Assembly (NCBI GenBank): GCA_000710935.1 | Contig: BAYV01000003.1 | Coordinates: 1-64,000 of the forward strand | Length of the DNA stretch: 64,000 nt | Source: Iodidimonas nitroreducens | GTDB taxonomy: Bacteria > Pseudomonadota > Alphaproteobacteria > Sphingomonadales > Rhodothalassiaceae | Direction: 5' to 3' | Shown: positions 1 to 64,000 of the stretch, piece after piece | Layout of the letters: each line of letters opens with the position of its first letter | How positions within the stretch are numbered: position 1 is the stretch's first letter | The notes under the pieces: generated by a model | What the model was told of the DNA's origin: nothing | The model's input: only the letters and a program-made list of their open reading frames with translations | Databases searched by the model: none | Translations under genes and position numbers: made by a program

Positions 1-424
1 GCATCTCCCTTCTCTCATCAACACTGTCAAAGATCAAAGCCTTGATTTCCAAGGCGCCGCCGTGTTTCGAAGCCGTGTGCTCCGCAGCGGTGAGGGCGGG
101 TTATATGGATGCTGGCATGGCCTGTCAAACCCTTTTTGGAAGTTTTTTGACATCGCCCTCTTTCGCCATTCCGGCCAGCAGTCCTCGGCATGGGATTGCT
201 ATGGTAAAGCCTATCATTTCCCCCGTTTGCGGCGCTGAATCTTTCCCATAAGCCGCCCTTTCTGATCGAATATGGCGAGAGGGATAAAATGCGGGCGCGC
301 CATTTTTCCGAGATCATTGCGCGCATAGCGACTTTCCCGGTCGTGGCGCTGGGGGTAGACTTTGATCGCCCTTGATCAGGCCCTAGGATAGGCAGATGAG
401 GGTTTTCATAGGGGGGGCGCGGAT
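1..424. other. Left-edge stretch without a confident gene
   Basis: No intact gene is convincing here. A plus-strand frame stays open from about 208 to a TGA at 373-375 and reads like protein sequence (it includes the stretch FLIEYGERDKMRARHF), but its only ATG is internal, at 289, and a stop at 205-207 closes it upstream. It may be the 3' remnant of a decayed gene. No tRNA fold was found around the TTCGAA at about 65-70. A G-rich run just before 425 can serve as ribosome binding site for the next gene. Confidence 0.3.
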
Positions 425-2458
425 ATGAGCCAGAAACTGACGGATGAAGAGGTGGAGACCCGGAAGGCCAAAGCCCTCGCCCAATGGGAAGCGGATTGGG
501 AGGCGATGGACTTTTCTTGGGAGGGATTGGCCGATGCCGGCTGGCACTTGGGCGATTTGGCTTCAGAAGCGCAAAAACTGAAGCGCTGGATGGCCCCGGC
601 TGGTTTCCCGGGCGAAGGAAATGTGCACAAAATCAGCTATGGAGATTGGAAAGAAGCAACGATTCAAGATTACTGGCGATGGAGCATCGGCATCGCCGAT
701 GGCGAAGAGCGTCTGCTGAGTGATGATGCGTTATTGGCAAGAGGGCTCCTAAAAACGGGGGCGGATGGCAAGCTGTGGCACATCATCCATCTTGCCGAAA
801 CAGAGGCCTCTTCCCACCCTGCGCTGAGAAGGGCACTGCTTGCACGTCTAGAGACAGCAAATAATGAACCTTTAAACATATTTGCGGATCAAAAATTCAA
901 ACTCAATTTAAAAGGATCAAGGACAGAAAAAATATTTGATTTTTTTAGCATCCAATTAACAAACAGAATTCTGTTAGATATGGATTTTGATTTTGGAAAA
1001 ACATCAATCCTGAATATGAATTTTTCTCACCCTGATATAAAATATTATTTCAATAAATATAAATTCAAAATCGTGTCAGTATCATTTAGTAAATTTAAAA
1101 AAATATTTAAATTTATGAATAGCTTAGTAATTGAGGAAATTCGCATTCATGATACAAATTTTAAAAATTACGCATATTTTGAAAAATCAAGTTTCTACGA
1201 TTTATTTAAAATAAATAATTCATTATTAGAAAAAAGTGCTATTTTTAGAAAAAATGAATTTTTTGGAAATTTCCAAATAAAAAATACTTCTTTTGGTGAA
1301 AATTGTCAATTTATAGACAACTTTTTTTATAAAGATGTTTCTATTATCAAATGTACATTCTCCCGTGGTCTAAGTTTCAGTAAATCATATTTTGAAGATA
1401 TTCCTTCTGGGACATCCATTTTTTATTCTGACGTTGATTTCACTGGTTCTGAATTTGGTGATGATGCGAATTTCGATCATGTCATTTTTAAAGGGAATGT
1501 GCGGTTTGATGGTTGCCGTTTTGGCAAGAATGTCACTTTCCGATCTGCCGTATTCCACCAAAAGGCAAGCTTTCATGAGGCCACTTTTGATGATCGGGCT
1601 TCATTTAAGGAGGCAGAATTCAAAGGCAAGACGACATTTGAAGGTGCTGAATTCATAGGCGCGGCCTTTTTTAGAGATTGTAAACTTCCCCAATCCCCAA
1701 TGGAAAGCCTCAACTGCTTTCGCGCCACCCGCTTTCGCGAACTGGTCAGTTTCCGAGACGTGGAGATTTCCAGCCTCGCCACTTTCAATGAAGCCCGCTT
1801 TGCCAAAAGTCTTATTCTGCATGATCCCGGTGAAGACCGCGCCACAGAACTTTGGGATGAAGCATTACATGCGGTCAAAGGTGAGGTGAAGGGAGAGGAT
1901 AAAGCCCGAGAAGCCTATTTCGGTGCCTTGGAAGGCGGCTGCCGGGTTCTGAAACAGGAAATGGAAAAGATCGCCGACTCATCACGGGAGCGGCGCTATT
2001 TCCGTTATGAATTGATTGCTCGGCGGCACCGCCCGGCTATCAAGCGGATGGAGGCGCTATCGAGCCATGTTTATTGGGCCTTAGCCGATTATGGTCATTC
2101 CATCGGCCGCCCGCTTGTTTGGCTTTTCGGGCTTTTTCTGGTGATTTGGACGACCGCCTTTTTATGCGCCAGCCTTGGCAGTGGCACCCTTTGCTTCCAC
2201 CTCGACGGCGCGCCCCATCCCGCCCTTGGGGATGCTTTTGCCTTGTCCATCCAAAATCTTATCAAGCCGGGGGCGGTTTGGGATGTCCGCTTTCCCGATA
2301 CGGTGCCGCGCCTGGCGGCGGCCTTTCAAAGCCCCGGCCTGCCCCTTTGGCTGAAGGTTCTTTCCACGTTTCAATCGGTTTTATCCTTGTTATTGGTGTT
2401 TTTGAGCGGCGTTGCAATCCGGCGAAAATTCCGTATTTCTTGGACGCCATCAGCATAG
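425..2458 (+). CDS. Pentapeptide-repeat-like membrane protein with AT-rich core
   Basis: The 677-residue product has three parts. Residues 1-140 are acidic, rich in Trp and Lys, and match no domain I know. Residues of about 335-450 show a repeated pattern of Phe every five residues with small or acidic residues between (for example VRFDGCRFGKNVTF), typical of pentapeptide-repeat beta-helices. The C-terminus has two hydrophobic segments near 565-585 and 641-661 separated by about 55 residues, so it is probably anchored in the inner membrane. No potassium-channel TxGYG filter is seen. Bases of about 860-1480 are far richer in A and T than the flanks: I count 9 G or C in the 60 bases at 1081-1140. 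The reading frame stays open throughout, so this is not simple decay. Function is unknown; proteins joining pentapeptide repeats to a two-helix membrane domain are known but mostly uncharacterised. Confidence 0.75.
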   Translation: MSQKLTDEEVETRKAKALAQWEADWEAMDFSWEGLADAGWHLGDLASEAQKLKRWMAPAGFPGEGNVHKISYGDWKEATIQDYWRWSIGIADGEERLLSDDALLARGLLKTGADGKLWHIIHLAETEASSHPALRRALLARLETANNEPLNIFADQKFKLNLKGSRTEKIFDFFSIQLTNRILLDMDFDFGKTSILNMNFSHPDIKYYFNKYKFKIVSVSFSKFKKIFKFMNSLVIEEIRIHDTNFKNYAYFEKSSFYDLFKINNSLLEKSAIFRKNEFFGNFQIKNTSFGENCQFIDNFFYKDVSIIKCTFSRGLSFSKSYFEDIPSGTSIFYSDVDFTGSEFGDDANFDHVIFKGNVRFDGCRFGKNVTFRSAVFHQKASFHEATFDDRASFKEAEFKGKTTFEGAEFIGAAFFRDCKLPQSPMESLNCFRATRFRELVSFRDVEISSLATFNEARFAKSLILHDPGEDRATELWDEALHAVKGEVKGEDKAREAYFGALEGGCRVLKQEMEKIADSSRERRYFRYELIARRHRPAIKRMEALSSHVYWALADYGHSIGRPLVWLFGLFLVIWTTAFLCASLGSGTLCFHLDGAPHPALGDAFALSIQNLIKPGAVWDVRFPDTVPRLAAAFQSPGLPLWLKVLSTFQSVLSLLLVFLSGVAIRRKFRISWTPSA

Positions 2459-2466
2459 GAAAGAGC

Positions 2467-2805
2467 ATGGACCAGCGATTGAAGCGGCTGGAGGGATTGG
2501 CGGACTTGCTCGACAGCCGCTTTCGCATTCCCGGCCTTGGGGTGCGGGTGGGGCTGGATGGCATCATTGGCCTGATCCCCGGCATTGGCGATGCCGTGAT
2601 GGCGTTGGTGTCGCTTTATCTGGTGGCGGAAGCCGTGCATATGGGTGCGCGCAAGCGGGTGATTGCGCAGATGCTGGCCAATATCGGGATCGATTTTCTG
2701 CTGGGGAGCATTCCCATCGCGGGGGATTTGTTCGACATTGCTTTCAAGGTGAATAATCGCAATATCGCCCTTTTAAAGGCTGAGCAGAACCGGCATGGGG
2801 AATAG
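2467..2805 (+). CDS. DUF4112 domain small membrane protein
   Basis: The 112-residue protein matches the DUF4112 pattern: an N-terminal helix (RLEGLADLLDSRFRIPG), then the Gly/Pro turn motif LDGIIGLIPGIGDA, a hydrophobic segment, and a second related motif LGSIPIAGDLFDIAF before an Asn-rich tail. The family is found in bacteria and archaea, is predicted to lie in or on the membrane, and has no established function. The ATG at 2467 is chosen because AGGAAAGAGC sits just upstream and the conserved region starts here; the frame is open further 5' but that part overlaps the preceding gene. It begins 8 bases after the pentapeptide-like gene and is probably co-transcribed with it. Confidence 0.8.
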   Translation: MDQRLKRLEGLADLLDSRFRIPGLGVRVGLDGIIGLIPGIGDAVMALVSLYLVAEAVHMGARKRVIAQMLANIGIDFLLGSIPIAGDLFDIAFKVNNRNIALLKAEQNRHGE

Positions 2806-2849
2806 GAGCCAAGCCGATTCGCCACCCCTTATCATAAAGGATAAGCACC

Positions 2850-3275
2850 TTATTCCTTATCGCGTTCCTTATCGCGATGATGGCGCTGGATGCCCATTTC
2901 ATCGAGCATGGCTGTTTCGCGCTTGGCCGCGTCCTCTTTTTGGCGCAGGGCTTGGCGTTCGGCCAAAATCTCGAATTTCTTGAGTTCCTGAAAGGCTTCG
3001 CGCACCACATCTTCCTTGGCATTGCGCTGTTTTTCCACGCCATGGCGCTTTTTCAGCAGCGCATCACGGCGGGCGAATGTGGCGGCAGCAAAAGCCCCAA
3101 AAGAAAGGCCCGCCAGCACATCGCCTTCAAAAGCCCCTTCTTTTTCCAATTGGCCTGAAAGGGCAGCAAGCTGGGCATCGATCTCATTCATCTCGGCCTG
3201 CACCCCGGCCAGTTCCTTTCGCGCTTCATCAAGCTGCCATTTCGACAACCGGATCATGCCATCCAGACCCTTCAT
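2850..3275 (-). CDS. fliJ: Flagellar export protein FliJ
   Basis: This 141-residue, highly charged and almost entirely helical protein has the coiled-coil pattern and size of FliJ, the stalk-like general chaperone of the flagellar type III export ATPase complex. It lies 10 bases downstream of fliI on the same strand, the usual partner order, and AAAGGTGAGCG precedes its ATG. FliJ primary sequence is poorly conserved, so the call depends mainly on length, coiled-coil character and position. The last residues (RDKERDKE) are encoded by an exact 12-base duplication at 2853-2864 and 2865-2876. Confidence 0.82.
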   Translation of the reverse strand: MKGLDGMIRLSKWQLDEARKELAGVQAEMNEIDAQLAALSGQLEKEGAFEGDVLAGLSFGAFAAATFARRDALLKKRHGVEKQRNAKEDVVREAFQELKKFEILAERQALRQKEDAAKRETAMLDEMGIQRHHRDKERDKE

Positions 3276-3285
3276 CGCTCACCTT

Positions 3286-4611
3286 TCATGATCGAAGAAT
3301 ATCGGCCAAACGTTGATAGCCATCGGCAAGATTGGTTTGATCGTCTTTTTTCTGATTAAGATAGGCATCAAGCTGGGGCATCAGATCCATGGCCCGGTCC
3401 ACAACCGCATCCGCCCCCCGACGATAAGCGCCAAGGCGGATCATTTCTTCCATATCGGCATAGGCGGCAAGGCTGGTGCGTGCCTCCCGCACGATCTCGT
3501 TTTCCGCGTCGCTATTGCAGCCGGGCATGGTGCGCGAAACAGATTTCAGCACATTGATGGCAGGATAGCGGCCGCGTTCGGCAATCGCCCGCTCCATCAC
3601 GATATGGCCATCCAATATGCCCCGCACCGCATCGGCCACCGGCTCATTATGATCATCGCCCTCCACCAGCACGGTGAAAAGCCCGGTGATCGAGCCCGCG
3701 CCGCGCGGCCCCGGCCCTGCCCGCTCCAGCAATTTCGGCAATTCGGTAAAAACGGTGGGGGTATAGCCCTTGGTGGTGGGTGGCTCGCCCCCCGCAAGGC
3801 CGATTTCACGCTGGGCCATGGCAAAGCGGGTGATCGAATCCATCAGGCACAAAACCTGCTGGCCATGATCGCGAAAATATTCCGATAAGGTGAGGGTGAG
3901 CCACGCCGCCTGCCGCCGCATCAGGGCCGATTCGTCGGATGTGGCCACCACCACCACAGAGCGTGCCAGCCCCTCCTCGCCCAGATCATCCTCAATAAAT
4001 TCCTGTACCTCGCGCCCGCGCTCGCCGATCAGGCCGATGACCGCAACATCGGTGGCGGTATAGCGCGCAAGCATCGACATCAGCACCGATTTCCCGACAC
4101 CCGACCCCGCGAAAATCCCCATTCTTTGCCCCGAACAGCAGGAAACGAAGCTATTGAGGGCGCGCACGCCCAGATCAAGCTTGGCCCCCACCCTTTGCCG
4201 TTCATGGGCCGCCGGGGGGCGGGCGCGCAAAAGCGCCGGTTCGCCACTTTCCCGCAAGGGGCCCTTGCCATCCACCGGCTGCCCAAAGGCATTGACCACC
4301 CGGCCAAGCCATGCGGACGAGGGATAAACCGCCGGTTCCTGCTCCCCCACATAAGCTTTGCAGCCGATTCCCACACCATCCAGCCCGGTGAAGGGCATCA
4401 CCAGCGACCGCTCATCGCCAAAGCCGATCACCTCGCAATCGATCAGGCGGCGATCCCGGGCTTCAATGATCACCCGCGATCCCACAGACAGGCTGTGTTC
4501 TGCGCCCGCCACCTCAACCAGCAAGCCGCGTACCGCCACCACCCGGCCATAGCGGCGATCAGATTGAATCCGGTTGATTCCGATATGCAGACTTTTGAGA
4601 CTCGCAGCCAT
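3286..4611 (-). CDS. fliI: Flagellum-specific ATPase FliI
   Basis: FliI is the hexameric ATPase that energises loading of substrates into the flagellar type III export gate. The 441-residue product has an F1-beta-like fold: an N-terminal beta-barrel region, the Walker A motif GSGVGKS near residue 169, a Walker B region ([19 protein letters not shown]) followed by the signature [15 protein letters not shown], and a C-terminal helical domain ending near ADILRS. An in-frame ATG at 4656 would add 15 residues; 4611 gives the usual FliI N-terminus ([18 protein letters not shown] soon after the start), but neither start has a strong ribosome binding site. It is followed by fliJ and is divergent from ctrA. 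fliH, its negative regulator, lies over 50 kb away in this window. Confidence 0.95.
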
Positions 4612-4683
4612 GTCAGGAGATTCCAAAATGCAGATAAAGCGGCCAATGCGGGCCATTCACGCTGAAAAGCCATCCTGTGCGCA

Positions 4684-4810
4684 TTTTCTTAAACCTAAGT
4701 AAACTATGTTTAATAACGCAATTTCAGGCTTTTTGCGGTCGGTCGTTTCTATTAAGGTTATAATTTGTTAATAAATCGCCTGTTAACTTTGATTAATGAG
4801 GGGGCGACTC
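4684..4810 (+). promoter_or_regulatory. Candidate ctrA/fliI divergent control region with CtrA-like boxes
   Basis: The 379-base gap between fliI and ctrA is AT-rich in this part and holds TTAA at 4689, 4710, 4752, 4768, 4783 and 4793. The best match to the CtrA consensus TTAA-N7-TTAA is TTAA-N7-TAAA at 4689-4703, one base off. A GANTC methylation site (GACTC) lies at 4806-4810. CtrA autoregulation and CcrM methylation of the ctrA promoter are known in Caulobacter; that they act here is inference. Confidence 0.4.
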
Positions 4811-4990
4811 AGGGGCAGCAAGCATTTTATGCGCGATGGCCTGAAAAATCTGAGAGCCGAAAAATCTAAAGGTCTTAACGCATAAGGCCGATGACGGATG
4901 AAGGCGAAGCGGGGGCATTGTCGTCTCTCGTGGCCACAAAACAGGGAACCAGAACAAGAAATGTTCCGGTAGCGCACAGGAGAGAAGACC

Positions 4991-5758
4991 ATGCGCGTGC
5001 TATTGATCGAAGACGATACCACCACAGCCAAAAGCATCGAACTCATGCTCTCGGTTGAGCGATTCAATGTTTATACCACGGATCTGGGCGAAGAAGGCCT
5101 CGATCTGGGCAAGCTTTATGATTATGACATCATCATTCTCGATCTCAACCTGCCGGATATGCATGGTTATGATGTCCTGAAAAAGTTGCGGCTTTCCAAG
5201 GTCAATACACCGATCCTGATTTTGTCGGGGCAATCGGAAATGGAAGATAAGGTGAAGGCCCTGGGCTTTGGTGCCGATGATTATCTGACCAAGCCCTTTC
5301 ACAAGGAAGAACTGGTGGCCCGCATCCACGCTATTGTGCGCCGCTCCAAGGGGCATTCCCAATCGGTGATCAAAACCGGCAAGCTTTCGGTCAATCTGGA
5401 TACTAAAACCGTTGATGTGCGCGGCAATCGGGTGCATCTGACCGGAAAAGAATATGCCATGCTCGAACTTTTGAGCCTGCGCAAGGGCACCACCCTCACC
5501 AAAGAAATGTTTCTCAATCATCTTTATGGCGGCATCGATGAGCCGGAATTAAAAATCATCGATGTGTTTATCTGCAAGCTGAGAAAAAAGCTGGCATCGG
5601 CCACCGATGGTGAAAACTATATCGAAACCGTGTGGGGGCGTGGCTATGTTTTGCGTGATCCCGATGAAGAAAGCCAGGGTGAAAACAGAGCTTCTGCAAA
5701 TTCCGGGGACAGAAAAAGCCCCAAGGGTGCTGAAACTGCCAACGCTCTCGCCAGTTAA
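4991..5758 (+). CDS. ctrA: Cell-cycle response regulator CtrA
   Basis: The 255-residue OmpR/PhoB-class regulator has a receiver domain (residues 1-120) with acidic pocket E7-D8-D9, phosphoacceptor D51 in [12 protein letters not shown] and the conserved Lys in DYLTKPF. Residues of about 125-235 form a winged helix containing [15 protein letters not shown] and [11 protein letters not shown]. These closely match CtrA, the alphaproteobacterial master regulator of cell division, replication control and flagellar and pilus genes. GGAGAGAAGACC lies before the ATG. Adjacency to fliI-fliJ is a recurrent alphaproteobacterial arrangement. The tail after about residue 235 is polar and ends NALAS; in Caulobacter the C-terminal residues matter for ClpXP proteolysis. 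Confidence 0.95.
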
Positions 5759-5785
5759 AGGCTGCGCCCATGATCAAGATCATAA

Positions 5786-5822
5786 CCGGCTCGCCAGGTG
5801 ATGAAACACAATCGCGAGCCGG
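5786..5822. terminator. Hairpin between convergent ctrA and PEP-CTERM gene
   Basis: CCGGCTCGC at 5786-5794 pairs with GCGAGCCGG at 5814-5822 across a 19-base loop. It lies 27 bases after the ctrA stop and before the end of the convergent gene. There is no T-run on either side, so it could be a weak or factor-dependent terminator or a transcript-end stabiliser. Confidence 0.4.
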
Positions 5823-5849
5823 GTGCGGATGGTGATCAGAACGCCTTGA

Positions 5850-6650
5850 TCAGCGCTTGCGGCGGCTCATCATCCCAAGACCGAGAAGCCCTCCGATGAA
5901 AAAAAGCGCGCTCGCGGGAACAGGCACATCGGTAACATAGCGGCTGGCAAACAGAAAATCCTGTGAGGAAACATGAGACACACGTTGCGCGCCATCCGTC
6001 AGCCCCAGCCAACCCCAGCCCACGGGAAAGCCGCAATGCACCGATTCCGGGCAATCGAGCCGGTGATTATTGGATAAAAAGCTGAACAGCCGGCCCGATT
6101 GATCGCCCCAGGCAATCAGCTGCACCTGCTGGCCGGCATCAATACCCAAAACAGAATCCAAAAAGCTTAATTTGCCGGTTCCCTTGGAACTGGCCCCTGC
6201 GCCATCGCCAAAAATCTGGATCCCCGGATTGAGGGGATCGAAATCAGCCGACGCCGCAAATCCCCGATAGGTAAAATCAAAGCTCACCGGGGCGGAAGCG
6301 ACATAAGACCCTCCCCCCGAATCCCGCCCGCCTTCACCCAGGCCAATGATGCGAAAGCTGTTCAGGGCCGAATCGTCATGCACTTCAAGCCTTGCTGTCA
6401 CATTGGTAAAGGCAAAGGTCCACACATCGGATGCCCGGCCGCCACCGGTGAGAAAGCGCTCGATCCCATCAAGGCGCAAGCCATAAATCGGGGGGGCCTG
6501 ATTGCCATCGGGATGGCTGAACAGATTATAATCATGGCTGGCAATAACCGCAGCATCCACCGGCGCGGCCATCACCATGCCAGACAGGATTGCCGCCAGA
6601 ACGGATGCCGCACCCCTTTTCATCCCTAAAGCTGTCATCTTCGCCCCCAT
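5850..6650 (-). CDS. Secreted protein with PEP-CTERM-type sorting tail
   Basis: The 266-residue product has an N-terminal signal peptide (hydrophobic stretch up to about residue 33) and a C-terminal tail VPVPASALFFIGGLLGLG followed by RRKR. This is the proteobacterial VPxPA variant of the PEP-CTERM signal: motif, transmembrane helix, basic end. Such proteins are cleaved and anchored by exosortase and usually reach the cell surface or matrix. The body is rich in Gly, Ser, Asp and aromatic residues and is probably beta-sandwich; no catalytic motif was recognised. Alternative starts exist at residues 5 and 10; the first ATG has AAAGG just upstream. No exosortase gene lies in this window. Confidence 0.75.
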   Translation of the reverse strand: MGAKMTALGMKRGAASVLAAILSGMVMAAPVDAAVIASHDYNLFSHPDGNQAPPIYGLRLDGIERFLTGGGRASDVWTFAFTNVTARLEVHDDSALNSFRIIGLGEGGRDSGGGSYVASAPVSFDFTYRGFAASADFDPLNPGIQIFGDGAGASSKGTGKLSFLDSVLGIDAGQQVQLIAWGDQSGRLFSFLSNNHRLDCPESVHCGFPVGWGWLGLTDGAQRVSHVSSQDFLFASRYVTDVPVPASALFFIGGLLGLGMMSRRKR

Positions 6651-6956
6651 TTGACCTTTCGGCTCAGAAATTTAACTGTCCATGCCTGAACACGCCAAGC
6701 GCCCCAGATTCACCCCCATCACAGCAAGATACAGGCCAATTTCGCGATCTGGATGAAAGCTGTTCATAAACAATAAGTTAATCTCCCTCCCCTCCCCTTT
6801 ATGGCACGAGTATTTTTGATTTGTAAAATTAGCTGACGGCGCTGTCCCATTTTAGAACAGTTTTACGATCTCCTCCCGTCAACCCTGCCAATAAGGTGAT
6901 GATCCAATAACCGGCCCTTTCATCCCTGACCCGTCCGGGGCTATGATTGCCCCAGC
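6651..6956. other. Intergenic region, divergent promoters
   Basis: The gap separates the divergent PEP-CTERM-type gene and the VWA gene. It contains AT-rich blocks around 6765-6785 and 6805-6835 that could hold promoters. A sequence resembling the -24 half of a sigma-54 promoter (TGGCACG at 6802-6808) lacks a matching GC element at the proper spacing. Nothing else was recognised. Confidence 0.4.
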
Positions 6957-6998
6957 CTGATCGCTGGAGACTGACCGCTGAAAACTGATCGCTGGAGA
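6957..6998 (+). repeat. Three tandem 14-bp units before the VWA gene start
   Basis: Units at 6957-6970, 6971-6984 and 6985-6998 read CTGATCGCTGGAGA, CTGACCGCTGAAAA and CTGATCGCTGGAGA; the first and third are identical. The array ends 9 bases before the ATG at 7008, and the GGAG of the third unit (6994-6997) is the only good ribosome binding site for that gene. Confidence 0.85.
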
Positions 6999-7007
6999 CC
7001 GCTCCTG

Positions 7008-8180
7008 ATGTTCATCCATTTTTTCCAAAGCCTGCGGCAATCCGGTGTGCCGGTGAGCCTCAAGGAATATCTGATGCTGATGGAAGCCCTGGATGAAGGC
7101 CTGGCCGATTGGTCGGTGGAGACATTTTATTATCTATCCCGGGCGGCTCTGGTGAAAGACGAAAGCAATCTTGATAAATTCGACCGGGTTTTCGGCCATG
7201 TGTTCAAAGGGCTGGATCTGCTGAGTGATAGTGATCAGATCGATCTGCCTGAAGATTGGCTGAAAAAACTGGCGGAATTGCATCTAAGCCCGGAAGAAAT
7301 GGAGCAGATCAAATCTCTGGGCGATTTCGATCAGATCATGGAAACCCTGAAAAAACGTCTTGAAGAGCAAAAAGAGCGTCATCAGGGCGGTAATAAATGG
7401 ATCGGCACCGCCGGTCGATCGCCATACGGTGCCTATGGCTATAATCCCGAAGGCGTGCGGATCGGGCAAAAGGAAAGCCGCCATCGCCGCGCCATCAAAG
7501 TTTGGGACAAGCGGGCGTTTCGCAATTTCGATGATCAGGTCGAATTGGGCACCCGGTCGATCAAGGTGGCCCTTGGCCGTTTGCGGCAATTTGCCCGCAC
7601 CGGGGCTTTGGATGAGTTTGATCTTGATGATACCATCCGCTCGACCGCGAAAAAGGGCTATCTGGATATCAAGATGCGGCCTGAGCGGCATAATGCCGTC
7701 AAAATCCTGCTGTTTCTCGATGTTGGCGGATCGATGGATGATCATGTCAAAATCACTGAAGAGCTATTTTCCGCAGCCCGCAGCGAATTCAAGTATCTGG
7801 AATTTTTCTATTTCCACAATTGCCTGTACGAAAGCGTGTGGAAAGATAATCGCCGCCGCCATCAGGAACGCATCGATACTTGGCAGATTTTACACAGCTT
7901 TCCCGCTGATTATAAGCTGATCTTTGTGGGTGATGCTTCGATGAGCCCCTATGAAATTGTCTATCCCGGCGGCTCGGTGGAACATTGGAACGAAGAATCC
8001 GGGGAAACCTGGATGCGCCGGGCCTTGGGGATTTATTCCAAAGCCGTGTGGCTCAATCCGATTCCGGCCCAGCACTGGTCTTATAGCCAATCGCTGACGA
8101 TGATCCGCGAACTGATGAAAGATCGAATGTTTCCCCTGACCCTGGCCGGATTGAACGATGCCATAAGGGCACTCGTTTAA
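7008..8180 (+). CDS. VWA domain protein, CoxE-like
   Basis: The 390-residue cytoplasmic protein has a helical N-terminal region, a charged linker near residues 110-130, and from about residue 228 a von Willebrand A domain. The metal site begins LLFLDVGGSMDDH (D238, G240, S242), so the first Ser of the DxSxS motif is Gly. Later conserved pieces include FYFHNCLYESVW and LIFVGDASMSPYEI. This is the CoxE-like VWA family, whose members usually work with a MoxR-type AAA ATPase in chaperone-like metallocofactor or complex assembly. No MoxR gene is adjacent: the neighbours are a divergent PEP-CTERM-type gene and a convergent lipoprotein gene. The DVGGS form probably occurs across this subfamily rather than being a local defect. 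Its target is unknown. Confidence 0.85.
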   Translation: MFIHFFQSLRQSGVPVSLKEYLMLMEALDEGLADWSVETFYYLSRAALVKDESNLDKFDRVFGHVFKGLDLLSDSDQIDLPEDWLKKLAELHLSPEEMEQIKSLGDFDQIMETLKKRLEEQKERHQGGNKWIGTAGRSPYGAYGYNPEGVRIGQKESRHRRAIKVWDKRAFRNFDDQVELGTRSIKVALGRLRQFARTGALDEFDLDDTIRSTAKKGYLDIKMRPERHNAVKILLFLDVGGSMDDHVKITEELFSAARSEFKYLEFFYFHNCLYESVWKDNRRRHQERIDTWQILHSFPADYKLIFVGDASMSPYEIVYPGGSVEHWNEESGETWMRRALGIYSKAVWLNPIPAQHWSYSQSLTMIRELMKDRMFPLTLAGLNDAIRALV

Positions 8181-8212
8181 AGGCGGCATCCGCTTATCTC
8201 GAAACGGCTCGC

Positions 8213-8704
8213 TCAGCGCACATTTTCATTGACCTTGATGCAACAGCGCGCCTCCTTGCCGTCCAGAGCGCTTTCCATGGAAAATTTGACCAGGGCCGCG
8301 TGCGAGACATCCTGCGGTCGATCCGCAAGGCGCAGAAAGCGGCAGGATTTTTGCTCTTCAATGGGTTCGTTAGCCGAACCGCCCAACCCCACTTCATTCG
8401 GTTGATAGCGATAATCTATGCTGATTGTGCGCAAATCTGCGGGAAGGATTTCAAGAGCATATAAAATCGAGGGGATATGATCGGGTCGCCTTTTGAAGTG
8501 GGTATGGGGATCATAATTGGGGAAAACGGTTTTTTGTGCTTCAAATGCTGTCAGCGGTTGAGTTTTTATGGAAACATCCAGCCATGAAAGGCTTTGATCA
8601 GCATAAGCAGAGGCGATCCAGGCCTTGCAAAAGCGCACCTCTTCATCATTACAAGCGGCAAGCCCCAAAAATCCGAGACAGAAAAGAGCATGTCCGAGCC
8701 GCAT
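8213..8704 (-). CDS. Small lipoprotein of unknown function
   Basis: The 163-residue product has a signal peptide ending in the lipobox LAAC (Cys at residue 18), so it is probably lipid-anchored. The mature part carries Cys residues in RFCKAW, SCRFLRL and RCCIKV, allowing disulfides in the periplasm. No known domain was recognised. It lies 60 bases downstream of the sensor kinase gene on the same strand and may be transcribed with it. Confidence 0.65.
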   Translation of the reverse strand: MRLGHALFCLGFLGLAACNDEEVRFCKAWIASAYADQSLSWLDVSIKTQPLTAFEAQKTVFPNYDPHTHFKRRPDHIPSILYALEILPADLRTISIDYRYQPNEVGLGGSANEPIEEQKSCRFLRLADRPQDVSHAALVKFSMESALDGKEARCCIKVNENVR

Positions 8705-8764
8705 CCGCCACTCCTTCGATCACGGGCAAATTCGATCACGGGCAAAATTTTGCCAAAATCAGGG

Positions 8765-10984
8765 TCAGGCGCCCATCAGAATGCCCATCTTTGTTTTTTT
8801 GTCTTTAACAGCATCCGCGCGCACAACAAACACACGATCCGGTGGCAGGGTCATAAAGACTTTGGTGCCCTCAGCCAATTGCGATTCAATGCTCAAGCTG
8901 CCACCATGGCGATCAAGATAGGCCGCCACCAAAGGCAGACCAAGACCCGCGCCTTCGTGATTACGGGTTAAAACATTCTGAATCTGGCCAAAAGGCTGCA
9001 ATGCGCGCTCGATATCATGCTCCAACATGCCGATGCCTTTATCCTCGATGCATAAGCGAAAGGACCCATCGTCAAGCAAGCTGGTCGTGATCCGCACCTC
9101 GGTTCCAGATGGCGAAAACTTCACCGCATTCGACAAAAGATTGAGCAGCGCCTTGCAGATCAAATGCCGATCAATCAGCAATTCAATGGACGAAAACTGC
9201 AAAGGCGCGGACATATTAGCCACCACAAGCGCGATTTCTTTCGCTTTCGCCTGCGATTGCACCTTTTGAAGGGCTTCCGCGATCAGTTCATCAGCCTTGC
9301 ATCGCTTTTCGTCCAGATCATTTTCCCAGCCCCCAATATATGAAAGATCAAGAATATCACTGATCACTGATAATAGATTATGGCCAGCCTGATGAATGGA
9401 TTTGGCATAGTCGAGATAATGACGATTCCCAATGGGCCCATGGACTTCATTGACTGCCATTTCCGAAAAACCGATGATCGCATTGAGGGGAGTTCTTAAT
9501 TCATGGTTGATCTGTGCCAAAAAATGGCTTTTTGCGGCATTGGCTGCCTCGGCACGCGCCTGGCTCAGTTTCAGGGCTTTATTCATTCGCTTTTGATAAA
9601 CAAATAAAATGCTGGCGATCAGTGCCGCGAAAACAGCGACAGACAGCCATAAACGTTGCAACTTCAGGCGCTGTTCATTTTGAAATTGTCTGGCTTCTGC
9701 CGCCAATCTTTTCGTCTGTTCTTCTTCAACCTTTTCATAAAGACGCATTCGCAAGCCGGATATATCCCCTGTATACATGCTGTTCAGCGCTTTTATCTTT
9801 TGGGCGACATAATCCATATGGTATTTCAAAGCGTCTTCATATTGCCCTTGCGTCGCTTCAAGCTGCGATAGCAGCAGGGGAAGGAAGGATGCAAATTCCG
9901 ATCCCTTTAATTCAGGATTATTGGCAATATAATCGCGCATCTTTTGGATATAGGGTTTAGCGTCCTCCAAGCGGTTTAATTCGATCAAATTCAGCGCCTG
10001 GGTCACCGCCAGATCTGCCGAAAAAGGCGCATTGGGTTCAAGGGTGGCAAAAGCCTTATCGGCCCATGAAACCGATCGCTCATAATCTTCCATCTTATGA
10101 TAGGCTTCAGCCAGTCCGTAATAAACATAGAAAAAGCTGTCGCTGCGCTGTTCCCCCTCAAGAAAGACCAGTAAATTCTGGTAAATTTCCACCGCTCTTT
10201 GTGGATCATCCAAAGTCGCTGCAGTGTTTGCCAGGTTGAACAGGATAGTTTCGCCATCCCCTCGCACCCCAAGCTGATCAGACACATCCAGCGCCTTCAG
10301 ATAATAACGGGCGGCCCCTTCAAAATCGTCGAGACTGGTCATCACATAACCGCTTATATTGAGCAGATCGAGACGAAGAAACGACCGTAATTGCTGATCT
10401 TCCACCTCATCCAGATACGCAAAGCCAGTATCCAGCATTCCAAGAGCCTGCTGCATTCCCCCAATCACAGGATATAATGCGGCCATCCGGCTACTGGCAT
10501 AAACGGTCGCGACAGGCTCACTCTTCAGTCTGGCATCTTCTTCATAAACGTCCAAAACTTCCAAGGCCGCCTGATAGCCACCTTCCAAGCCATTGGCATA
10601 AACCAGCGCAATCTGGCCCAGAAATTCCATCTCCTGATCTTTTGCCATGCGCGCATCGGAAATCAGGCGATTGGCCCAGATGAGGCTTTCCTCTTGCAAT
10701 TCAAGCCAGGAAAAAAGAGTAGCGACCCTGAAGATTTGGAGCCTTTGCGCCCTGCCCTGAAATTGATCGACCAAGGCGATCTCATCATCCAGATAAGCCT
10801 GGGATAGGATATGCCGACCATTTTCAATCCGCTCCATGATCTTATCTAATAAATCATCAGCCAGCACAGCCTTTTCAGGGCTTTGAGCAGACCAAGACAA
10901 AGCGGGCGTCAACATCATAAGCGCCGCCAGCAAAAAATGGGCAAAGTGCTGAAAAAATATTTTTCTCTCCATCAATGGAATCAT
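8765..10984 (-). CDS. Sensor histidine kinase with periplasmic TPR domain
   Basis: The 739-residue protein starts with a signal-like hydrophobic segment (residues 14-33). About 400 helical residues follow in a pattern typical of tetratricopeptide repeats, then one transmembrane helix (LWLSVAVFAALIASILFVYQ), a short coiled coil, and a HisKA domain with phosphoacceptor box INHELRTPLNAIIGFSEM. The HATPase domain has an N box (NLLSNAVKFS), G1 (DKGIGM), F box (PFGQ) and G2 (GAGLGLPL). It should therefore sense through a periplasmic TPR module and signal inside the cell. No response regulator lies next to it, so its partner is elsewhere. There is no clear ribosome binding site before either candidate ATG (residues 1 and 5). 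Confidence 0.9.
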   Translation of the reverse strand: MIPLMERKIFFQHFAHFLLAALMMLTPALSWSAQSPEKAVLADDLLDKIMERIENGRHILSQAYLDDEIALVDQFQGRAQRLQIFRVATLFSWLELQEESLIWANRLISDARMAKDQEMEFLGQIALVYANGLEGGYQAALEVLDVYEEDARLKSEPVATVYASSRMAALYPVIGGMQQALGMLDTGFAYLDEVEDQQLRSFLRLDLLNISGYVMTSLDDFEGAARYYLKALDVSDQLGVRGDGETILFNLANTAATLDDPQRAVEIYQNLLVFLEGEQRSDSFFYVYYGLAEAYHKMEDYERSVSWADKAFATLEPNAPFSADLAVTQALNLIELNRLEDAKPYIQKMRDYIANNPELKGSEFASFLPLLLSQLEATQGQYEDALKYHMDYVAQKIKALNSMYTGDISGLRMRLYEKVEEEQTKRLAAEARQFQNEQRLKLQRLWLSVAVFAALIASILFVYQKRMNKALKLSQARAEAANAAKSHFLAQINHELRTPLNAIIGFSEMAVNEVHGPIGNRHYLDYAKSIHQAGHNLLSVISDILDLSYIGGWENDLDEKRCKADELIAEALQKVQSQAKAKEIALVVANMSAPLQFSSIELLIDRHLICKALLNLLSNAVKFSPSGTEVRITTSLLDDGSFRLCIEDKGIGMLEHDIERALQPFGQIQNVLTRNHEGAGLGLPLVAAYLDRHGGSLSIESQLAEGTKVFMTLPPDRVFVVRADAVKDKKTKMGILMGA

Positions 10985-11301
10985 TTCATAAGTTTTTTGA
11001 AAAAAAACATGCAGATTGTCTGCACGAGCACCAAGCAGCTACGTTACGCACGTTCCATCGGTCAAGATCAATTGATTGTGATGATTAATAATTTCATTAC
11101 CGTAATGGATAATGATATTTCTCAAAATAATTTGCTTATTATAAACGGATCTTTAACAACGTTCAGTAAACAAGATTGAGACCAATAAACCACAGAACGA
11201 ATCATCAAGACTGAATGCATACCCCGGAGCCCTCATCGGTCTGAGCAGCGAGAACCCTTTTTCCGCTCGGCACGCCTTCTCTCCTCATGCTCAGGATTTG
11301 C
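10985..11301. other. AT-rich divergent intergenic region
   Basis: The region lies between the divergent sensor kinase and Nudix genes. Bases of about 11060-11170 are clearly AT-rich and probably carry the promoters. A small inverted repeat, GCAGA-TTG-TCTGC, lies at 11011-11023. No gene or RNA was recognised. Confidence 0.4.
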
Positions 11302-11859
11302 ATGAAAATCGAAAACCAAAATTGCCTTTTTGACGATTATCTAAAGATCGAAAGCGCCGAGATCAGCTTTGAATTCAAGGATCAGGGCATCTCCGGCCCC
11401 CATCGTTTGATGCGCCTCAATCGGCGCGATGCGGCCTCGGTTTTGCTGATTGACGCGATCCATCGAGAGGTGGTTTTAGTCGAGCAATTCAGATGGCCGA
11501 CCTATGAAAAAGGCCCCGGTGCGCTATTGGAAATCGTCGCCGGAGTGGTCGAAGAGGGGGAAAAACCGGAAGAAGCGGCCCATCGAGAAGCCATCGAGGA
11601 AGCGGGGCTCACCCCCGGCCCCCTGACCCTGATCAGCTTGTGCTATCCCACACCCGGCTATTCCACCGAGCGGAGCTTTATCTTTGCTGGCACCATCGAT
11701 CATAGCAAAGCTGTGCATAAAGGGGGCGGCACCGATCCCGGAGAACATATCGAGATCGTTCGCATCCCTTTCGATGAGATCAAATCTTTGCTGGCATCAA
11801 ACCGGCTTCAGGATGCAAAAACCGTGATCGCCCTGCAATGGTTTTTGTTGCAGTCCTGA
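11302..11859 (+). CDS. Nudix hydrolase, ADP-ribose pyrophosphatase-like
   Basis: The 185-residue protein has a complete Nudix box at residues 81-103 (GVVEEGEKPEEAAHREAIEE then AGL), matching GX5EX7REUXEEXGU, preceded by VEQFRWPTYEKGPGALLEIVAG. This arrangement is typical of the ADP-ribose/GDP-mannose pyrophosphatase branch (NudF/NudK-like), which hydrolyses nucleoside diphosphate sugars to a nucleoside monophosphate and a phospho-sugar using Mg2+. The ATG at 11302 is preferred over one at 11287 because CAGGA lies 5-10 bases before it. Exact substrate cannot be read from sequence. Confidence 0.88.
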   Translation: MKIENQNCLFDDYLKIESAEISFEFKDQGISGPHRLMRLNRRDAASVLLIDAIHREVVLVEQFRWPTYEKGPGALLEIVAGVVEEGEKPEEAAHREAIEEAGLTPGPLTLISLCYPTPGYSTERSFIFAGTIDHSKAVHKGGGTDPGEHIEIVRIPFDEIKSLLASNRLQDAKTVIALQWFLLQS

Positions 11860-11866
11860 TTGACAA

Positions 11867-11899
11867 GGCTTCACTGGGGCTTCACTGGGGCTTCATTGG
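11867..11899. repeat. Three tandem 11-bp units at convergent gene ends
   Basis: GGCTTCACTGG occurs at 11867-11877 and 11878-11888, and GGCTTCATTGG at 11889-11899. The last unit contains the stop codon of the minus-strand gene. The Nudix gene ends 7 bases before the array. Confidence 0.85.
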
Positions 11900-12651
11900 G
11901 CTTTCAGGCTTTGCTGCACGGCCCGCAGATCATCATCCATCGCCTGCCAAATCGGGCTGGATTGTGCATCCGCATCCATGGCCACCCGATCCGCCAGCCA
12001 CTTTATCTGCTCATTCAGCACCATACGGCCATCATAATCATCGCGCTCGAACAATCCGGCCCCCATGCGCGACATTTTTTCATATAAGGTCATCAAGGGG
12101 CGCCCCGATGCATCGGCCTTGCGCAGCAATTCAACCACGAAACTGTCAAGATCACGCGCCCGCACCCGGATTTCCTCGGTCGCGGGTCCAAACCCTTCCC
12201 GATTTTTCAGGGTTTCTCGCGCCGCTCTTTCCGATGAGCGGGCAAAGGCTTCATCCACGCTAGTCAAAGACCCGCGCAAGCGATCATCTCCGGGCGCATG
12301 CATCTTCATTTTATAGCCCCGCTTGCCGGTCGATCGCCGGGGATCGATCTGCTGTTCGGCAATGATCCGGGCCAAAGCGGCGGCCACTTCTTCGGTTTGA
12401 TCCGCCAGCAAAAGCAACGCAGTGGAAATCTGCCCCTCGCTTTTGCCCAACATCACAGCCACCGGGCGTTCATCCTCGATCACCCTGATGGGAAAGCGCA
12501 GTTCAGGCTCGATCCGGGCGGCTTCAAATAAGGGCACGCTGACCGCATCCACATAAGCCTGCGCCTGATCCAATCCATCCTGCGCCTTGAGCGCAAAAGG
12601 CATAAACACGCCAAGCATCAACAAAAGGGCGGCAGCCCTGCGCTTTGCCAT
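11893..12651 (-). CDS. Secreted protein of unknown function
   Basis: The 252-residue product has an N-terminal signal peptide (basic KRR, hydrophobic core, ALKAQ near residue 24) and is predicted to be periplasmic. The mature part is helical and charged, with the stretch VAAALARIIAEQQIDPRRS resembling the region around the zinc motif of some periplasmic M48-like proteases, but no HExxH is present. I do not recognise the family. Its 3' end overlaps the 11-bp tandem repeat, and it is followed on the same strand by no near gene; the aldehyde dehydrogenase gene lies 70 bases upstream on the same strand. Confidence 0.6.
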   Translation of the reverse strand: MAKRRAAALLLMLGVFMPFALKAQDGLDQAQAYVDAVSVPLFEAARIEPELRFPIRVIEDERPVAVMLGKSEGQISTALLLLADQTEEVAAALARIIAEQQIDPRRSTGKRGYKMKMHAPGDDRLRGSLTSVDEAFARSSERAARETLKNREGFGPATEEIRVRARDLDSFVVELLRKADASGRPLMTLYEKMSRMGAGLFERDDYDGRMVLNEQIKWLADRVAMDADAQSSPIWQAMDDDLRAVQQSLKAQ

Positions 12652-12721
12652 AAAAATAACCTATCTCCTCATTGCCTGATCACCGCATCAAAAGGCCATA
12701 AAAGCCTACCATCGGCATCAT

Positions 12722-14203
12722 CTATTTCTTGATTTGGAAGCGCAAGGTTTTTGCCAAAGCCTGACCATAAGGCGGCAGGGCCCCAATCAATTTGGTGATA
12801 TTAAAGCCCGTTTGCCGATAGATCGTGCGGGCATGGCTGAAGCTTTTGAAACCTTCCACCCCATGATAAGATCCCATGCCCGAGGGTCCGATGCCCCCAA
12901 AGGGCAGATCTTCATGGGCCACATGCCACAAAACATCATTCACCGTCACCCCGCCCGATGTCGTGCGCGCGATCACATGGCGCTCCTCGGCCTGATTTTG
13001 GCCGAAATAATAAAGCCCCAAAGGCCGATCATGGGCATTGATATAGGCGATGGCCTCATCAATAGACTGATAGCCCACAAGGGGCAGGATCGGGCCGAAA
13101 AGCTCATCGCGCATCACCGTCATCTGATCATCAACACCGCTGAGTATATAAAGGGGCATGGTGGTGTTCGGCTGATCATCGGGCTTTTGTTGGCCATCTG
13201 ATCCACACACTGAAAGACGCGCGCCTTTTTCCTGGGCATCCTTGATATGGGCCTGCAAGCGGCTGTGATGGCGACTATTAATGATGGCCGTATAATCAGG
13301 ATGGCGATCCATGTGGGGATAAAGCCGGGCGGCCGCTTTTTCCAAAGCCTCCACACAGGCGGCCATCCGATCCTGTGGCACCAGCAGATAATCCGGGGCC
13401 AAACAAATCTGCCCGGCATTCATCAGCTTGCCAGTCAAAACCCGCTCAGCCATCTGGTCGAGATCGGCGCTTTTCGAGACGATCACAGGGGATTTGCCGC
13501 CCAATTCCAAAGTCACCGGCACCAGATTATCTGCCGCCGCCCGCATCACATGGCGGCCCACAGCGGTGGAGCCGGTAAACAGCAGATGATCAAAGGCAAG
13601 GGAGGAAAAAGCCTGACCCACATCAGCCCCGCCGGTGATCACGGAAATTTCCTCGCCATCGAAATACTCGCTGAAAAGCTGCTCCATCAAAGCCGAGGTG
13701 GCCGGTGTCAATTCAGATGGCTTGATCATCACCCGATTGCCCGCTGCCAAAATCCCGGCCAGGGGCGCAAAGGTCAGATTGACCGGAAAATTCCATGGGC
13801 TGATCACGCCCACAACGCCTTTCGGCTGATACGCGATCCGCCCTGATGCCCCCAAAAGCCCAAGGGGAAATTCAAGGCCGCGCTTTTCCGGCTGCATCCA
13901 ATAGCGCAGATGTTTCTTGGCAAATTTCAGGGCCTTTACAGCCGAAGCGATATCGGTGAATTTCGACATCAGCACCGGGCGAGAATCGAAATCCTGTGCC
14001 ATTGCCGCACACAGTTCATTTTGATGATCAACCAATATGGCAAGGGTTCGGTCAAGGCGGCTGATGCGGCTTTTCACTGAGACCGGCGCCTCATCAAGAA
14101 AGGCTTTTTTCTGCGCCGCCAAAACATCATTCATGGCTGCCCGATAGGCCTCTATCGTTTGATCGGCATCAATTGCTTGCATCCGGCTGGCCATCCCATC
14201 CAT
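12722..14203 (-). CDS. NAD(P)-dependent aldehyde dehydrogenase, coniferyl-aldehyde type
   Basis: The 493-residue enzyme belongs to the aldehyde dehydrogenase superfamily: the substrate/cofactor entry motif GVVGVISPWNFPVNLTF, the Rossmann turn LLFTGSTAVGRHVM, the general-base motif LELGGKSPV, and the catalytic Cys in AGQICLAPDYLLVP. The CLAPDY context and the C-terminal hydrophobic end (LPPYG then RFQIKK) are typical of coniferyl aldehyde dehydrogenases and related fatty aldehyde dehydrogenases, which oxidise aromatic or long-chain aldehydes to acids. The reported frame can begin at a TTG (14212); ATG at 14203 or 14194 is more likely, with AAAGG close upstream. Substrate is uncertain. Confidence 0.88.
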   Translation of the reverse strand: MDGMASRMQAIDADQTIEAYRAAMNDVLAAQKKAFLDEAPVSVKSRISRLDRTLAILVDHQNELCAAMAQDFDSRPVLMSKFTDIASAVKALKFAKKHLRYWMQPEKRGLEFPLGLLGASGRIAYQPKGVVGVISPWNFPVNLTFAPLAGILAAGNRVMIKPSELTPATSALMEQLFSEYFDGEEISVITGGADVGQAFSSLAFDHLLFTGSTAVGRHVMRAAADNLVPVTLELGGKSPVIVSKSADLDQMAERVLTGKLMNAGQICLAPDYLLVPQDRMAACVEALEKAAARLYPHMDRHPDYTAIINSRHHSRLQAHIKDAQEKGARLSVCGSDGQQKPDDQPNTTMPLYILSGVDDQMTVMRDELFGPILPLVGYQSIDEAIAYINAHDRPLGLYYFGQNQAEERHVIARTTSGGVTVNDVLWHVAHEDLPFGGIGPSGMGSYHGVEGFKSFSHARTIYRQTGFNITKLIGALPPYGQALAKTLRFQIKK

Positions 14204-14230
14204 CCTTTTCAAAGACAGGGTTCATCACTG

Positions 14231-14255
14231 CAGGGCCAATGAAGGCTTGGCCCTG
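14231..14255. promoter_or_regulatory. Hairpin in divergent leader region
   Basis: CAGGGCCAA at 14231-14239 pairs exactly with TTGGCCCTG at 14247-14255 around a 7-base loop. It lies 28 bases upstream of the aldehyde dehydrogenase start and about 130 bases upstream of the divergent gene. No T-run long enough for an intrinsic terminator follows it. It could be an operator or an mRNA leader hairpin. Confidence 0.4.
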
Positions 14256-14383
14256 TTTCGGTCTTAATCTAGCATATGATAGGCTGGATGCATCTTTTTA
14301 ATCCCCTCTATTGCGGCGGGTTCCGGCTGATCGGGGTTGGATTTTAAAGCTGCCATGAAAACCTGATCAAGGAACCAGCCCTG

Positions 14384-16357
14384 ATGACATCCGCCTTGCG
14401 TTCATATGTCTTGCTTTTCAATGCTCTTATGGTTGCGGCTTTCGTCTGGCCCCCCATTCCGGCACAGGCCCAAAACCGCGAAACAGCGCAGGCAGGGGCG
14501 CAGAATAATAACGATAGCCAGACCAAAGCAGACGATGGCCAGCTTTATTCCCCCGGGGCCATTCCGCCGCCACCGGTGTCGGAAGCCCCGCTGGTCCTGG
14601 CCCACGCCCGGCCCAATTTCAATAATATCAATGGCGTTATCTCTTTCATCGATGGGGTGGTGCATGGGGCGATGGCCCGCGATCACATCTCAGGGGCGAT
14701 GATCGCGATCATCAAGGATGATGAAATTCTATTGAACAAAGGCTATGGCACGAAAAGCGATGGTGACCTGATCGATCCCGAAACGACCCGATTTCCGATG
14801 GGTGCCCTATCGGATATCATCATCTGGATCGCCATCATGCAGCTTCAGGAAAGCGGCTATCTCAGCCTTGATGATCCCATCAATCGGCATCTGCCCCCAC
14901 AGCTTCAGCTTGAAATCGATCCCACCGGGCCGATCCTGATCCGCCATCTGATAAGCCATAGCGCCGGATTTGAGAGCGCGGGCAGGCCCAATCAGCGCCG
15001 CCCAGCGGGAGAAATCGCCCTTTATTCCGAGCACAATGCCGCCCTTGGCGCTGCGATCATCAGCCAGATCACCGGGCTTTCTATCGCCGATTATAGCAAT
15101 CAGAATATTTTTGCCCCCCTTGATATGACCCATAGCCACATGAGCACTGCCCATGCGCTCTCCTCCACGGCGACCGATCTAGCCCGGTTGATGGGGGCCT
15201 TTCTGGCTGATGGGCAATGGCGAAATGGGCGGATTTTGCGCCCCCAAACAGCGCAGCGTATGTTTGATCCGCAGTTTCAAAATGCGCCTTTTGTGGTGGG
15301 GATGGCCCATGGATTGATGGAGTATAATCTGCCCGGCGGCTTTCGTGGTCTTGGCCATAGAAGTCACTTGGGCCAAAGCGACCAAAGCGGGCAAAAGGGA
15401 ATGGTTCACGCCAATCTGGTGATGGTCCCTGAATTGCACCTTGGCATCTTTATAGTCGCCACCCTGCCCGGCGGGGCAAGCCTTGTTGAGACTTTGCCGC
15501 CCCTTCTGGTGGATCATTATTTCTCTGCTACGGATGATCTTAAGGCAGACAGCGCCGCTGCTGATACAACGGATCAGCGTGATTTGATCGGGCTTTATCG
15601 CCCCTTTTCCAAGCCCTTACGCTCGGTGGCCGGGATTGTGTCACCTAGCGATTTTTATATCGAGGTGAGAGCCCCGTCTGACACAGAGAGAAGCAAATCC
15701 AATGGCCTTTTGATCCATCAACCCGATCATGATGGGGGCAAGGCCCAATTATACCATCCAATTGGCCCGGCACTCTATCAAGCCGAGGGGCTGGAAGCCC
15801 CGCGCGCCTTCAAAAAAATCAGCAGGAAAGGGATCAGTCGATCCGGGCAGATGATTTTAACCGATGAAACGGGCCTTGATCCCGCCCGCAAAATCGGCTG
15901 GGCCGCCACGCCTGCCTGGTTCCTATGGCAAAGCCTGATCATTGCCGGGCTGGCTGTGATCAGCCTGCTGATCGCCTGCCGAAACAGCGCGCGACTGATC
16001 AAGACCCCATCACATAAAGCGCTGCATATCGGAATGATTCTGTCATCAGTCTTGTGGCTTTTCTTTTTGACAATTTTGCTGATCGCCGCCGCCCGCCCCA
16101 TCTTTGCCCCGCTCATTCTTCCCGTTCTTGGCTATGGTGCGCTTTTGGCACTTTTTATAAATCTGGCCAATCTCGCCATGCTGATCCGCCTTGCCATATT
16201 GATCCGCTCTGGGCGTCATCAGTCTTTCATTGGTCATGGGCAGTTTTTGGCTGCTATAAAAAACAATGGCACCCGGATTTTTCAGGCCATGATCATCGTG
16301 ATCAGCCTGATTTATCTGTTTACCCTTTTTCAATGGGGGTTTTTCCCCGGATTTTGA
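14384..16357 (+). CDS. Beta-lactamase-fold membrane protein lacking catalytic residues
   Basis: The 657-residue product has a signal peptide (to about residue 30), a serine beta-lactamase/penicillin-binding-like domain at about 85-370, a beta-rich region, and four hydrophobic segments after about residue 510. In active members the pattern TRFxxGSxSK supplies the Ser and Lys of SxxK. Here the aligned segment is TRFPMGALSD (135-144), so A141 replaces Ser and D144 replaces Lys. The YxN motif is YSE (214-216). Flanking family features (YLSLDDPINRHLP, HLISHSAGFE, FAPLDMTHSHM) are intact and the gene is uninterrupted. It is therefore probably a non-catalytic homologue, perhaps binding rather than cleaving its ligand. 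It is followed after 18 bases by an alkaline phosphatase gene. Confidence 0.8.
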   Translation: MTSALRSYVLLFNALMVAAFVWPPIPAQAQNRETAQAGAQNNNDSQTKADDGQLYSPGAIPPPPVSEAPLVLAHARPNFNNINGVISFIDGVVHGAMARDHISGAMIAIIKDDEILLNKGYGTKSDGDLIDPETTRFPMGALSDIIIWIAIMQLQESGYLSLDDPINRHLPPQLQLEIDPTGPILIRHLISHSAGFESAGRPNQRRPAGEIALYSEHNAALGAAIISQITGLSIADYSNQNIFAPLDMTHSHMSTAHALSSTATDLARLMGAFLADGQWRNGRILRPQTAQRMFDPQFQNAPFVVGMAHGLMEYNLPGGFRGLGHRSHLGQSDQSGQKGMVHANLVMVPELHLGIFIVATLPGGASLVETLPPLLVDHYFSATDDLKADSAAADTTDQRDLIGLYRPFSKPLRSVAGIVSPSDFYIEVRAPSDTERSKSNGLLIHQPDHDGGKAQLYHPIGPALYQAEGLEAPRAFKKISRKGISRSGQMILTDETGLDPARKIGWAATPAWFLWQSLIIAGLAVISLLIACRNSARLIKTPSHKALHIGMILSSVLWLFFLTILLIAAARPIFAPLILPVLGYGALLALFINLANLAMLIRLAILIRSGRHQSFIGHGQFLAAIKNNGTRIFQAMIIVISLIYLFTLFQWGFFPGF

Positions 16358-16375
16358 CCTGACCACAAGCGGATC

Positions 16376-17968
16376 ATGAATATGACAGATCATCGCCCCC
16401 GGCTCACACAGTCCAAATGCTACACAGGCGGCGCCTTCGCCCTTGCGCTCATCGCACTTTTGGCCATAAACCCGGCACAGGCCCAGAATACGGCCCCCAA
16501 TCCCAGCACCGATCTCAGCGCAGACCCCTGGTGGGTGGCGGGCAAATCCGCCATCGAACAGCGCCTGACGGTGCAGAAAAACGAAAACCGGGCCAAAAAC
16601 ATCATCCTGTTCATTGGTGATGGCATGGGTATTTCCACCCTCACCGCCATGCGCATTTATGATGGGCAATCACGCGGCGAAAGCGGTGAAGAAAATATCA
16701 TGCCCTATGAACGCTTCCCCCATAGCGCGCTCATTAAAACCTATAATCATAATGCACAGGTGGCCGATTCCGCAGGCACCGCATCGGCGATGATGACCGG
16801 GGTGAAAACCAATATCGGCGTGATCAATATGGCAGCCCGGCATCCCGTGGGCCATTGCGGTGATTGGCCATCGGGCCAAAGATCAAGCTTTGCCGAAAAG
16901 GCCGCGCAGGCGGGCCAATCCATTGGCGTTGTCACCACTGCCCGGCTGACCCATGCCACACCGGCGACCGTCTATGCCCATAGCCCTTCGCGGGATTGGG
17001 AAGATGATACCGACATACCCGCCGAAGCCAAAGCCGCAGGCTGCAAGGATATCGCCACCCAACTCCTCGATTTTGGCCCAAAAAATGGCAAGGGGCTAAC
17101 GGTTGCCATGGGCGGCGGGCGCGGGCAGTTCCTTCCCAAAGAAACAAAAGACCCCGAATATCCTGATCGCAGCGGCAATCGCGCCGATGGTCGCGATCTC
17201 ACCCAGGAATGGCTGCAGCGCCATGATCGCGCGGCTTTTGTCACATCGCTTGATCAACTCAGCGCCCTTGATCTTGCAAAAACCGATCATCTGCTCGGGC
17301 TGTTTGAGCCTTCGCACATGAAATTTGACTCCCAAAGAGCCAAGGATTTGGAGCAAGGAACCGGGCCGGGCGAGCCATCCTTGGCCGACATGACCGGCAT
17401 CGCCATCGATATGCTCAGGAAAAACGACAAGGGCTATTTTCTGATGGTGGAAGGCGGGCGGATCGATCATGCCCATCATGGCGGCAATGCCTTCAATGCC
17501 TTGCAAGATGGGCAGGCCTTTGCCCGGGCCGTGGCAACCGCTTTGGATAAGGTGGATATCAATGAAACGCTGATCCTTGTCACCGCCGATCACAGCCATG
17601 TTTTCACCATGGCGGGCTATCCGGCGCGCGGCAATCCCATTTTGGGGCTGGTATCGCCGCCAGCCAAAGATGGCAGCCCATCCCATGAACCGGCCCTGGC
17701 CGCGGACGGCAAGGCCTATACCACTTTGGGCTATGGGAATGGCCCCGGCGCCATCAAGGGAGAGCGCCCCGATCCAGCAGAGCATGACACAAAAGCCCCC
17801 GGCTATCAGCAGCAGGCGCTGGTGCCCTTACCATCGGAAACCCATGCGGGCGAGGATGTGGCTTTATTTGCCACCGGCCCCTGGGCGCATCTGGCGGGCG
17901 GCGTGTTGGAACAGAATGTGATCTATCACATTATGGATCATGCGAGCACAGCGCATAAGGCTCCCTGA
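16376..17968 (+). CDS. Secreted alkaline phosphatase
   Basis: The 530-residue enzyme has a signal peptide (hydrophobic 19-36, AQAQ) and the alkaline phosphatase landmarks: metal-binding IILFIGDGMGISTLTAM, the nucleophilic Ser S132 in VADSAGTASAMMTGVKT, the metal site MVEGGRIDHAHHGGNA and the C-terminal TADHSHVF. It should hydrolyse phosphomonoesters in the periplasm or outside, releasing phosphate. The gene lies 18 bases after the catalytically degenerate beta-lactamase homologue and is probably co-transcribed with it. No Pho box was recognised in front of the pair. The domain order is that of PF00245-type enzymes rather than PhoD or PhoX. Confidence 0.92.
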   Translation: MNMTDHRPRLTQSKCYTGGAFALALIALLAINPAQAQNTAPNPSTDLSADPWWVAGKSAIEQRLTVQKNENRAKNIILFIGDGMGISTLTAMRIYDGQSRGESGEENIMPYERFPHSALIKTYNHNAQVADSAGTASAMMTGVKTNIGVINMAARHPVGHCGDWPSGQRSSFAEKAAQAGQSIGVVTTARLTHATPATVYAHSPSRDWEDDTDIPAEAKAAGCKDIATQLLDFGPKNGKGLTVAMGGGRGQFLPKETKDPEYPDRSGNRADGRDLTQEWLQRHDRAAFVTSLDQLSALDLAKTDHLLGLFEPSHMKFDSQRAKDLEQGTGPGEPSLADMTGIAIDMLRKNDKGYFLMVEGGRIDHAHHGGNAFNALQDGQAFARAVATALDKVDINETLILVTADHSHVFTMAGYPARGNPILGLVSPPAKDGSPSHEPALAADGKAYTTLGYGNGPGAIKGERPDPAEHDTKAPGYQQQALVPLPSETHAGEDVALFATGPWAHLAGGVLEQNVIYHIMDHASTAHKAP

Positions 17969-17989
17969 AAACCGACTTCAAAGGCCGCC

Positions 17990-19042
17990 TCAATCCAGCA
18001 ATTTGGGGCGGTCTTCGGGGCGGCCCAGCAGATAACCTTGCATATAATCAGCACCCAAGGCGCTTAAAAGCCGCGCGGTGCGCTCGTCTTCCACCCCTTC
18101 GGCGATCACCTGAACTGAAGATTGTTTGGCCGCATCAATCATATTGGCCACCAGATTCCAGATCGGCGGTTCATCGCTGATCCGCGAGATCAGGCTTTTA
18201 TCCAGCTTGATATAATCGGGATTAAGGCCGATCAGCATGGTCAGATTATTGAACCCGCTGCCAAAATCATCAAGGGCAATGGAATAGCCCGCATTGCGGC
18301 AAAAATTGATCATCCGCGAAAGCAGCGAAATATCGGCCACCGCTTCGCTTTCAACAATTTCAAAAACCACCTGGCTGGGGGGGATCTGCGCTGCCTCGAT
18401 CAGATCAAGGGTATCGGTAAAGGCCGATTGGCCCAAAGAAACGCTGGTGGGCAAAACATTGATAAACAATTTTTCCGGTATTCCAAAGCGTGCCGCCGTG
18501 CGCACGGCGCAATCACGGGCTGCCGCATCAAGACGCGCCGACAAATTCGGCTCGCGCGCGGCCGTGAACATTTCCACGGGTGGCACCATGGTGCCATCAT
18601 CGCGCAGACCGCGAAACAGAAATTCATAGCCCATCACCGCCCGGCCATTCACCTCGACAATCGGCTGCACCTGGCTTTTAAACCGCCGATCATCGAGCAT
18701 TTTCACAAGCCAACGCGAAGAATGATGATGAACGAAATGCTCAACCGTCTGGATATTGGCAAAATCCGATAAAACCGGGGCCTTACCATTCAAAACAAGG
18801 GCCTTGGTTGTCTGCCTTTGTTCCAGATCGAGGCGTTCCCCCAAAACATGAGCCAAAAGCGCCACATCATTGGCAAAAACCCCCACCACGCTTTGGGCAT
18901 CAGTGGCAAAGCTGGTAAAACCCTTGGCCCGCAATTCCCGAGACAAGATCATGGCTTCATCCGGGTTGCTGGCCCATAGCAAAGCGCGCACCAAACCGGG
19001 TCTGGCTTCGGGCAGATCTGTCTTGAAAACAGACATGCTCAT
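17990..19042 (-). CDS. EAL-domain cyclic-di-GMP phosphodiesterase
   Basis: Residues of about 120-348 form an EAL domain. The signature is EFL at E140 (YEFLFRG), and the usual metal and catalytic residues are present: N195, E228, D258-D259 in LDDFGSGF, K279 in IKLDK, E315 in IAEGVED and Q335 in MQGYLLGRP. The protein is therefore probably active in hydrolysing c-di-GMP to pGpG, which would favour motility. Residues 1-110 look like a receiver-type alpha/beta fold (RALLWASNPDEAMILSREL) without the conserved phosphoacceptor Asp, so this may be a degenerate REC domain. AAGGAC precedes the ATG. Confidence 0.85.
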   Translation of the reverse strand: MSMSVFKTDLPEARPGLVRALLWASNPDEAMILSRELRAKGFTSFATDAQSVVGVFANDVALLAHVLGERLDLEQRQTTKALVLNGKAPVLSDFANIQTVEHFVHHHSSRWLVKMLDDRRFKSQVQPIVEVNGRAVMGYEFLFRGLRDDGTMVPPVEMFTAAREPNLSARLDAAARDCAVRTAARFGIPEKLFINVLPTSVSLGQSAFTDTLDLIEAAQIPPSQVVFEIVESEAVADISLLSRMINFCRNAGYSIALDDFGSGFNNLTMLIGLNPDYIKLDKSLISRISDEPPIWNLVANMIDAAKQSSVQVIAEGVEDERTARLLSALGADYMQGYLLGRPEDRPKLLD

Positions 19043-19185
19043 GAATAGTCCTTTAAAGGACTTTGCAATGATGCGACCAGACGAATGAGCATTTTCAATC
19101 TTATGACACTTTATTTCTAGGCGTTGGTCTTTTGAACCCTATTGATTGAAGTTAGCGGCGAGGAATAAACAAAGTGTTAGCATTT

Positions 19186-20187
19186 TCACCCAGCCAAAGC
19201 TGGACGCTGCTGGAAAATGGCCCGAATCCCTTCAATTTTAGCCTTTTTGGCGAGAAGAATTTTCAGAAGAATAAAAGCCTTTTGCGGACAGAAAAAGCCA
19301 GATGGTATCAGCCCCCGCGCAATAAGATCGATTTCAGCGCCACGATAGCCATAGGTTGATTCGAGCACCCGCCCGGTGCCTGATTGGCTGGCCAGAATTA
19401 CCGGCATGGTGGCGGCAAGATCAGCCAGATTATCAACCATCGATTCCGGCACATGGCCACCGCCAAAGCCCGCGATCACCAACCCGGATATATTTTTGGA
19501 CCAAATCAAATCCGCCCCCGTGCTGCCATAAGCAATCATGTGCAGCGCCACAGCGGGCAACTGGTCGGCACTGAGATCATCGCCCATATCAGGCTTTGCA
19601 AAAGCCACAGGCCGGGCCAGCACATGAATGCGCCCCTCACTATGGCAGGCCACAGGGCCTGCACCCGGCGATTGAAAAGCCGCCAGATTGCTCATATGGG
19701 TTTTTTGGGCAAAAACCGCGCTATGCAGTTCATCATTCATGCATAAAAGCACATCAAAGCCGCGCAATTGCGGGGAACAGGCCGCCCGCATGGCTGCCAG
19801 AAGATTGGCTGGCCCATCTGCCGATGGCATGGCGGGATGCCGCATGGCCCCGGTAAAGATCACCGGTACCGGCACATTGATCAGCATTGATAAGGCAAAG
19901 GCGCTATAGGCAAGGCTATCGGTGCCCTGGGTCACCACAATGCCATCGATGCCATCGGCCACCGCTTTTTTGACAAGGCGGGCCAGATGGATGATCTGCG
20001 GCAAGCCGATATTGGCACTGCCCAGCCGCGCCAGTTCGGTGATGGAAATATCCGCCAGATCGCCAAGGGCGGGGACCGCCGCAATCAGCGACGCCCCATC
20101 AAGGCTGGGCACCGCCCCGCCATCCGGACCATTGGTCATGGCAATCGTGCCACCCATGGTGAACAGGGCAATCTGCGGCTTTGCCAT
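19186..20187 (-). CDS. L-asparaginase
   Basis: The 333-residue enzyme shows both catalytic Thr motifs of the bacterial asparaginase family: FTMGGTIA at residues 9-16 and VVTQGTDSLAYSAF around 85-97 (T89-D90; the usual third residue Thr is Ser). The later Gly-rich GLVIAGFGGGHVPE is also typical. It hydrolyses L-asparagine (possibly glutamine) to aspartate and ammonia. No signal peptide is present, so it is cytoplasmic. It lies 37 bases downstream of alanine dehydrogenase on the same strand, which suggests a small amino-acid catabolic operon. Confidence 0.88.
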   Translation of the reverse strand: MAKPQIALFTMGGTIAMTNGPDGGAVPSLDGASLIAAVPALGDLADISITELARLGSANIGLPQIIHLARLVKKAVADGIDGIVVTQGTDSLAYSAFALSMLINVPVPVIFTGAMRHPAMPSADGPANLLAAMRAACSPQLRGFDVLLCMNDELHSAVFAQKTHMSNLAAFQSPGAGPVACHSEGRIHVLARPVAFAKPDMGDDLSADQLPAVALHMIAYGSTGADLIWSKNISGLVIAGFGGGHVPESMVDNLADLAATMPVILASQSGTGRVLESTYGYRGAEIDLIARGLIPSGFFCPQKAFILLKILLAKKAKIEGIRAIFQQRPALAG

Positions 20188-20224
20188 CCCTTATCCCATA
20201 TTCATAGAAAGGGCGCCAAACCGA

Positions 20225-21343
20225 TCAGGCCCCCAAGGCCTTTTCGGCAGACACATAATCAACACCCAGATCCTGTGCCACCGCTTCATAAGTAAGATGA
20301 CCGCGATGCACATTCAGCCCATTGCGCAGATGGGGATCATCGCTCAGGGCTTTTTTATAGCCCTTGTCTGCCAAAGCGAGAGCAAAAGGCAAGGTCACAT
20401 TATTGAGGGCAAAAGTGGATGTGCGCGCCACCCCACCCGGCATATTGGCCACGCAATAATGCACCACATCATCGACCAGATAGATGGGATCATTATGGGT
20501 GGTGGCCCGGGATGTGGCAAAACAGCCGCCCTGATCGATGGCCACATCCACCAGCACCGAGCCGCGCTTCATGCGCGAGACCATTTCGCGGCTGACGATT
20601 TTAGGCGCCGCAGCACCGGGCACCAGCACGGCCCCCACCACCAGATCAGCCCCCAGCACATGTTCTTCCACCGCATCAACGGTGGAAAAAACGGTATTCA
20701 ATTTCGAGCCGAACTGGAAATCCAGTTCCTGCAGGCGGCGAATGGACTTATCCAGCACGGTCACATGGGCTTCCATCCCCATGGCCATCCGCGCCGCATT
20801 GGTGCCCACCACACCGCCGCCGATGATCACCACATTGGCCGAAGGCACGCCGGGCACCCCGCCCAGCAGCATCCCACGGCCACCCTGACGCATCTCAAGA
20901 CAATGGGCACCCGCCTGAATGGACATCCGGCCCGCCACTTCGCTCATCGGGGCCAGCAGGGGCAAGCCGCCCCGGGCATCGGTCACCGTTTCATAGGCAA
21001 TCGCGATGGCGCCGGAATCGAGCAGGCCACGGGTTTGATCGGGATCGGGCGCCAGATGCAGATAAGTGAACAAAATCTGGCCTTCCCGCAGCATTTTCAA
21101 TTCCGCTGCCTGCGGTTCCTTTACCTTCACGATCATATCGGCACGGGCAAAGATTTCTTGCGCGCTATCAACGATTTCGGCCCCTGCCGCCTGATAAAGC
21201 GCGTCGCCCAGATCAATCTCATGCCCGGCGGATTTCTGCACGATGACCTGATGGCCATGGGAAATCAGTTCGCGCACGCTGGACGGCGTCAAACCGACAC
21301 GAAATTCAAGATTCTTGATTTCCTTGGGAACACCCACAAGCAT
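20225..21343 (-). CDS. ald: Alanine dehydrogenase
   Basis: The 372-residue protein begins [20 protein letters not shown], the classic alanine dehydrogenase N-terminus, and contains the substrate Lys in [10 protein letters not shown], the catalytic His in [10 protein letters not shown] and the NAD-binding [17 protein letters not shown]. It converts L-alanine plus NAD+ to pyruvate, ammonia and NADH. The start at 21343 is preferred over an in-frame ATG 12 bases upstream because that upstream ATG is part of ATGGAGTGTGCT, whose GGAG is the ribosome binding site. Asparaginase follows on the same strand. No Lrp-type regulator gene is adjacent. Confidence 0.95.
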
Positions 21344-21656
21344 AGCACACTCCATTTTTGTTAAACCGCTGTGCGGCCCTGATTTCCTGCGCCTTTATAC
21401 AATGATAAAACCGCCCTGTCTTTCCTTGTGGGTAGCCCCTTCCCACCCCGGTGCAACTTTGATCGAAAGCTTCATTTTTTTTGATCATTTGGAAAGATTA
21501 AGGCATAAAATAAGCGGCGTTTCCAGCATTTCATTATAAGCAATTCATGCAGGCCATAAGGCTGGGCACGTGAATGAGATCACAATGGCCGCTTGACCTT
21601 GGCGCATCCGCCTGCAAACCTCTCAATAAGTTTTAATCATCACGCAGGAACGAGAA
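21344..21656. other. Divergent intergenic region, ald / M28 peptidase
   Basis: This gap separates divergent ald and the M28 peptidase gene. It has AT-rich blocks (21465-21540) that may contain promoters, and CAGGAACGAG just before the peptidase ATG. No operator, RNA gene or open frame was recognised. Confidence 0.4.
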
Positions 21657-23336
21657 ATGTTGAAAGCATGGCTTTTGGGTGCGGGCCTTTTGGTGCTGGC
21701 CGGTTGCGACCAAACTGGCGATCAAACTGGCGGCCAAAATGGCAATCAGGCGCTTGATCAAAACGCCATGGCCAGCAGCCTGCATCAATATACCGCGACC
21801 CTTGCATCCGATGAATTTGCGGGCCGGGCCCCCGCCAGCGAAGGCGAAGAAAAAACCATCGGTTTTCTGGAGCAGCATTTTCGCGCGCTTGGCCTGAAGC
21901 CGGGTTTTGGCGACAGTTATGTTCAGCCCGTTCCCTTGGCTGAAATCACTGTCAATCCCAAAGGGGGCCGCTTTCATGCCGCCTTTACCAAAGAGGGTGA
22001 GGCCTTAGGGATGGGCTATGGCAGCCAAATTCTGGCCTGGAGTTTGCGCGAAGAGCCCGAGATCACAGTCGAGGGTTCGGAGGTGGTTTTCGTGGGCTAT
22101 GGCATCAACGCGCCAGACTATGGCTGGAATGATTATGAAGGCATCGATGTTAGGGGTAAAACCGTGCTGATGCTGATCAATGATCCGGGCTATGCCAGCG
22201 GCGACCCCGCAATCTTTAATGGCAAGGCGATGACCTATTATGGCCGCTGGACCTATAAATTCGAGGAAGCCGCCCGCCAGGGCGCCGCTGCCGCCATTCT
22301 GATCCACCAAAAAGACCCCGCAGGCTATCCATGGGATGTGGTGCAATCCAGCTGGTCCGGCCCGCAATTCAGCCTCGTTTCAGCAGATAAGGGCCAAAGC
22401 CGGGTGGCCGTGGAGGCCTGGATTTCTTTGGCCGCTGCCACGGCTTTGCTCCAACGTGGTGATCTGACATTGGATGAGGCCCAAGCGCTCGCCCTTTCCC
22501 CCGATTTCAAGGCCACCCCCCTGCCCGTCACCTTTTCAGCGAGGCTGGAAAGCACTGTGCGCCATACCACATCCCATAATGTGATTGCCGTGCGGGAAGG
22601 CAGCAGCGTGCCGGATGAAGCGCTGATCTATATGGCCCATTGGGATCATCTGGGCACCGATCCCAGCCTGAAGGGCGATAAAATCTATAATGGGGCGCTT
22701 GATAATGCCACGGGCACGGCAGGGCTGATGCTGCTGGCCGATGCCTTCAGCAAGGCCCCAACCCCGCCCCGCAGGTCCGTTGCCTTTCTGGCGGTAACAG
22801 CAGAAGAACAAGGGCTTTTGGGATCGGCTTATTATGCCGCCCGTCCTGCCTTTGCCCCCCATAAAACCGTGGCCGCGATCAATATGGATGGGCTGAATAT
22901 CCATGGCCCGACGAAGGATGTCACCCTCATCGGCTGGCAGCAGAATGATCTGCAGGATATGCTGGAAGCCGCTGCCCAAAAGCAGGATCGCGTTGTGGTT
23001 GCCGAACCCACCCCGCAAAATGGCTATTTTTATCGCTCCGATCATTTCAGCCTCGCCAAGGTGGGTATCCCCGCTCTTTATGCCGATAGCGGGGTTGATA
23101 GCCGCGCCCATGGCCGCGAATGGGGATTGGCGCAGCAGCAGGATTATATCGATCGGGCCTATCACAAGCCCGCCGATGAATATGATCCGAACTGGGATTT
23201 ATCGGGGGCGGTGGAGGATTTATTGCTGTTTTACGATATCGGCCACCAACTGGCTTATGGAGATCGCTGGCCCTTATGGAAGGAAGGATCGGAATTTCGC
23301 GCCATCCGCGAACAGGATATGGAGGACACCCAATGA
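21657..23336 (+). CDS. M28-family zinc metallopeptidase, lipoprotein
   Basis: The 559-residue product has a lipoprotein signal (LVLAGC, Cys at residue 17) followed by a Gln/Gly/Asp-rich linker. A PA-like insert (YGWNDYEGIDVRGKTVLML) precedes the M28 catalytic domain. All five zinc-site elements are visible: His in MAHWDHLG, Asp in NGALDNATGTAG, Glu-Glu in VTAEEQGLLGS, Asp in INMDGLN and His in RSDHFSLAKVGIPAL. The family comprises aminopeptidases and carboxypeptidases acting on short peptides; a periplasmic, membrane-anchored aminopeptidase is likely. The stop overlaps the next start (ATGA at 23333-23336). A close paralogue lies at 44609-46279. Confidence 0.9.
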   Translation: MLKAWLLGAGLLVLAGCDQTGDQTGGQNGNQALDQNAMASSLHQYTATLASDEFAGRAPASEGEEKTIGFLEQHFRALGLKPGFGDSYVQPVPLAEITVNPKGGRFHAAFTKEGEALGMGYGSQILAWSLREEPEITVEGSEVVFVGYGINAPDYGWNDYEGIDVRGKTVLMLINDPGYASGDPAIFNGKAMTYYGRWTYKFEEAARQGAAAAILIHQKDPAGYPWDVVQSSWSGPQFSLVSADKGQSRVAVEAWISLAAATALLQRGDLTLDEAQALALSPDFKATPLPVTFSARLESTVRHTTSHNVIAVREGSSVPDEALIYMAHWDHLGTDPSLKGDKIYNGALDNATGTAGLMLLADAFSKAPTPPRRSVAFLAVTAEEQGLLGSAYYAARPAFAPHKTVAAINMDGLNIHGPTKDVTLIGWQQNDLQDMLEAAAQKQDRVVVAEPTPQNGYFYRSDHFSLAKVGIPALYADSGVDSRAHGREWGLAQQQDYIDRAYHKPADEYDPNWDLSGAVEDLLLFYDIGHQLAYGDRWPLWKEGSEFRAIREQDMEDTQ

Positions 23337-24613
23337 AATCCCCCCTCATTGCCTTATGCGGGCTTTTTGTCCTCGCGGCGTGCGATCAGGCCCCCCAAAA
23401 CACCACATCCGATCAAAACAGCGATCCGGCATCCGTCGGGTCGCAAAGTCTTGAAGCCCGTGCCGATAAACTGGCGCAGGAATTGCTGATCGCCGATACC
23501 CATATCGATGTGCCTTATCGGCTGCATAAGCTTTATGAAGATGTGACCCGGCCCACGGTTGATGGTGATTTCGATGTCCCCCGGGCTTTTGCGGGGGGGC
23601 TCGATGTGGCTTTCATGTCGATCTACACCCCTGCCGATTATGAATTCGAGGCGCCGGGCAAAGCCACGGCCCATGCCGATCAAATGATCGATCTGGTGGA
23701 GCGGATCATAGCCACAGCCCCCGATCAAGCCACCATCGCCCACAGCACTGATGAAGTGATGGCGGCCCGGGCAGCGGGCAGGATCGCTTTGCCTTTGGGC
23801 ATGGAAAATGGCGCCCCTATCGCGGGCAGCCTTGATCTGCTCGATCATTTTTATAAGCGCGGCATCCGCTATATCACCCTGGCCCATTCGCGCTCCAACC
23901 ATATCGCCGATAGCTCTTATGATGAGGCCCGCCCCCATGATGGGCTGACCGCATTTGGCACAACCCTTATCCATGCCATGAACCGCATGGGGATCATGAT
24001 CGATGTCTCGCATATATCGGATCAGGCTTTTTGGGATGTGATGGCTGAAAGCGCCACACCGGTGCTGGCCACCCATAGCTCGGCCCGGCATTTCACCCCG
24101 GGATTCGAGCGCAATATGGCGGATGACATGATCAAGGCCATGGCCGCCAAAGGGGGCGTGATCATGATCAATTTCGGTTCGGCCTTTCTCACCGAAGCCG
24201 CCAATGGCTATAATAAACGCCGCGATACCGCCTATGAAGCCTGGCTTGAAGAAACCGAACAAGAGGCAAGCGCAGAGCTGGAAACCACTTTCGAGACACG
24301 TTATCGCGCCGAAAACCCCTATCCCTTTGCCACCTTATCCCATGTGCTGGATCATATCGATCATGTGGTTGAAATCGCCGGGATCGATGCCGTGGGTATT
24401 GGATCGGATTATGATGGCGTAGGCGATAGCCTGCCGGTGGGGCTGAAGGATGTGTCGGCCTACCCCAATCTGATCAAAGGGCTTTTGCAGCGCGGCTATG
24501 ATGAAGCCGGGATCGAAAAAATCATGGGTGGCAATCTGATGCGCCTGTGGCGGGCAGTTGAAGATCACGCAACCAAGGCGCAGAATGATGCCACAGCACC
24601 CGCCAATGAATAA
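23333..24613 (+). CDS. Membrane dipeptidase (peptidase family M19), lipoprotein
   Basis: The start at 23333 gives a lipoprotein signal (MKSPLIALCGLFVLAACDQ, Cys at residue 17) and an ATGA overlap with the upstream peptidase gene; a longer frame from 23276 would lose the signal. The 426-residue protein shows renal-dipeptidase-family motifs: zinc ligands in ADTHIDVPYR, GMENGAPIAG with the bridging Glu, TLAHSRSNHIADSS, IDVSHISD, ATHSSARHF and GIGSDYDGVGD. It cleaves dipeptides, often with relaxed stereochemistry. With the upstream M28 enzyme it would complete periplasmic peptide breakdown. Confidence 0.92.
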   Translation: MKSPLIALCGLFVLAACDQAPQNTTSDQNSDPASVGSQSLEARADKLAQELLIADTHIDVPYRLHKLYEDVTRPTVDGDFDVPRAFAGGLDVAFMSIYTPADYEFEAPGKATAHADQMIDLVERIIATAPDQATIAHSTDEVMAARAAGRIALPLGMENGAPIAGSLDLLDHFYKRGIRYITLAHSRSNHIADSSYDEARPHDGLTAFGTTLIHAMNRMGIMIDVSHISDQAFWDVMAESATPVLATHSSARHFTPGFERNMADDMIKAMAAKGGVIMINFGSAFLTEAANGYNKRRDTAYEAWLEETEQEASAELETTFETRYRAENPYPFATLSHVLDHIDHVVEIAGIDAVGIGSDYDGVGDSLPVGLKDVSAYPNLIKGLLQRGYDEAGIEKIMGGNLMRLWRAVEDHATKAQNDATAPANE

Positions 24614-25622
24614 AGACACGCTGAATAAAGACGGGCCAAATAAAGACTGGGCAGCGCAGATTCTGCGCATCGGGCTTTTGGGGGCCGCACGCATCACCCC
24701 ACGGGCCATAGTTGAGCCCGCGGCGCTGCATGGCGATATTGATCTGATGGCCATCGCCGCCCGCGATAAAAGCCGGGCCGAAGCCTTTGCCGAAGAGCAT
24801 GGCATCCTCGAGGTGGCCGATGATTATGCTGCCCTTGTCACCCACCCACAGGTGGATCTGGTCTATAATGCCCTGCCGCCCGCTTTTCATGCCGAATGGT
24901 GCATCAAGGCCATGGAGGCGGGCAAGCATGTGCTCTGTGAAAAGCCCTTCGCCCTTGATGAAATGGAAGCCCGCGCCATGGTTGCGGTTGCGCGCAAAAC
25001 CGGCAAAAGGCTGATCGAAGCCTTTCATTATCGCTATCATCCGCTGTTTTCGATGATTTTGGCGCATGTCAAAAGCGGGCAATTGGGGCAGTTGCAGCAT
25101 ATCAGTGCCACCTTCAGCACGCCCATCAGCGACTCCCCATCCGAATTTCGACGCCATCAGGCCTTGGGGGGGGGCGTTTTGATGGATATGGGCTGCTATC
25201 CCCTGCATTGGTGCCGAAGCCTGACCGGGCATGAACCGGAAAACATGGTGGCCGAAGCGATTGTGAAAGACGGCGTGGATGAAGCGGTGGGCGCGGAATT
25301 TAGCTGTGGCGATACCCAATGCGCCATCACCATGCGGATGGATGCTGAAACAGAGCGGGGCAATCATCTGCTGATCGAAGGCAGCGCAGGCCGCCTGTTT
25401 GTGCAAAACCCCCTCGCCCCGGATCGCGGCCATCATTATATCGTCGAAACCCTTGAAGGCAGCGAGGAAGGGGAAATCATCGGCCCCACAACGATGGAAT
25501 GCCAATTACTGGCGGTGAAGCGCGCCCTTTTTGCAGGCCAGTCTCTGCCCACAGAAGGGGCCGACAGCATCAATAATATGCGCGCTATCGATCTGGTGCG
25601 CCATGCTGCTTCCCTTCCATAA
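24606..25622 (+). CDS. Gfo/Idh/MocA-family oxidoreductase
   Basis: The N-terminus has a Rossmann nucleotide site in variant form (RIGLLGAARITPRAIVEPA), followed by the family motif CEKPFALDEMEARAMV (the conserved EKP) and EAFHYRYHPLF. The C-terminal domain is alpha/beta and contains GVLMDMGCYPLHWCR, the usual substrate-domain motif. Members are NAD(P)-dependent dehydrogenases of sugars, inositols or related alcohols; the substrate is not evident. The ATG at 24606 overlaps the dipeptidase end by 8 bases; upstream ATGs at 24588 and 24558 are possible but lengthen the variable N-terminus. Its place between peptidases and an acyl-CoA dehydrogenase is unusual. Confidence 0.85.
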   Translation: MNKDTLNKDGPNKDWAAQILRIGLLGAARITPRAIVEPAALHGDIDLMAIAARDKSRAEAFAEEHGILEVADDYAALVTHPQVDLVYNALPPAFHAEWCIKAMEAGKHVLCEKPFALDEMEARAMVAVARKTGKRLIEAFHYRYHPLFSMILAHVKSGQLGQLQHISATFSTPISDSPSEFRRHQALGGGVLMDMGCYPLHWCRSLTGHEPENMVAEAIVKDGVDEAVGAEFSCGDTQCAITMRMDAETERGNHLLIEGSAGRLFVQNPLAPDRGHHYIVETLEGSEEGEIIGPTTMECQLLAVKRALFAGQSLPTEGADSINNMRAIDLVRHAASLP

Positions 25623-25727
25623 AGGGCAGCCATCCCAGGCTTGGACCATCCTTGGCTTGGACATGACCCATAAAGCGCGCTAAGAATGGGCCGACCGTAA
25701 AAACTCCATAAAATCGGGACCACAGAG

Positions 25728-26897
25728 ATGTTTTTCGACTTTCCAACCCTGCGTTTTGATCATGGTGAAGAGCTTGATATGCTGCGCGAAACGGCGCGGC
25801 GCTTTGCCGAGGATAAAATCGCCCCACGTGCCGCCGAAATCGATGCCACAAACACCTTCCCCCGGGATCTGTGGCCCGCGATGGGTGAGATCGGCCTTTT
25901 GGGGATCACCGCCCCCGAAGCCTATGGCGGCGCGGATATGGGTTATCTTGCCCATTGTATCGTGATGGAAGAAATCAGCCGGGCATCGGCATCAGTCGGG
26001 CTGAGCTATGGTGCCCACAGCAATTTGTGCATCAATCAGATCGTCATCAATGGCAACGAAGCGCAAAAGGCCGCCTATCTGCCCAAGCTGATTTCCGGCG
26101 AGTTTGTGGGTGCGCTGGCCATGTCGGAACCCGGGGCGGGATCGGATGTGGTTTCGATGAAAACCCGGGCCGTGAAGCACAATGACGGCTATGTCATCAC
26201 CGGCAATAAAATGTGGATCACCAATGGCCCGGATGCCGATGTGCTTTTGGTATATGCCAAAACCGAGCCCGAGGCGGGATCAAAAGGCATTTCGGCTTTT
26301 CTGGTGGAAAAAGACACCCCCGGTTTCACCACGGCGCAAAAGCTCGATAAATTGGGGATGCGCGGCTCCAATACCTGCGAACTGGTTTTCGACGGGGCGA
26401 AAATCGGCCTTGATCAACTGGTTGGCGAAGAAAACAAAGGCGTGCGGGTTTTGATGTCGGGCCTTGATTATGAACGGGTGGTGCTGGCCGCAGGGCCTTT
26501 GGGGATCATGCGTGCCTGTTTGGATGTGGTTTTGCCCTATCTGCATGAACGCCAGCAATTTGGCCGACCCATCGGCGAATTTCAACTGATGCAGGGGAAA
26601 ATCGCCGATATGTACACAAGCTATGGGGCCTGCCGATCCTATGTTTATGCGGTGGCGCAATCCTGTGATCGCGGCGAAACCACCCGCAAGGATGCCGCCG
26701 GTTGCATTTTATACGCAGCGGAAAAAGCCACGCAAATGGCCCTTGAGGCCATTCAGGCGCTGGGCGGCAATGGCTATATCAATGAATATCCTGCCGGCAG
26801 GCTGCTGCGCGATGCGAAGCTTTATGAGATCGGCGCGGGCACATCCGAAATCCGCCGGATGCTGATCGGCCGCGAGCTTTTTGGCGAAACCGCCTAA
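25728..26897 (+). CDS. Isovaleryl-CoA dehydrogenase-type acyl-CoA dehydrogenase
   Basis: The 389-residue flavoenzyme has acyl-CoA dehydrogenase signatures: [39 protein letters not shown] and the C-terminal [39 protein letters not shown]. The segment [22 protein letters not shown], with Glu in YER, matches the catalytic-base position particular to isovaleryl-CoA dehydrogenase, unlike the C-terminal Glu of most relatives. It oxidises isovaleryl-CoA to 3-methylcrotonyl-CoA in leucine breakdown, using FAD and electron-transferring flavoprotein. The other leucine-pathway genes are not in this window. It may be transcribed with the peptidase genes upstream, after a gap of 105 bases. Confidence 0.9.
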
Positions 26898-26949
26898 TCC
26901 TTTAAGGGTTGGGGCTTTTCCGGGTCGAGCCTTTCCGGACCGCAGGATT

Positions 26950-27297
26950 TCAGCGCCTTTGGGTTTTGCGGCTGCTTTGGTCGGGGCCATAGCTGGTGCT
27001 GAGATAATCAAGGATTTCCCCCCTCATTTCATCATCGAGGGGGGGCATGGCCTGTTCCTTTGTCATCCAGTTTAACAGATAATCCCAGCGATCACGGCTC
27101 AGCCTTTGCTGGGTCACCAGCTTCATCGAATGACAGGCCGAACACATGTAAAATGTGGTTTCGCGCCCCTCGCCCGCCTGCATCATGGCCATTTCAGGTG
27201 GCATATCCGGATCGAAATCTTCACCCGCCTGTTGGGCATGAACATCAGACCCCACCAGCAAAGCGAGCAGACCAAACCAGCCGAATTTCATCATCAT
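26950..27297 (-). CDS. Cytochrome c subunit of sulfite dehydrogenase (SorB-like)
   Basis: The 115-residue product has a signal peptide (residues 1-21) and a single haem-binding motif CSACH, with a later Met-rich region (EQAMPPLDDEMRGEILDYLSTSYGP) giving the usual sixth-ligand context. It is a small periplasmic cytochrome c. Its ATG overlaps the stop of the molybdopterin subunit by four bases (ATGA at 27294-27297), so the two are translationally coupled, as in sorAB operons. It should accept electrons from sulfite oxidation and pass them to the respiratory chain. Confidence 0.85.
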   Translation of the reverse strand: MMMKFGWFGLLALLVGSDVHAQQAGEDFDPDMPPEMAMMQAGEGRETTFYMCSACHSMKLVTQQRLSRDRWDYLLNWMTKEQAMPPLDDEMRGEILDYLSTSYGPDQSSRKTQRR

Positions 27298-28586
27298 GCC
27301 ACCGTTACCGCGATGCGATGATAGAAATTATTGAGATAACCCTTGGGATTCCAGCCAATGCTAAAGGGCTGAGAGATGCCGCGATCATCTGTCGCCTTCG
27401 CCCAGATTTCATAATAGCCCGGTTCCGGGAAGCTGATATGCCCGCGCCATTGCTGCCAGGCAAAGGGATTGGCCGGTTCATCCAATTCGGCCTCTTGCCA
27501 TGTGGCGCCAAAATCATGGCTTATGTGCATCTGCGCCACTTTCCCCTCGCCCACCCAGGCATGGCCGCGCACATCCAGCGCCGGCCTGGAAAGGGCCATG
27601 CCATCCACCGGATGGGTGATCAGGGATTTCACCGGCATCGCTTCGATGATCTCGAAATCGCTTTCCGGCACTTCGGTTCCCGGGGCCACGGGAAAGCGCG
27701 GCATGCGATAGCTGGTACCGGTCATCTTGGCGCCATCATGCACCTGATCGCGCAACCAGATACGGGTGAGCCATTTTTGCGAGCAGCTTCCCGGCCAGCC
27801 CGGCACCACAAGCCGCAAAGGCGCCCCATTCATGGGATGGATATCGCCGCCATTCATGCCAAAGGCGATCAGATTATGCGGATCCATGGCCTTTTCGATA
27901 GGCACCCCACGCGACAAGGGCATTTTGGATGGATCGCCCGATAAATGGCTATCCGCCCCTTCATGGGCGGTGTAGATCACATCATCCTTCACCCCTGCGG
28001 CTTTGAGCACATCGGCCAGCCGCACGCCGGTCCATTCCGCACAGGCCACGGCCCCCACTGTCCATTGATTGCCGCTGGCACCGGGTTCAAAAAAAGCCCG
28101 GCCATTGCCGCCACATTCAATCACCAATCGTTCGGTGACCGTTTCAAAATCGCGCTTTAAATCATCAATGGATAAGGTCATCGGCCGATCCACAAGGCCA
28201 TCGATGCGCAAACGCCAATCCCTGGCCGACATATCTTCGGGCGGAAGGCCATTATTACGAATGAAATGCCGCGCGATGGGGGTGATGGGATCATCAAGGA
28301 GATGCGCCGGGGTTTCGGCATTGAAAGGCCGGTCATTCAAAATGATCAGCCCATCCTTCCCCGCAACAACACTGCCCTGCGCCAAGGCATGGGGAATAAG
28401 CCCGGCGGGAAAATTGCGATGAAAGGGCACCGCAGCGCCCAAGGCCGCTCCAAAAGCCGCAAGCCCCGCACCGCGCAAAAAACCGCGACGATCCGCATGG
28501 GCCTTGCGCCCAAATAAATGGGCTTCGGCTTCCAGCGGATTATCCGCATAAAAGTCTGTGAGAGGAGTGGGTTTGGGGTCCGACAT
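27294..28586 (-). CDS. Sulfite dehydrogenase molybdopterin subunit (SorA/SoxC-like)
   Basis: The 430-residue protein has a twin-arginine signal (ADRRGFLRGAGLAAFGAAL, R33-R34), so it folds with its cofactor before export. The sulfite-oxidase molybdopterin domain is visible, including the Mo-ligand Cys C158 in RLVIECGGNGRAFF, VAEWTGV-like CAEWTGVRLADVL, and PGWPGSCSQKWLTRI. A C-terminal Mo-co dimerisation domain follows (about 300-425). It oxidises sulfite to sulfate in the periplasm, with electrons going to the co-encoded cytochrome c. AAGAGGCAGGC precedes the ATG. SoxC-type thiosulfate oxidation is less likely because no other sox genes are present here. Confidence 0.88.
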   Translation of the reverse strand: MSDPKPTPLTDFYADNPLEAEAHLFGRKAHADRRGFLRGAGLAAFGAALGAAVPFHRNFPAGLIPHALAQGSVVAGKDGLIILNDRPFNAETPAHLLDDPITPIARHFIRNNGLPPEDMSARDWRLRIDGLVDRPMTLSIDDLKRDFETVTERLVIECGGNGRAFFEPGASGNQWTVGAVACAEWTGVRLADVLKAAGVKDDVIYTAHEGADSHLSGDPSKMPLSRGVPIEKAMDPHNLIAFGMNGGDIHPMNGAPLRLVVPGWPGSCSQKWLTRIWLRDQVHDGAKMTGTSYRMPRFPVAPGTEVPESDFEIIEAMPVKSLITHPVDGMALSRPALDVRGHAWVGEGKVAQMHISHDFGATWQEAELDEPANPFAWQQWRGHISFPEPGYYEIWAKATDDRGISQPFSIGWNPKGYLNNFYHRIAVTVA

Positions 28587-28761
28587 GCCTGCCTCTTGGT
28601 GATTAAATCCGATAAAATAGATGACCTGCTCATTATGCTTAGTTTTTCTATTGCGGTAAAGTCACCTTGCCTTCACCAGCGTGCGAGGCTTGGCTTGCGG
28701 CCATGCAGCCCCCCTGTTTTTTAATCAAAACAAAACGGCCGTTTTTTGCCCTCATCCGTTT

Positions 28762-28797
28762 TTGCAATTTTCTTGTCATTATTGCATTTTTGTGCAA
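28762..28797 (+). promoter_or_regulatory. Candidate operator cluster (TTGCAA boxes) upstream of amylase
   Basis: TTGCAA is centred at 28764/28765, TTGCAT at 28784/28785 and GTGCAA at 28794/28795, giving centre spacings of 20 and 10 bases. The last two form the inverted repeat TTGCA-N6-TGCAA. The cluster ends 62 bases before the amylase start. Similar boxes precede the first lacI gene, so it is a plausible LacI-family operator. Confidence 0.45.
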
Positions 28798-28859
28798 AAT
28801 CTTTAGCATAAAATACCATAAACGAATCTGATACAGGCAGGGTGACGGGGATTTTGATC

Positions 28860-30821
28860 ATGATAAATGGCAGAAATAAATGGATGATGGCCTCTGCCTT
28901 CGCATGGCGCCCACCCGTCATGATGGTGGTGATTTTTGCATTTTTCATCGCCTTGGGCACCTTTTTTCAGGGGGCCGAGGCCCATGGGCAAAGCCTGATC
29001 AGCAATTCCAAAGAGATAGACCCCAAAATCACAAACAAAAATGCGCCGCATCTGTTGCCGGTCAAAAATCGGCCGATCAAGGATGATGTCATCTATTTCA
29101 TGCTGCCTGATCGCTTTTATAATGGTGATCCGGCCAATGATCGCGGAGGAATGGCTGGCAGCAGACTCGATCATGGCTTTGATCCCACCCATAAAGCCTT
29201 TTATCATGGTGGTGACCTGAGGGGCGTAATCGAAAAGCTCGATTATCTGGAGGATTTGGGGGTCTCTGCCATCTGGATGGCCCCGATTTTCAAAAACAAG
29301 CCGGTCCAAGGCCCCAAGGGACAGGAATCAGCGGCCTATCATGGCTATTGGATCACCGATTTCACCCGCATCGACCCCCATTTCGGCAGCAATCAGGATT
29401 TAAAAGATCTGATCCGCCTTGCCCATGCCCGGGGCATCAAGGTCATTTTCGATATCATCACCAATCACACAGCCGATGTGATCCAATATCAGGAATGCCA
29501 GGGTGAAAATATTTGCCCCTATCGCTCTTTGGCCGATTATCCCTATACCACCCGGGGGGATCGGGATGGCCCGGCCATCAATCCGGGCTTCATGGGGGAT
29601 GATCCCCGCCATCAGACACCCGGGAATTTCGCCCGTCTCACCCGCCCCGATTGGGCCTATCGCCCCTTTGTGCCTGAGGCGGAAGCGGATATAAAGGTGC
29701 CGCAATGGCTCAATGATCCCATCTATTATCACAATCGCGGCGAAACCACTTTCAGGGGCGAAAATTCCCTTTATGGCGATTTTGCCGGGCTTGATGATTT
29801 GTTCACCGAACATCCCAGGGCTTTAGACGGGATGATCGAAATTTATAAATTCTGGATCAAAGAATTTGGTATCGATGGCTTTCGGATCGATACGGTGCGC
29901 CATGTGAATATGGCGTTCTGGCAGCGTTTTGTGCCCGAAATCCGTGCCTATGCCGCAACCCTTGGCAATCCCCATTTCTATGTTTTCGGCGAGGTTTATG
30001 ATCCCGATCCCAAAGCCCTGAGCCAATTTGTGCGGGATGGAAAATTCCCCGCTGTGCTGGATTTCGGTTTTCAATCCATTGCCCAAAAGGTGCTGATTGA
30101 TGGGGCCCCCACGCAGATGCTGGCGGATTTTTTTGCCGCCGACAGGCTTTATCAAAGTGATTGGAGCGATGCCGGCCTTTTGCCCACCTTTCTGGGCAAT
30201 CATGATATGGGCCGCTTTGGGCATTTTCTCCTCAAAAAATTTGGCGCCGATGCCGATGACGAGATGCTGCTCAAGCGGCTGCGCATGGCTCATGCCCTGA
30301 TGCTTTTCGCGCGCGGGGCGCCGGTGATCTATTCTGGCGATGAACAGGGTTTCACCGGCGATGGCCATGATCAGGATGCCCGCGAAGATATGTTTAAAAG
30401 CAAAGTTGCGGTTTATAATGACAATCGCCTGATCGGCAGTGACGCCAGCACGGCTGAGGATAATTTTGACCCCAGCCATCCCCTTTATCGCAGCCTTGGC
30501 GAATTCGCGGCCCTCTACCGCGCCCATCCTGCTTTGCGCCGGGGGGAGCAGATCAGCCATTTTGCTGCAGAAACTGCTGGGATTTACGCGTTTTCCCGGA
30601 TCGATGTGCAAAGCGGCGCGGCCCTTCTTGTCGCCATCAACAGCGCCGATACTCCACAAAACGCACGATTGAGCACCCTGAAAGCATCAGGAATTACTGC
30701 GGATGAGCCCGGCCTTTTGCTTGGGGATGGGCAAGCGGTGCGCGATGCTGCCAGCGGTGATCTGCAGCTTCACCTTCCCCCTTTATCTTTTGCTGTATGG
30801 GGCCTTTATGACAAAGAATGA
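28860..30821 (+). CDS. Secreted GH13 alpha-amylase
   Basis: The 653-residue enzyme has a hydrophobic N-terminal segment (VMMVVIFAFFIALGTFF) ending near AEAHGQ that serves as signal peptide or anchor. The GH13 catalytic regions are present: region I DIITNH, region II GFRIDTVRHV with the nucleophile Asp, region III YVFGEVYDPD with the acid Glu, and region IV FLGNHDMGRF. It opens with DDVIYFMLPDRFYNGDPAND, typical of secreted alpha-amylase or neopullulanase-like enzymes. It would cut starch or glycogen to maltodextrins outside the inner membrane. ATG 28860 is preferred over a GTG at 28842. The following alpha-glucosidase gene overlaps its end by 14 bases. Confidence 0.9.
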   Translation: MINGRNKWMMASAFAWRPPVMMVVIFAFFIALGTFFQGAEAHGQSLISNSKEIDPKITNKNAPHLLPVKNRPIKDDVIYFMLPDRFYNGDPANDRGGMAGSRLDHGFDPTHKAFYHGGDLRGVIEKLDYLEDLGVSAIWMAPIFKNKPVQGPKGQESAAYHGYWITDFTRIDPHFGSNQDLKDLIRLAHARGIKVIFDIITNHTADVIQYQECQGENICPYRSLADYPYTTRGDRDGPAINPGFMGDDPRHQTPGNFARLTRPDWAYRPFVPEAEADIKVPQWLNDPIYYHNRGETTFRGENSLYGDFAGLDDLFTEHPRALDGMIEIYKFWIKEFGIDGFRIDTVRHVNMAFWQRFVPEIRAYAATLGNPHFYVFGEVYDPDPKALSQFVRDGKFPAVLDFGFQSIAQKVLIDGAPTQMLADFFAADRLYQSDWSDAGLLPTFLGNHDMGRFGHFLLKKFGADADDEMLLKRLRMAHALMLFARGAPVIYSGDEQGFTGDGHDQDAREDMFKSKVAVYNDNRLIGSDASTAEDNFDPSHPLYRSLGEFAALYRAHPALRRGEQISHFAAETAGIYAFSRIDVQSGAALLVAINSADTPQNARLSTLKASGITADEPGLLLGDGQAVRDAASGDLQLHLPPLSFAVWGLYDKE

Positions 30822-32490
30822 CATCATCAGATCACGCCATGAGCCTGCCCCGAACAGGCCGGATGAACGGAAGCATCCTGAAGAACCCTGGTGGCGTGGC
30901 GCGGTGATCTATCAGATCTATCCCCGCAGCTTTGCCGATGCCGATGGTGATGGCATCGGGGATCTGAAAGGCATATTGGATCATCTTGATTATATTGCCG
31001 CTTTGGGGGTGGATGCGATCTGGATTTCGCCCTTTTTCACCTCGCCAATGGTGGATTATGGCTATGATGTTGCCGATTTCTGCAATGTCGATCCCATTTT
31101 CGGTACCCTCGATGATTTCGATGCCGTGCTCCAGAAAGCCCATGCCCTGGGGCTGAAGCTGATCATCGATCAGGTCTATTCCCATAGTTCGGATCAGCAT
31201 CCATGGTTTTTGGAAAGCCGCCGGGATCGCAGCAATCCCAAGGCCGATTGGTATGTGTGGGCCGATCCGAAAAAAGATGGCGGCCCGCCCAATAATTGGC
31301 AATCCCTGTTTAAAGGCGCGGCCTGGACATGGGATGGCCGCCGGAAACAATATTATCTGCATAATTTCTTAAGCGAACAGCCCGATCTCAATCTGCGCAA
31401 TCAAGCTGTGCAGGATGCGATTTTGGACATTGCGCGCTTCTGGCTCGATCGCGGCGTTGATGGCTTTCGGCTGGATGCCGCCAATTTCTATATGCATGAT
31501 GCCCAATTGCGCGATAATCCACCCAGCGGTCGCAGCGGCTTGCGGCCCTATGATTTTCAAGAGCATCTTTATAATCGCTCGCGGCCCGAAAATTTTGCTT
31601 TCATCGCGCGTTTGCGGGCGCTTATCGACAGTTATGAGGATCGCTTTACCGTTGCCGAAATCGGCGATCACAGCTCCCTTGAGGAATTGATTTCTTATGT
31701 TGAGGGTGCAGATCGTTTACACACGGCCTATAGCTTTGTTTTCATTGAAAATGATCGGCTAAGCGCACAGCTTGTAAATGAAGCGGTTTCGGCCTGGGAT
31801 CAGGCAGATAACAGCGCCTGGCCAAGCTGGGCATTCAGCAATCATGATGCCCCAAGGGTGGCATCCCGCTGGGGCCGGGATCGCGGGGGCGAACATGATC
31901 CGCGTTTTGCCAAGACCCTGAACACGCTATTATGCAGCCTGCGCGGCACGGTGTTCATCTATCAGGGTCAGGAATTGGGGCTAAGCCAGGCCGATATTCC
32001 CTATGCCCGGCTCGCCGATCCCGAAGCCATTGCCAATTGGCCCGATACGCTGGGCCGCGATGGGGCCCGCACCCCCATGCCATGGCAGGCCCAGAGCTCT
32101 CATGCCGGGTTTTCAACCACCGAGCCCTGGCTGCCCATCGATCCTGATCATCTGGCTTTGGCTGCCGATGGCCAGCAGGCCGACCCCGGATCATGCTATC
32201 GGCAGATGCAGGATTTTCTGGCCTTGCGCAAAAACCACCCGGCCCTGCGCCATGGCTCCCTCCATTTTTTTGAAAGCCCCGAACCCATCGTGGCTTTTGA
32301 ACGCCGCCATGGGGATGATCGCCTGCTGTGCGCTTTCAATCTGGGCCCCGATCCTTTGGATTGGCATCCCCAAAGCACCGGCCAATGGTCAAAGCTTGCT
32401 ATCACGGGGCTGGATGGATCGATCAAGGCTGGCGGCCTGCATCTGCCCCCCTTTGGCGGCTGCATCCTGAGCCACGGAGAGGGCAGATAA
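30808..32490 (+). CDS. GH13 alpha-glucosidase
   Basis: The 560-residue protein has the oligo-1,6-glucosidase/alpha-glucosidase N-terminus WWRGAVIYQIYPRSFADADGDGIGDLKGI. Catalytic regions are GVDGFRLDAANFYMHD (nucleophile), FTVAEIGDHSS (acid) and AFSNHDAPRVASRWG. No signal peptide is visible from this start, so it probably acts in the cytoplasm, though export by another route is possible. It releases glucose from imported maltose or maltodextrins. ATG 30808 lies inside the 3' end of the amylase gene (overlap 14 bases), indicating translational coupling; the longer open frame from 30703 is unlikely. It is convergent with the first lacI gene. Confidence 0.92.
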   Translation: MTKNDIIRSRHEPAPNRPDERKHPEEPWWRGAVIYQIYPRSFADADGDGIGDLKGILDHLDYIAALGVDAIWISPFFTSPMVDYGYDVADFCNVDPIFGTLDDFDAVLQKAHALGLKLIIDQVYSHSSDQHPWFLESRRDRSNPKADWYVWADPKKDGGPPNNWQSLFKGAAWTWDGRRKQYYLHNFLSEQPDLNLRNQAVQDAILDIARFWLDRGVDGFRLDAANFYMHDAQLRDNPPSGRSGLRPYDFQEHLYNRSRPENFAFIARLRALIDSYEDRFTVAEIGDHSSLEELISYVEGADRLHTAYSFVFIENDRLSAQLVNEAVSAWDQADNSAWPSWAFSNHDAPRVASRWGRDRGGEHDPRFAKTLNTLLCSLRGTVFIYQGQELGLSQADIPYARLADPEAIANWPDTLGRDGARTPMPWQAQSSHAGFSTTEPWLPIDPDHLALAADGQQADPGSCYRQMQDFLALRKNHPALRHGSLHFFESPEPIVAFERRHGDDRLLCAFNLGPDPLDWHPQSTGQWSKLAITGLDGSIKAGGLHLPPFGGCILSHGEGR

Positions 32491-32502
32491 AGCGCTGAAC
32501 GA

Positions 32503-33555
32503 TCAGGCGCCGCAGGATTCGCGAACAATCAATTCGGTTGGCAATTGTTCCGACCGCACCGCCTGACCATCGAGCAGGCGTAATAATTTGCTGATCAAAA
32601 GCCGCCCCGCCTTATCCACATCCTGAGAAATGGTGGTCAAGGTGGGGCTGGCATAGGCGGCCATGCGCACATCATCATAACCCACCACCGATATATCCGA
32701 TGGCACATGAAGCCCGCTTTTCAACAGGCCCCGCACCACCCCGATGGCGATCAGATCACTGGCCGCGATCACCCCATCAAAGCGGATCCCGCTTTCGATC
32801 AGCGCCTCGATGGATTCCATTGCCGATTCCAGATAAAAATGCGCCGAACGCACCAAAGCCGGATCGAAAGGAAGATCGGCATCCGCCAAGGCCTGCTTAT
32901 AGCCATCAAAACGCAGGCGCAATTCAGGGGCTTCGATATCGCCAATGAAGGCGATCCGCCGCCGCCCCAGCCGGATCAGATGGCTGGTGGCCCGGTGCCC
33001 GCCTTTGAAATTATCGCTGCCCACCGTGCAATATTTCTGATTGGGCAGGCGCGCCCCCCATACCACAAAGGGCACCCCGCGATCCGCAAGACTGTTGAGA
33101 TCATCATGCACCGTGCTTTGGCCCAGAAAAATCAGCCCATCTGATCGCCCGGTGCTGAGCAGAGACAACATGCCATCCAGATCGCTTGGCATCACATGCG
33201 AAATCAGCAGATCGCAATCGCGCTCGATCGTTTGATCTGCAAGCCCGCCTAAAAGATCGAGCAGGAAAGGATCGGAAATCCGCCGGTCGCGCCCCTGTGG
33301 GGGTGGGATCACCGCCGATATGGTGCGGGATGTGGGGGCCACCGGCCCCAGCTTATCGCGCAGGCGGCCGGAATAATGATGGGTTTGGGCAATCTGCCTG
33401 ATCCGGCTTTTGGTGCGCTCGCTCACCAGATCGGAATTGTTCAGGGCCCGCGAAACCGTGGAAATGGAAACGCCCGCCAGTTCTGCCAGATCTTCCAGCC
33501 GATAAAGCGGGCGATCACCAAAAACGCCCCGCTCATGCATTCGTTTTTTATCCAT
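32503..33555 (-). CDS. LacI-family regulator of glucan utilisation (first copy)
   Basis: The N-terminal helix-turn-helix and hinge helix are clear: RLEDLAELAGVSISTVSRAL, then NNSDLVSERTKSRI. A periplasmic-binding-protein-like ligand domain follows with SDGLIFLGQS, FVVWGARLP, SVVGYDDVRMAAYASPTLTTISQ and the C-terminal ELIVRESCGA. The protein is 350 residues from ATG 33555; the open frame extends much further 5' but that part is not LacI-like. It is a clear paralogue of the regulator at 38335-39369 (shared SDPF, DGLIFLG/DGIIFLG and VGSDNF segments). TTGCAA boxes 58-93 bases upstream suggest autoregulation. Its inducer is probably a maltooligosaccharide or glucose derivative. Confidence 0.9.
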   Translation of the reverse strand: MDKKRMHERGVFGDRPLYRLEDLAELAGVSISTVSRALNNSDLVSERTKSRIRQIAQTHHYSGRLRDKLGPVAPTSRTISAVIPPPQGRDRRISDPFLLDLLGGLADQTIERDCDLLISHVMPSDLDGMLSLLSTGRSDGLIFLGQSTVHDDLNSLADRGVPFVVWGARLPNQKYCTVGSDNFKGGHRATSHLIRLGRRRIAFIGDIEAPELRLRFDGYKQALADADLPFDPALVRSAHFYLESAMESIEALIESGIRFDGVIAASDLIAIGVVRGLLKSGLHVPSDISVVGYDDVRMAAYASPTLTTISQDVDKAGRLLISKLLRLLDGQAVRSEQLPTELIVRESCGA

Positions 33556-33612
33556 GGAATTGAGGTGCCACCCGCCCTTATGATTATCAGGGATGACCTT
33601 AGCAAGGCGCGG

Positions 33613-33648
33613 GCTTTTTGCAAATCGGCAATTCATTTTTGCAAAAGC
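33613..33648 (-). promoter_or_regulatory. Paired TTTTTGCAAA boxes upstream of first lacI gene
   Basis: GCTTTTTGCAAAT (33613-33625) and ATTTTTGCAAAAGC (33635-33648) form an imperfect inverted pair. Their TTGCAA centres are 21 bases apart, about two helical turns. They lie 58-93 bases before the lacI start and 29 or more bases after... the transporter gene end lies beyond them at 33677. The boxes resemble those before the amylase. Confidence 0.45.
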
Positions 33649-33676
33649 CCGGCCTTGCCCCCATTTCCACAGATGA

Positions 33677-34924
33677 TCAGGCGGCCTGCGCTTCGCCCGC
33701 TTTGTGGCGTCCGGTGGTCTGGCGAAACAGATAAAGGCACATGAGGATCGCCAGCATGGGCACCAACGACAGATAAAAGGCGGTTTGGCCATCAAAAGCC
33801 TCGAACACCCGCCCGGTGATAAGCGAACCCGTGGTGCCCCCAAGGGCGGAGAAAATCACGATCAGCCCGGTCATCGAGGAATGCCGCGCCGTAGGCAAGG
33901 CCGATAGAATAACCGAATTGATGGCCGGATAAATCGGTGCCATGAAAAGCCCGATCAGCGGGAACAAAAAAGCCGCCAGAGGGGCCTCGGCCCAGCCGCT
34001 CACGACCTGTCCTTCCAGCCCCCTTGTGAGGGGCAAAGTCAGCAAAACAAGACCAGCCATCGCCAGCACACACACATTGAGCACGGGATACCAGCTCACC
34101 CGGCTCAAAACCGCCCCCGCGCTCAATCGCCCAATCGCCAATGAAGCGGCAAAAATGCTGGTGGCCTGCACGCTCATATCCGAAGGCAGATTTAAAACCT
34201 TGTTATTGAAATTGGGAAGCCATGTGCCGATGCCCTGCTCGATCAGCACATAAAGAAAAGCCGAAATGACAAAAACCAGCACCATCGGCAAGGCCAGCAA
34301 TGCCATCATCTTGCGAAAATCCTGAACCATCGAGCTTTTGTCCCCATGGCTGCCACTTTCATCCATTTTGGTGCTGAGCAACAACACGATATTGAACAAG
34401 CACAAGACCGCCAGAACCCAATAAACATCGAGCCAATCAGACCCGCCTGAGGATCCATCGCCGATGAAATAGCCAAAAATCCAGTAACCCGCCAGAACGC
34501 CTACCATGAACATGCCTTCAAGCACATTCATGAAACCGGCATGATCGCGGGGGTTTTTGGTGATCAATCCGATCGAGGAATAAACCGATACCTTGACGAG
34601 AGCAAAAGCCACCCCCACCGCCATGAACATCATCTTGGTCGCAAAAAAGCTATTGGCCAGCGGCATGGCCAAACAGGCGAGCGTGACCAGCAAAAGCCCC
34701 GCAATCATCGAGCGGCGATAGCCAAAACGCGGCAGGAACGACGCCACGACAAAAGAGACAATAGCAATCGAAAGATCCTTGAAACCCTCCAATATGCCCG
34801 CAGCACTTTCCGTGACCCCGAAGCTGTTGATCGATTGCATGATCACCGTGCCCACGGAATTGAGCAGGATGGCGAACACGATATAGGTCGTGATCAGCGA
34901 CAGTCGGATCCTTATCGTTTCCAC
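33677..34924 (-). CDS. MFS transporter, probable maltose/maltodextrin importer
   Basis: The product has about twelve hydrophobic segments in two halves with a charged central loop (STKMDESGSHGDKSS), typical of the major facilitator superfamily. A GTG at 34924 is chosen because GGGAGGA lies 8 bases upstream and it places the first membrane helix (LSLITTYIVFAILLNSVG) near the N-terminus; this gives 415 residues. An ATG at 34981 would add 19 polar residues without a ribosome binding site. Its location between the lacI and GH65 genes, sharing a palindromic operator region with GH65, suggests inner-membrane uptake of maltose or related sugar. The substrate is inferred from context only. Confidence 0.82.
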   Translation of the reverse strand: METIRIRLSLITTYIVFAILLNSVGTVIMQSINSFGVTESAAGILEGFKDLSIAIVSFVVASFLPRFGYRRSMIAGLLLVTLACLAMPLANSFFATKMMFMAVGVAFALVKVSVYSSIGLITKNPRDHAGFMNVLEGMFMVGVLAGYWIFGYFIGDGSSGGSDWLDVYWVLAVLCLFNIVLLLSTKMDESGSHGDKSSMVQDFRKMMALLALPMVLVFVISAFLYVLIEQGIGTWLPNFNNKVLNLPSDMSVQATSIFAASLAIGRLSAGAVLSRVSWYPVLNVCVLAMAGLVLLTLPLTRGLEGQVVSGWAEAPLAAFLFPLIGLFMAPIYPAINSVILSALPTARHSSMTGLIVIFSALGGTTGSLITGRVFEAFDGQTAFYLSLVPMLAILMCLYLFRQTTGRHKAGEAQAA

Positions 34925-35101
34925 GCGCGATATCCTCCCATTATTGCAGGCTTTTTTTGGCCCGCTTCTCTTATCTTTCATCAAGATTGGCCCTTTATCA
35001 TGGCCTTGTCACCCGATCAGCCGGTGCCGTTCCTGATGAGCCTGTCCTGATGATCCTGATGGTTATCAATTTCATGTGTCAGCATCATATCCTATTGCAT
35101 T

Positions 35102-35117
35102 ATGAAATGCATTTCAT
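35102..35117. promoter_or_regulatory. Perfect 16-bp palindromic operator candidate, MFS/GH65
   Basis: ATGAAATGCATTTCAT is a perfect 16-base palindrome in the 300-base gap between the divergent MFS and GH65 genes, 177 bases from the GTG of the former and 107 from the ATG of the latter. The 14-base core recurs at 39736-39749 and in part at 39712-39727, upstream of the receptor and the second lacI gene. Confidence 0.65.
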
Positions 35118-35224
35118 TAAGTTTTTGTCTTATAGATAACCAAGAAAATGATGATCACGCGAGGCACTGCGCTCAGCCTCTTGCCGTGAAACAATCGGTC
35201 CGACCGGGGGAGGCGTTCAGCACG

Positions 35225-37684
35225 ATGTCCATCACAAAAAACCCATTCCTTAAAGGATCACCCTACAAGCTCGATGCCTGGTCTCTCAGCGAACAGGGGG
35301 GCGAACAGGGGGTGGATCAGGCGAGCCTGCCGCGCAGCTTATCGCTTTTCTCGGTGGGCAATGGCCTGATCGGTGTGCGCGGCGGCTATGAAGATGCGCT
35401 GGATGAAGGGGATCTGGGCCGGGCTTTGGTTTATGTGAATGGCATTTATGAAACGGTTCCCATCCATTATCATGAAAAAGCCCATGGCTTTGCCGAAAGC
35501 AGCGATACCCGCCCGCCCGCGCCCAATGCAACGCCGATCCATCTTCATGCCGATGGGGAAAGGCTTCATGCCGGCAGCACGCAGCTTGTTTCATCCAGCC
35601 GCCGCCTTGATTTCAAAACCGGCGTTCTGGAAAGCCATCTGTGTTGGAAAACAGCGCGTGGCGCCATCATCACCGCCCGTTATGAACGCCTCGCCTGTCT
35701 GCAAAGGCCCGGTATTCTGGCCAGCAGAGTGACCATCAGCGTCAAGGGTGCCCCGGCTGATCTGTCCATCCACTCCTTCATTGAAGCGGCTGAAGCAGAA
35801 GCCCCCGCGCGCAATCAGGAAAAGCCCCATGAAGGGGCCCATGATCCCCGCCTTGGCCCGGCGTTCAAGCAATCCCCATTTATCAGGCGTTCCGCGATCA
35901 TCGAAGGTTTGGCGCAGGGCATGCTTTATCAACTGACCAGAAGCGGGCAATATCTGGCTGTTGTCGCCGATCATGAAGCTTCAAGTGGTCTGGAAGCGAT
36001 CACCCCCAATCCCGAAAAGGGACCAGATCAGAATGTGGAACAGGCGTATAAAGCCAGCTTATCGGATGGCGAAAGCATCAGCCTGACCAAATTCATCTGC
36101 TATGAAGCCAGCCCGCCCACTCCGCAGCCCGCCGCGCTTCAGGACCATGCCCGAAAAGCACTCGATCATCTGGCGGCCGCTAAAGCTTTGGGCTTTGCCG
36201 GGCTTTTGCTGGAACAGGCCGATGATCTGGCCGATTTCTGGGCCCATGCCGATATTGCCATTGATGGGGCGCCCGAAGATGGCTTTGCCCTGCGCTTTAA
36301 TATGTTTCAGCTTTTGCAGGCGGTGGGCCGGGGCGGCGATACATCGCTTTGCGCCAAAGGCCAAACCGGCGAAGGCTATGAAGGGCATTATTTCTGGGAT
36401 GCCGAAATTTTCGGGCTGCCCATGCTGGCATCGGCACGGCCACAGCTTGCCCGCGATATGCTGCTTTATCGCTGCCGCACTTTGGAACAATCGCGCCAAC
36501 ATGCCCGCGAAATGGGCCATGCACGCGGTGCCCTGATTGCCTGGCGCACCATCAGCGGGCGGGAATGTTCGGCTTATTTTCCTGCCGGTTCGGCGCAATA
36601 TCATATCAATAGCGATGTGGCCTATGCCCTGAAACGCTATGTGGATATGACCGGCGATGAAGATTTCCTGATCGAACACGGGGCCCGGCTTTTATTTGAA
36701 ACCGCCCTGATCTGGAATGACATCGGCTTTTTTAATCCCTTGAAAAACAATGCTTTCTGTATCAATTGTGTCACCGGGCCGGATGAATATACAGCCCTTG
36801 TGAACAATAATTTTTATACCAATGCCATGGCCCGCAGGCATCTTGATCATGCCTATGAAATCGCCCGATGGATGGAGGCGAAGGCCCCCGATGCCTTTAC
36901 CGCCCTTGCCCACAGCATCGGCCTCACCCATGATGATATCGCCCTGTGGCGCAAGGCCGCCGATCAGATGTATCTGCCCTATAGCAAAGATTTAGGGATT
37001 CATGCGCAGGATGATAGCTTTCTCGACAAGAAACCATGGGATATTGCGGGCACACCAGCCGATAAATTCCCTTTGCTTTTGCATTATCATCCGCTCAGCC
37101 TTTATCGCCATCAGATCTGCAAACAGGCCGATACGGTGCTGGCCATGGCTTTATTGGGCGATCAATTCGATCCGGCCGATATGGCCCGCGATCTTGATTA
37201 TTACGAAGGCGTAACGGTTCATGATTCAACCTTATCGGCCTGCATTTTCGGAATGCTTTCGAGCCAATTGGGGCGGGCGGAAAAGGCTTTGGATTATTTC
37301 CACCATGCCGTTTATGTGGATCTGGGGGATCTGCACAAAAACACCGGGCATGGCCTGCATATGGCCTCATCCGGGGGAAGCTGGATGTGCATCATCGAAG
37401 GATTTGCGGGGATGCGGATCAAGGGAAATGATGCCCTGAGCTTTACCCCCTGCCTGCCTGAGAAATGGACGGCCCTGCGCTTTAATCTGGGCTTTCAAAA
37501 TCGCTTGATCGCCATCGAGATTACCCCCCAAACAACGCATTATCGCCTTTTGAAAGGGGCACCCATGCGCATTTATCATGGTGATCAGATGATGATGCTG
37601 GATGAAACGCAAGAAATCAGCGCCCCTACCCGCCACACAGTCGCCGAAAACAGCGGTCAGAATAGGGGCACGAAAAGCGCATGA
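35225..37684 (+). CDS. GH65 family maltose phosphorylase-type enzyme
   Basis: The 819-residue protein follows the GH65 layout: an N-terminal beta-sandwich (RSLSLFSVGNGLIGVRGGYED), a linker, an (alpha/alpha)6 barrel, and a C-terminal beta domain. The general acid is the Glu of NCVTGPDEYTALVNNNFYTN, and the phosphate-binding region lies around MASSGGSWMCIIEGFAGMRI. Phosphorolysis of maltose gives glucose plus beta-glucose 1-phosphate. Coupling to a beta-phosphoglucomutase gene (4-base ATGA overlap) supports a phosphorylase forming the beta anomer; trehalose or kojibiose phosphorylase specificity cannot be excluded. ATG 35225 is used: the frame is open from 35102, but that overlaps the operator palindrome. 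Confidence 0.9.
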   Translation: MSITKNPFLKGSPYKLDAWSLSEQGGEQGVDQASLPRSLSLFSVGNGLIGVRGGYEDALDEGDLGRALVYVNGIYETVPIHYHEKAHGFAESSDTRPPAPNATPIHLHADGERLHAGSTQLVSSSRRLDFKTGVLESHLCWKTARGAIITARYERLACLQRPGILASRVTISVKGAPADLSIHSFIEAAEAEAPARNQEKPHEGAHDPRLGPAFKQSPFIRRSAIIEGLAQGMLYQLTRSGQYLAVVADHEASSGLEAITPNPEKGPDQNVEQAYKASLSDGESISLTKFICYEASPPTPQPAALQDHARKALDHLAAAKALGFAGLLLEQADDLADFWAHADIAIDGAPEDGFALRFNMFQLLQAVGRGGDTSLCAKGQTGEGYEGHYFWDAEIFGLPMLASARPQLARDMLLYRCRTLEQSRQHAREMGHARGALIAWRTISGRECSAYFPAGSAQYHINSDVAYALKRYVDMTGDEDFLIEHGARLLFETALIWNDIGFFNPLKNNAFCINCVTGPDEYTALVNNNFYTNAMARRHLDHAYEIARWMEAKAPDAFTALAHSIGLTHDDIALWRKAADQMYLPYSKDLGIHAQDDSFLDKKPWDIAGTPADKFPLLLHYHPLSLYRHQICKQADTVLAMALLGDQFDPADMARDLDYYEGVTVHDSTLSACIFGMLSSQLGRAEKALDYFHHAVYVDLGDLHKNTGHGLHMASSGGSWMCIIEGFAGMRIKGNDALSFTPCLPEKWTALRFNLGFQNRLIAIEITPQTTHYRLLKGAPMRIYHGDQMMMLDETQEISAPTRHTVAENSGQNRGTKSA

Positions 37685-38334
37685 TAAAGCGAATTTTCAA
37701 AGCCGTTCTCTTTGATCTCGATGGCGTGCTGGCCGATAGCGCCATGGAGCATTTCAAGGCCTGGAAAAAGCTTGCTGATGACTTGGGCATTGCCTTTGAT
37801 ATCGATATCAATGAACGCCTGAAAGGGGTGAGCCGCATGGCATCCCTTGATATATTGTTGGAAAAGGCATCGCGATCTTATACAAACGCCGAAAAAATCC
37901 AGCTTGCGGATCGCAAGAATGGCTATTATCGCACCATCATCGAGCAGCTCAGCCCGGATGCTCTGCTGCCCGGGGCCCGTGATGCCCTTCTCGCCTGTCG
38001 CGACATGGGCTTGCAAACCGCATTGGCTTCGGCCAGCCGCAATGCCCCTACCCTGATCGAAAGGCTGCAGATCAGTGATCTGATCGATTATATTGCCGAT
38101 GCCGGGGCGGCCAGGCATTCAAAACCCGCCCCCGATATTTTCCTCATGGCGGCCAAGGGGGTTAGCTGTGATCCCCAAGCCTGCCTTGCTTTGGATGATG
38201 CGAAAGCCGGCGTGCAATCGGCGAAGGCGGCGGGCTGTTTTGTGATTGGTGTGGGGGATCGCGAGACCCTTGATGAAGCCGATGCCATCATCCCCAATAT
38301 CGCCGCCTTCAGGCCAGCGGACTACTGCCGCTGA
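37681..38334 (+). CDS. pgmB: Beta-phosphoglucomutase
   Basis: The 217-residue HAD-superfamily enzyme has the nucleophile/acid motif FDLDGVLADS (D12, D14), the cap-domain HFKAWKKLADD and GVSRMASLDILL typical of beta-PGM, motif II ASASRNAP, the Lys in KPAPDIFL and the acidic motif LALDDAKAGVQSAKAAG. It converts beta-glucose 1-phosphate to glucose 6-phosphate, the step after a GH65 phosphorylase. It overlaps the GH65 gene by four bases. Its TGA stop at 38332-38334 directly abuts the stop of the convergent lacI gene. Confidence 0.93.
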   Translation: MIKRIFKAVLFDLDGVLADSAMEHFKAWKKLADDLGIAFDIDINERLKGVSRMASLDILLEKASRSYTNAEKIQLADRKNGYYRTIIEQLSPDALLPGARDALLACRDMGLQTALASASRNAPTLIERLQISDLIDYIADAGAARHSKPAPDIFLMAAKGVSCDPQACLALDDAKAGVQSAKAAGCFVIGVGDRETLDEADAIIPNIAAFRPADYCR

Positions 38335-39369
38335 TCAGCTCGAATCCCGAATGATCAGGCGAGTTTCGAGCATCGCCGAAGCAGGCCTGTGGCCCTCAAT
38401 CGCCAGCATCAGCTTTTCAACCAATAAGGCGCCCGCCCGGTGCACATCCTGCCGAATGCTGCTCAAGGCCGGGTGGAAATGTTCGGCGGCCGGAATATCA
38501 TTATAGCCCACCACAGAAACATCTGCGGGCACCGCCAACCCGGCCTGACGCAAAGCGCTGATCACCGCCATCGCCGCCGTATCGCTGCCCGCGAAAATGG
38601 CATCGGGGATCGGATCAGGGCTTTTCATCATCCGGGTGGCGGCTTCATGGCTTGTGGCATAAGAAAAATCGACCATCGACAGATCGGTGATCTGCAAGCG
38701 CGCCTTGTCCTCGGGATGGCTTTCGCAATATTCATCAAGGGCCGCCACAAGCCCCTGACGACGAGCCGAAATCTCAAAATGCTGGGGATCGCCGATGAAC
38801 AGGAAACGGGATCGTCCGCGTTCGAGCAGATGGCGGCCGGCCAATAAACCACCGCGAAAATTATCGCTTCCCACCGCACAATAAGACAGCCCATCTTCCA
38901 CAGCCCCCCACACCACAAAAGGCACAGGGCGGCCCGCAAGGGCGATCAATTCATCCCGGCGCCCGCCTTCCCCCAAAAAGATGATACCATCCGCCCCCCC
39001 TGATAAGGTAAGGGATGCCAATTGCTCGATAGTGCTATGGCTGGGCGAACATAAAAGCAAATCCTGATCCCGCTCGCCCAAAGCTTCGGAAACGCCCGCC
39101 AGCAGATTGAAGATGAACGGATCGGAAATGCGATTTTCACGATGAGAGCCGAAATCAAGCACCACCGCGATGGTATGGGCACGATTTTGCCGCAGTTTTC
39201 TGGCATTGCGATTGACCACATAGCCATATTTTGCAGCGACTTCGAGCACATGCTGGCGGGTTTGTTCGGTCACCAGCGGGCTGTTGCTCAAAGCCCGCGA
39301 AACCGTTGGCTTTGAAACCCTGGCAAGGCGCGCGATATCGTCCATCGTTTTCGCCCGCCTGCCGATCAT
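38335..39369 (-). CDS. LacI-family regulator of glucan utilisation (second copy)
   Basis: The DNA-binding region reads TMDDIARLARVSKPTVSRAL then SNSPLVTEQTRQHVLEVAA, followed by a ligand-binding domain with ADGIIFLGEGG, FVVWGAVED, AVGSDNFRGG and SVVGYNDIPAAEHFHPALSSIRQD. ATG 39369 gives 344 residues; 39345 is also possible, and the frame can be extended to a TTG at 39390. It is divergent from the TonB-dependent receptor and convergent with pgmB. The paired palindromes upstream of the receptor make it the best candidate to bind that site, but the other LacI copy could do so. No glucokinase gene accompanies the set. Confidence 0.9.
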   Translation of the reverse strand: MIGRRAKTMDDIARLARVSKPTVSRALSNSPLVTEQTRQHVLEVAAKYGYVVNRNARKLRQNRAHTIAVVLDFGSHRENRISDPFIFNLLAGVSEALGERDQDLLLCSPSHSTIEQLASLTLSGGADGIIFLGEGGRRDELIALAGRPVPFVVWGAVEDGLSYCAVGSDNFRGGLLAGRHLLERGRSRFLFIGDPQHFEISARRQGLVAALDEYCESHPEDKARLQITDLSMVDFSYATSHEAATRMMKSPDPIPDAIFAGSDTAAMAVISALRQAGLAVPADVSVVGYNDIPAAEHFHPALSSIRQDVHRAGALLVEKLMLAIEGHRPASAMLETRLIIRDSS

Positions 39370-39653
39370 TTTTGTGCCAGTCCCTTTCAACCCATCACCC
39401 CTTTGAACTCTTCCCCCTCAAAGGGGTCTGAAGCATTTTCCGATCAAAGTGGACCGGATCAAATGCTCTCAATATCTGTTTGACCGCGATTTCCTTGCCG
39501 CGTCGTGATCCCACTCCGCTCGAAATCGCTCTAGCCTATCATAACCAAAGCTCTCGGCCTCTTAACATGATTTGAGTTGCAAGCAAAAACGACGATCTCC
39601 CTTCCCTCGGAAAATTGATGCGCTCCCCTTGTTTTGAAAGTTCATGACACAGG

Positions 39654-39671
39654 CTAGAGTCAGGACCCTAG
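39654..39671. repeat. Dispersed CTAG palindrome, copy 1 (imperfect)
   Basis: CTAGAGTC-AG-GACCCTAG is an 18-base inverted repeat with one mismatched pair. Its reverse complement differs by one base from the perfect palindrome at 54794-54811. It lies in the control region between lacI and the receptor gene, just upstream of the operator pair. Confidence 0.6.
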
Positions 39672-39711
39672 ATGCTGATCTGCCACAGTCCACCTGTTTT
39701 ATAGACCGGCT

Positions 39712-39727
39712 ATGAAATGCATTTTAG
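39712..39727 (+). promoter_or_regulatory. Operator candidate, distal half of receptor pair
   Basis: ATGAAATGCATTTTAG matches the perfect palindrome at 35102 in 14 of 16 positions, with one half-site intact. Its centre is 23 bases from that of the next copy. Confidence 0.55.
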
Positions 39728-39734
39728 AAAAACA

Positions 39735-39750
39735 TTGAAATGCATTTCAT
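39735..39750 (+). promoter_or_regulatory. Operator candidate, proximal half of receptor pair
   Basis: TTGAAATGCATTTCAT has a perfect 14-base palindromic core (39736-39749) identical to the core at 35103-35116. It ends 161 bases before the receptor ATG. Confidence 0.62.
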
Positions 39751-39911
39751 TTAGACCTATTGAATCAAATACACGTAATGATCCGGGCTATCAAATCCCC
39801 GGAAACTATAGACGGCGGCACGAAGCCGACGCAAAACTGCCATATCTGCCCATTGGCCAGGCCGGCTCAATGGTGATGTGGTGATGGATGGCTCTTTATG
39901 GGGAGGATGAC

Positions 39912-42377
39912 ATGACCTCAAAAACACACGGCTCACGAACCGCGCGCATAGCAGCACGCGGTTTCCTGTCAACAGTCGCAGGCTTTGCCCTGCTTTATGG
40001 TGCAAGCGCTGCAACCGGGCAGGCTTTTGCGCAAATAACGGCCGCCGATAGCGAGCAGGCTGCCGATCAGCTGAGCGAACGCGAACAAAGCAATACCCTC
40101 AGCCTTGAGGAAATCGTGGTCACTGGTCGCCCCGGCGGCGCGGGGATGAAGAAGCTGGATGCCAGCTTTGCCATCACCACCATGAATAATGATGCAATTA
40201 ACAAATTCGCGCCCAAAAGCACCGCCGATCTTCTGAAAGCGGTTCCCGGTGTGTGGGCTGAAAGCTCTGGCGGTGAATCCGGTGCCAATATCTTCGTGCG
40301 CGGCTTTCCCGGCGCAGGTGACGCCGAATTCGTGACGATTCAGGTGGATGGCATGCCCATCTTCCCGCCCCCCACATTGTCTTTCCTTGAAAATTCCAGC
40401 TTGTTTCGGATCGATGAAACGGTTGAGCGCATGGAAGCTTTGCGCGGCGGCCCCAATCCTGTCTTCTCCAATGGCCAGCCAGGGGTAACGGTCAATTTCA
40501 TCCAAAAACAAGGTGGCCCGGAAACCGAAGGCATCTTAAAGCTGTCTGGCACCGATTTTGGTGAAAAGCGGGTCGATGTGCAGATGAGCGGCCCCTTGGC
40601 GGATGATCTGTTCTACAGCTTTGGCGGCTTTTACCGCACATCGAACGGGATCAGGGACGCCGAATTCAATTCCGAACGGGGCGGACAGATCAGCGCCAAT
40701 ATCACGAAATTGTTCGATAATGGACAGATCAATGTCTATACCCGCTTCCTTGATGATCGCGGGGCCTGGCTTTTGCCGATCCCCCTTTTGTCGGATGAAA
40801 ATGGCAATATCGAAGAATTCCCGGGCTTTGATCGCGGTACCGGCAATCTGATCGGCAATGGCAATCGCTTGGGCGTAATCGAAACCGGCCGAAATGGCGA
40901 AACCCGCCGTCTGGATCTGGCCGATGGCCGGGGTGCAGAAACCTTTATGATCGGCGGCAGCGCAGAATTTGAATTCGATGGCGGCTGGACTATCCGCGAG
41001 AAATTCAATTATATGTCGGGCGATGCTGATACCATCGGCCTGGTGCCTGCCAATACCCCCCGCACCTTGGGTGATATTCTCGCCGGGATCGACACGAATG
41101 GCGTGGGCGGCACCTTCACCTTCACCGAATCCGGCGAACAAATCACCGATCTTAGCCAACAGGCGCTAACGGCGGGCATGTGGTCAGTGGAAAAGGATAT
41201 CGAATCCTTTACCAATGATTTTTCGGTGGCCAAAGATCTGTTTGAAGGCAACACCTTCACTGTTGGCCTTTATATTTCTGATTACTCATCAAACGATCTT
41301 TGGTTTCTGGGCAATGATCAGCTTCTGGCTGCCGAAGAAAATGCCCGGCGCATTGATCTCAGCCTCAATGATGGCACCCAGGTGACTCGCAATGGCTTTA
41401 TCGGCGCGCCTTTCTTTGATGTGAATGCCGCTTATAATGGCCGCAATATTGCCGCCTATTTTGCTGATGAATGGCAGATCACCCCCGATCTGCGCATCGA
41501 TGCCGGCTTCCGCATCGAAAACCAGAATGTTGATGCCACCCTAGAAAATGTTGATTTCGGTGTCGATCTTGATGATGATCCCACCACGCTTTTCAACAAT
41601 AATGCCGCTATTTTGAATGGCTCATTCCGCACCATCAATTTTGATGAAACGGAAACATCCTGGACCATCGGTGCGAACTATAATCTGAACCAGGATATGG
41701 CGATCTTTGCCCGGGTCAATAATGGTCAGAAATTCCCGCAATTTGATAATCTGCGGGATGGCGCGGATGGCATTCAATCCATTGACCAATATGAAGTGGG
41801 GCTGAAGGCTTCAACGGATATGGTCAGTGTGTTTGCAACCCTATTCTACAATGATTTCACCGGATTGCCCGAACAGCGCTTCATCGATGGCGAAAATGTG
41901 GTGATCATTTCCGGCTCGAATGCCATTGGTGTGGAAGGTGAATTCGTCGTGCGGCCTTTTGAAGGCATGTCGCTTGCCCTGACCGGCACATGGCAGGATG
42001 CGGAATTCGATGGGAAAAGCGTTAATGACGGCAATCGCGTGCAACGCCAACCGAAATTGCAATTGCGCTTTACCCCCAGCTACGACATCGCCCTGCCCTG
42101 GGGCTTTGCCACCCTTTATGGCACCTTCACCCATGTGGGGGATCGCTTCTCGGATTCTGAAAATCAGCAGGTTCTGGAAGATTATCAAAAGCTCGATGCC
42201 GGGGTCGTCATGGATGTGGATAACTGGACCTTTCAGGTCACCGCAGACAATCTCACCGACAGCCATGGCTTGACCGAAGGCAATCCCCGTGTTCTGGGGG
42301 CCCAAACCGGCACGGCGATCTTTGCCCGGCCGATTTTGGGGCGGTCCTTCCGCTTCAGCCTCAGCTACAATTTCTAA
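39912..42377 (+). CDS. TonB-dependent outer-membrane receptor, probable maltodextrin uptake
   Basis: The 821-residue product has a signal peptide (about residues 1-40, ending QAFAQ), a TonB box region (SLEEIVVTGRP), a plug domain (KSTADLLKAVPGVWAESSGGE, VRGFPGAGDAEFVTIQVDGMP) and a long beta-barrel ending in the aromatic FSLSYNF. ATG 39912 is chosen because GGGAGGA lies just upstream; an ATG at 39888 adds eight residues without a better site. There is no N-terminal STN signalling domain, unlike the receptor at 46352. Position and operators place it in the glucan locus, as with MalA-type receptors that import maltodextrins; the substrate is inferred. ExbB, ExbD and TonB are not in the window. 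Confidence 0.88.
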   Translation: MTSKTHGSRTARIAARGFLSTVAGFALLYGASAATGQAFAQITAADSEQAADQLSEREQSNTLSLEEIVVTGRPGGAGMKKLDASFAITTMNNDAINKFAPKSTADLLKAVPGVWAESSGGESGANIFVRGFPGAGDAEFVTIQVDGMPIFPPPTLSFLENSSLFRIDETVERMEALRGGPNPVFSNGQPGVTVNFIQKQGGPETEGILKLSGTDFGEKRVDVQMSGPLADDLFYSFGGFYRTSNGIRDAEFNSERGGQISANITKLFDNGQINVYTRFLDDRGAWLLPIPLLSDENGNIEEFPGFDRGTGNLIGNGNRLGVIETGRNGETRRLDLADGRGAETFMIGGSAEFEFDGGWTIREKFNYMSGDADTIGLVPANTPRTLGDILAGIDTNGVGGTFTFTESGEQITDLSQQALTAGMWSVEKDIESFTNDFSVAKDLFEGNTFTVGLYISDYSSNDLWFLGNDQLLAAEENARRIDLSLNDGTQVTRNGFIGAPFFDVNAAYNGRNIAAYFADEWQITPDLRIDAGFRIENQNVDATLENVDFGVDLDDDPTTLFNNNAAILNGSFRTINFDETETSWTIGANYNLNQDMAIFARVNNGQKFPQFDNLRDGADGIQSIDQYEVGLKASTDMVSVFATLFYNDFTGLPEQRFIDGENVVIISGSNAIGVEGEFVVRPFEGMSLALTGTWQDAEFDGKSVNDGNRVQRQPKLQLRFTPSYDIALPWGFATLYGTFTHVGDRFSDSENQQVLEDYQKLDAGVVMDVDNWTFQVTADNLTDSHGLTEGNPRVLGAQTGTAIFARPILGRSFRFSLSYNF

Positions 42378-42383
42378 AACCGG

Positions 42384-42418
42384 TGCCGGGCCGGGGGATC
42401 GATGCTCCCGGCCCGGCA
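42384..42418. terminator. Strong hairpin between convergent receptor and reductase genes
   Basis: TGCCGGGCCGGG (42384-42395) pairs perfectly with CCCGGCCCGGCA (42407-42418) around an 11-base loop. It begins 7 bases after the receptor stop and lies before the end of the convergent reductase gene, so it could terminate both. The T-run is weak (TATATA). Confidence 0.7.
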
Positions 42419-42442
42419 TATATAAGGCATCGCGCTTTGCGG

Positions 42443-43501
42443 TCAGGCCGTCAAAGGTCCAACATAGATCACCCGCTTACCGAAATTTTCCCCGCGCAAA
42501 AGGCCGATAAAGGCTTCCGGCGCCTGTTCCAATCCTTCGATGATTTCTTCGCGATAGTGCATTTTGCCCGCCGCGATCCAGCCCTGCATGTCTTTGGCAA
42601 AATCGGGATAAAGATGGGCGAAATCATCGAAAATGATAAAGCCGCGCATGGTGATGCGCTTGCGCAATAATTGCCCCATCAGCCAGTTCATCCGATCCGG
42701 CCCCGCAGGCAGGCTGGTGGCATTATATTGCGAAATCAGCCCGCACACAGGCACCCGCGCCCCGGGATTAAGCTGACCGATGACGGCATCAAACACCTTG
42801 CCGCCGACATTTTCAAAATACACATCAATCCCCTTGGGCGTGGCGGCCACAAGCTGCTGGGCGAAATCATCAGCCTTATGATCGATACAGGCATCAAAGC
42901 CCAAGGTTTCAACCGCATAGGCGCATTTTTCCGGGCCCCCGGCAACGCCCACCACATGGCAGCCCAAAATTTTACCGATCTGGCCTACGGTGGCGCCCAC
43001 TGGCCCCGTTGCCGCTGCCACCACAAGGGTTTCCCCGGCCTTGGGCTGGCCGATTTTGGTCAGCCCCGCCCAAGCGGTAAAGCCCGGCATCCCCAGAACC
43101 CCCAAAGCCCAGGAGGGATTTTGCGGATTGCGCCCCAAAGGCATCACCCCGGTGCCATCGGATAGGGCATAATCCTGCCAGCCATTAAAGCTTACCACCC
43201 AATCGCCTTTTGCAAAGCCATCGCGCTCGGATTGCACCACCTGGGCCACCGTGCCCCCCACCATCACACCGCCGATTTCCACCGGTGCGGCATAAGATGG
43301 GGCATCGCTCATCCGTCCGCGCATATAGGGGTCGAGAGATAAAAACTCGGTCCGCAGCAGCATCTGGCCTTTTTTGGGGGCAGGAATCTCGGCGGTTTCA
43401 AGGCGCAGGGTGCTTGCTGTGGGTTCGCCTTTCGGCCGTTCGGCAAGCACGAGACGACGATTGACCGAAGCCGTTTGCTGGGTAGCAGAAGATTGAGACA
43501 T
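42443..43501 (-). CDS. NADPH-dependent alkenal/one oxidoreductase, CurA-like
   Basis: The 352-residue protein belongs to the zinc-independent branch of the medium-chain dehydrogenase superfamily. It has the entry motif LRTEFLSLDPYMRGRM, the nucleotide-binding loop VVAAATGPVGATVGQIGKILGCHVVGVAGG and the following DVYFENVGGKVFDAVI, all typical of leukotriene B4 12-hydroxydehydrogenase/CurA/YncB-type reductases. These reduce the double bond of reactive enones with NADPH. ATG 43501 has AAGGA upstream; a GTG at 43504 precedes it in frame. It stands alone, convergent with the TonB receptor. Confidence 0.88.
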   Translation of the reverse strand: MSQSSATQQTASVNRRLVLAERPKGEPTASTLRLETAEIPAPKKGQMLLRTEFLSLDPYMRGRMSDAPSYAAPVEIGGVMVGGTVAQVVQSERDGFAKGDWVVSFNGWQDYALSDGTGVMPLGRNPQNPSWALGVLGMPGFTAWAGLTKIGQPKAGETLVVAAATGPVGATVGQIGKILGCHVVGVAGGPEKCAYAVETLGFDACIDHKADDFAQQLVAATPKGIDVYFENVGGKVFDAVIGQLNPGARVPVCGLISQYNATSLPAGPDRMNWLMGQLLRKRITMRGFIIFDDFAHLYPDFAKDMQGWIAAGKMHYREEIIEGLEQAPEAFIGLLRGENFGKRVIYVGPLTA

Positions 43502-43700
43502 CACATATTTCCTTGATTGCCAATAGCATCATATTGATCTGATCATATCCTGATCGAGCCATAAAGCTCACAAAAAAGGCATGTTGCCCATCAGGATACA
43601 GGGTGTGGGATCATTATCCGCTCGACCTCTTAGGCTATCCCCTTATGCTGCATTCTGGCTCCATCCCATTAAATCAGTTTTTTTCGGACATTTCGTGATC

Positions 43701-44603
43701 ATGATCGCCTCTTTGCATCTCTTTCTGCTCAGCCTTGCCGCTTTGCTGGCCTTTGCCGCCAATTCGGTGATCTGCCGTTTGGCGCTGGCCGATGGGGCCA
43801 TCTCGCCCGCCGCCTTTACCCTGATCAGGCTTTTATCAGGCGCTTTGATGCTGGCTTTTTTGATGCTTTTGCAAGCAAAAGGGCGATCAGACAAGCTTGC
43901 ACAGGCATGGGCGGGAAGAGGGTTTTGGCCTGCCCTTTATCTGCTGATTTATGCCGCCGCTTTTTCTTTTGCCTATATCCGGCTTGAAACCGCCACCGGG
44001 GCCCTGATCCTTTTCGCCATGGTTCAGGCGAGCATGATCGGCGTGGCCCTGTGGCGGGGGATGCACCCTTCCGGGCGCGAATGGCTGGGGATCAGCATCG
44101 CCCTGAGCGGGCTTGGCGCTTTTCTTCTGCCCGGGGCCAGCGCTCCCGATCCTGTCGGTGCCCTGCTGATGGGCTTGAGCGGGGTGGCCTGGGGCTTTTA
44201 TTCCCTTCACGGTGCCAAAAAATCTTCGCCCAAAACCGGTTTGGCCCGCGATCCCATCGCCGCCACCACAGGCAATTTCCTGATGGCCAGCTTTATTGCT
44301 ATACCGATTTTCTTGATATTTGGCGATTTTGGCCGTCCGCATGCTTCGGGCCTGTTCCTTGCCATTCTATCGGGGGCCGTCACCTCGGGCTTGGGCTATG
44401 TGCTCTGGTACAAGGCCCTGCCCAAATTATCGCCAAGCCTGGCCGCCCTGTCGCAAACTTCGGTCCCCCTGCTGGCCGCATTGGGGGGAATTGTGTTCGT
44501 GGGTGAAGCGCTGAGCACGCGCTTTATGATTTCCAGCATCCTGGTTTTGGGCGGGCTATTGCTGCTGATCCTGAAGCCGAAAACCCAATCCACCGCGCGC
44601 TGA
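43701..44603 (+). CDS. DMT superfamily (EamA) transporter
   Basis: From ATG 43701 the 300-residue protein has about ten hydrophobic helices forming two EamA repeats (for example FAANSVICRLALADGAISPAAFTLIRLLSG and, in the second half, VTSGLGYVLWYKALPKLSPSLAALSQTSVPLLAALGG shortened by family convention). It is an inner-membrane drug/metabolite-type exporter or carrier of unknown substrate. The open frame begins at 43581 but the added 40 residues are not membrane-like, and the family normally starts near the first helix. It is convergent with the M28 peptidase gene. Confidence 0.85.
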   Translation: MIASLHLFLLSLAALLAFAANSVICRLALADGAISPAAFTLIRLLSGALMLAFLMLLQAKGRSDKLAQAWAGRGFWPALYLLIYAAAFSFAYIRLETATGALILFAMVQASMIGVALWRGMHPSGREWLGISIALSGLGAFLLPGASAPDPVGALLMGLSGVAWGFYSLHGAKKSSPKTGLARDPIAATTGNFLMASFIAIPIFLIFGDFGRPHASGLFLAILSGAVTSGLGYVLWYKALPKLSPSLAALSQTSVPLLAALGGIVFVGEALSTRFMISSILVLGGLLLLILKPKTQSTAR

Positions 44604-44608
44604 TCGGG

Positions 44609-46279
44609 TCAGGGCCGCATATCGGCGCTTTCAGCGCGGATGGCGCGGAAGGGATTGCCTTCATACCAGTGCGGCCAGCGATCACTATTGGCCACAGTCC
44701 AGCCCACATCATGGATCGCCCGGGCATCCAGAACCACCCCGCTATAATCCCAATCGGGCATGATTTCATCCGATGGTTTATGATAGCGATGGGCCACATA
44801 ATCGGCCTTGGCCTTGGCCACAAAGGCGCGACCCTTGGTGATATGTTCGGTTCCGGTATCCAGATAAAGCGCCGGTACGCCCCGCTTGGCGAGGGCGAAA
44901 TGATCCGAGCGAAAATAAAAGCCCTGCTCGGGATTGGGATAGGGGGTAAGGCTGCGCCCATCCACTGCAATATTATCGGCTAAAATCTCTTCAAGCTGGG
45001 ATGAACCAAGCCCAATCACCGTGATATCCTTCATCTCGCCCAAGGGCAAAACCACATCCGTATTGATCAGGGCTGCCGTTTTTCCAAGGGGGGTGATGGG
45101 GTTATCGGCATAATGATAGGCTCCCAAAAGGCCCTGTTCCTCTGCCCCCACAAACAGGAACAAAACCGTGCGACGGGGGGATTTTTGGGCTGCCGCCATT
45201 TTTTGCGCCACTTCTAAAACCGTGGCAATGCCGGTGGCATTATCGGCCGCGCCATTATAGATTTTATCCCCATCCACCGCCGGGCCTTCGCCCAGATGAT
45301 CCCAATGGGCCGTATAGATCACCGCCTCATCGGGATGGCTCGCCCCTTTCAAAACACCGCCGACATTCACCGTTTGCGATGTTTCGATGCTGTTTTTCAC
45401 CGCCACCGATGCGGTCAAACCCATCGTCATGGGCTTGAACCCCGGTGTTTGTGCGGCCTTCGTCAGGTCATCAAAATCAAGCCCGGCATCGGCAAATATC
45501 TGCTGCGCCACCCTTTCCTGCACCCAGCCTTCAATCGCCACGCGCCCGGCATTGCCATCGGGGCGCACCAGATCAAATTGCGGGCCGGTCCAGCTGTTTT
45601 CCACCACGCTCCAGGGATAAGCCGCAGGGGCGGTTTGGTGAATGATGATCGCGCCTTCTGCCCCTTGGCGGGCGGCCTCTTCATATTTATAGGTCCAGCG
45701 GCCATAATAGGTCATGCTATTGCCATCGAACAGATCGGGGTTTTGGGTGGCAAAGCCAGGATCATTGACCAGAATGATCGCGGTTTTCCCGGTCATGTCG
45801 ATGCCTTCATAATCATTCCAGCCATATTCGGGGGCGTTGATGCCATAGCCCACGAAAACGAGTTCGCTGTCCTTTATGGCCATATGCTCGGCCACCCGCG
45901 TCGTCCAGACCATCATATCGCTGCCATAGGCATAGGATCGCGTTTGCGCATCGCCTGCGACCCGCAACACCGCATCGGGCGCCGCTTCGATCGAGACAAG
46001 CGGCACTTTTTGGGTGAAGCTGTCGCCAAAAGCGGGCTCTAGCCCCATATTTTCCAAGGCATTCACCAGATAGGTGATGGTTTTATCGGCCATTGGCCCC
46101 GAAGGGGGCCGCCCGCCAAAATCATCACTGGCCAAAACAGCGCTATGGGCGGCCAGATCCTCCGCTGTGATCGCGGGGCTGAAGGCCGATTTATCCTCAT
46201 CCGTTTTTTGCTGGCCACAGGCAGCAAGGCCGATAGCGAGACAAAGGCCGATGAATTTAAAATCACGTGGGTCGCCCAT
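44609..46279 (-). CDS. M28-family metallopeptidase, lipoprotein (second copy)
   Basis: The 556-residue product has a lipoprotein signal (IGLAACGQQ, Cys at residue 21) and the M28 zinc-site set: TAHWDHLGEG, NGAADNATGIATV, VGAEEQGLLGAYHYA, INTDVVLP and RSDHFALAKRGVPAL. In place of the usual MDG, the aspartate lies in NTDV. It is clearly a paralogue of the protein at 21657-23336 across its whole length (shared YGWNDYEGID, MTYYGRWTYK, ARQGA, YPW segments). It lies downstream of a TonB receptor on the same strand but beyond a strong terminator. It is probably a periplasmic aminopeptidase. Confidence 0.9.
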   Translation of the reverse strand: MGDPRDFKFIGLCLAIGLAACGQQKTDEDKSAFSPAITAEDLAAHSAVLASDDFGGRPPSGPMADKTITYLVNALENMGLEPAFGDSFTQKVPLVSIEAAPDAVLRVAGDAQTRSYAYGSDMMVWTTRVAEHMAIKDSELVFVGYGINAPEYGWNDYEGIDMTGKTAIILVNDPGFATQNPDLFDGNSMTYYGRWTYKYEEAARQGAEGAIIIHQTAPAAYPWSVVENSWTGPQFDLVRPDGNAGRVAIEGWVQERVAQQIFADAGLDFDDLTKAAQTPGFKPMTMGLTASVAVKNSIETSQTVNVGGVLKGASHPDEAVIYTAHWDHLGEGPAVDGDKIYNGAADNATGIATVLEVAQKMAAAQKSPRRTVLFLFVGAEEQGLLGAYHYADNPITPLGKTAALINTDVVLPLGEMKDITVIGLGSSQLEEILADNIAVDGRSLTPYPNPEQGFYFRSDHFALAKRGVPALYLDTGTEHITKGRAFVAKAKADYVAHRYHKPSDEIMPDWDYSGVVLDARAIHDVGWTVANSDRWPHWYEGNPFRAIRAESADMRP

Positions 46280-46300
46280 GGTGCATCACTCCATCTTCAT

Positions 46301-46338
46301 AAAAAAGGGGGCAGGCTTTGGCCGACCCCCCTTTTTTT
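46301..46338 (-). terminator. Rho-independent terminator after TonB receptor
   Basis: On the minus strand, a run of A and G (AAAAAAAGGGGGG) pairs with CCCCCTTTTTT around a GC-containing loop, ending in six T residues. It lies 14 bases after the receptor stop codon and before the M28 gene. Confidence 0.8.
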
Positions 46339-46351
46339 GCATTTTAAAAGC

Positions 46352-49300
46352 CTAGAATTGAACCGTAACGCCCGCATAAAAGAAGCGCCCGATCTGATCG
46401 AAGACCACCGCATCATCCCCAAAGCTGCGGGTTTCCGGCACCCGTGCCAAAGGCGGCGGGGCATTATCAAACACATTATCCACACCGAAATAGACCTCGG
46501 TCAGATCAGCCAGACGATAGCGGACCTGAAGATCGGTGTACCATTCCGATCCGGTGCTGTTGGGATCGCGGAATTCAGGCGATTCCGCCAGATCAAGGCG
46601 CTGGCTGGAAATGAAGCGCTGATAAAGGCTGAAGGTGAGATCGCCCAGTTCATAAGTGCCCCGAAGATTCACCGTCCATTCCGGGTCGCCCAATTCTCCG
46701 GCTTCCCGATCCGGCACGGCCTGACCTTCCTGCGCAAAGAAATTAAGGCTATCGAGATAGGTGGCCACCAGATTGAGATCAAGGGTGCCGGGCACGGCAT
46801 TGTTCGTCACCGCCCCCAGATCCATGAAATATTTGGCTTCGATATCAATGCCTGCGGCTTCCAGCGAGGCCACATTGATCAACTGGCTGGAAATGCTTTC
46901 AAAATTTCCATCCGGCCGGCGCGTGATGCTCTCGCAGAAGGGATTATCGATGGTTTCGGCATCCACGCAATTATTGGCCACCGCCTGCACCGGAAAGCTG
47001 TTCACCGCATCATCGATTTCAATATTCCAATAATCGACAGTGAGGCTGAAACCGGGGATCATGCGCGGGGTGAGCACGGCCCCGAATGTCAGTGTATCGG
47101 CGGTTTCTTCTTTCAGATTTTCATTGCCCCCGGTCAGCACCCGGGTGGTAACGGCACCAGCATTGGAAATAAAATCGGCCGGCAGCCCCAAAGCCGCGCA
47201 GTTGGCGGCCCGGCTGGAAGCTCCCGCTTGCAGATTTGAACTATCGCAGGGGTCTTCCAAAAACACATTGGCCAATCTTGTGGGGGCAAACAGCTCGCCG
47301 ATATTGGGGGCGCGCACGGCCTGGCTCACCACCGCCCGAAAGCGAATATCGCTGATGGGTGCCCAATCGCCGCCCACCTTCCATGTGGTGGCGCTGCCGA
47401 TGGTGGAATAATCGGCAAAGCGCACGGCCGCTTCCAGATTAACCTCTTCAGCAAAAGGCAGGCCGCGCAAAACCGGCACGCTGATTTCCCCAAAAGCTTC
47501 CCACACATCAAAGCTGCCAGCCACATCTTCGATGGGACCGCCGGGGAACACATCACCGCTATTGCGCAGGAAGCCTTCTTCGGTTTCTGCCGATTCCTTG
47601 CGGTATTCGGTGCCAAGGGCAAAGCCAAGCGCCCCCGCAGGCAGATCGATAAAGCCCGCGCTATCGCCGGTAATGGTGGCATTCACCACCTGCTGGGTCA
47701 GCCGCCCTTCGGTGAGAAAATCAACATGGCTGAAGGCCAAAGCATCCGCAGTTGCGGCATTGGGGCCCAGCACATTCAGGGGCACACAGCCATTCGATTG
47801 ATCACGGCACACGATAGTGCCATCCGCATCACGCACCGCATCAAGCTGCTGATTGAAGCGCGACAAGATCTGTTCATTCTGAAATTCGGTGGTGTTGTCG
47901 GCCCGGCCATATTGATAATGCACGGTATAATCGAGATTGGGATGGATATCCCCCTTAAACCCGATTTCCAATTGGATGGTATCGCGATCCGAACGCGAGC
48001 GCCTTTGCCCCTGATCCACATTGGTGCGCGAAACAAAAAAGCCATCTGCCCCGTTGTTCGCCAGAATCGTCTGCAATTCGGGCGGTACGAAAGGATTATC
48101 AGCATTTAAAAAGATGGGCGAAAAGGTGGGCAGGGTAAAGGTGGGCTGGCCAGCGGTTGCGCTTTCGCTTTGGGCATATTTGGCATTGGCAAACAGCGTT
48201 ACCTTTTCATGCAGATCATAATGCATCCCGGTTGAAACGATCAGGCGTTCAATGGGCACCTGCAAAAGATCGAAAGCGGAAAGATTAACAAAATCCCCAC
48301 CCTGGCTCAGAAAGGGTTCGGGCAATTGCCCCAGATCTTGGGAAATCAGATTGCCATTCTGATCAAAGGTGAAAGGGCCGCCATCCGCTTCAAACAGGCC
48401 AAGGGTATCGGGTGCCACCACCCGGCCCCCGCCCGGCGTACCGATGAAGCCGGTATTTTCAAACAAAATCTGATCGGGCACCCCATCATTGGGGCCGCTA
48501 TTGGCCGGATTGCTGGCAAAGCGCAGATTTTGGCTGGCATAGCCGCGATCCAGCGCATCGATGGATCGTGTTTTATCATAGCTCGTGTTGAAATAGACAT
48601 TGCCGCGACCATCATCGAAATTGGTGCCCGCGGTCAGGCTCAATTGATAGCTTTCACCATCGCCCTCATCGGTGATCCCCACCTGACCATCAAGCTTCAG
48701 CCCCTGGAAATCATCGCGCATGATCAAATTGACCACCCCCGATACGGCATCGGCACCATAAACCGCCGAAGCCCCGCCGGTGATCACCTCAACCCGTTCG
48801 ACCATCGCCGTGGGAATGGTATTCACATCCACTGCCGTGGTGCCGGGGCGGCTGCCCACATGGCGGCGGCCATTCACCAGAACCAGTGTGCGATCAATGC
48901 CCAAGCGCCGCAGATTGAGGAAATTAGCCCCTGCTTCCTGCGGATTGTCATTGCTGTTGGCCAAGGTCTGCGTTGCCCCGATGGCGGGAAGATTATTCAA
49001 GGTATCGGCCAGGCGGGCATCGCCGTTCAAGGCAATGGCGCGGGCATCGAGCATGGTGACGGGGATCGGCGTTGCGGTGCCGGAGCGCCGAATGCGCGAC
49101 CCTGTCACCACCACTTCTTCGATCATCTGTTGATCGGCCTGCGCAGCCCCGGCACCCTGGGGTTGTCCTGCGCCCGTTGCCTGCGCCATTCCGGCCATCC
49201 GCGCGCCACTGGCTGATGCCAGGCGGGTCCAGCGCTCATCCTGACCATTTTGGCTATCTTTTTGCGCGGATCTGGTCAGAACAGCGATGGTTTTTTCATC

Positions 49301-49618
49301 GATCTGGCGAAATTCAAGGCCGGTGCCATCCAGAAGAATCTGCATCGCCGCAGACGGGGTATAATCGCCCTTCACCGCTTTTGCATTGAGCATCGAAGCA
49401 TCATTGGCAAGCCACGCCATTTGAAAGCCCGATTGTTCGGCAAAACGCTGCAAGGCGGTTTCCACCGCCTGTTCTTCAATCTCGAATGTGCGCGTGTCAG
49501 CCTCGACGGCGCTTGCCTGCAGCGGGCCCTTATCTTGGGCCGCAACACTGCCGACATAAGCGGTGCTGGCCAAAGCCATCGCAAGTGCATATGCAGAAAC
49601 ACTGGTCTTGAAGGTCAT
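46352..49618 (-). CDS. TonB-dependent receptor with N-terminal STN signalling domain
   Basis: The 1088-residue receptor has a signal peptide (to about residue 28) and then an STN domain at about 40-115 (FEIEEQAVETALQRFAEQSGF, AAMQILLDGTGLEFRQIDEKTI), which contacts an anti-sigma factor. A low-complexity Ala/Gln/Gly linker, the TonB box region (MIEEVVVTGSRIRRSG), a plug (GGASAVYGADAVSGVVNLIMR) and a large barrel ending FFYAGVTVQF follow. GGGAGAAG precedes the ATG. Together with the FecR and ECF sigma genes just upstream it forms a cell-surface signalling set: ligand binding outside would release the sigma factor. The ligand is unknown; the plug and barrel resemble receptors for peptides or glycans as much as siderophores. 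Confidence 0.92.
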   Translation of the reverse strand: MTFKTSVSAYALAMALASTAYVGSVAAQDKGPLQASAVEADTRTFEIEEQAVETALQRFAEQSGFQMAWLANDASMLNAKAVKGDYTPSAAMQILLDGTGLEFRQIDEKTIAVLTRSAQKDSQNGQDERWTRLASASGARMAGMAQATGAGQPQGAGAAQADQQMIEEVVVTGSRIRRSGTATPIPVTMLDARAIALNGDARLADTLNNLPAIGATQTLANSNDNPQEAGANFLNLRRLGIDRTLVLVNGRRHVGSRPGTTAVDVNTIPTAMVERVEVITGGASAVYGADAVSGVVNLIMRDDFQGLKLDGQVGITDEGDGESYQLSLTAGTNFDDGRGNVYFNTSYDKTRSIDALDRGYASQNLRFASNPANSGPNDGVPDQILFENTGFIGTPGGGRVVAPDTLGLFEADGGPFTFDQNGNLISQDLGQLPEPFLSQGGDFVNLSAFDLLQVPIERLIVSTGMHYDLHEKVTLFANAKYAQSESATAGQPTFTLPTFSPIFLNADNPFVPPELQTILANNGADGFFVSRTNVDQGQRRSRSDRDTIQLEIGFKGDIHPNLDYTVHYQYGRADNTTEFQNEQILSRFNQQLDAVRDADGTIVCRDQSNGCVPLNVLGPNAATADALAFSHVDFLTEGRLTQQVVNATITGDSAGFIDLPAGALGFALGTEYRKESAETEEGFLRNSGDVFPGGPIEDVAGSFDVWEAFGEISVPVLRGLPFAEEVNLEAAVRFADYSTIGSATTWKVGGDWAPISDIRFRAVVSQAVRAPNIGELFAPTRLANVFLEDPCDSSNLQAGASSRAANCAALGLPADFISNAGAVTTRVLTGGNENLKEETADTLTFGAVLTPRMIPGFSLTVDYWNIEIDDAVNSFPVQAVANNCVDAETIDNPFCESITRRPDGNFESISSQLINVASLEAAGIDIEAKYFMDLGAVTNNAVPGTLDLNLVATYLDSLNFFAQEGQAVPDREAGELGDPEWTVNLRGTYELGDLTFSLYQRFISSQRLDLAESPEFRDPNSTGSEWYTDLQVRYRLADLTEVYFGVDNVFDNAPPPLARVPETRSFGDDAVVFDQIGRFFYAGVTVQF

Positions 49619-49851
49619 GATCTTCTCCCAAACTGTCCGCCCTTGATGGTACGCGATCCAAGGCTTTTTAAAATTCGCATCTCATCGTGCCAAAGATGCA
49701 GATCAAACCTTGCCCACAGGATTGTTTAGTCTTCCTGTGAAAAGAGTGACGTTTGAGCGATGCTTTTCGGGTACCCGATTTTGTAAATTTAATATAAATC
49801 ACGAATATGGTGATTGCGGATCATTATAATAATCTAGCAAAAGGCGATATA

Positions 49852-50973
49852 TTATATATTATCATGAATGTTTTTGATCAATATTCTGGATCGCCCGAAA
49901 ATCAGGGCTTCCACCGGTGCGAATGCTTCCAGCGTATGTGAAAAAGCTTCGGGATCGCGGGAATCAAAAACCCCGCTGATCGACAAATCGGCCAAATCCT
50001 CATCCGCCAGAATGATTTCCATCGTGTTATAACGATTGAAATCCGCCACCACATCGCCAAGGCGCGCGGCTTCAAAAATCAGCTTATTCTGCCGCCATGA
50101 CACCACTTTTTCCAATGGCACATCATCCGATCTGCGGATCAGGGGATCGTTATCCGCGCCGCCATCAAAGCGGCTCAACACCGCCTGTTCATTCCGGCTC
50201 AGGCTGGTTTCCCACGCTTTTGCCACTGTGCCATCATCGGCTTTGGTTTGGCGCAGCATCACCTTCCCCTCCACAACCGTAACGGCCAGATCATCCGGGC
50301 TAAGGCGCACATTGAATTCGGTGCCCACCGCCTGCACGCTGGCCTTATCAGTCCGCACCACAAAGGGCCTTTGGGGATCTTTGGCCACATCAAAATAGGC
50401 CTCACCCTCGATCATCATGATCGTTCGTTCATGCTGGCTGAAGCGTATTTCCAGTTTCGACAGCGTGTTCAATTCAATCACCGAGCCATCGTCCAAAGCA
50501 ATCATCCGGCTTTCGCCCTTGCGGGTTTGGAATGACTCCACCGCCGGGCCGAAAAGATTATCCGCAATCTGCGTAACCAGCACCCCACCCCCCAAAGGCG
50601 GGAATGAAAGAACAGCCACCGCCACCAGCATGATCACGGCGAACGCCGCCGCCATGCGCCGGTCCTTCATCGCCCCGAAAAAGCCGGATAATCGCCCTCC
50701 GTGCCCGTCCGCATCTTTGGCTGTCGCCCCATTATGGGCGGGATATAAACGGATCACATCGCTGCTGGGATCAAGGGCTGCGCCATAATCGGCGGCCTCG
50801 GCCCATAAGGATAAAACTGCCCTATATTCCTGCAAATGGAGCGGGTTTTCATTGATCCAATCGGCAAAGCCTTTCTTTTCAGCCGCCGTCGGCACCCCCG
50901 ATTGCATGATGATGCACCAATGGGCCGCTTTTTCATGGCGTGATCGTTCCTGATCCATCGTTTTGTTATTCAT
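49852..50973 (-). CDS. FecR-family anti-sigma factor
   Basis: The protein (373 residues from ATG 50973) has an N-terminal DUF4880-like region (AAHWCIIMQSGVPTAAEKKGFADWI, LHLQEYRAV), one transmembrane helix at about 107-125 (MAAAFAVIMLVAVAVLSFP), a FecR domain (RKGESRMIALDDGSVIELNT, EGEAYFDVAKD, GTEFNVR) and a C-terminal STN-like domain (GDVVADFNRYNTMEIILADED). It would hold the ECF sigma factor at the membrane and sense the TonB receptor. GAGGCG lies before ATG 50973; a TTG at 50979 is in frame but less likely. It starts 12 bases after the sigma gene. Confidence 0.9.
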   Translation of the reverse strand: MNNKTMDQERSRHEKAAHWCIIMQSGVPTAAEKKGFADWINENPLHLQEYRAVLSLWAEAADYGAALDPSSDVIRLYPAHNGATAKDADGHGGRLSGFFGAMKDRRMAAAFAVIMLVAVAVLSFPPLGGGVLVTQIADNLFGPAVESFQTRKGESRMIALDDGSVIELNTLSKLEIRFSQHERTIMMIEGEAYFDVAKDPQRPFVVRTDKASVQAVGTEFNVRLSPDDLAVTVVEGKVMLRQTKADDGTVAKAWETSLSRNEQAVLSRFDGGADNDPLIRRSDDVPLEKVVSWRQNKLIFEAARLGDVVADFNRYNTMEIILADEDLADLSISGVFDSRDPEAFSHTLEAFAPVEALIFGRSRILIKNIHDNI

Positions 50974-50985
50974 TTTCAAAACGCC

Positions 50986-51660
50986 TCAAGCCCGATCCGC
51001 CGGATCGCCGGCAGGCTGCATATGGGCCCGCAAATGCGCCAAAGCTTTGACCAGATATTTTTTCACCATATTGTCGGAAATCCCCATGCGATCGCCAATA
51101 TCGCGATAGCTCAATCCATCGCAACGGCTGAGCAGAAAAGCAGTTTGGCATTTGGGCGACAGATCGCCAAGCAAGGCGCGCATCTGGCGCAGGCGGGCGC
51201 GATGATAAGCATCGATTTCGGGAGAAGATTGCGCAGCAGGAATATCGGCTGGCAAATCCCCCGCCATCTGCACATGCCGCCGGCTGACATTGGCCCGGCG
51301 GATATGATCCTTCATCACATTTTGCGTCGTGCGAACCACATAAGCCGACGGATTATCGACGCGCTTAGGCTGTTTGATGGCAGAAAGCCTGAGCCAGGCA
51401 TCATGCAAAATATCGCGGGCATCCTGACGATCCCCCAGGCGCGCCGCCACCATGGCATGGAGCGCTTCACGCCTTTCCAGAAAAACCGCCAACAATGGAT
51501 TCTCCTGATCGGAAAGCTGCGGAATCGTCCCTCTCCCAGATTTATAGCCCCTCCCCAAACTGATACCATAGCAGAGTTCCATGAAAATGGCACGGCAGGG
51601 GATGTCAGCTTCAATGTTCAAGTACAGACGTTTGGGAGGCCGGGTTCGGGTACCGGACAT
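50986..51660 (-). CDS. ECF RNA polymerase sigma factor, FecI-like
   Basis: Region 2 is recognisable in the helices ARLGDRQDARDILHDAWLRLSA and YVVRTTQNVMKDHIRR. Region 4 has LGDLSPKCQTAFLLSRCDGLSYRDIGDRMGISDNMVKKYL with a clear helix-turn-helix. This is the FecI-like class encoded beside a FecR and a TonB receptor. The true start is uncertain: ATG 51660 has no good ribosome binding site, and ATG 51582 is possible, since the first 26 residues do not look like sigma sequence. Its target promoter probably includes the adjacent receptor gene. Confidence 0.88.
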   Translation of the reverse strand: MSGTRTRPPKRLYLNIEADIPCRAIFMELCYGISLGRGYKSGRGTIPQLSDQENPLLAVFLERREALHAMVAARLGDRQDARDILHDAWLRLSAIKQPKRVDNPSAYVVRTTQNVMKDHIRRANVSRRHVQMAGDLPADIPAAQSSPEIDAYHRARLRQMRALLGDLSPKCQTAFLLSRCDGLSYRDIGDRMGISDNMVKKYLVKALAHLRAHMQPAGDPADRA

Positions 51661-51676
51661 TTAAAAAACCCCGATT

Positions 51677-52939
51677 TTAAAACAGCACAAGCCCGGCAAT
51701 CGCCCCTGTGGCCCCGGTCGCCAGATTGCCCGCAAGCCAGGCCTTCGGCCCCAAAGCCGCGATTTCCGCCCGTCTTTCAGGGGCCAATGTTGCAAAGGTG
51801 GCGACCTGAAGGCCGATGCTGGCCAGATTGGCAAAGCCGCACATGGCATAAACCATGATCAGCGAGGATCGTTGGGATAACGCCCCCGCTGGCAATTCCG
51901 ACAGGGCCTGATAGGCGATAAACTCGTTCAAAACCGCCTTCGTTCCCATCAATTGCCCGGCCACCCCGGCTTCAGACCAGGGCACCCCGAATAAAAACAC
52001 GATGGGCGCAAAGATCCAGCCGAACAACCGATCAAGGCTGAGCGGCGCCCCCCCGATTTCAGGGGCCAGACCCAAAATGGCATTGGCCAGATAAACCAGC
52101 GCGAAAACCACGATCAGCATGGCCATCACGCTTAAAAAAACCTTCAGCCCATCTTCGGTGCCCCGCACCAAAGCATCCAAGGAACTGGCATAGCGCACGC
52201 TTTGATCAAAATCCTTCGCCCCGGTGGCACTGTCACCCGGGATCATCAGCCGCGCAAATAACAGCGCTGCGGGCAACGAAATCAGGGAAGCGGTAAGGAT
52301 ATGGCCGGTGGCACCCGGCACCACGGGTTCGATCAAGGTGGCATATAAAACCAGCACAACCCCCGAAACGGTGGCAAGCCCCGCCACCATCACCATGAAA
52401 ATTTCCGCCCGCCCCATGGTGCGTACATAAGCGCGCAAAACCAGTGGGCTTTCCACCACGCCCATGAACAGATTGGCCGCCGTGCCAAGCCCCACTGCGC
52501 CACCAATTCCCAAACTGCGCTGTAAAGCCCAGCCCAATCCGCGAATGATGGCGGGCAAAATCCGCCAATGCCATAAAAGCGCCGACAAGGCGGCTGTGAC
52601 CAGAATGATCGGCAGAATTTCAAAGGCAATGATCAGGGTTGATGCCCCGGCTTTTGCCTCGAACGGTAAAGGGGCGCCCCCCAGATAGCCAAACATATAG
52701 GATGAGCCCGCGCGCGACGCCTGTTCCAGCACCATCACGCCTTCGCCGGCTGCTTCCAGTAATTTCCATAACATCGGCACACGCAGGAATAAAAAAGCCA
52801 GCACGATCTGCAAAAGTACCGCGCCCACCACCCAGCGCCATGAAAAAGCGCGCCGATCCTCGCTGAAAAGCCAGGCAATACCAATCAGCACCGCCAGACC
52901 AAAAGCTGGCTGAATGGAAACCAGAACATTATCCAGCAT
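51677..52939 (-). CDS. Concentrative nucleoside transporter (NupC/CNT family)
   Basis: The 420-residue membrane protein follows the CNT family: N-terminal helices, then GEGVMVLEQA-like and the nucleoside-binding repeat GLGTAANLFMGVVESPLVLRAY, plus MVMVAGLATVSGVVLVLYA and the C-terminal CGFANLASIGLQVATFATLAPERRAEIAALG. It couples nucleoside import to proton or sodium. Its ATG lies 11 bases inside the 3' end of the radical SAM gene, so the two are translationally coupled. A nucleoside substrate is a strong family expectation; which one is unknown. Confidence 0.9.
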   Translation of the reverse strand: MLDNVLVSIQPAFGLAVLIGIAWLFSEDRRAFSWRWVVGAVLLQIVLAFLFLRVPMLWKLLEAAGEGVMVLEQASRAGSSYMFGYLGGAPLPFEAKAGASTLIIAFEILPIILVTAALSALLWHWRILPAIIRGLGWALQRSLGIGGAVGLGTAANLFMGVVESPLVLRAYVRTMGRAEIFMVMVAGLATVSGVVLVLYATLIEPVVPGATGHILTASLISLPAALLFARLMIPGDSATGAKDFDQSVRYASSLDALVRGTEDGLKVFLSVMAMLIVVFALVYLANAILGLAPEIGGAPLSLDRLFGWIFAPIVFLFGVPWSEAGVAGQLMGTKAVLNEFIAYQALSELPAGALSQRSSLIMVYAMCGFANLASIGLQVATFATLAPERRAEIAALGPKAWLAGNLATGATGAIAGLVLF

Positions 52940-53999
52940 AGCTGCGCACGCCCTTTTCGCTCAGGCGTTGCGCGCGGAGATCAGCAATGACCTTGCTCAA
53001 AACCTCGCGATGGAAAGCATCGCAGCCAAAACATAAATGGCCCTGAATTTCCCCCTTCGGGTTTTCGCGCATGGATTTTTCATAGAATGTTTCGGTATCC
53101 CAACCAAATGATAGGCCCATGCGTTCGGGATGGCCCATATTGATGGCCTCGAACGCCGGATGCCCGGCAAGGCTATCGAGAATATCCACCAAGGCTTCCT
53201 GTTGCAGATTGCCCAAGGGTGAAGCCGATTTCAGGCAACAGGGATAAACATCGCCATTCGGCTCGATCGATACTTCAGACCCGGCATGGCCATGATCGAG
53301 AAAATGCAGCCCCCCCGACCAGCCATTGCAGAAATTATCGCTGAATGTGGCTTTCGACAGGCCATTCAGCCAAGACCGACCCCGGGGCCATAAAGCGCCG
53401 ATCCATTCTTCGCCATTGGCGCCAAACATATCATAAACCGGGCCCTCTTCGTCCGCCCAGCCCATCACAGGAGCATGATAGCCCGATTTCCTGATCCCCC
53501 GCCGGGCAAACAGATCTTTCAGATGAGCAACAAGCGGCAGTTTTTTATCACCTTCAAGGCCCACATGATAATCATCCATGCCGGAAATTGAAATCATCCA
53601 CATTCCGCGCGCCAAAAGATCATCAAGGATTTCAGGGGTCACCAGATCCCCCGTGGTTTGCACGATGATCCGCACCCCGCCCTGATCGCGATATTTGCGG
53701 GTGATCGCCTCCATCGCCGGATACAGAATGCGGGTGCGCACCGGATCGACCAGCACATCGCCCCCCGATAAAACGATCCGGCCAATCTTTTCTTCGGGCT
53801 CGCCCTGTGCATTACGGGCATCAAGATCGCGATAGGTCATGCGTTCAGGCAGATTGGCGATGATGCGAGCATAGGCCTGTTCGCCTTCCACCACCACAGA
53901 TTCAAGAGCATCGCGCACATAAGGGCGAAAGCGATCATCATAGCAATGTTTGCATTTGCGATGGCAGGCCCAGCTCAGAACATAATAGATCGATTCCAC
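52929..53999 (-). CDS. Radical SAM protein of unassigned function
   Basis: The 356-residue protein carries the radical SAM cluster motif C12-x3-C16-x2-C19 (WACHRKCKHCYD), the GGD-type SAM contact (RIVLSGGDVLVDP) and a later beta strand VRIIVQTTGD. The C-terminal third has further Cys: FCNGWSGG, VYPCCLKSASPLGNL and HLCFGCDAF, a SPASM-like pattern that could hold auxiliary iron-sulfur clusters. GTG 53999 must be near the true start, because an in-frame TAG lies two codons upstream and the first cluster Cys is residue 12. It overlaps nupC by 11 bases. SPASM-type members often modify peptides or activate other enzymes; no precursor peptide gene was seen next to it. Function is unknown. Confidence 0.85.
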   Translation of the reverse strand: MESIYYVLSWACHRKCKHCYDDRFRPYVRDALESVVVEGEQAYARIIANLPERMTYRDLDARNAQGEPEEKIGRIVLSGGDVLVDPVRTRILYPAMEAITRKYRDQGGVRIIVQTTGDLVTPEILDDLLARGMWMISISGMDDYHVGLEGDKKLPLVAHLKDLFARRGIRKSGYHAPVMGWADEEGPVYDMFGANGEEWIGALWPRGRSWLNGLSKATFSDNFCNGWSGGLHFLDHGHAGSEVSIEPNGDVYPCCLKSASPLGNLQQEALVDILDSLAGHPAFEAINMGHPERMGLSFGWDTETFYEKSMRENPKGEIQGHLCFGCDAFHREVLSKVIADLRAQRLSEKGVRSYAG

Positions 54000-54111
54000 A
54001 CTCTACCCTTGTCTTTCAAATCGTCCCAAGTCACAGCCCAATAGGCATCACCCAATAAACATATTTTGCCCAATGGGGAAAGAGACAGCGATCCCCCTTT
54101 AGCCGATGGGC

Positions 54112-54762
54112 TCAGTTTGATCTTTCAAAAATCAGTGAATAATTATTGGCGGGCATGGCGATCTGATCGATCAGGATCAGATGATGGGATCGCGCCAGAT
54201 CGGCTATGGCCTCCAGATCGCGCACCCCCCAGGCCTCATCCTGCGCCTTTAGCCATTGATCAAAATCTTCATTGCTGGGCGCTGTGTGGGTGCCCTTGAT
54301 TTTATAGGGACCATATAAAATCACCCGACCGCCCGGCGGCAAAAGCTGCGCAGCGCCCCGCATCAGCCCCTCAGCGCAGGCCCATGGGCTGATATGCACC
54401 AGATTGATGGCAAGAAGAGCGCAGATCTGTGGCCGGGTACCCGCAAAAGGCTGCGCCCAATCGGGGGCAGAAACATCGAGCCGCACCGGATCGCGCAGAG
54501 AGGCTGATGGCTGCTCCATCGCCCAGGCCCTGATGCTGCGCAGATTATCTTCATCAAGATCGCTGGGCTGCCACAGCCTTGGCGCCAGCTTTGGGGCCAT
54601 ATAAACCGCATGTTCGCCGGTTCCCGATGCCACTTCCAAAATCATGCCATCTTGCGGCACAGCTTTATAAAGCACCTGCAAAATGGCCTCGCGATTGCGT
54701 TCGGTTGCGGGCGCATGGCGCTTCGCATCAGGCGCAAGATGTTCAGACGGCGGCTGGCTCAC
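54112..54762 (-). CDS. DUF938 SAM-dependent methyltransferase-like protein
   Basis: The 216-residue protein starts at GTG 54762 (GGGAAATATC upstream) and has the DUF938 layout: APATERNREAILQVL, the SAM-binding motif MILEVASGTGEHAVYMAP, QPSDLDEDNLRSI, NLVHISPWACAEGLM and the catalytic-site region YGPYKIKGTHTAPSNEDFD. The fold is a Rossmann-like methyltransferase; the substrate of the family is not established. It lies 112 bases upstream of the radical SAM gene on the same strand and could be in the same transcript. Confidence 0.9.
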   Translation of the reverse strand: MSQPPSEHLAPDAKRHAPATERNREAILQVLYKAVPQDGMILEVASGTGEHAVYMAPKLAPRLWQPSDLDEDNLRSIRAWAMEQPSASLRDPVRLDVSAPDWAQPFAGTRPQICALLAINLVHISPWACAEGLMRGAAQLLPPGGRVILYGPYKIKGTHTAPSNEDFDQWLKAQDEAWGVRDLEAIADLARSHHLILIDQIAMPANNYSLIFERSN

Positions 54763-54793
54763 GATATTTCCCGGATCAAAATAAAGGCTTTCC

Positions 54794-54811
54794 CTAGGGT
54801 CCTGACCCTAG
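54794..54811. repeat. Dispersed CTAG palindrome, copy 2 (perfect)
   Basis: CTAGGGTC-CT-GACCCTAG has perfect 8-base arms around 2 bases. It lies between the fliG stop and the DUF938 start, on a minus-strand gene run. A near-identical imperfect copy lies at 39654-39671. It may be a protein-binding site, a small dispersed repeat or a weak terminator. Confidence 0.65.
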
Positions 54812-54838
54812 CATGATCCCATCAGGAAATCATCTGAC

Positions 54839-55870
54839 CTAATAGATCACCTGACTATTGGCGTTATCGCCCCGCTGGATCACGATCGCCCCGGCTTCGG
54901 CCAGATTTTTTGCCTTTTGCAAAATATTGTTCTTGGCCTGCTCCACATCCCGGGCCAGCACCGGCCCCATGGTTTCGATGGAATCGCGCAAAATAGCCCC
55001 GGCGCGTTCCGACATCTGGCCAATGAACATATCGCGGATGGGGGCTTTCGATCCCTTCAGCGCATAAACCAGCATATCCGTATCGCAAGAGCGGATAAGC
55101 ACCCCCAAAGACATGGGGTCCAATTCCACCAGATCATCAAATGTGAACATCAATTGCTTCACAAGGGCCGCCGAATCCGGCATGTCGCGCTCGAAATCCT
55201 CGATAAAATCATCAAGGGATTTGGGATCGGTGCGGTTGAAAATCTCGGCCAGTTGTTCATGGCTGTCGGTGGTTGCCGCCAAGGCATAATTGAGCATTAA
55301 TTCCTTGTGCAGAACTTCTTCCACATCGCCCACCACCTCTTGGGGGATCGATTGCAATTTGACGATCCGGCGCATCGCCGAGCGGGTGATATGGCGTGGC
55401 AAAAGGGGTAATATCTTGGCGGAATGATCGGGGTTCAGCTTGGACAGCACCACAGCCACGGTTTGGGGATGCTCGCCTGAGAGATATTTTGCCAATAAAT
55501 GCTCATTCACGCTCGATAGCTTTTCCCATGTGGTGCGTCCGGCGGGGCCACGAATATAATTCATGATCTCGCCCACCTTATCATCGGGCAGAAAAGCCTT
55601 CAGCATCCGTTCGGTGCTTTCATAAGAGCCGACCACCGAACCCCCCTTGGCGAATTGTTCGGTAAAGCGATTGATCAGATCTTCTAAAACCGATGCCGTG
55701 ATATTCCCCAAACCCGACATGGCACGGGTGACGATCCTGATTTCATCCTCATCAAGCCGCTCCAGCAATGGGGCGGCGCGTTTCTCGCCCAAGGCCAGAA
55801 ACATGATCGATGCCTTTTCAGGGCCGGTCAAAGCCACATAATTATCCCGAACGATCGATTGTCCTGCCAT
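54839..55870 (-). CDS. fliG: Flagellar motor switch protein FliG
   Basis: The 343-residue protein has FliG hallmarks: an N-terminal domain that binds FliF (ALTGPEKASIMFLALGEKRAAPLLERL), the middle EHPQTVAVVLSKLNPDHSAKILPLLP (EHPQ motif) and the C-terminal MFTFDDLVELDPMSLGVLIRSCDTDMLVYALKG with the charged residues that meet the stator. It connects the MS ring to the C-ring and takes part in torque generation. ATG 55870 has AAGGAA 8 bases upstream; an ATG at 55888 is in frame. The gene is last in the fliF-H-N-P-G run, unlike the usual fliF-fliG order. Confidence 0.95.
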   Translation of the reverse strand: MAGQSIVRDNYVALTGPEKASIMFLALGEKRAAPLLERLDEDEIRIVTRAMSGLGNITASVLEDLINRFTEQFAKGGSVVGSYESTERMLKAFLPDDKVGEIMNYIRGPAGRTTWEKLSSVNEHLLAKYLSGEHPQTVAVVLSKLNPDHSAKILPLLPRHITRSAMRRIVKLQSIPQEVVGDVEEVLHKELMLNYALAATTDSHEQLAEIFNRTDPKSLDDFIEDFERDMPDSAALVKQLMFTFDDLVELDPMSLGVLIRSCDTDMLVYALKGSKAPIRDMFIGQMSERAGAILRDSIETMGPVLARDVEQAKNNILQKAKNLAEAGAIVIQRGDNANSQVIY

Positions 55871-55890
55871 GGTCGCGGTTCCTTCCATTC

Positions 55891-56820
55891 TCAGCCGGCA
55901 AAAGACAGCACAAGGCTGCCCGCCAATAATTGCCAGCCATTGATCAAAACGAAAAAAATCACCTTGAAGGGCAAGGCGACGATGGCTGGCGGCAGCATCA
56001 TCATCCCCATCGACATCAACAAGGCCGCCACCACCAGATCGATGATCAGGAAGGGCATGAAAATCAAAAAGCCGATTTCAAAAGCGCGCCGCAATTCAGA
56101 AATCAGAAAAGCCGGAAGCAAAATCCGCAAGGATACCGCATCCGCCCCCCCATTCTCTGCGCCGCCCCCTGCAGCCGGGCCATCTGCCATTTGGGCCGCC
56201 CGGTCGATCATCGCCAGCAGATCCTTGCCGTCCATTGCCGCCGCCCCGCCACCCGGGCCGGATGTTTCTATGGATGGTGATGCGGGCGGGGATGGGGGAT
56301 CGCCGGATGGATCCTTTACGGCCCCGAAACTGCGTGCGGCCAGTGCATCGAAAAAGGCCAGTTCGCCGCTGCCCACCTGCATCAGCATGAAGCTTTTCAC
56401 CGGGGCAATAATGTTGCTCACCCCTTGTTCCATGGTCACATCTTCATTGATCATGGGCCGCATGCCTTCATTCCAGGCGCGCTCAAAGGTGGGGGCCATG
56501 ATGAAAGCGGTGAGAAAAAGGGCAAGGCTGACCAGAACGATATTGGGGGGGGCCTGTTGCAGCCCCAGGGCCGAGCGCAGGATCGACAACACCACCACGA
56601 TGCGGACAAAACTCGTCACCATGATCAGGATACCCGGCGCAAGGCTAAGCACAGTGATCATCAAGATCACCTGAAACAACCGGGCGGTGAGGGTGGCATC
56701 GCTGCCGGTTCCCAGATCAAAGCTCATGGATTGGGCCAGCGCCATGCCCGGCCAGATCATGAAGGCGGCGGCCATCAAAAGAATGCCCAGATGAAAAGCG
56801 GTTCTCCGGCTTTGCGGCAT
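55891..56820 (-). CDS. fliP: Flagellar export gate protein FliP, with insertion
   Basis: FliP forms the core of the flagellar export gate with FliQ and FliR. The 309-residue product has a signal peptide (to about residue 30), the conserved ILMITVLSLAPGILIMVTSFVRIVVVLSILRSALG, and the C-terminal LRILLPAFLISELRRAFEIGFLIFMPFLIIDLVVAALLMSMGMMMLPP shortened here to its opening stretch. Between these, residues of about 165-227 are a Gly/Pro/Ala/Ser-rich insertion where most FliP proteins have about 15 residues, explaining a length some 60 residues above the usual. The insert falls in the periplasmic loop. GAGGGGAT precedes the ATG. Confidence 0.93.
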   Translation of the reverse strand: MPQSRRTAFHLGILLMAAAFMIWPGMALAQSMSFDLGTGSDATLTARLFQVILMITVLSLAPGILIMVTSFVRIVVVLSILRSALGLQQAPPNIVLVSLALFLTAFIMAPTFERAWNEGMRPMINEDVTMEQGVSNIIAPVKSFMLMQVGSGELAFFDALAARSFGAVKDPSGDPPSPPASPSIETSGPGGGAAAMDGKDLLAMIDRAAQMADGPAAGGGAENGGADAVSLRILLPAFLISELRRAFEIGFLIFMPFLIIDLVVAALLMSMGMMMLPPAIVALPFKVIFFVLINGWQLLAGSLVLSFAG

Positions 56821-56837
56821 ATCCCCTCGCCCTTATC

Positions 56838-57320
56838 TTAATTGTGCGTCATGCGCATATCGACGATATCGGTGAGGGTGACCCCCAGCCGATCATCTTC
56901 AACGATCACCACTTCGCCCCGGGCTACGAGATGGTTATTAATGTGGATATCCACCGATTCCCCGACCTTGCGATCAATTTCCACCACGGCACCCCGCCCC
57001 AGCTTCAAAAGCTGATTAACGGTGAGCGCCGCCGACCCCAAAACCACCTTGATATTCACCGGCACATTATAAAGGGCGGAAAGGCTGTATTTGCCATTTT
57101 CATCGGCCATCACCCCGCCATCGCCGCCCCCGCTATTGCCGGCAGCGGCCTCACCGGCTTTTTTTCCCGCCGGTTTATCTGACGGTTTGGCCGAGGATTT
57201 GCTGGTGGATTTTCCGGCTGATCCCTCTTTTTCCATTCCGACCTCGGCACTGGCTTCAGTTGCGCCTTTTGATGCTGGTTTTTCATCTGGCTGTTCGCCG
57301 TCAAAATCTTTCAAATTCAT
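56838..57320 (-). CDS. fliN: Flagellar motor switch protein FliN
   Basis: The C-terminal 85 residues are the SpoA/FliN core (YSLSALYNVPVNIKVVLG, LLKLGRGAVVEIDRKVGESVDIHINNHLVARGEVV, RLGVTLTDIV), which forms the lower C-ring with FliM and binds FliH. The first 70 residues are a low-complexity Lys/Ala/Ser/Glu/Gly tail. Its ATG overlaps the fliH stop as TGATG at 57320, so translation is coupled. Length is 160 residues, typical for FliN with a long tail. Confidence 0.92.
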   Translation of the reverse strand: MNLKDFDGEQPDEKPASKGATEASAEVGMEKEGSAGKSTSKSSAKPSDKPAGKKAGEAAAGNSGGGDGGVMADENGKYSLSALYNVPVNIKVVLGSAALTVNQLLKLGRGAVVEIDRKVGESVDIHINNHLVARGEVVIVEDDRLGVTLTDIVDMRMTHN

Positions 57321-58000
57321 CAGAATGTTCCTTCTTCATGGTCTGATTTCAAACGCAGGTCGAATATGGTTCCGATCATCTTGTCGATGCGGTCCAGGGT
57401 TTCCTGGGGGTCATGGCGCACCGATCCCCGTGCCCATGTGATGGCGATGCCAAAATCGCTCAAATGATTATTCTGCTGCACCAGCAGGCCATTCATCTGG
57501 GCTTTCATGGTGCCTTCACCCTGCTGCACCAGCCGGCTGAGGGGATCGGCCAAAAGGCGACCGGCCTCGATCGTCAGGCTGGGGGCATCGCCATGCTGAT
57601 GCAGAGCCTGGCGCACCAGATTTTGCGCGATGGTGAGGGCATGATCCTCGGTCAAACGATGCGCCAGCTTTTGCAACAGGGCCAAAAGGGTGCGGGTGGC
57701 CTGCTGCTCCATATCAGCCAGAATATGATCAAGGGCTTCGCGGGCATCGGGCATCTGATCGCTGATATGATCAAGGGCTTCTAAAATCAGGGCATCGCGT
57801 TTGGCCGCAATGGCTTCGCTGGCGGCTTTTTGCCCGGCGGCATAGCCTGCCTGATGGCCCTCTTCGCGGGCTTTTAGCTGCGCGGCCTCAAGATCGGCAT
57901 CGCTGTGACGCAGGATCAATTTTGGATCGGCTGCCGGTTCCTTGGGGGGGGCAGCGTCTTCCTGATCGAAATCACGATGAAAGGCAAAGGGGCGCTGCAT
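57320..58000 (-). CDS. fliH: Flagellar assembly protein FliH
   Basis: The 226-residue protein has the FliH layout: an acidic N-terminus, a Gly-spaced helix (AREEGHQAGYAAGQKAASEA) with the AxxxG-type repeats characteristic of FliH, and a C-terminal domain that binds FliI. FliH holds the export ATPase and brings it to FliN and the export gate. It is coupled at both ends by TGATG overlaps with fliF (58000) and fliN (57320). FliH sequence is weakly conserved, so position adds to the evidence. Confidence 0.85.
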   Translation of the reverse strand: MQRPFAFHRDFDQEDAAPPKEPAADPKLILRHSDADLEAAQLKAREEGHQAGYAAGQKAASEAIAAKRDALILEALDHISDQMPDAREALDHILADMEQQATRTLLALLQKLAHRLTEDHALTIAQNLVRQALHQHGDAPSLTIEAGRLLADPLSRLVQQGEGTMKAQMNGLLVQQNNHLSDFGIAITWARGSVRHDPQETLDRIDKMIGTIFDLRLKSDHEEGTF

Positions 58001-59706
58001 CAGGCGGCATCCTCATAAATCCAGCTCCGCAAGATCGCCACCACCTCATCGGGGTTATCTTCTACAATATCGCCCAGCTTACGCAGGGAGCTTGCCCGCA
58101 CTTTTCCTTCAACCGCGCGCACCTCCAGCATTTGATCAAGGCGTTCATCCACGCTGGGTTTGGGCAGGGCCCGTGCCCCGCTTGCCGCCGCATCATCGGG
58201 GCCATCGAGCCGGGCCTGTTCACCATCCGCGCCCGGCTCCAGCGCCAGATCGCCATCCCCGCCCTGCTCCGATGATCGCCCTTGCGCGCCCGCAATGGCC
58301 AGCCTGTTTTCGTTATTGCCCTCGCGATTGGCCAGCGATGTGATCAAGGGCCGCAAGCCAAAAATGCTGACCAAAGCAATCGCCACCAATAAAACCAGAT
58401 AGCGCAGAATGCTCATCAGATTGGATTGAACGAACGCCATCAAAGCAGACCCCTGCGGCGGGAAGGCGGTGCTGGCAATATCGATGAATTCCAGATTTTC
58501 GACCGTCACCTGATCGCCACGGCTGGCATCAAAGCCGATGGCCGATTTCACCAGATTTTCAATGCGCGCCAGTTCCTCGGCCGAGCGCGGCACATAAACC
58601 TGATTGCCGGCCTCATCGGTTTGGTAGATGCCATTCACCAGCACCCCCACCGATTGCCGGTTGATGCCGCCGGGTTCTGTGCTTTGTTCAAACACGCGCG
58701 AGGAAATCTCGTAATTCGTGACCTGTTCACTGCGCTCGCTGTTATTGAGATCGCTGGCGGCATTCTCGGCGCCTACCACCACCTGAGGCAGGTTCTGTTC
58801 CACGGTCACGGGCTGTTCATTGCTACCCTCACGATTGATTTCGGCTTCTTCAACCGATTGGGTGGAACGCACCGCCGTTGCCGAGGGATCAAAGGTCTGC
58901 TCACGCAGGCGGCTGCGATTGCGGGCAAATTCAACCGCCGCCTGAACCCGCACATTCTGCGCCCCCAAGCGCGGGGCCAGCAAAGATTCAACGGATCGGA
59001 TCAAAGCCAGTTCGGCTTCGGCTTTCATGCCGGTGGCCGCCCCGGCCATATCCGATCCATCATTGGCAAAAATCTTGTTGCCCCGGCTATCCATCACCGT
59101 CACAGCCGATGAATTAAGGCGCGGCACCGACGCTGATACCAGCGATTGAATGGCACTGGCCTGCGCTTTTTCCAGCGCGAAATTTCCCCGCATCCGCACC
59201 ACCACCGAAGCCGAAGGGGTGATCTGTTCGCGGGTAAAGGCATCGCGATCCGGCAAAACCAGATGCACCCGGGCCGCATCCACATCGCGCAGTGCGGTGA
59301 TCGTGCGGGCCAATTCCCCCTCTAGGGCGCGCAAGCGATTGATCTGCTGCATGAAGCTTGTCAGCCCCAAAGAGCCCTGCTGATCAAACAGCTCATAGCC
59401 CATCGCCCCACTGCTGGGCAGGCCTTCTTCGGCCAGAGCCATCCGCGCCCGGGCCACGCTGGGCTGGGGCACGAAAAGGGTTGTGCCACCGTCCCGCACA
59501 TCGACGGATATGCCCATCTGCTCAAGGGAACGGCTGACCTTACCCGCCTCGGCCAGATCCAGCCCCGAATAGAGAAGCGCCATCGGCGGCTTGGCCAATT
59601 GCGCGATCATTACAATCAAAATCACAAGGAGCGTTGCACCCGCAAGGCCCATAACGATCAGGCGATTGCGATCCATTGCCCGAAGAGAGGCAAGCAGCTT
59701 GGTCAC
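58000..59706 (-). CDS. fliF: Flagellar MS-ring protein FliF
   Basis: The 568-residue protein has two transmembrane helices (residues of about 15-38 and 430-455), the YscJ/FliF domain (ALLYSGLDLAEAGKVSRSLEQMGI, LALDDAARVHL-like DVDAARVHLVLPDRDAFTREQ, ASVVVRM) and a cytoplasmic tail that binds FliG. It assembles the MS ring, the first basal-body structure. The start is GTG 59706 with AAAGG upstream. It heads a minus-strand run fliF-fliH-fliN-fliP-fliG and is divergent from fliL. Confidence 0.94.
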   Translation of the reverse strand: MTKLLASLRAMDRNRLIVMGLAGATLLVILIVMIAQLAKPPMALLYSGLDLAEAGKVSRSLEQMGISVDVRDGGTTLFVPQPSVARARMALAEEGLPSSGAMGYELFDQQGSLGLTSFMQQINRLRALEGELARTITALRDVDAARVHLVLPDRDAFTREQITPSASVVVRMRGNFALEKAQASAIQSLVSASVPRLNSSAVTVMDSRGNKIFANDGSDMAGAATGMKAEAELALIRSVESLLAPRLGAQNVRVQAAVEFARNRSRLREQTFDPSATAVRSTQSVEEAEINREGSNEQPVTVEQNLPQVVVGAENAASDLNNSERSEQVTNYEISSRVFEQSTEPGGINRQSVGVLVNGIYQTDEAGNQVYVPRSAEELARIENLVKSAIGFDASRGDQVTVENLEFIDIASTAFPPQGSALMAFVQSNLMSILRYLVLLVAIALVSIFGLRPLITSLANREGNNENRLAIAGAQGRSSEQGGDGDLALEPGADGEQARLDGPDDAAASGARALPKPSVDERLDQMLEVRAVEGKVRASSLRKLGDIVEDNPDEVVAILRSWIYEDAA

Positions 59707-59814
59707 AAGATTTCTACCTTTGTTGTCTGTCCGAATGCCCCAAAGCTACGACAGCCTGTTTAAACTCAGTTCAAAGATGTGATGCTAATAATCACTCACG
59801 AACACTTGGTAGAA

Positions 59815-60378
59815 ATGCAAAAAAGAGCTTTTTTAATTAAAATGCCAAATAAAATTGAAGAAGATGACGAAATCGATGAGCCAAAGAAAAGATGGCGTCC
59901 GCATCTTCGCTCATCGGCCCGCAGACACCTTGGTCTGGCTTTGGCTGGCCTTTTGGGGCTGCCGTTGGCGGGCCTGATCGGCCTGATGGCAGCCGTGGGG
60001 CCGGATCGGGCCATGAGCCTTATGGGCGAGACGATGATCGCGATCCGCGCATCCTTTGGCCCGGAAATCAGGGAGCGCCCCCCCGCTTATGTGCATCTGC
60101 CCGATCTTCTGGTCAATGGCAGCGGGCCATCCGGGCCGGTGGTGATCAAGGCCCGGATCGTTTTGAAAACACCGGCGCTGATGGTGAGCCGGGTCGAGGC
60201 TGCCGAACCCCTGATCATGGATATGATGCTGGAATTTTTCCGCGAACTGGGGGCCCGCGATACCTATGGCAGCGCCGGGCTTTACCGGATGCGCTCTGAA
60301 TCCTTGCGCCGGATCAATCTGTTATTGGGTGATGAGATCATCGAGCAGGTGCTGATTACCGATCTTTTGGTGCAGTAA
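59815..60378 (+). CDS. fliL: Flagellar basal-body protein FliL
   Basis: The protein has a charged N-terminal cytosolic part (EEDDEIDEPKKRWRPHLRS), one transmembrane helix at about 45-65 (LALAGLLGLPLAGLIGLMA) and a periplasmic domain with the FliL pattern YVHLPDLLVNG, later SLRRINLLLGDEIIEQVLITDLLVQ. FliL surrounds and supports the stator. The start is uncertain: ATG 59815 gives 187 residues, while an ATG at 59782 also lies in frame and neither has a strong ribosome binding site. It is first in a plus-strand run with fliM, the DUF6468 gene and motE-like gene. Confidence 0.85.
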   Translation: MQKRAFLIKMPNKIEEDDEIDEPKKRWRPHLRSSARRHLGLALAGLLGLPLAGLIGLMAAVGPDRAMSLMGETMIAIRASFGPEIRERPPAYVHLPDLLVNGSGPSGPVVIKARIVLKTPALMVSRVEAAEPLIMDMMLEFFRELGARDTYGSAGLYRMRSESLRRINLLLGDEIIEQVLITDLLVQ

Positions 60379-60400
60379 ACCATCATGAAGGGGTGGATGA

Positions 60401-61450
60401 ATGGCAAATGAGCCGCAAACCGACGATCAGCAAGGCACTTTGGGTCAGGCTTTTGCCGCTGCCGTTGATGTTGATCTTTCCAAAAACGAACTGGATCAAA
60501 GCGATATCGACCGCTTGATGAGCGATCACGCCACGGGCTTTGATACCCCTGAAACAGTGATGCAGAAAATCGCCAATTCCACCATCGTCAATTATGAACG
60601 CCTGCCCATGCTTGATGTGGTGTTCGATCGATTTGTGCGGCTGTTTGGCGAAAAACTGCGGCAATTGATGTCAGCCAATCTGGAAGTCAGCATCGATCAG
60701 GTCTCGGCCATCCGCTTTGGCGATTTTATCGAACAGGTGCCTTTGCCCTGCCTTGTTTCCATCCTGAACGCCGTGGAATGGGAAGATAAATGCGTGGCCG
60801 TGATGGATCACAGGCTGGTTTATACGGCGGTGGAAATCCTGCTGGGCGGGCGCGAGATGCTCGATAGCGATACTTTGGAGGTGCGCACGCTGACATCGGT
60901 TGAACGCAGGCTGGTCACCCGGCTGATGACGGTGTTCAGCGGGGCTTTGAGCGAGGCCTTCACCCCGGTTTCAGATATCGCCTTCAATGTGGATCGGCTG
61001 GAAACCAACCCGCAATTGGCGATGATTGCGCGCTCCACAAGCGCTTCGATCCATGCCCGTTTTGCCATCGAGATTGAAAATCGCCATGGTTTCGTGGATC
61101 TGGTGATGCCCTATTCCATGCTGGAGCCGGTGCGCACCTTGTTGTTGCAGATGTTCATGGGGGAAAGCTTTGGCCGCGACAATGGCTGGAAAAAGCATTT
61201 CCGCGATCAATTACAGCGCACGGAAATCCGTTTGGATGGCGTTTTGGCCGAAATGGAAATCCCGCTGGCCACCGCCTTGGGCTGGAAAGCCGGAACCTTC
61301 ATCGAATTGAACAAAAGCGCGGATGGCAGCGCCGATCTTTTATCCGGCGATATGCGCCTTTTATCGGGGCATATCGGCCAAAGCAAAGGCCAGATCGCCA
61401 TCAGGATCGAAAAGAATATCTTTGATGCTTCTGAGGAGCAAAATGCATGA
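60401..61450 (+). CDS. fliM: Flagellar motor switch protein FliM
   Basis: The 349-residue product has the N-terminal CheY-binding motif region (LDQSDIDRLM), the middle domain (LPMLDVVFDRFVRLFGEKLRQL, SIDQVSAIRFGDFIEQVPLPCLVSI) and the C-terminal SpoA domain (LNKSADGSADLLSG). FliM binds phosphorylated CheY to change rotation direction. GAAGGGG precedes the ATG. Its stop overlaps the next start by four bases (ATGA at 61447-61450). Confidence 0.95.
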   Translation: MANEPQTDDQQGTLGQAFAAAVDVDLSKNELDQSDIDRLMSDHATGFDTPETVMQKIANSTIVNYERLPMLDVVFDRFVRLFGEKLRQLMSANLEVSIDQVSAIRFGDFIEQVPLPCLVSILNAVEWEDKCVAVMDHRLVYTAVEILLGGREMLDSDTLEVRTLTSVERRLVTRLMTVFSGALSEAFTPVSDIAFNVDRLETNPQLAMIARSTSASIHARFAIEIENRHGFVDLVMPYSMLEPVRTLLLQMFMGESFGRDNGWKKHFRDQLQRTEIRLDGVLAEMEIPLATALGWKAGTFIELNKSADGSADLLSGDMRLLSGHIGQSKGQIAIRIEKNIFDASEEQNA

Positions 61451-61929
61451 ATGGGATGCTCATCAATATTCTTGTGATTGTCGCCTTGCTGGCGTCAGCC
61501 CTTTATTCCATCCGGCTGAATAAAAAAATCAGCGAGATGCGCACAGCGCTGCGCGATATGGAAAGCCTGTTCAAGGATTTTGGGGCACAGGTGGATCGCT
61601 CCCAATCGCTGCTGGCAGATATGAAAGCCGCTGGCGATCATATCGCCACGGTGCTGGATGAAGGCGTGTTTGAAGCCGAGAAAATCAATAGCCGTCTTAA
61701 CCTCACCCTTGATCGGGCGCATCAGCACCGGGCCCCGGCCCCCGCTTTTTCCACCCCGGCCAAAGCGTCTGATGCCCCCCCGCCTTCGTCGCAAGCTTCA
61801 GCCCCTTCACCAACGCAACCATCCGGCCATCAACCGGGTTTCAAAAAGGTTTTATGGCCATTGGCTCAAGCCAGAATCGAACCCATAAAAGGGGCAAATC
61901 CTTTTGATCCTGTAAGCAAGGAGCGCTGA
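61447..61929 (+). CDS. DUF6468 domain flagellar accessory protein
   Basis: The 160-residue protein has an N-terminal membrane helix (ILVIVALLASALYSI), a coiled coil (ISEMRTALRDMESLFKDFGAQVDRSQSLLADMK) and a disordered Pro/Ser/Ala-rich tail. This matches the DUF6468 proteins found in alphaproteobacterial flagellar operons between fliM and a motE-like gene. Function is not established. It overlaps fliM by four bases, with GAGGAG before the ATG. Confidence 0.82.
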   Translation: MNGMLINILVIVALLASALYSIRLNKKISEMRTALRDMESLFKDFGAQVDRSQSLLADMKAAGDHIATVLDEGVFEAEKINSRLNLTLDRAHQHRAPAPAFSTPAKASDAPPPSSQASAPSPTQPSGHQPGFKKVLWPLAQARIEPIKGANPFDPVSKER

Positions 61930-61930
61930 T

Positions 61931-62701
61931 ATGGCGGTTTTTTCATTTCGGATCATGCCCATCAGCATCGCCGTTTTATCGATGGCCGCGATGGCCCAAG
62001 CCTATCAACTGGCCCCGAACAATGACGAAGCTTTGAAAACAACGGCCGCCGCCCAGCCACAGCCGGATGATGAGACGACCAAGCCCTATAATGCCTTTGG
62101 CCAGCATGATCGCCCCTGGGCGCGCAATTTATTGCCGAAAAATGCACAATCCCCATCATCCTTGCCTGAGGAATTGGCTAAAAGTGTACGCGATAACCGC
62201 AAGCCCCCGTCCTCAGATAACGAGAATATATCTGAATTGACCGCTCTTTTTTACACGACCGATGCTTTCACCTCGGCCCGAGCCGAGCGGGTGCCAAGCC
62301 GGGCTTTGGCCCTGATCCGCGAGCGCGAAGCCGATCTGGCCCGTCAGGAAGCCGATCTGGCCGATGCCCGGGCCCTTGTGGAAGCCAGCCGCAGGGCTGT
62401 GGCCGCTGATTTTCAAAAGCTGCAGGATCTGCACCAGAAAACCAGCCAATTGCTTGATCGCCTGCAGCAAACCGAAGAAGCTGATCTCACCCGCATGACC
62501 AATCTTTATCAGAATATGAAGCCCAAAGAAGCGGCGGAAATCCTGAACGAGATGGATGAACGGGTGGTGGCAGCGGTGATCGAGCGCATGCCCGAACGCA
62601 TCGGCGCCCCCATTCTGGCGCGCATGGATGTGCAAAAAGCCCGCCTTGTCATGCGCCTGTTTGCCGATCGCAAAGCGGCTTTTCTATCAAGTAATGGCTA
62701 A
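61931..62701 (+). CDS. MotE-like periplasmic flagellar chaperone
   Basis: The 256-residue protein has a signal peptide (ending near residue 25), a linker, a coiled coil (ALALIREREADLARQEADLADARALVEASRR) and a C-terminal helical region (NMKPKEAAEILNEMDERVVAAVIERMPERIGAPILARMD) resembling the MgtE N-terminal domain. This is the MotE pattern; in Rhizobium, MotE is a chaperone that stabilises MotC in the periplasm. AAGGAG lies before the ATG, one base after the preceding stop. It converges with flhB. Confidence 0.85.
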   Translation: MAVFSFRIMPISIAVLSMAAMAQAYQLAPNNDEALKTTAAAQPQPDDETTKPYNAFGQHDRPWARNLLPKNAQSPSSLPEELAKSVRDNRKPPSSDNENISELTALFYTTDAFTSARAERVPSRALALIREREADLARQEADLADARALVEASRRAVAADFQKLQDLHQKTSQLLDRLQQTEEADLTRMTNLYQNMKPKEAAEILNEMDERVVAAVIERMPERIGAPILARMDVQKARLVMRLFADRKAAFLSSNG

Positions 62702-62710
62702 AAGTTGGGA

Positions 62711-63811
62711 TCAGCCCTTCTTTTTCTTATTATAGGCGCGGCGATCTTCTTTCATCACCACGGTCAGGATCTGGGCGATCATCTTATAAAATTCGGTGGG
62801 GATATAATGATCGATCTCCACCAGGGGATATAAAGCCCGGGCAAGGGTGGGATTATCCACCACCGGCACCCCTGCTTCTTTGGCAACACTGCGAATTTTC
62901 AAGGCCAGTTCATCCACCCCCTTTGCCAGACACAGGGGTGCGGGTGTCTGCCCCCGCTCATAGCGCAGGGCAATGGCATAATGGGTTGGGTTCATGATCA
63001 CCACCGATGCTTTGGGCACCTCGGCCATCATCCGCCGTTTCACCCTTGATCGGCGAATCTCCCGCAGCTTCGCCTTGATCTGAGGATCGCCCTCCATCTG
63101 CTTGTGCTCGTCCTTGATTTCCTGTCGCGACATGCGCAATTGCCGCCGCCAATCAAAGCGCCGCCACAAAACATCAAGAATGGCGATCACCATATAAACC
63201 AGCATCACAAAAAACAGCAATTGCACCGATAAAGCGCTCAAAAGTCGCGATAATTCATCGATGCCATAGCCGGTGGCCTGTTCGATCCCACCCAATTGCT
63301 GATAGATCAAAATCCCCACCACCAAACCCACCGCCAGCACCTTCACCAGGCTTTTGATGAATTCCACCACAGATGAAAGCGAAAATAGCCGCTTGAACCC
63401 GGCAATGGGCGAGACCCGCTCGGTTTTCGGGGTGATCCGATCCGCCGCCAGCATGATCGAATTCTGCATCCAGCCTGATAAAAAGGCCGCCGCCACAAAA
63501 AAAGCGGCAATTACCGCCAGGGGTGCAAACAGGCCATAAAGGATCTGCAAAGCCAAAGCCCGCAAATCCCCCTGGGCGGATTGCACATCGATGGCATGGG
63601 ATTGCATGATCAGGGGCGAAATGCTGTTGGAAATCTTTGATGTGAACTCAGCACCATAAAAAGCCAGCATGATGAGCGCCGCCAGTATCGACATGGCATT
63701 CGCCACTTCCCGCGAGACCGGCAAATTGCCTTTCTTGCGGGCCTCATCCAGCTTTTTCTCTGTTGGCTCTTCGGTTTTTTGCGATTTATCCTGATCATCG
63801 GCTGCCATCAT
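62711..63811 (-). CDS. flhB: Flagellar export gate protein FlhB
   Basis: The 366-residue protein has a charged N-terminus (SQKTEEPTEKKLDEARKKGNLPVSREV), four transmembrane helices, and a cytoplasmic domain with the autocleavage site NPTH (in VVIMNPTHYAIALRYERGQTPAP). Cleavage between Asn and Pro switches export from rod/hook to filament proteins. The C-terminus is a Lys-rich tail. AGGAGGG directly precedes two ATGs (63811 and 63808). It starts 7 bases after the fliR stop. Confidence 0.95.
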   Translation of the reverse strand: MMAADDQDKSQKTEEPTEKKLDEARKKGNLPVSREVANAMSILAALIMLAFYGAEFTSKISNSISPLIMQSHAIDVQSAQGDLRALALQILYGLFAPLAVIAAFFVAAAFLSGWMQNSIMLAADRITPKTERVSPIAGFKRLFSLSSVVEFIKSLVKVLAVGLVVGILIYQQLGGIEQATGYGIDELSRLLSALSVQLLFFVMLVYMVIAILDVLWRRFDWRRQLRMSRQEIKDEHKQMEGDPQIKAKLREIRRSRVKRRMMAEVPKASVVIMNPTHYAIALRYERGQTPAPLCLAKGVDELALKIRSVAKEAGVPVVDNPTLARALYPLVEIDHYIPTEFYKMIAQILTVVMKEDRRAYNKKKKG

Positions 63812-63818
63812 CGCCCTC

Positions 63819-64000
63819 CTACAAGACCGTTAGGCGCATCAGCCAATCGGCATAGCTGTCGCGAAACAGGGTCAACATCGCCGAAACAGATAGAATGAGG
63901 ATGAAAAGCCCCCCGGCAATCGCCGCCGGGATCGAGACGAAAAACACCGGAAGCTGCTGCATCGCCTTGTTCACAAGGCCAAGGCCCAGATAATAAATGA
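63819..64000 (-). CDS. fliR: Flagellar export gate protein FliR, 3' part
   Basis: The gene runs off the right edge; only the last 60 codons are present, ending at TAG (63821-63819). The reading is IYYLGLGLVNKAMQQLPVFF, then VSIPAAIAGGLFILILSVSA, then MLTLFRDSYADWLMRLTVL. This is the FliR C-terminus (conserved P-V-F and Gly-rich membrane helix). The order fliR-flhB is the standard one. Confidence 0.88.
   Translation of the reverse strand, partial: IYYLGLGLVNKAMQQLPVFFVSIPAAIAGGLFILILSVSAMLTLFRDSYADWLMRLTVL

What the first reader, a model, noticed from the sequence alone, without database searches (positions are those of the whole stretch)
35102..39750. Shared palindromic operator linking transporter, phosphorylase, receptor and second lacI
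A perfect 16-bp palindrome with core TGAAATGCATTTCA lies between the divergent MFS and GH65 genes. The same 14-base core, plus a second degenerate copy 23 bases away, lies between the second lacI gene and the TonB receptor. One regulator binding both regions would control uptake across both membranes and phosphorolysis together. The core has a central GC step rather than the CG common in LacI operators.
Basis: partly seen in the sequence, partly recalled or inferred. Interest (0 to 1): 0.62.

Follow-up and report, generated by a model that had tools for sequence, protein, structure and literature searches.

The report
Shared operator of a trehalose-uptake regulon
A short mirror-image DNA sequence found at both promoters of a bacterial sugar-uptake gene cluster is very probably the landing site of the LacI-type regulator encoded between them; the cluster looks built for trehalose rather than maltose, and the site has an unusual centre for this regulator family.

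Summary
A perfect 16-bp palindrome lies at 35102-35117. Its 14-bp core recurs at 39736-39749, with a one-mismatch copy 23 bp away. In the 3.08-Mb draft genome the exact core occurs only at these two places.

Comparison with relatives assigns it to the second LacI (about 38335-39369), not the first. Of 38 distinct loci whose LacI carries the same recognition residues (K-P...R), 37 have the operator within 450 bp upstream, centred GC in 48 of 55 sites. Relatives with E-A...R instead have TGCAATCGATTGCA in 6 of 6 loci. "One regulator, both membranes plus phosphorolysis" is supported by computation; no binding was measured.

The sugar is probably trehalose, not maltose: the GH65 enzyme has the trehalose-phosphorylase loop S-A-Y where maltose phosphorylase has H-N-E, and 12 of the 38 loci have a GH37 trehalase instead of GH65. 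Four have a GH13 glucosidase, so a broader inducer is possible.

In kind it is a known local LacI regulon. The unusual part is the GpC centre, kept in Alpha- and Gammaproteobacteria by a LacI that retains the hinge Ala/Leu normally tied to a central CpG.

The parts
35102..35117 (.). operator 1, perfect 16-bp palindrome ATGAAATGCATTTCAT between MFS and GH65
   Evidence: aligned copies in two relatives of the genus
39713..39726 (.). operator 2a, one-mismatch copy TGAAATGCATTTTA upstream of the TonB receptor
   Evidence: exact copy in the relative G001
39736..39749 (.). operator 2b, exact core TGAAATGCATTTCA, 23 bp from 2a
38335..39369 (-). lacI2, the proposed cognate LacI-family regulator (recognition residues K-P...R, hinge NRNARKLR)
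   Evidence: PF00356 and PF13377; co-occurrence with the operator; tree. Start codon uncertain (ATG 39369 or TTG 39390)
33677..34981 (-). MFS inner-membrane transporter, proposed target (start ATG 34981 or TTG 34984)
   Evidence: PF07690
35225..37684 (+). GH65 phosphorylase, probably trehalose phosphorylase (loop-3 S-A-Y at residues 449-451), proposed target
   Evidence: PF03632, PF03633, PF03636; alignments
37681..38334 (+). beta-phosphoglucomutase, overlapping the end of GH65, proposed target
   Evidence: TIGR01990 above its curated cut-off
39912..42377 (+). TonB-dependent outer-membrane receptor, proposed target of the tandem site
   Evidence: PF07715 and PF00593; GGGGAGG before ATG 39912 seen by eye
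32503..33555 (-). lacI1, paralog (39% identical), downstream of MFS; not the proposed cognate regulator, but may be co-transcribed with MFS

Best explanation
The three palindromes are operators of the LacI-family protein encoded by lacI2. Without inducer, a LacI2 dimer holds the single site between MFS and GH65, and probably two cooperating dimers hold the tandem sites 23 bp apart upstream of the TonB receptor. This keeps outer-membrane uptake (TonB receptor), inner-membrane uptake (MFS) and cytoplasmic breakdown (GH65 phosphorylase plus beta-phosphoglucomutase) off together; the sugar or a derivative releases it. The sugar is most likely trehalose: GH65 would split it with phosphate into glucose and beta-glucose 1-phosphate, which beta-phosphoglucomutase turns into glucose 6-phosphate. 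Shown computationally: the sites, their conservation, the regulator-operator pairing, the enzyme's specificity motif. Inferred: binding, repression rather than activation, cooperativity, and the identity of the inducer.
For: Two exact cores in the genome, both here. The same two promoters carry the sites in I. muriae, the relative G001 and Sphingomonas. 37 of 38 K-P...R LacI loci have the operator within 450 bp upstream, against 0 of 6 E-A...R loci, which have TGCAATCGATTGCA-type sites in 6 of 6. 26 of 28 exact sites in 30 genomes lie in the LacI2 loci (positions compared by hand). In 397 genomes of the order an exact site occurs in 6 of 13 genomes with a LacI2 ortholog at 1e-78 and in 6 of 384 without (Fisher p 2.8e-7, indicative because the genomes are related). 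16 of 19 adjacent site pairs are 21-23 bp apart; PMC4052901 reports a peak at 22 bp for LacI-family sites (passage). Trehalose: S-A-Y loop and GH37 trehalase in 12 of 38 loci.
Against: No binding or expression data. Of the 38 loci, 4 have a GH13 alpha-glucosidase only and 7 neither GH65, GH37 nor GH13 in the fetched DNA, so a broader alpha-glucoside inducer is possible. GH65 position 64 (CsKP numbering) reads E, not the T of a verified trehalose phosphorylase, in a poorly aligned stretch. No convincing sigma-70-like promoter fixes how the sites act. L154 (K-P...R) has its exact site over 2 kb upstream, and L137 (K-T...R, with a trehalase) has none. 9 of 30 LacI2 genomes have no exact core, only variants or none. 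Loci are related to one another, so counts are not independent.
Confidence: 0.82

Rival explanations
1. The sites are bound by LacI1 (32503-33555), or by both LacIs, and the cluster serves maltose and maltodextrins together with the neighbouring alpha-amylase and GH13 genes.
For: LacI1 lies next to the MFS gene and is 39% identical to LacI2; alpha-amylase-type and GH13 genes adjoin it; Iodidimonas strains grow on or weakly assimilate maltose (passages of PMC9415286 and PMC10556733).
Against: G001 has no lacI1 at the locus and no second LacI2-like match at 1e-40 in its genome, but keeps three sites. LacI1-type proteins (I-S...R) have the operator in 0 of 5 loci; in two relatives they sit with the amylase and GH13 genes far from GH65 (L067, L078). 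LacI1 lacks the usual Ala/Leu hinge. GH65 lacks the maltose H-N-E triad.
Confidence: 0.08
2. LacI2 activates rather than represses, or does so at the tandem site.
For: In Shewanella a LacI-family MalR behaves like an activator in mutant-fitness data (PMC5443562 passage); the tandem sites lie about 162-199 bp upstream of the receptor's likely start.
Against: PMC4052901 states that the majority of LacI-family regulators bind DNA in the absence of ligand (passage); the single site lies about 107 and 120 bp from the two divergent starts, and that survey places more than 75% of sites 30-140 bp upstream of a start.
Confidence: 0.12
3. The palindrome is a chance or structural repeat with no regulatory role.
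For: Within the window alone, 4 of 100 shuffles reach three matches at up to two mismatches.
Against: Genome-wide rarity, conserved islands and co-occurrence with LacI2 across two classes.
Confidence: 0.01

Closest known systems
LacI-family local sugar regulons (PMC4052901, Ravcheev et al. 2014)
   Same: Even palindromic operator, divergent genes, tandem sites about 22 bp apart, local sugar targets.
   Different: Central GC instead of CG: in that survey 1173 of 1251 regulators with even palindromes have CG, 49 another pair and 29 a degenerate one (passages).
Predicted trehalose pathway of Shewanella: treR-II, treT, omp-Tre, treP (PMC2996990, table passage)
   Same: A regulator, a transporter, an outer-membrane transporter and treP listed together for trehalose.
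   Different: Orthology and operator motif were not compared; the details are in an additional file that I did not see.
TonB-receptor carbohydrate utilisation (CUT) loci: Xanthomonas sux, Caulobacter mal (PMC1790865 passages)
   Same: TonB receptor, inner-membrane transporter, sugar enzyme and regulator clustered together.
   Different: Other sugars and enzymes; relationship of the regulators not tested.
GH65 trehalose phosphorylase, EC 2.4.1.64 (PMC8537180)
   Same: Loop-3 triad S-A-Y; R392, I394, P416, P585 as in the verified Thermobispora bispora enzyme (TRIGPP).
   Different: A402 instead of G; position 64 reads E in a poor alignment; activity untested. [quoted passage not shown]
GluR, a LacI-family regulator of zwf-pgl-edd-glk in Caulobacter (PMC4052901 passage)
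   Same: A third LacI paralog in this genome lies near glucose-6-phosphate dehydrogenase and dehydratase (edd-type) genes.
   Different: Resemblance of neighbourhood only; motif and orthology not compared.

Membership tests
LacI family regulator (lacI2) | LacI HTH plus periplasmic-binding-protein-like core | tested here: met
   PF00356 1.9e-13, PF13377 6.1e-28
LacI family regulator (lacI2) | Hinge helix with conserved Ala and Leu | tested here: met
   Window hinge NRNARKLR; A and L in 38 of 38 K-P...R proteins
LacI family regulator (lacI2) | Even palindromic operator with central CG | tested here: not met
   Even palindrome yes; centre GC in 48 of 55 sites and CG in none of the K-P...R class. 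Non-CG centres are a known minority (PMC4052901), so this does not exclude membership
LacI family regulator (lacI2) | Binds its operator and releases it with a sugar | not testable with these tools
   No binding assay
Trehalose phosphorylase (GH65) | GH65 domains and S-A-Y loop-3 triad | tested here: met
   meaning of the triad from PMC8537180
Trehalose phosphorylase (GH65) | Six correlated positions like TRIGPP | tested here: inconclusive
   4 of 6 identical (R, I, P, P), A for G, and an unsure E for T; mapped by hand
Maltose phosphorylase (GH65) | H-N-E triad, KV[MF]NES motif | tested here: not met
   S-A-Y; 0 of the 5 positions 392-585 match, position 64 unsure
Kojibiose phosphorylase (GH65) | T-P-K triad, EEAPxx motif | tested here: not met
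   S-A-Y; 0 of positions 392, 394, 402 match; the unsure E at 64 would match
Shewanella TreR-II regulon | Orthologous regulator and shared operator motif | not tested
   Shewanella loci were not identified; additional file not seen

The most novel reading that the evidence does not exclude
A whole LacI subfamily, spread over Alpha- and Gammaproteobacteria, has shifted its operator centre from CpG to GpC while keeping the hinge Ala/Leu that normally wedges into CpG. The rest of the hinge (R-N-A-Q-K-L against x-x-A-R-N-[FL]) changed with it, possibly through a state like that of L064 (Q-P...R with TGAAATCGATTTCA), and the shift may keep this regulon from crossing with the paralog that has TGCAATCGATTGCA sites in the same cell.
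Probability: 0.5. Interest if true: 0.65.

Novelty: new variant of a known kind. Interest (0 to 1): 0.45.

Why it matters
The regulator-operator pairs form a natural series (E-A...R with TGCAAT-CG, Q-P...R with TGAAAT-CG, K-P...R with TGAAAT-GC) that makes the LacI recognition code directly testable, including the centre, where covariance analysis could not resolve contacts because CG is so conserved (PMC2978694, figure S1 legend). It also points a cluster that invites a maltose label towards trehalose, and suggests GH65 trehalose phosphorylase in Gram-negative bacteria.

Tried and rejected
LacI1 as cognate regulator: rejected (0 of 5 loci; only 3 of 38 K-P...R loci hold a LacI1-like gene; G001 lacks it). 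Maltose as the sugar: disfavoured by the GH65 loop and the trehalase replacement. A larger regulon: of the 15 other places in the genome within two mismatches, 12 were looked at; 10 lie inside an ORF of at least 90 aa in a mechanical scan, 2 do not (L006, L011); apart from the contig-100 site the genes were not identified and 3 places were not looked at. So a further target is not excluded. Promoter position: no sigma-70-like match at the MFS/GH65 gap and 3 weak matches near the receptor, one overlapping the sites on the minus strand; left open. I first thought from memory that lac- and CelR-type operators have GC centres; writing them out shows CG, so that argument was dropped. Literature: the exact 14-mer occurs in one paper of the held library (an Enterococcus paper, search listing only). 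The nine searches surfaced no description of this operator in the listings and passages I saw.
Full report
What is there. The window is contig 106 of a 3.08-Mb draft genome. The cluster runs alpha-amylase (28842, +), GH13 (about 30805, +), lacI1 (-), MFS (-), operator 1, GH65 (+), beta-phosphoglucomutase (+), lacI2 (-), tandem operators 2a and 2b, TonB receptor (+).

More than chance. The exact core occurs twice in the genome, both here; about 0.006 are expected from the window's composition. At up to two mismatches there are 18 places against 2 for the reversed control. Besides operator 2a, one other place has a single mismatch: it lies between a glutamine-synthetase gene and an ORF without Pfam match. 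In the three genomes of the genus, TGAAATNNATTTCA occurs 2, 4 and 3 times, 8 of 9 in this locus, reversed control 0. Alignments of both intergenic regions show the palindromes as the conserved islands; in G001 copy 2a is exact, with the same 23-bp spacing.

Which regulator. LacI2 relatives were collected by protein searches; two loci fetched by pattern (L073, L074) hold no LacI match. After removing 7 duplicate loci, 38 LacIs carry V-S-K-P-T-V-S-R. 37 of 38 have TGAAATNNATTTCA (at most one outer mismatch) within 450 bp upstream, and none has the C-type site there; centres are GC 48, TG 3, CA 2, GG 1, CC 1. The exception, L154, has an exact copy over 2 kb upstream. E-A...R relatives have TGCAATNNATTGCA-type sites in 6 of 6 loci, all 12 sites CG-centred, and no A-type site. 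E-S...R relatives have a C-type site in 1 of 3 (centre CT). The single Q-P...R relative (L064) has TGAAATCGATTTCA. The two T-P...R relatives have none in the 450-bp stretch, but each has one hybrid TGAAATGCATTGCA (or its complement) elsewhere in the locus. K-T...R (L137), I-S...R (5 proteins, LacI1 among them), I-A...R (1), G-A...R (2), K-M...R (2), K-I...R (1) and Q-A...R (1) have neither type there. In 12 proteins the motif search failed; none of these has a site in its stretch, and one has only 2 bp of upstream DNA. In a maximum-likelihood tree the LacI2 clade of 43 rows has support 100/100; L064 falls outside it, with a group of 10 other rows between, on weakly supported forks (84/73, 90/67) and a long branch that the program flags. 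Rows are related, some nearly identical, so these counts are not independent events.

Tests not anchored on the window. In the genomes of 30 LacI2 loci there are 28 exact sites; comparing coordinates by hand, 26 lie in the fetched LacI2 loci and 2 elsewhere (in the genomes of L131 and L152); 9 of 30 genomes have none, and the reversed control has 0. In 397 genomes of the order, 13 have a LacI2 ortholog at 1e-78 (at most five candidates per genome were scored) and 12 have an exact site; both in 6. Those 6 hold 8 exact sites, all in the cluster; for the four outside the genus the gap to the lacI2 match is 114-147 bp. Without LacI2, 6 of 384 genomes have one site each, of which only one context was looked at; the reversed control occurs in 1 of 397 (Fisher p 2.8e-7, indicative only). 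The other 7 of 13 carry variant sites in their loci.

Which sugar. Aligned with solved structures, the GH65 has S-A-Y where maltose phosphorylase 1h54 has H-N-E. PMC8537180 (passages and its section 2.2 read) gives H-N-E for maltose, T-P-K for kojibiose and S-A-Y for trehalose phosphorylase of Thermoanaerobacter brockii, and TRIGPP for a verified trehalose phosphorylase at six correlated positions. Mapped by hand, this GH65 reads R392, I394, A402, P416, P585, and E at position 64 in a poor alignment; maltose phosphorylase has KV[MF]NES and kojibiose phosphorylase EEAPxx. The GH65 proteins of the fetched loci that cover the loop read S-[AS]-[YFH], except L077 (T-P-K). Among the 38 loci, 15 have GH65, 12 a GH37 trehalase, none both, 4 a GH13 alpha-glucosidase only, and 7 none found, six of these on loci of about 12 kb or less. 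Six of the 12 trehalases were scanned with Pfam (PF01204, 9e-86 to 5e-143); the others were found by BLAST with L127's protein. Eleven of the 12 have the operator within 450 bp of lacI2. Two unrelated trehalose-degrading enzymes under one regulator and operator are the strongest argument for trehalose; the GH13 cases leave room for a broader alpha-glucoside.

Mechanism. Most likely a repressor released by the sugar. 16 of 19 adjacent pairs are 21-23 bp apart and 3 are 14 bp apart. PMC4052901 (passage) reports peaks at 13, 22 and 32 bp and reads the latter two as cooperative binding. Repression rather than activation is inferred. MFS and lacI1 are co-oriented, so operator 1 might also affect lacI1; this is speculation.

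What is unusual. PMC2978694 (sections 6, 9, 11 and passages read) states that the hinge Leu inserts into a central CG and that exceptions are rare. LacI2-type proteins keep Ala and Leu in 38 of 38, yet their operator centre is mostly GC. Their hinge reads N-R-N-A-Q-K-L-R (NRNA in 38 of 38, Q in 36, K in 37; the window's own has R for Q), while the relatives with CG-centred sites read A-R-N-[FL]. The same genome has a third LacI (contig 108, E-S...R) near glucose-6-phosphate dehydrogenase, an edd-type dehydratase and a sodium:solute symporter; TACAATCGATTGCA lies between the dehydrogenase and symporter genes, and TGCAATCGATTGCA beyond the end of the dehydratase gene. A changed half-site and centre could keep the two regulons apart. 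Whether the centre change is coupled to the hinge is untested; it is essentially one clade, so the correlation may be one event.

Verdict. An ordinary local LacI regulon in architecture, well assigned, with a corrected regulator and sugar, and an operator centre that makes it a useful variant. The re-check changed wording, added controls and left the odds as they were.

Noticed in passing
32503-33555; 33615-33645; 28759-28767: LacI1 lacks the usual Ala/Leu hinge (reads GRLRDKLG). TTTTTGCA/TTTGCAA boxes lie upstream of lacI1 and of the alpha-amylase, and similar boxes upstream of lacI1-type genes in relatives; possibly LacI1's own operator type, not tested against a background.
   Followed up: partly
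G000 contig 108: 20069-28611 (L075): A third LacI paralog near glucose-6-phosphate dehydrogenase, an edd-type dehydratase and a sodium:solute symporter, with TGCAATCGATTGCA-type sites.
   Followed up: partly
L139, L151, L152, L153: A GH13 alpha-glucosidase stands in the place of GH65 under the same LacI2 type and operator.
   Followed up: no
G027 contig 3: 587971 (L073:7972): An exact copy of the core inside a 664-aa open reading frame in a genome without a LacI2 ortholog; probably chance.
   Followed up: no
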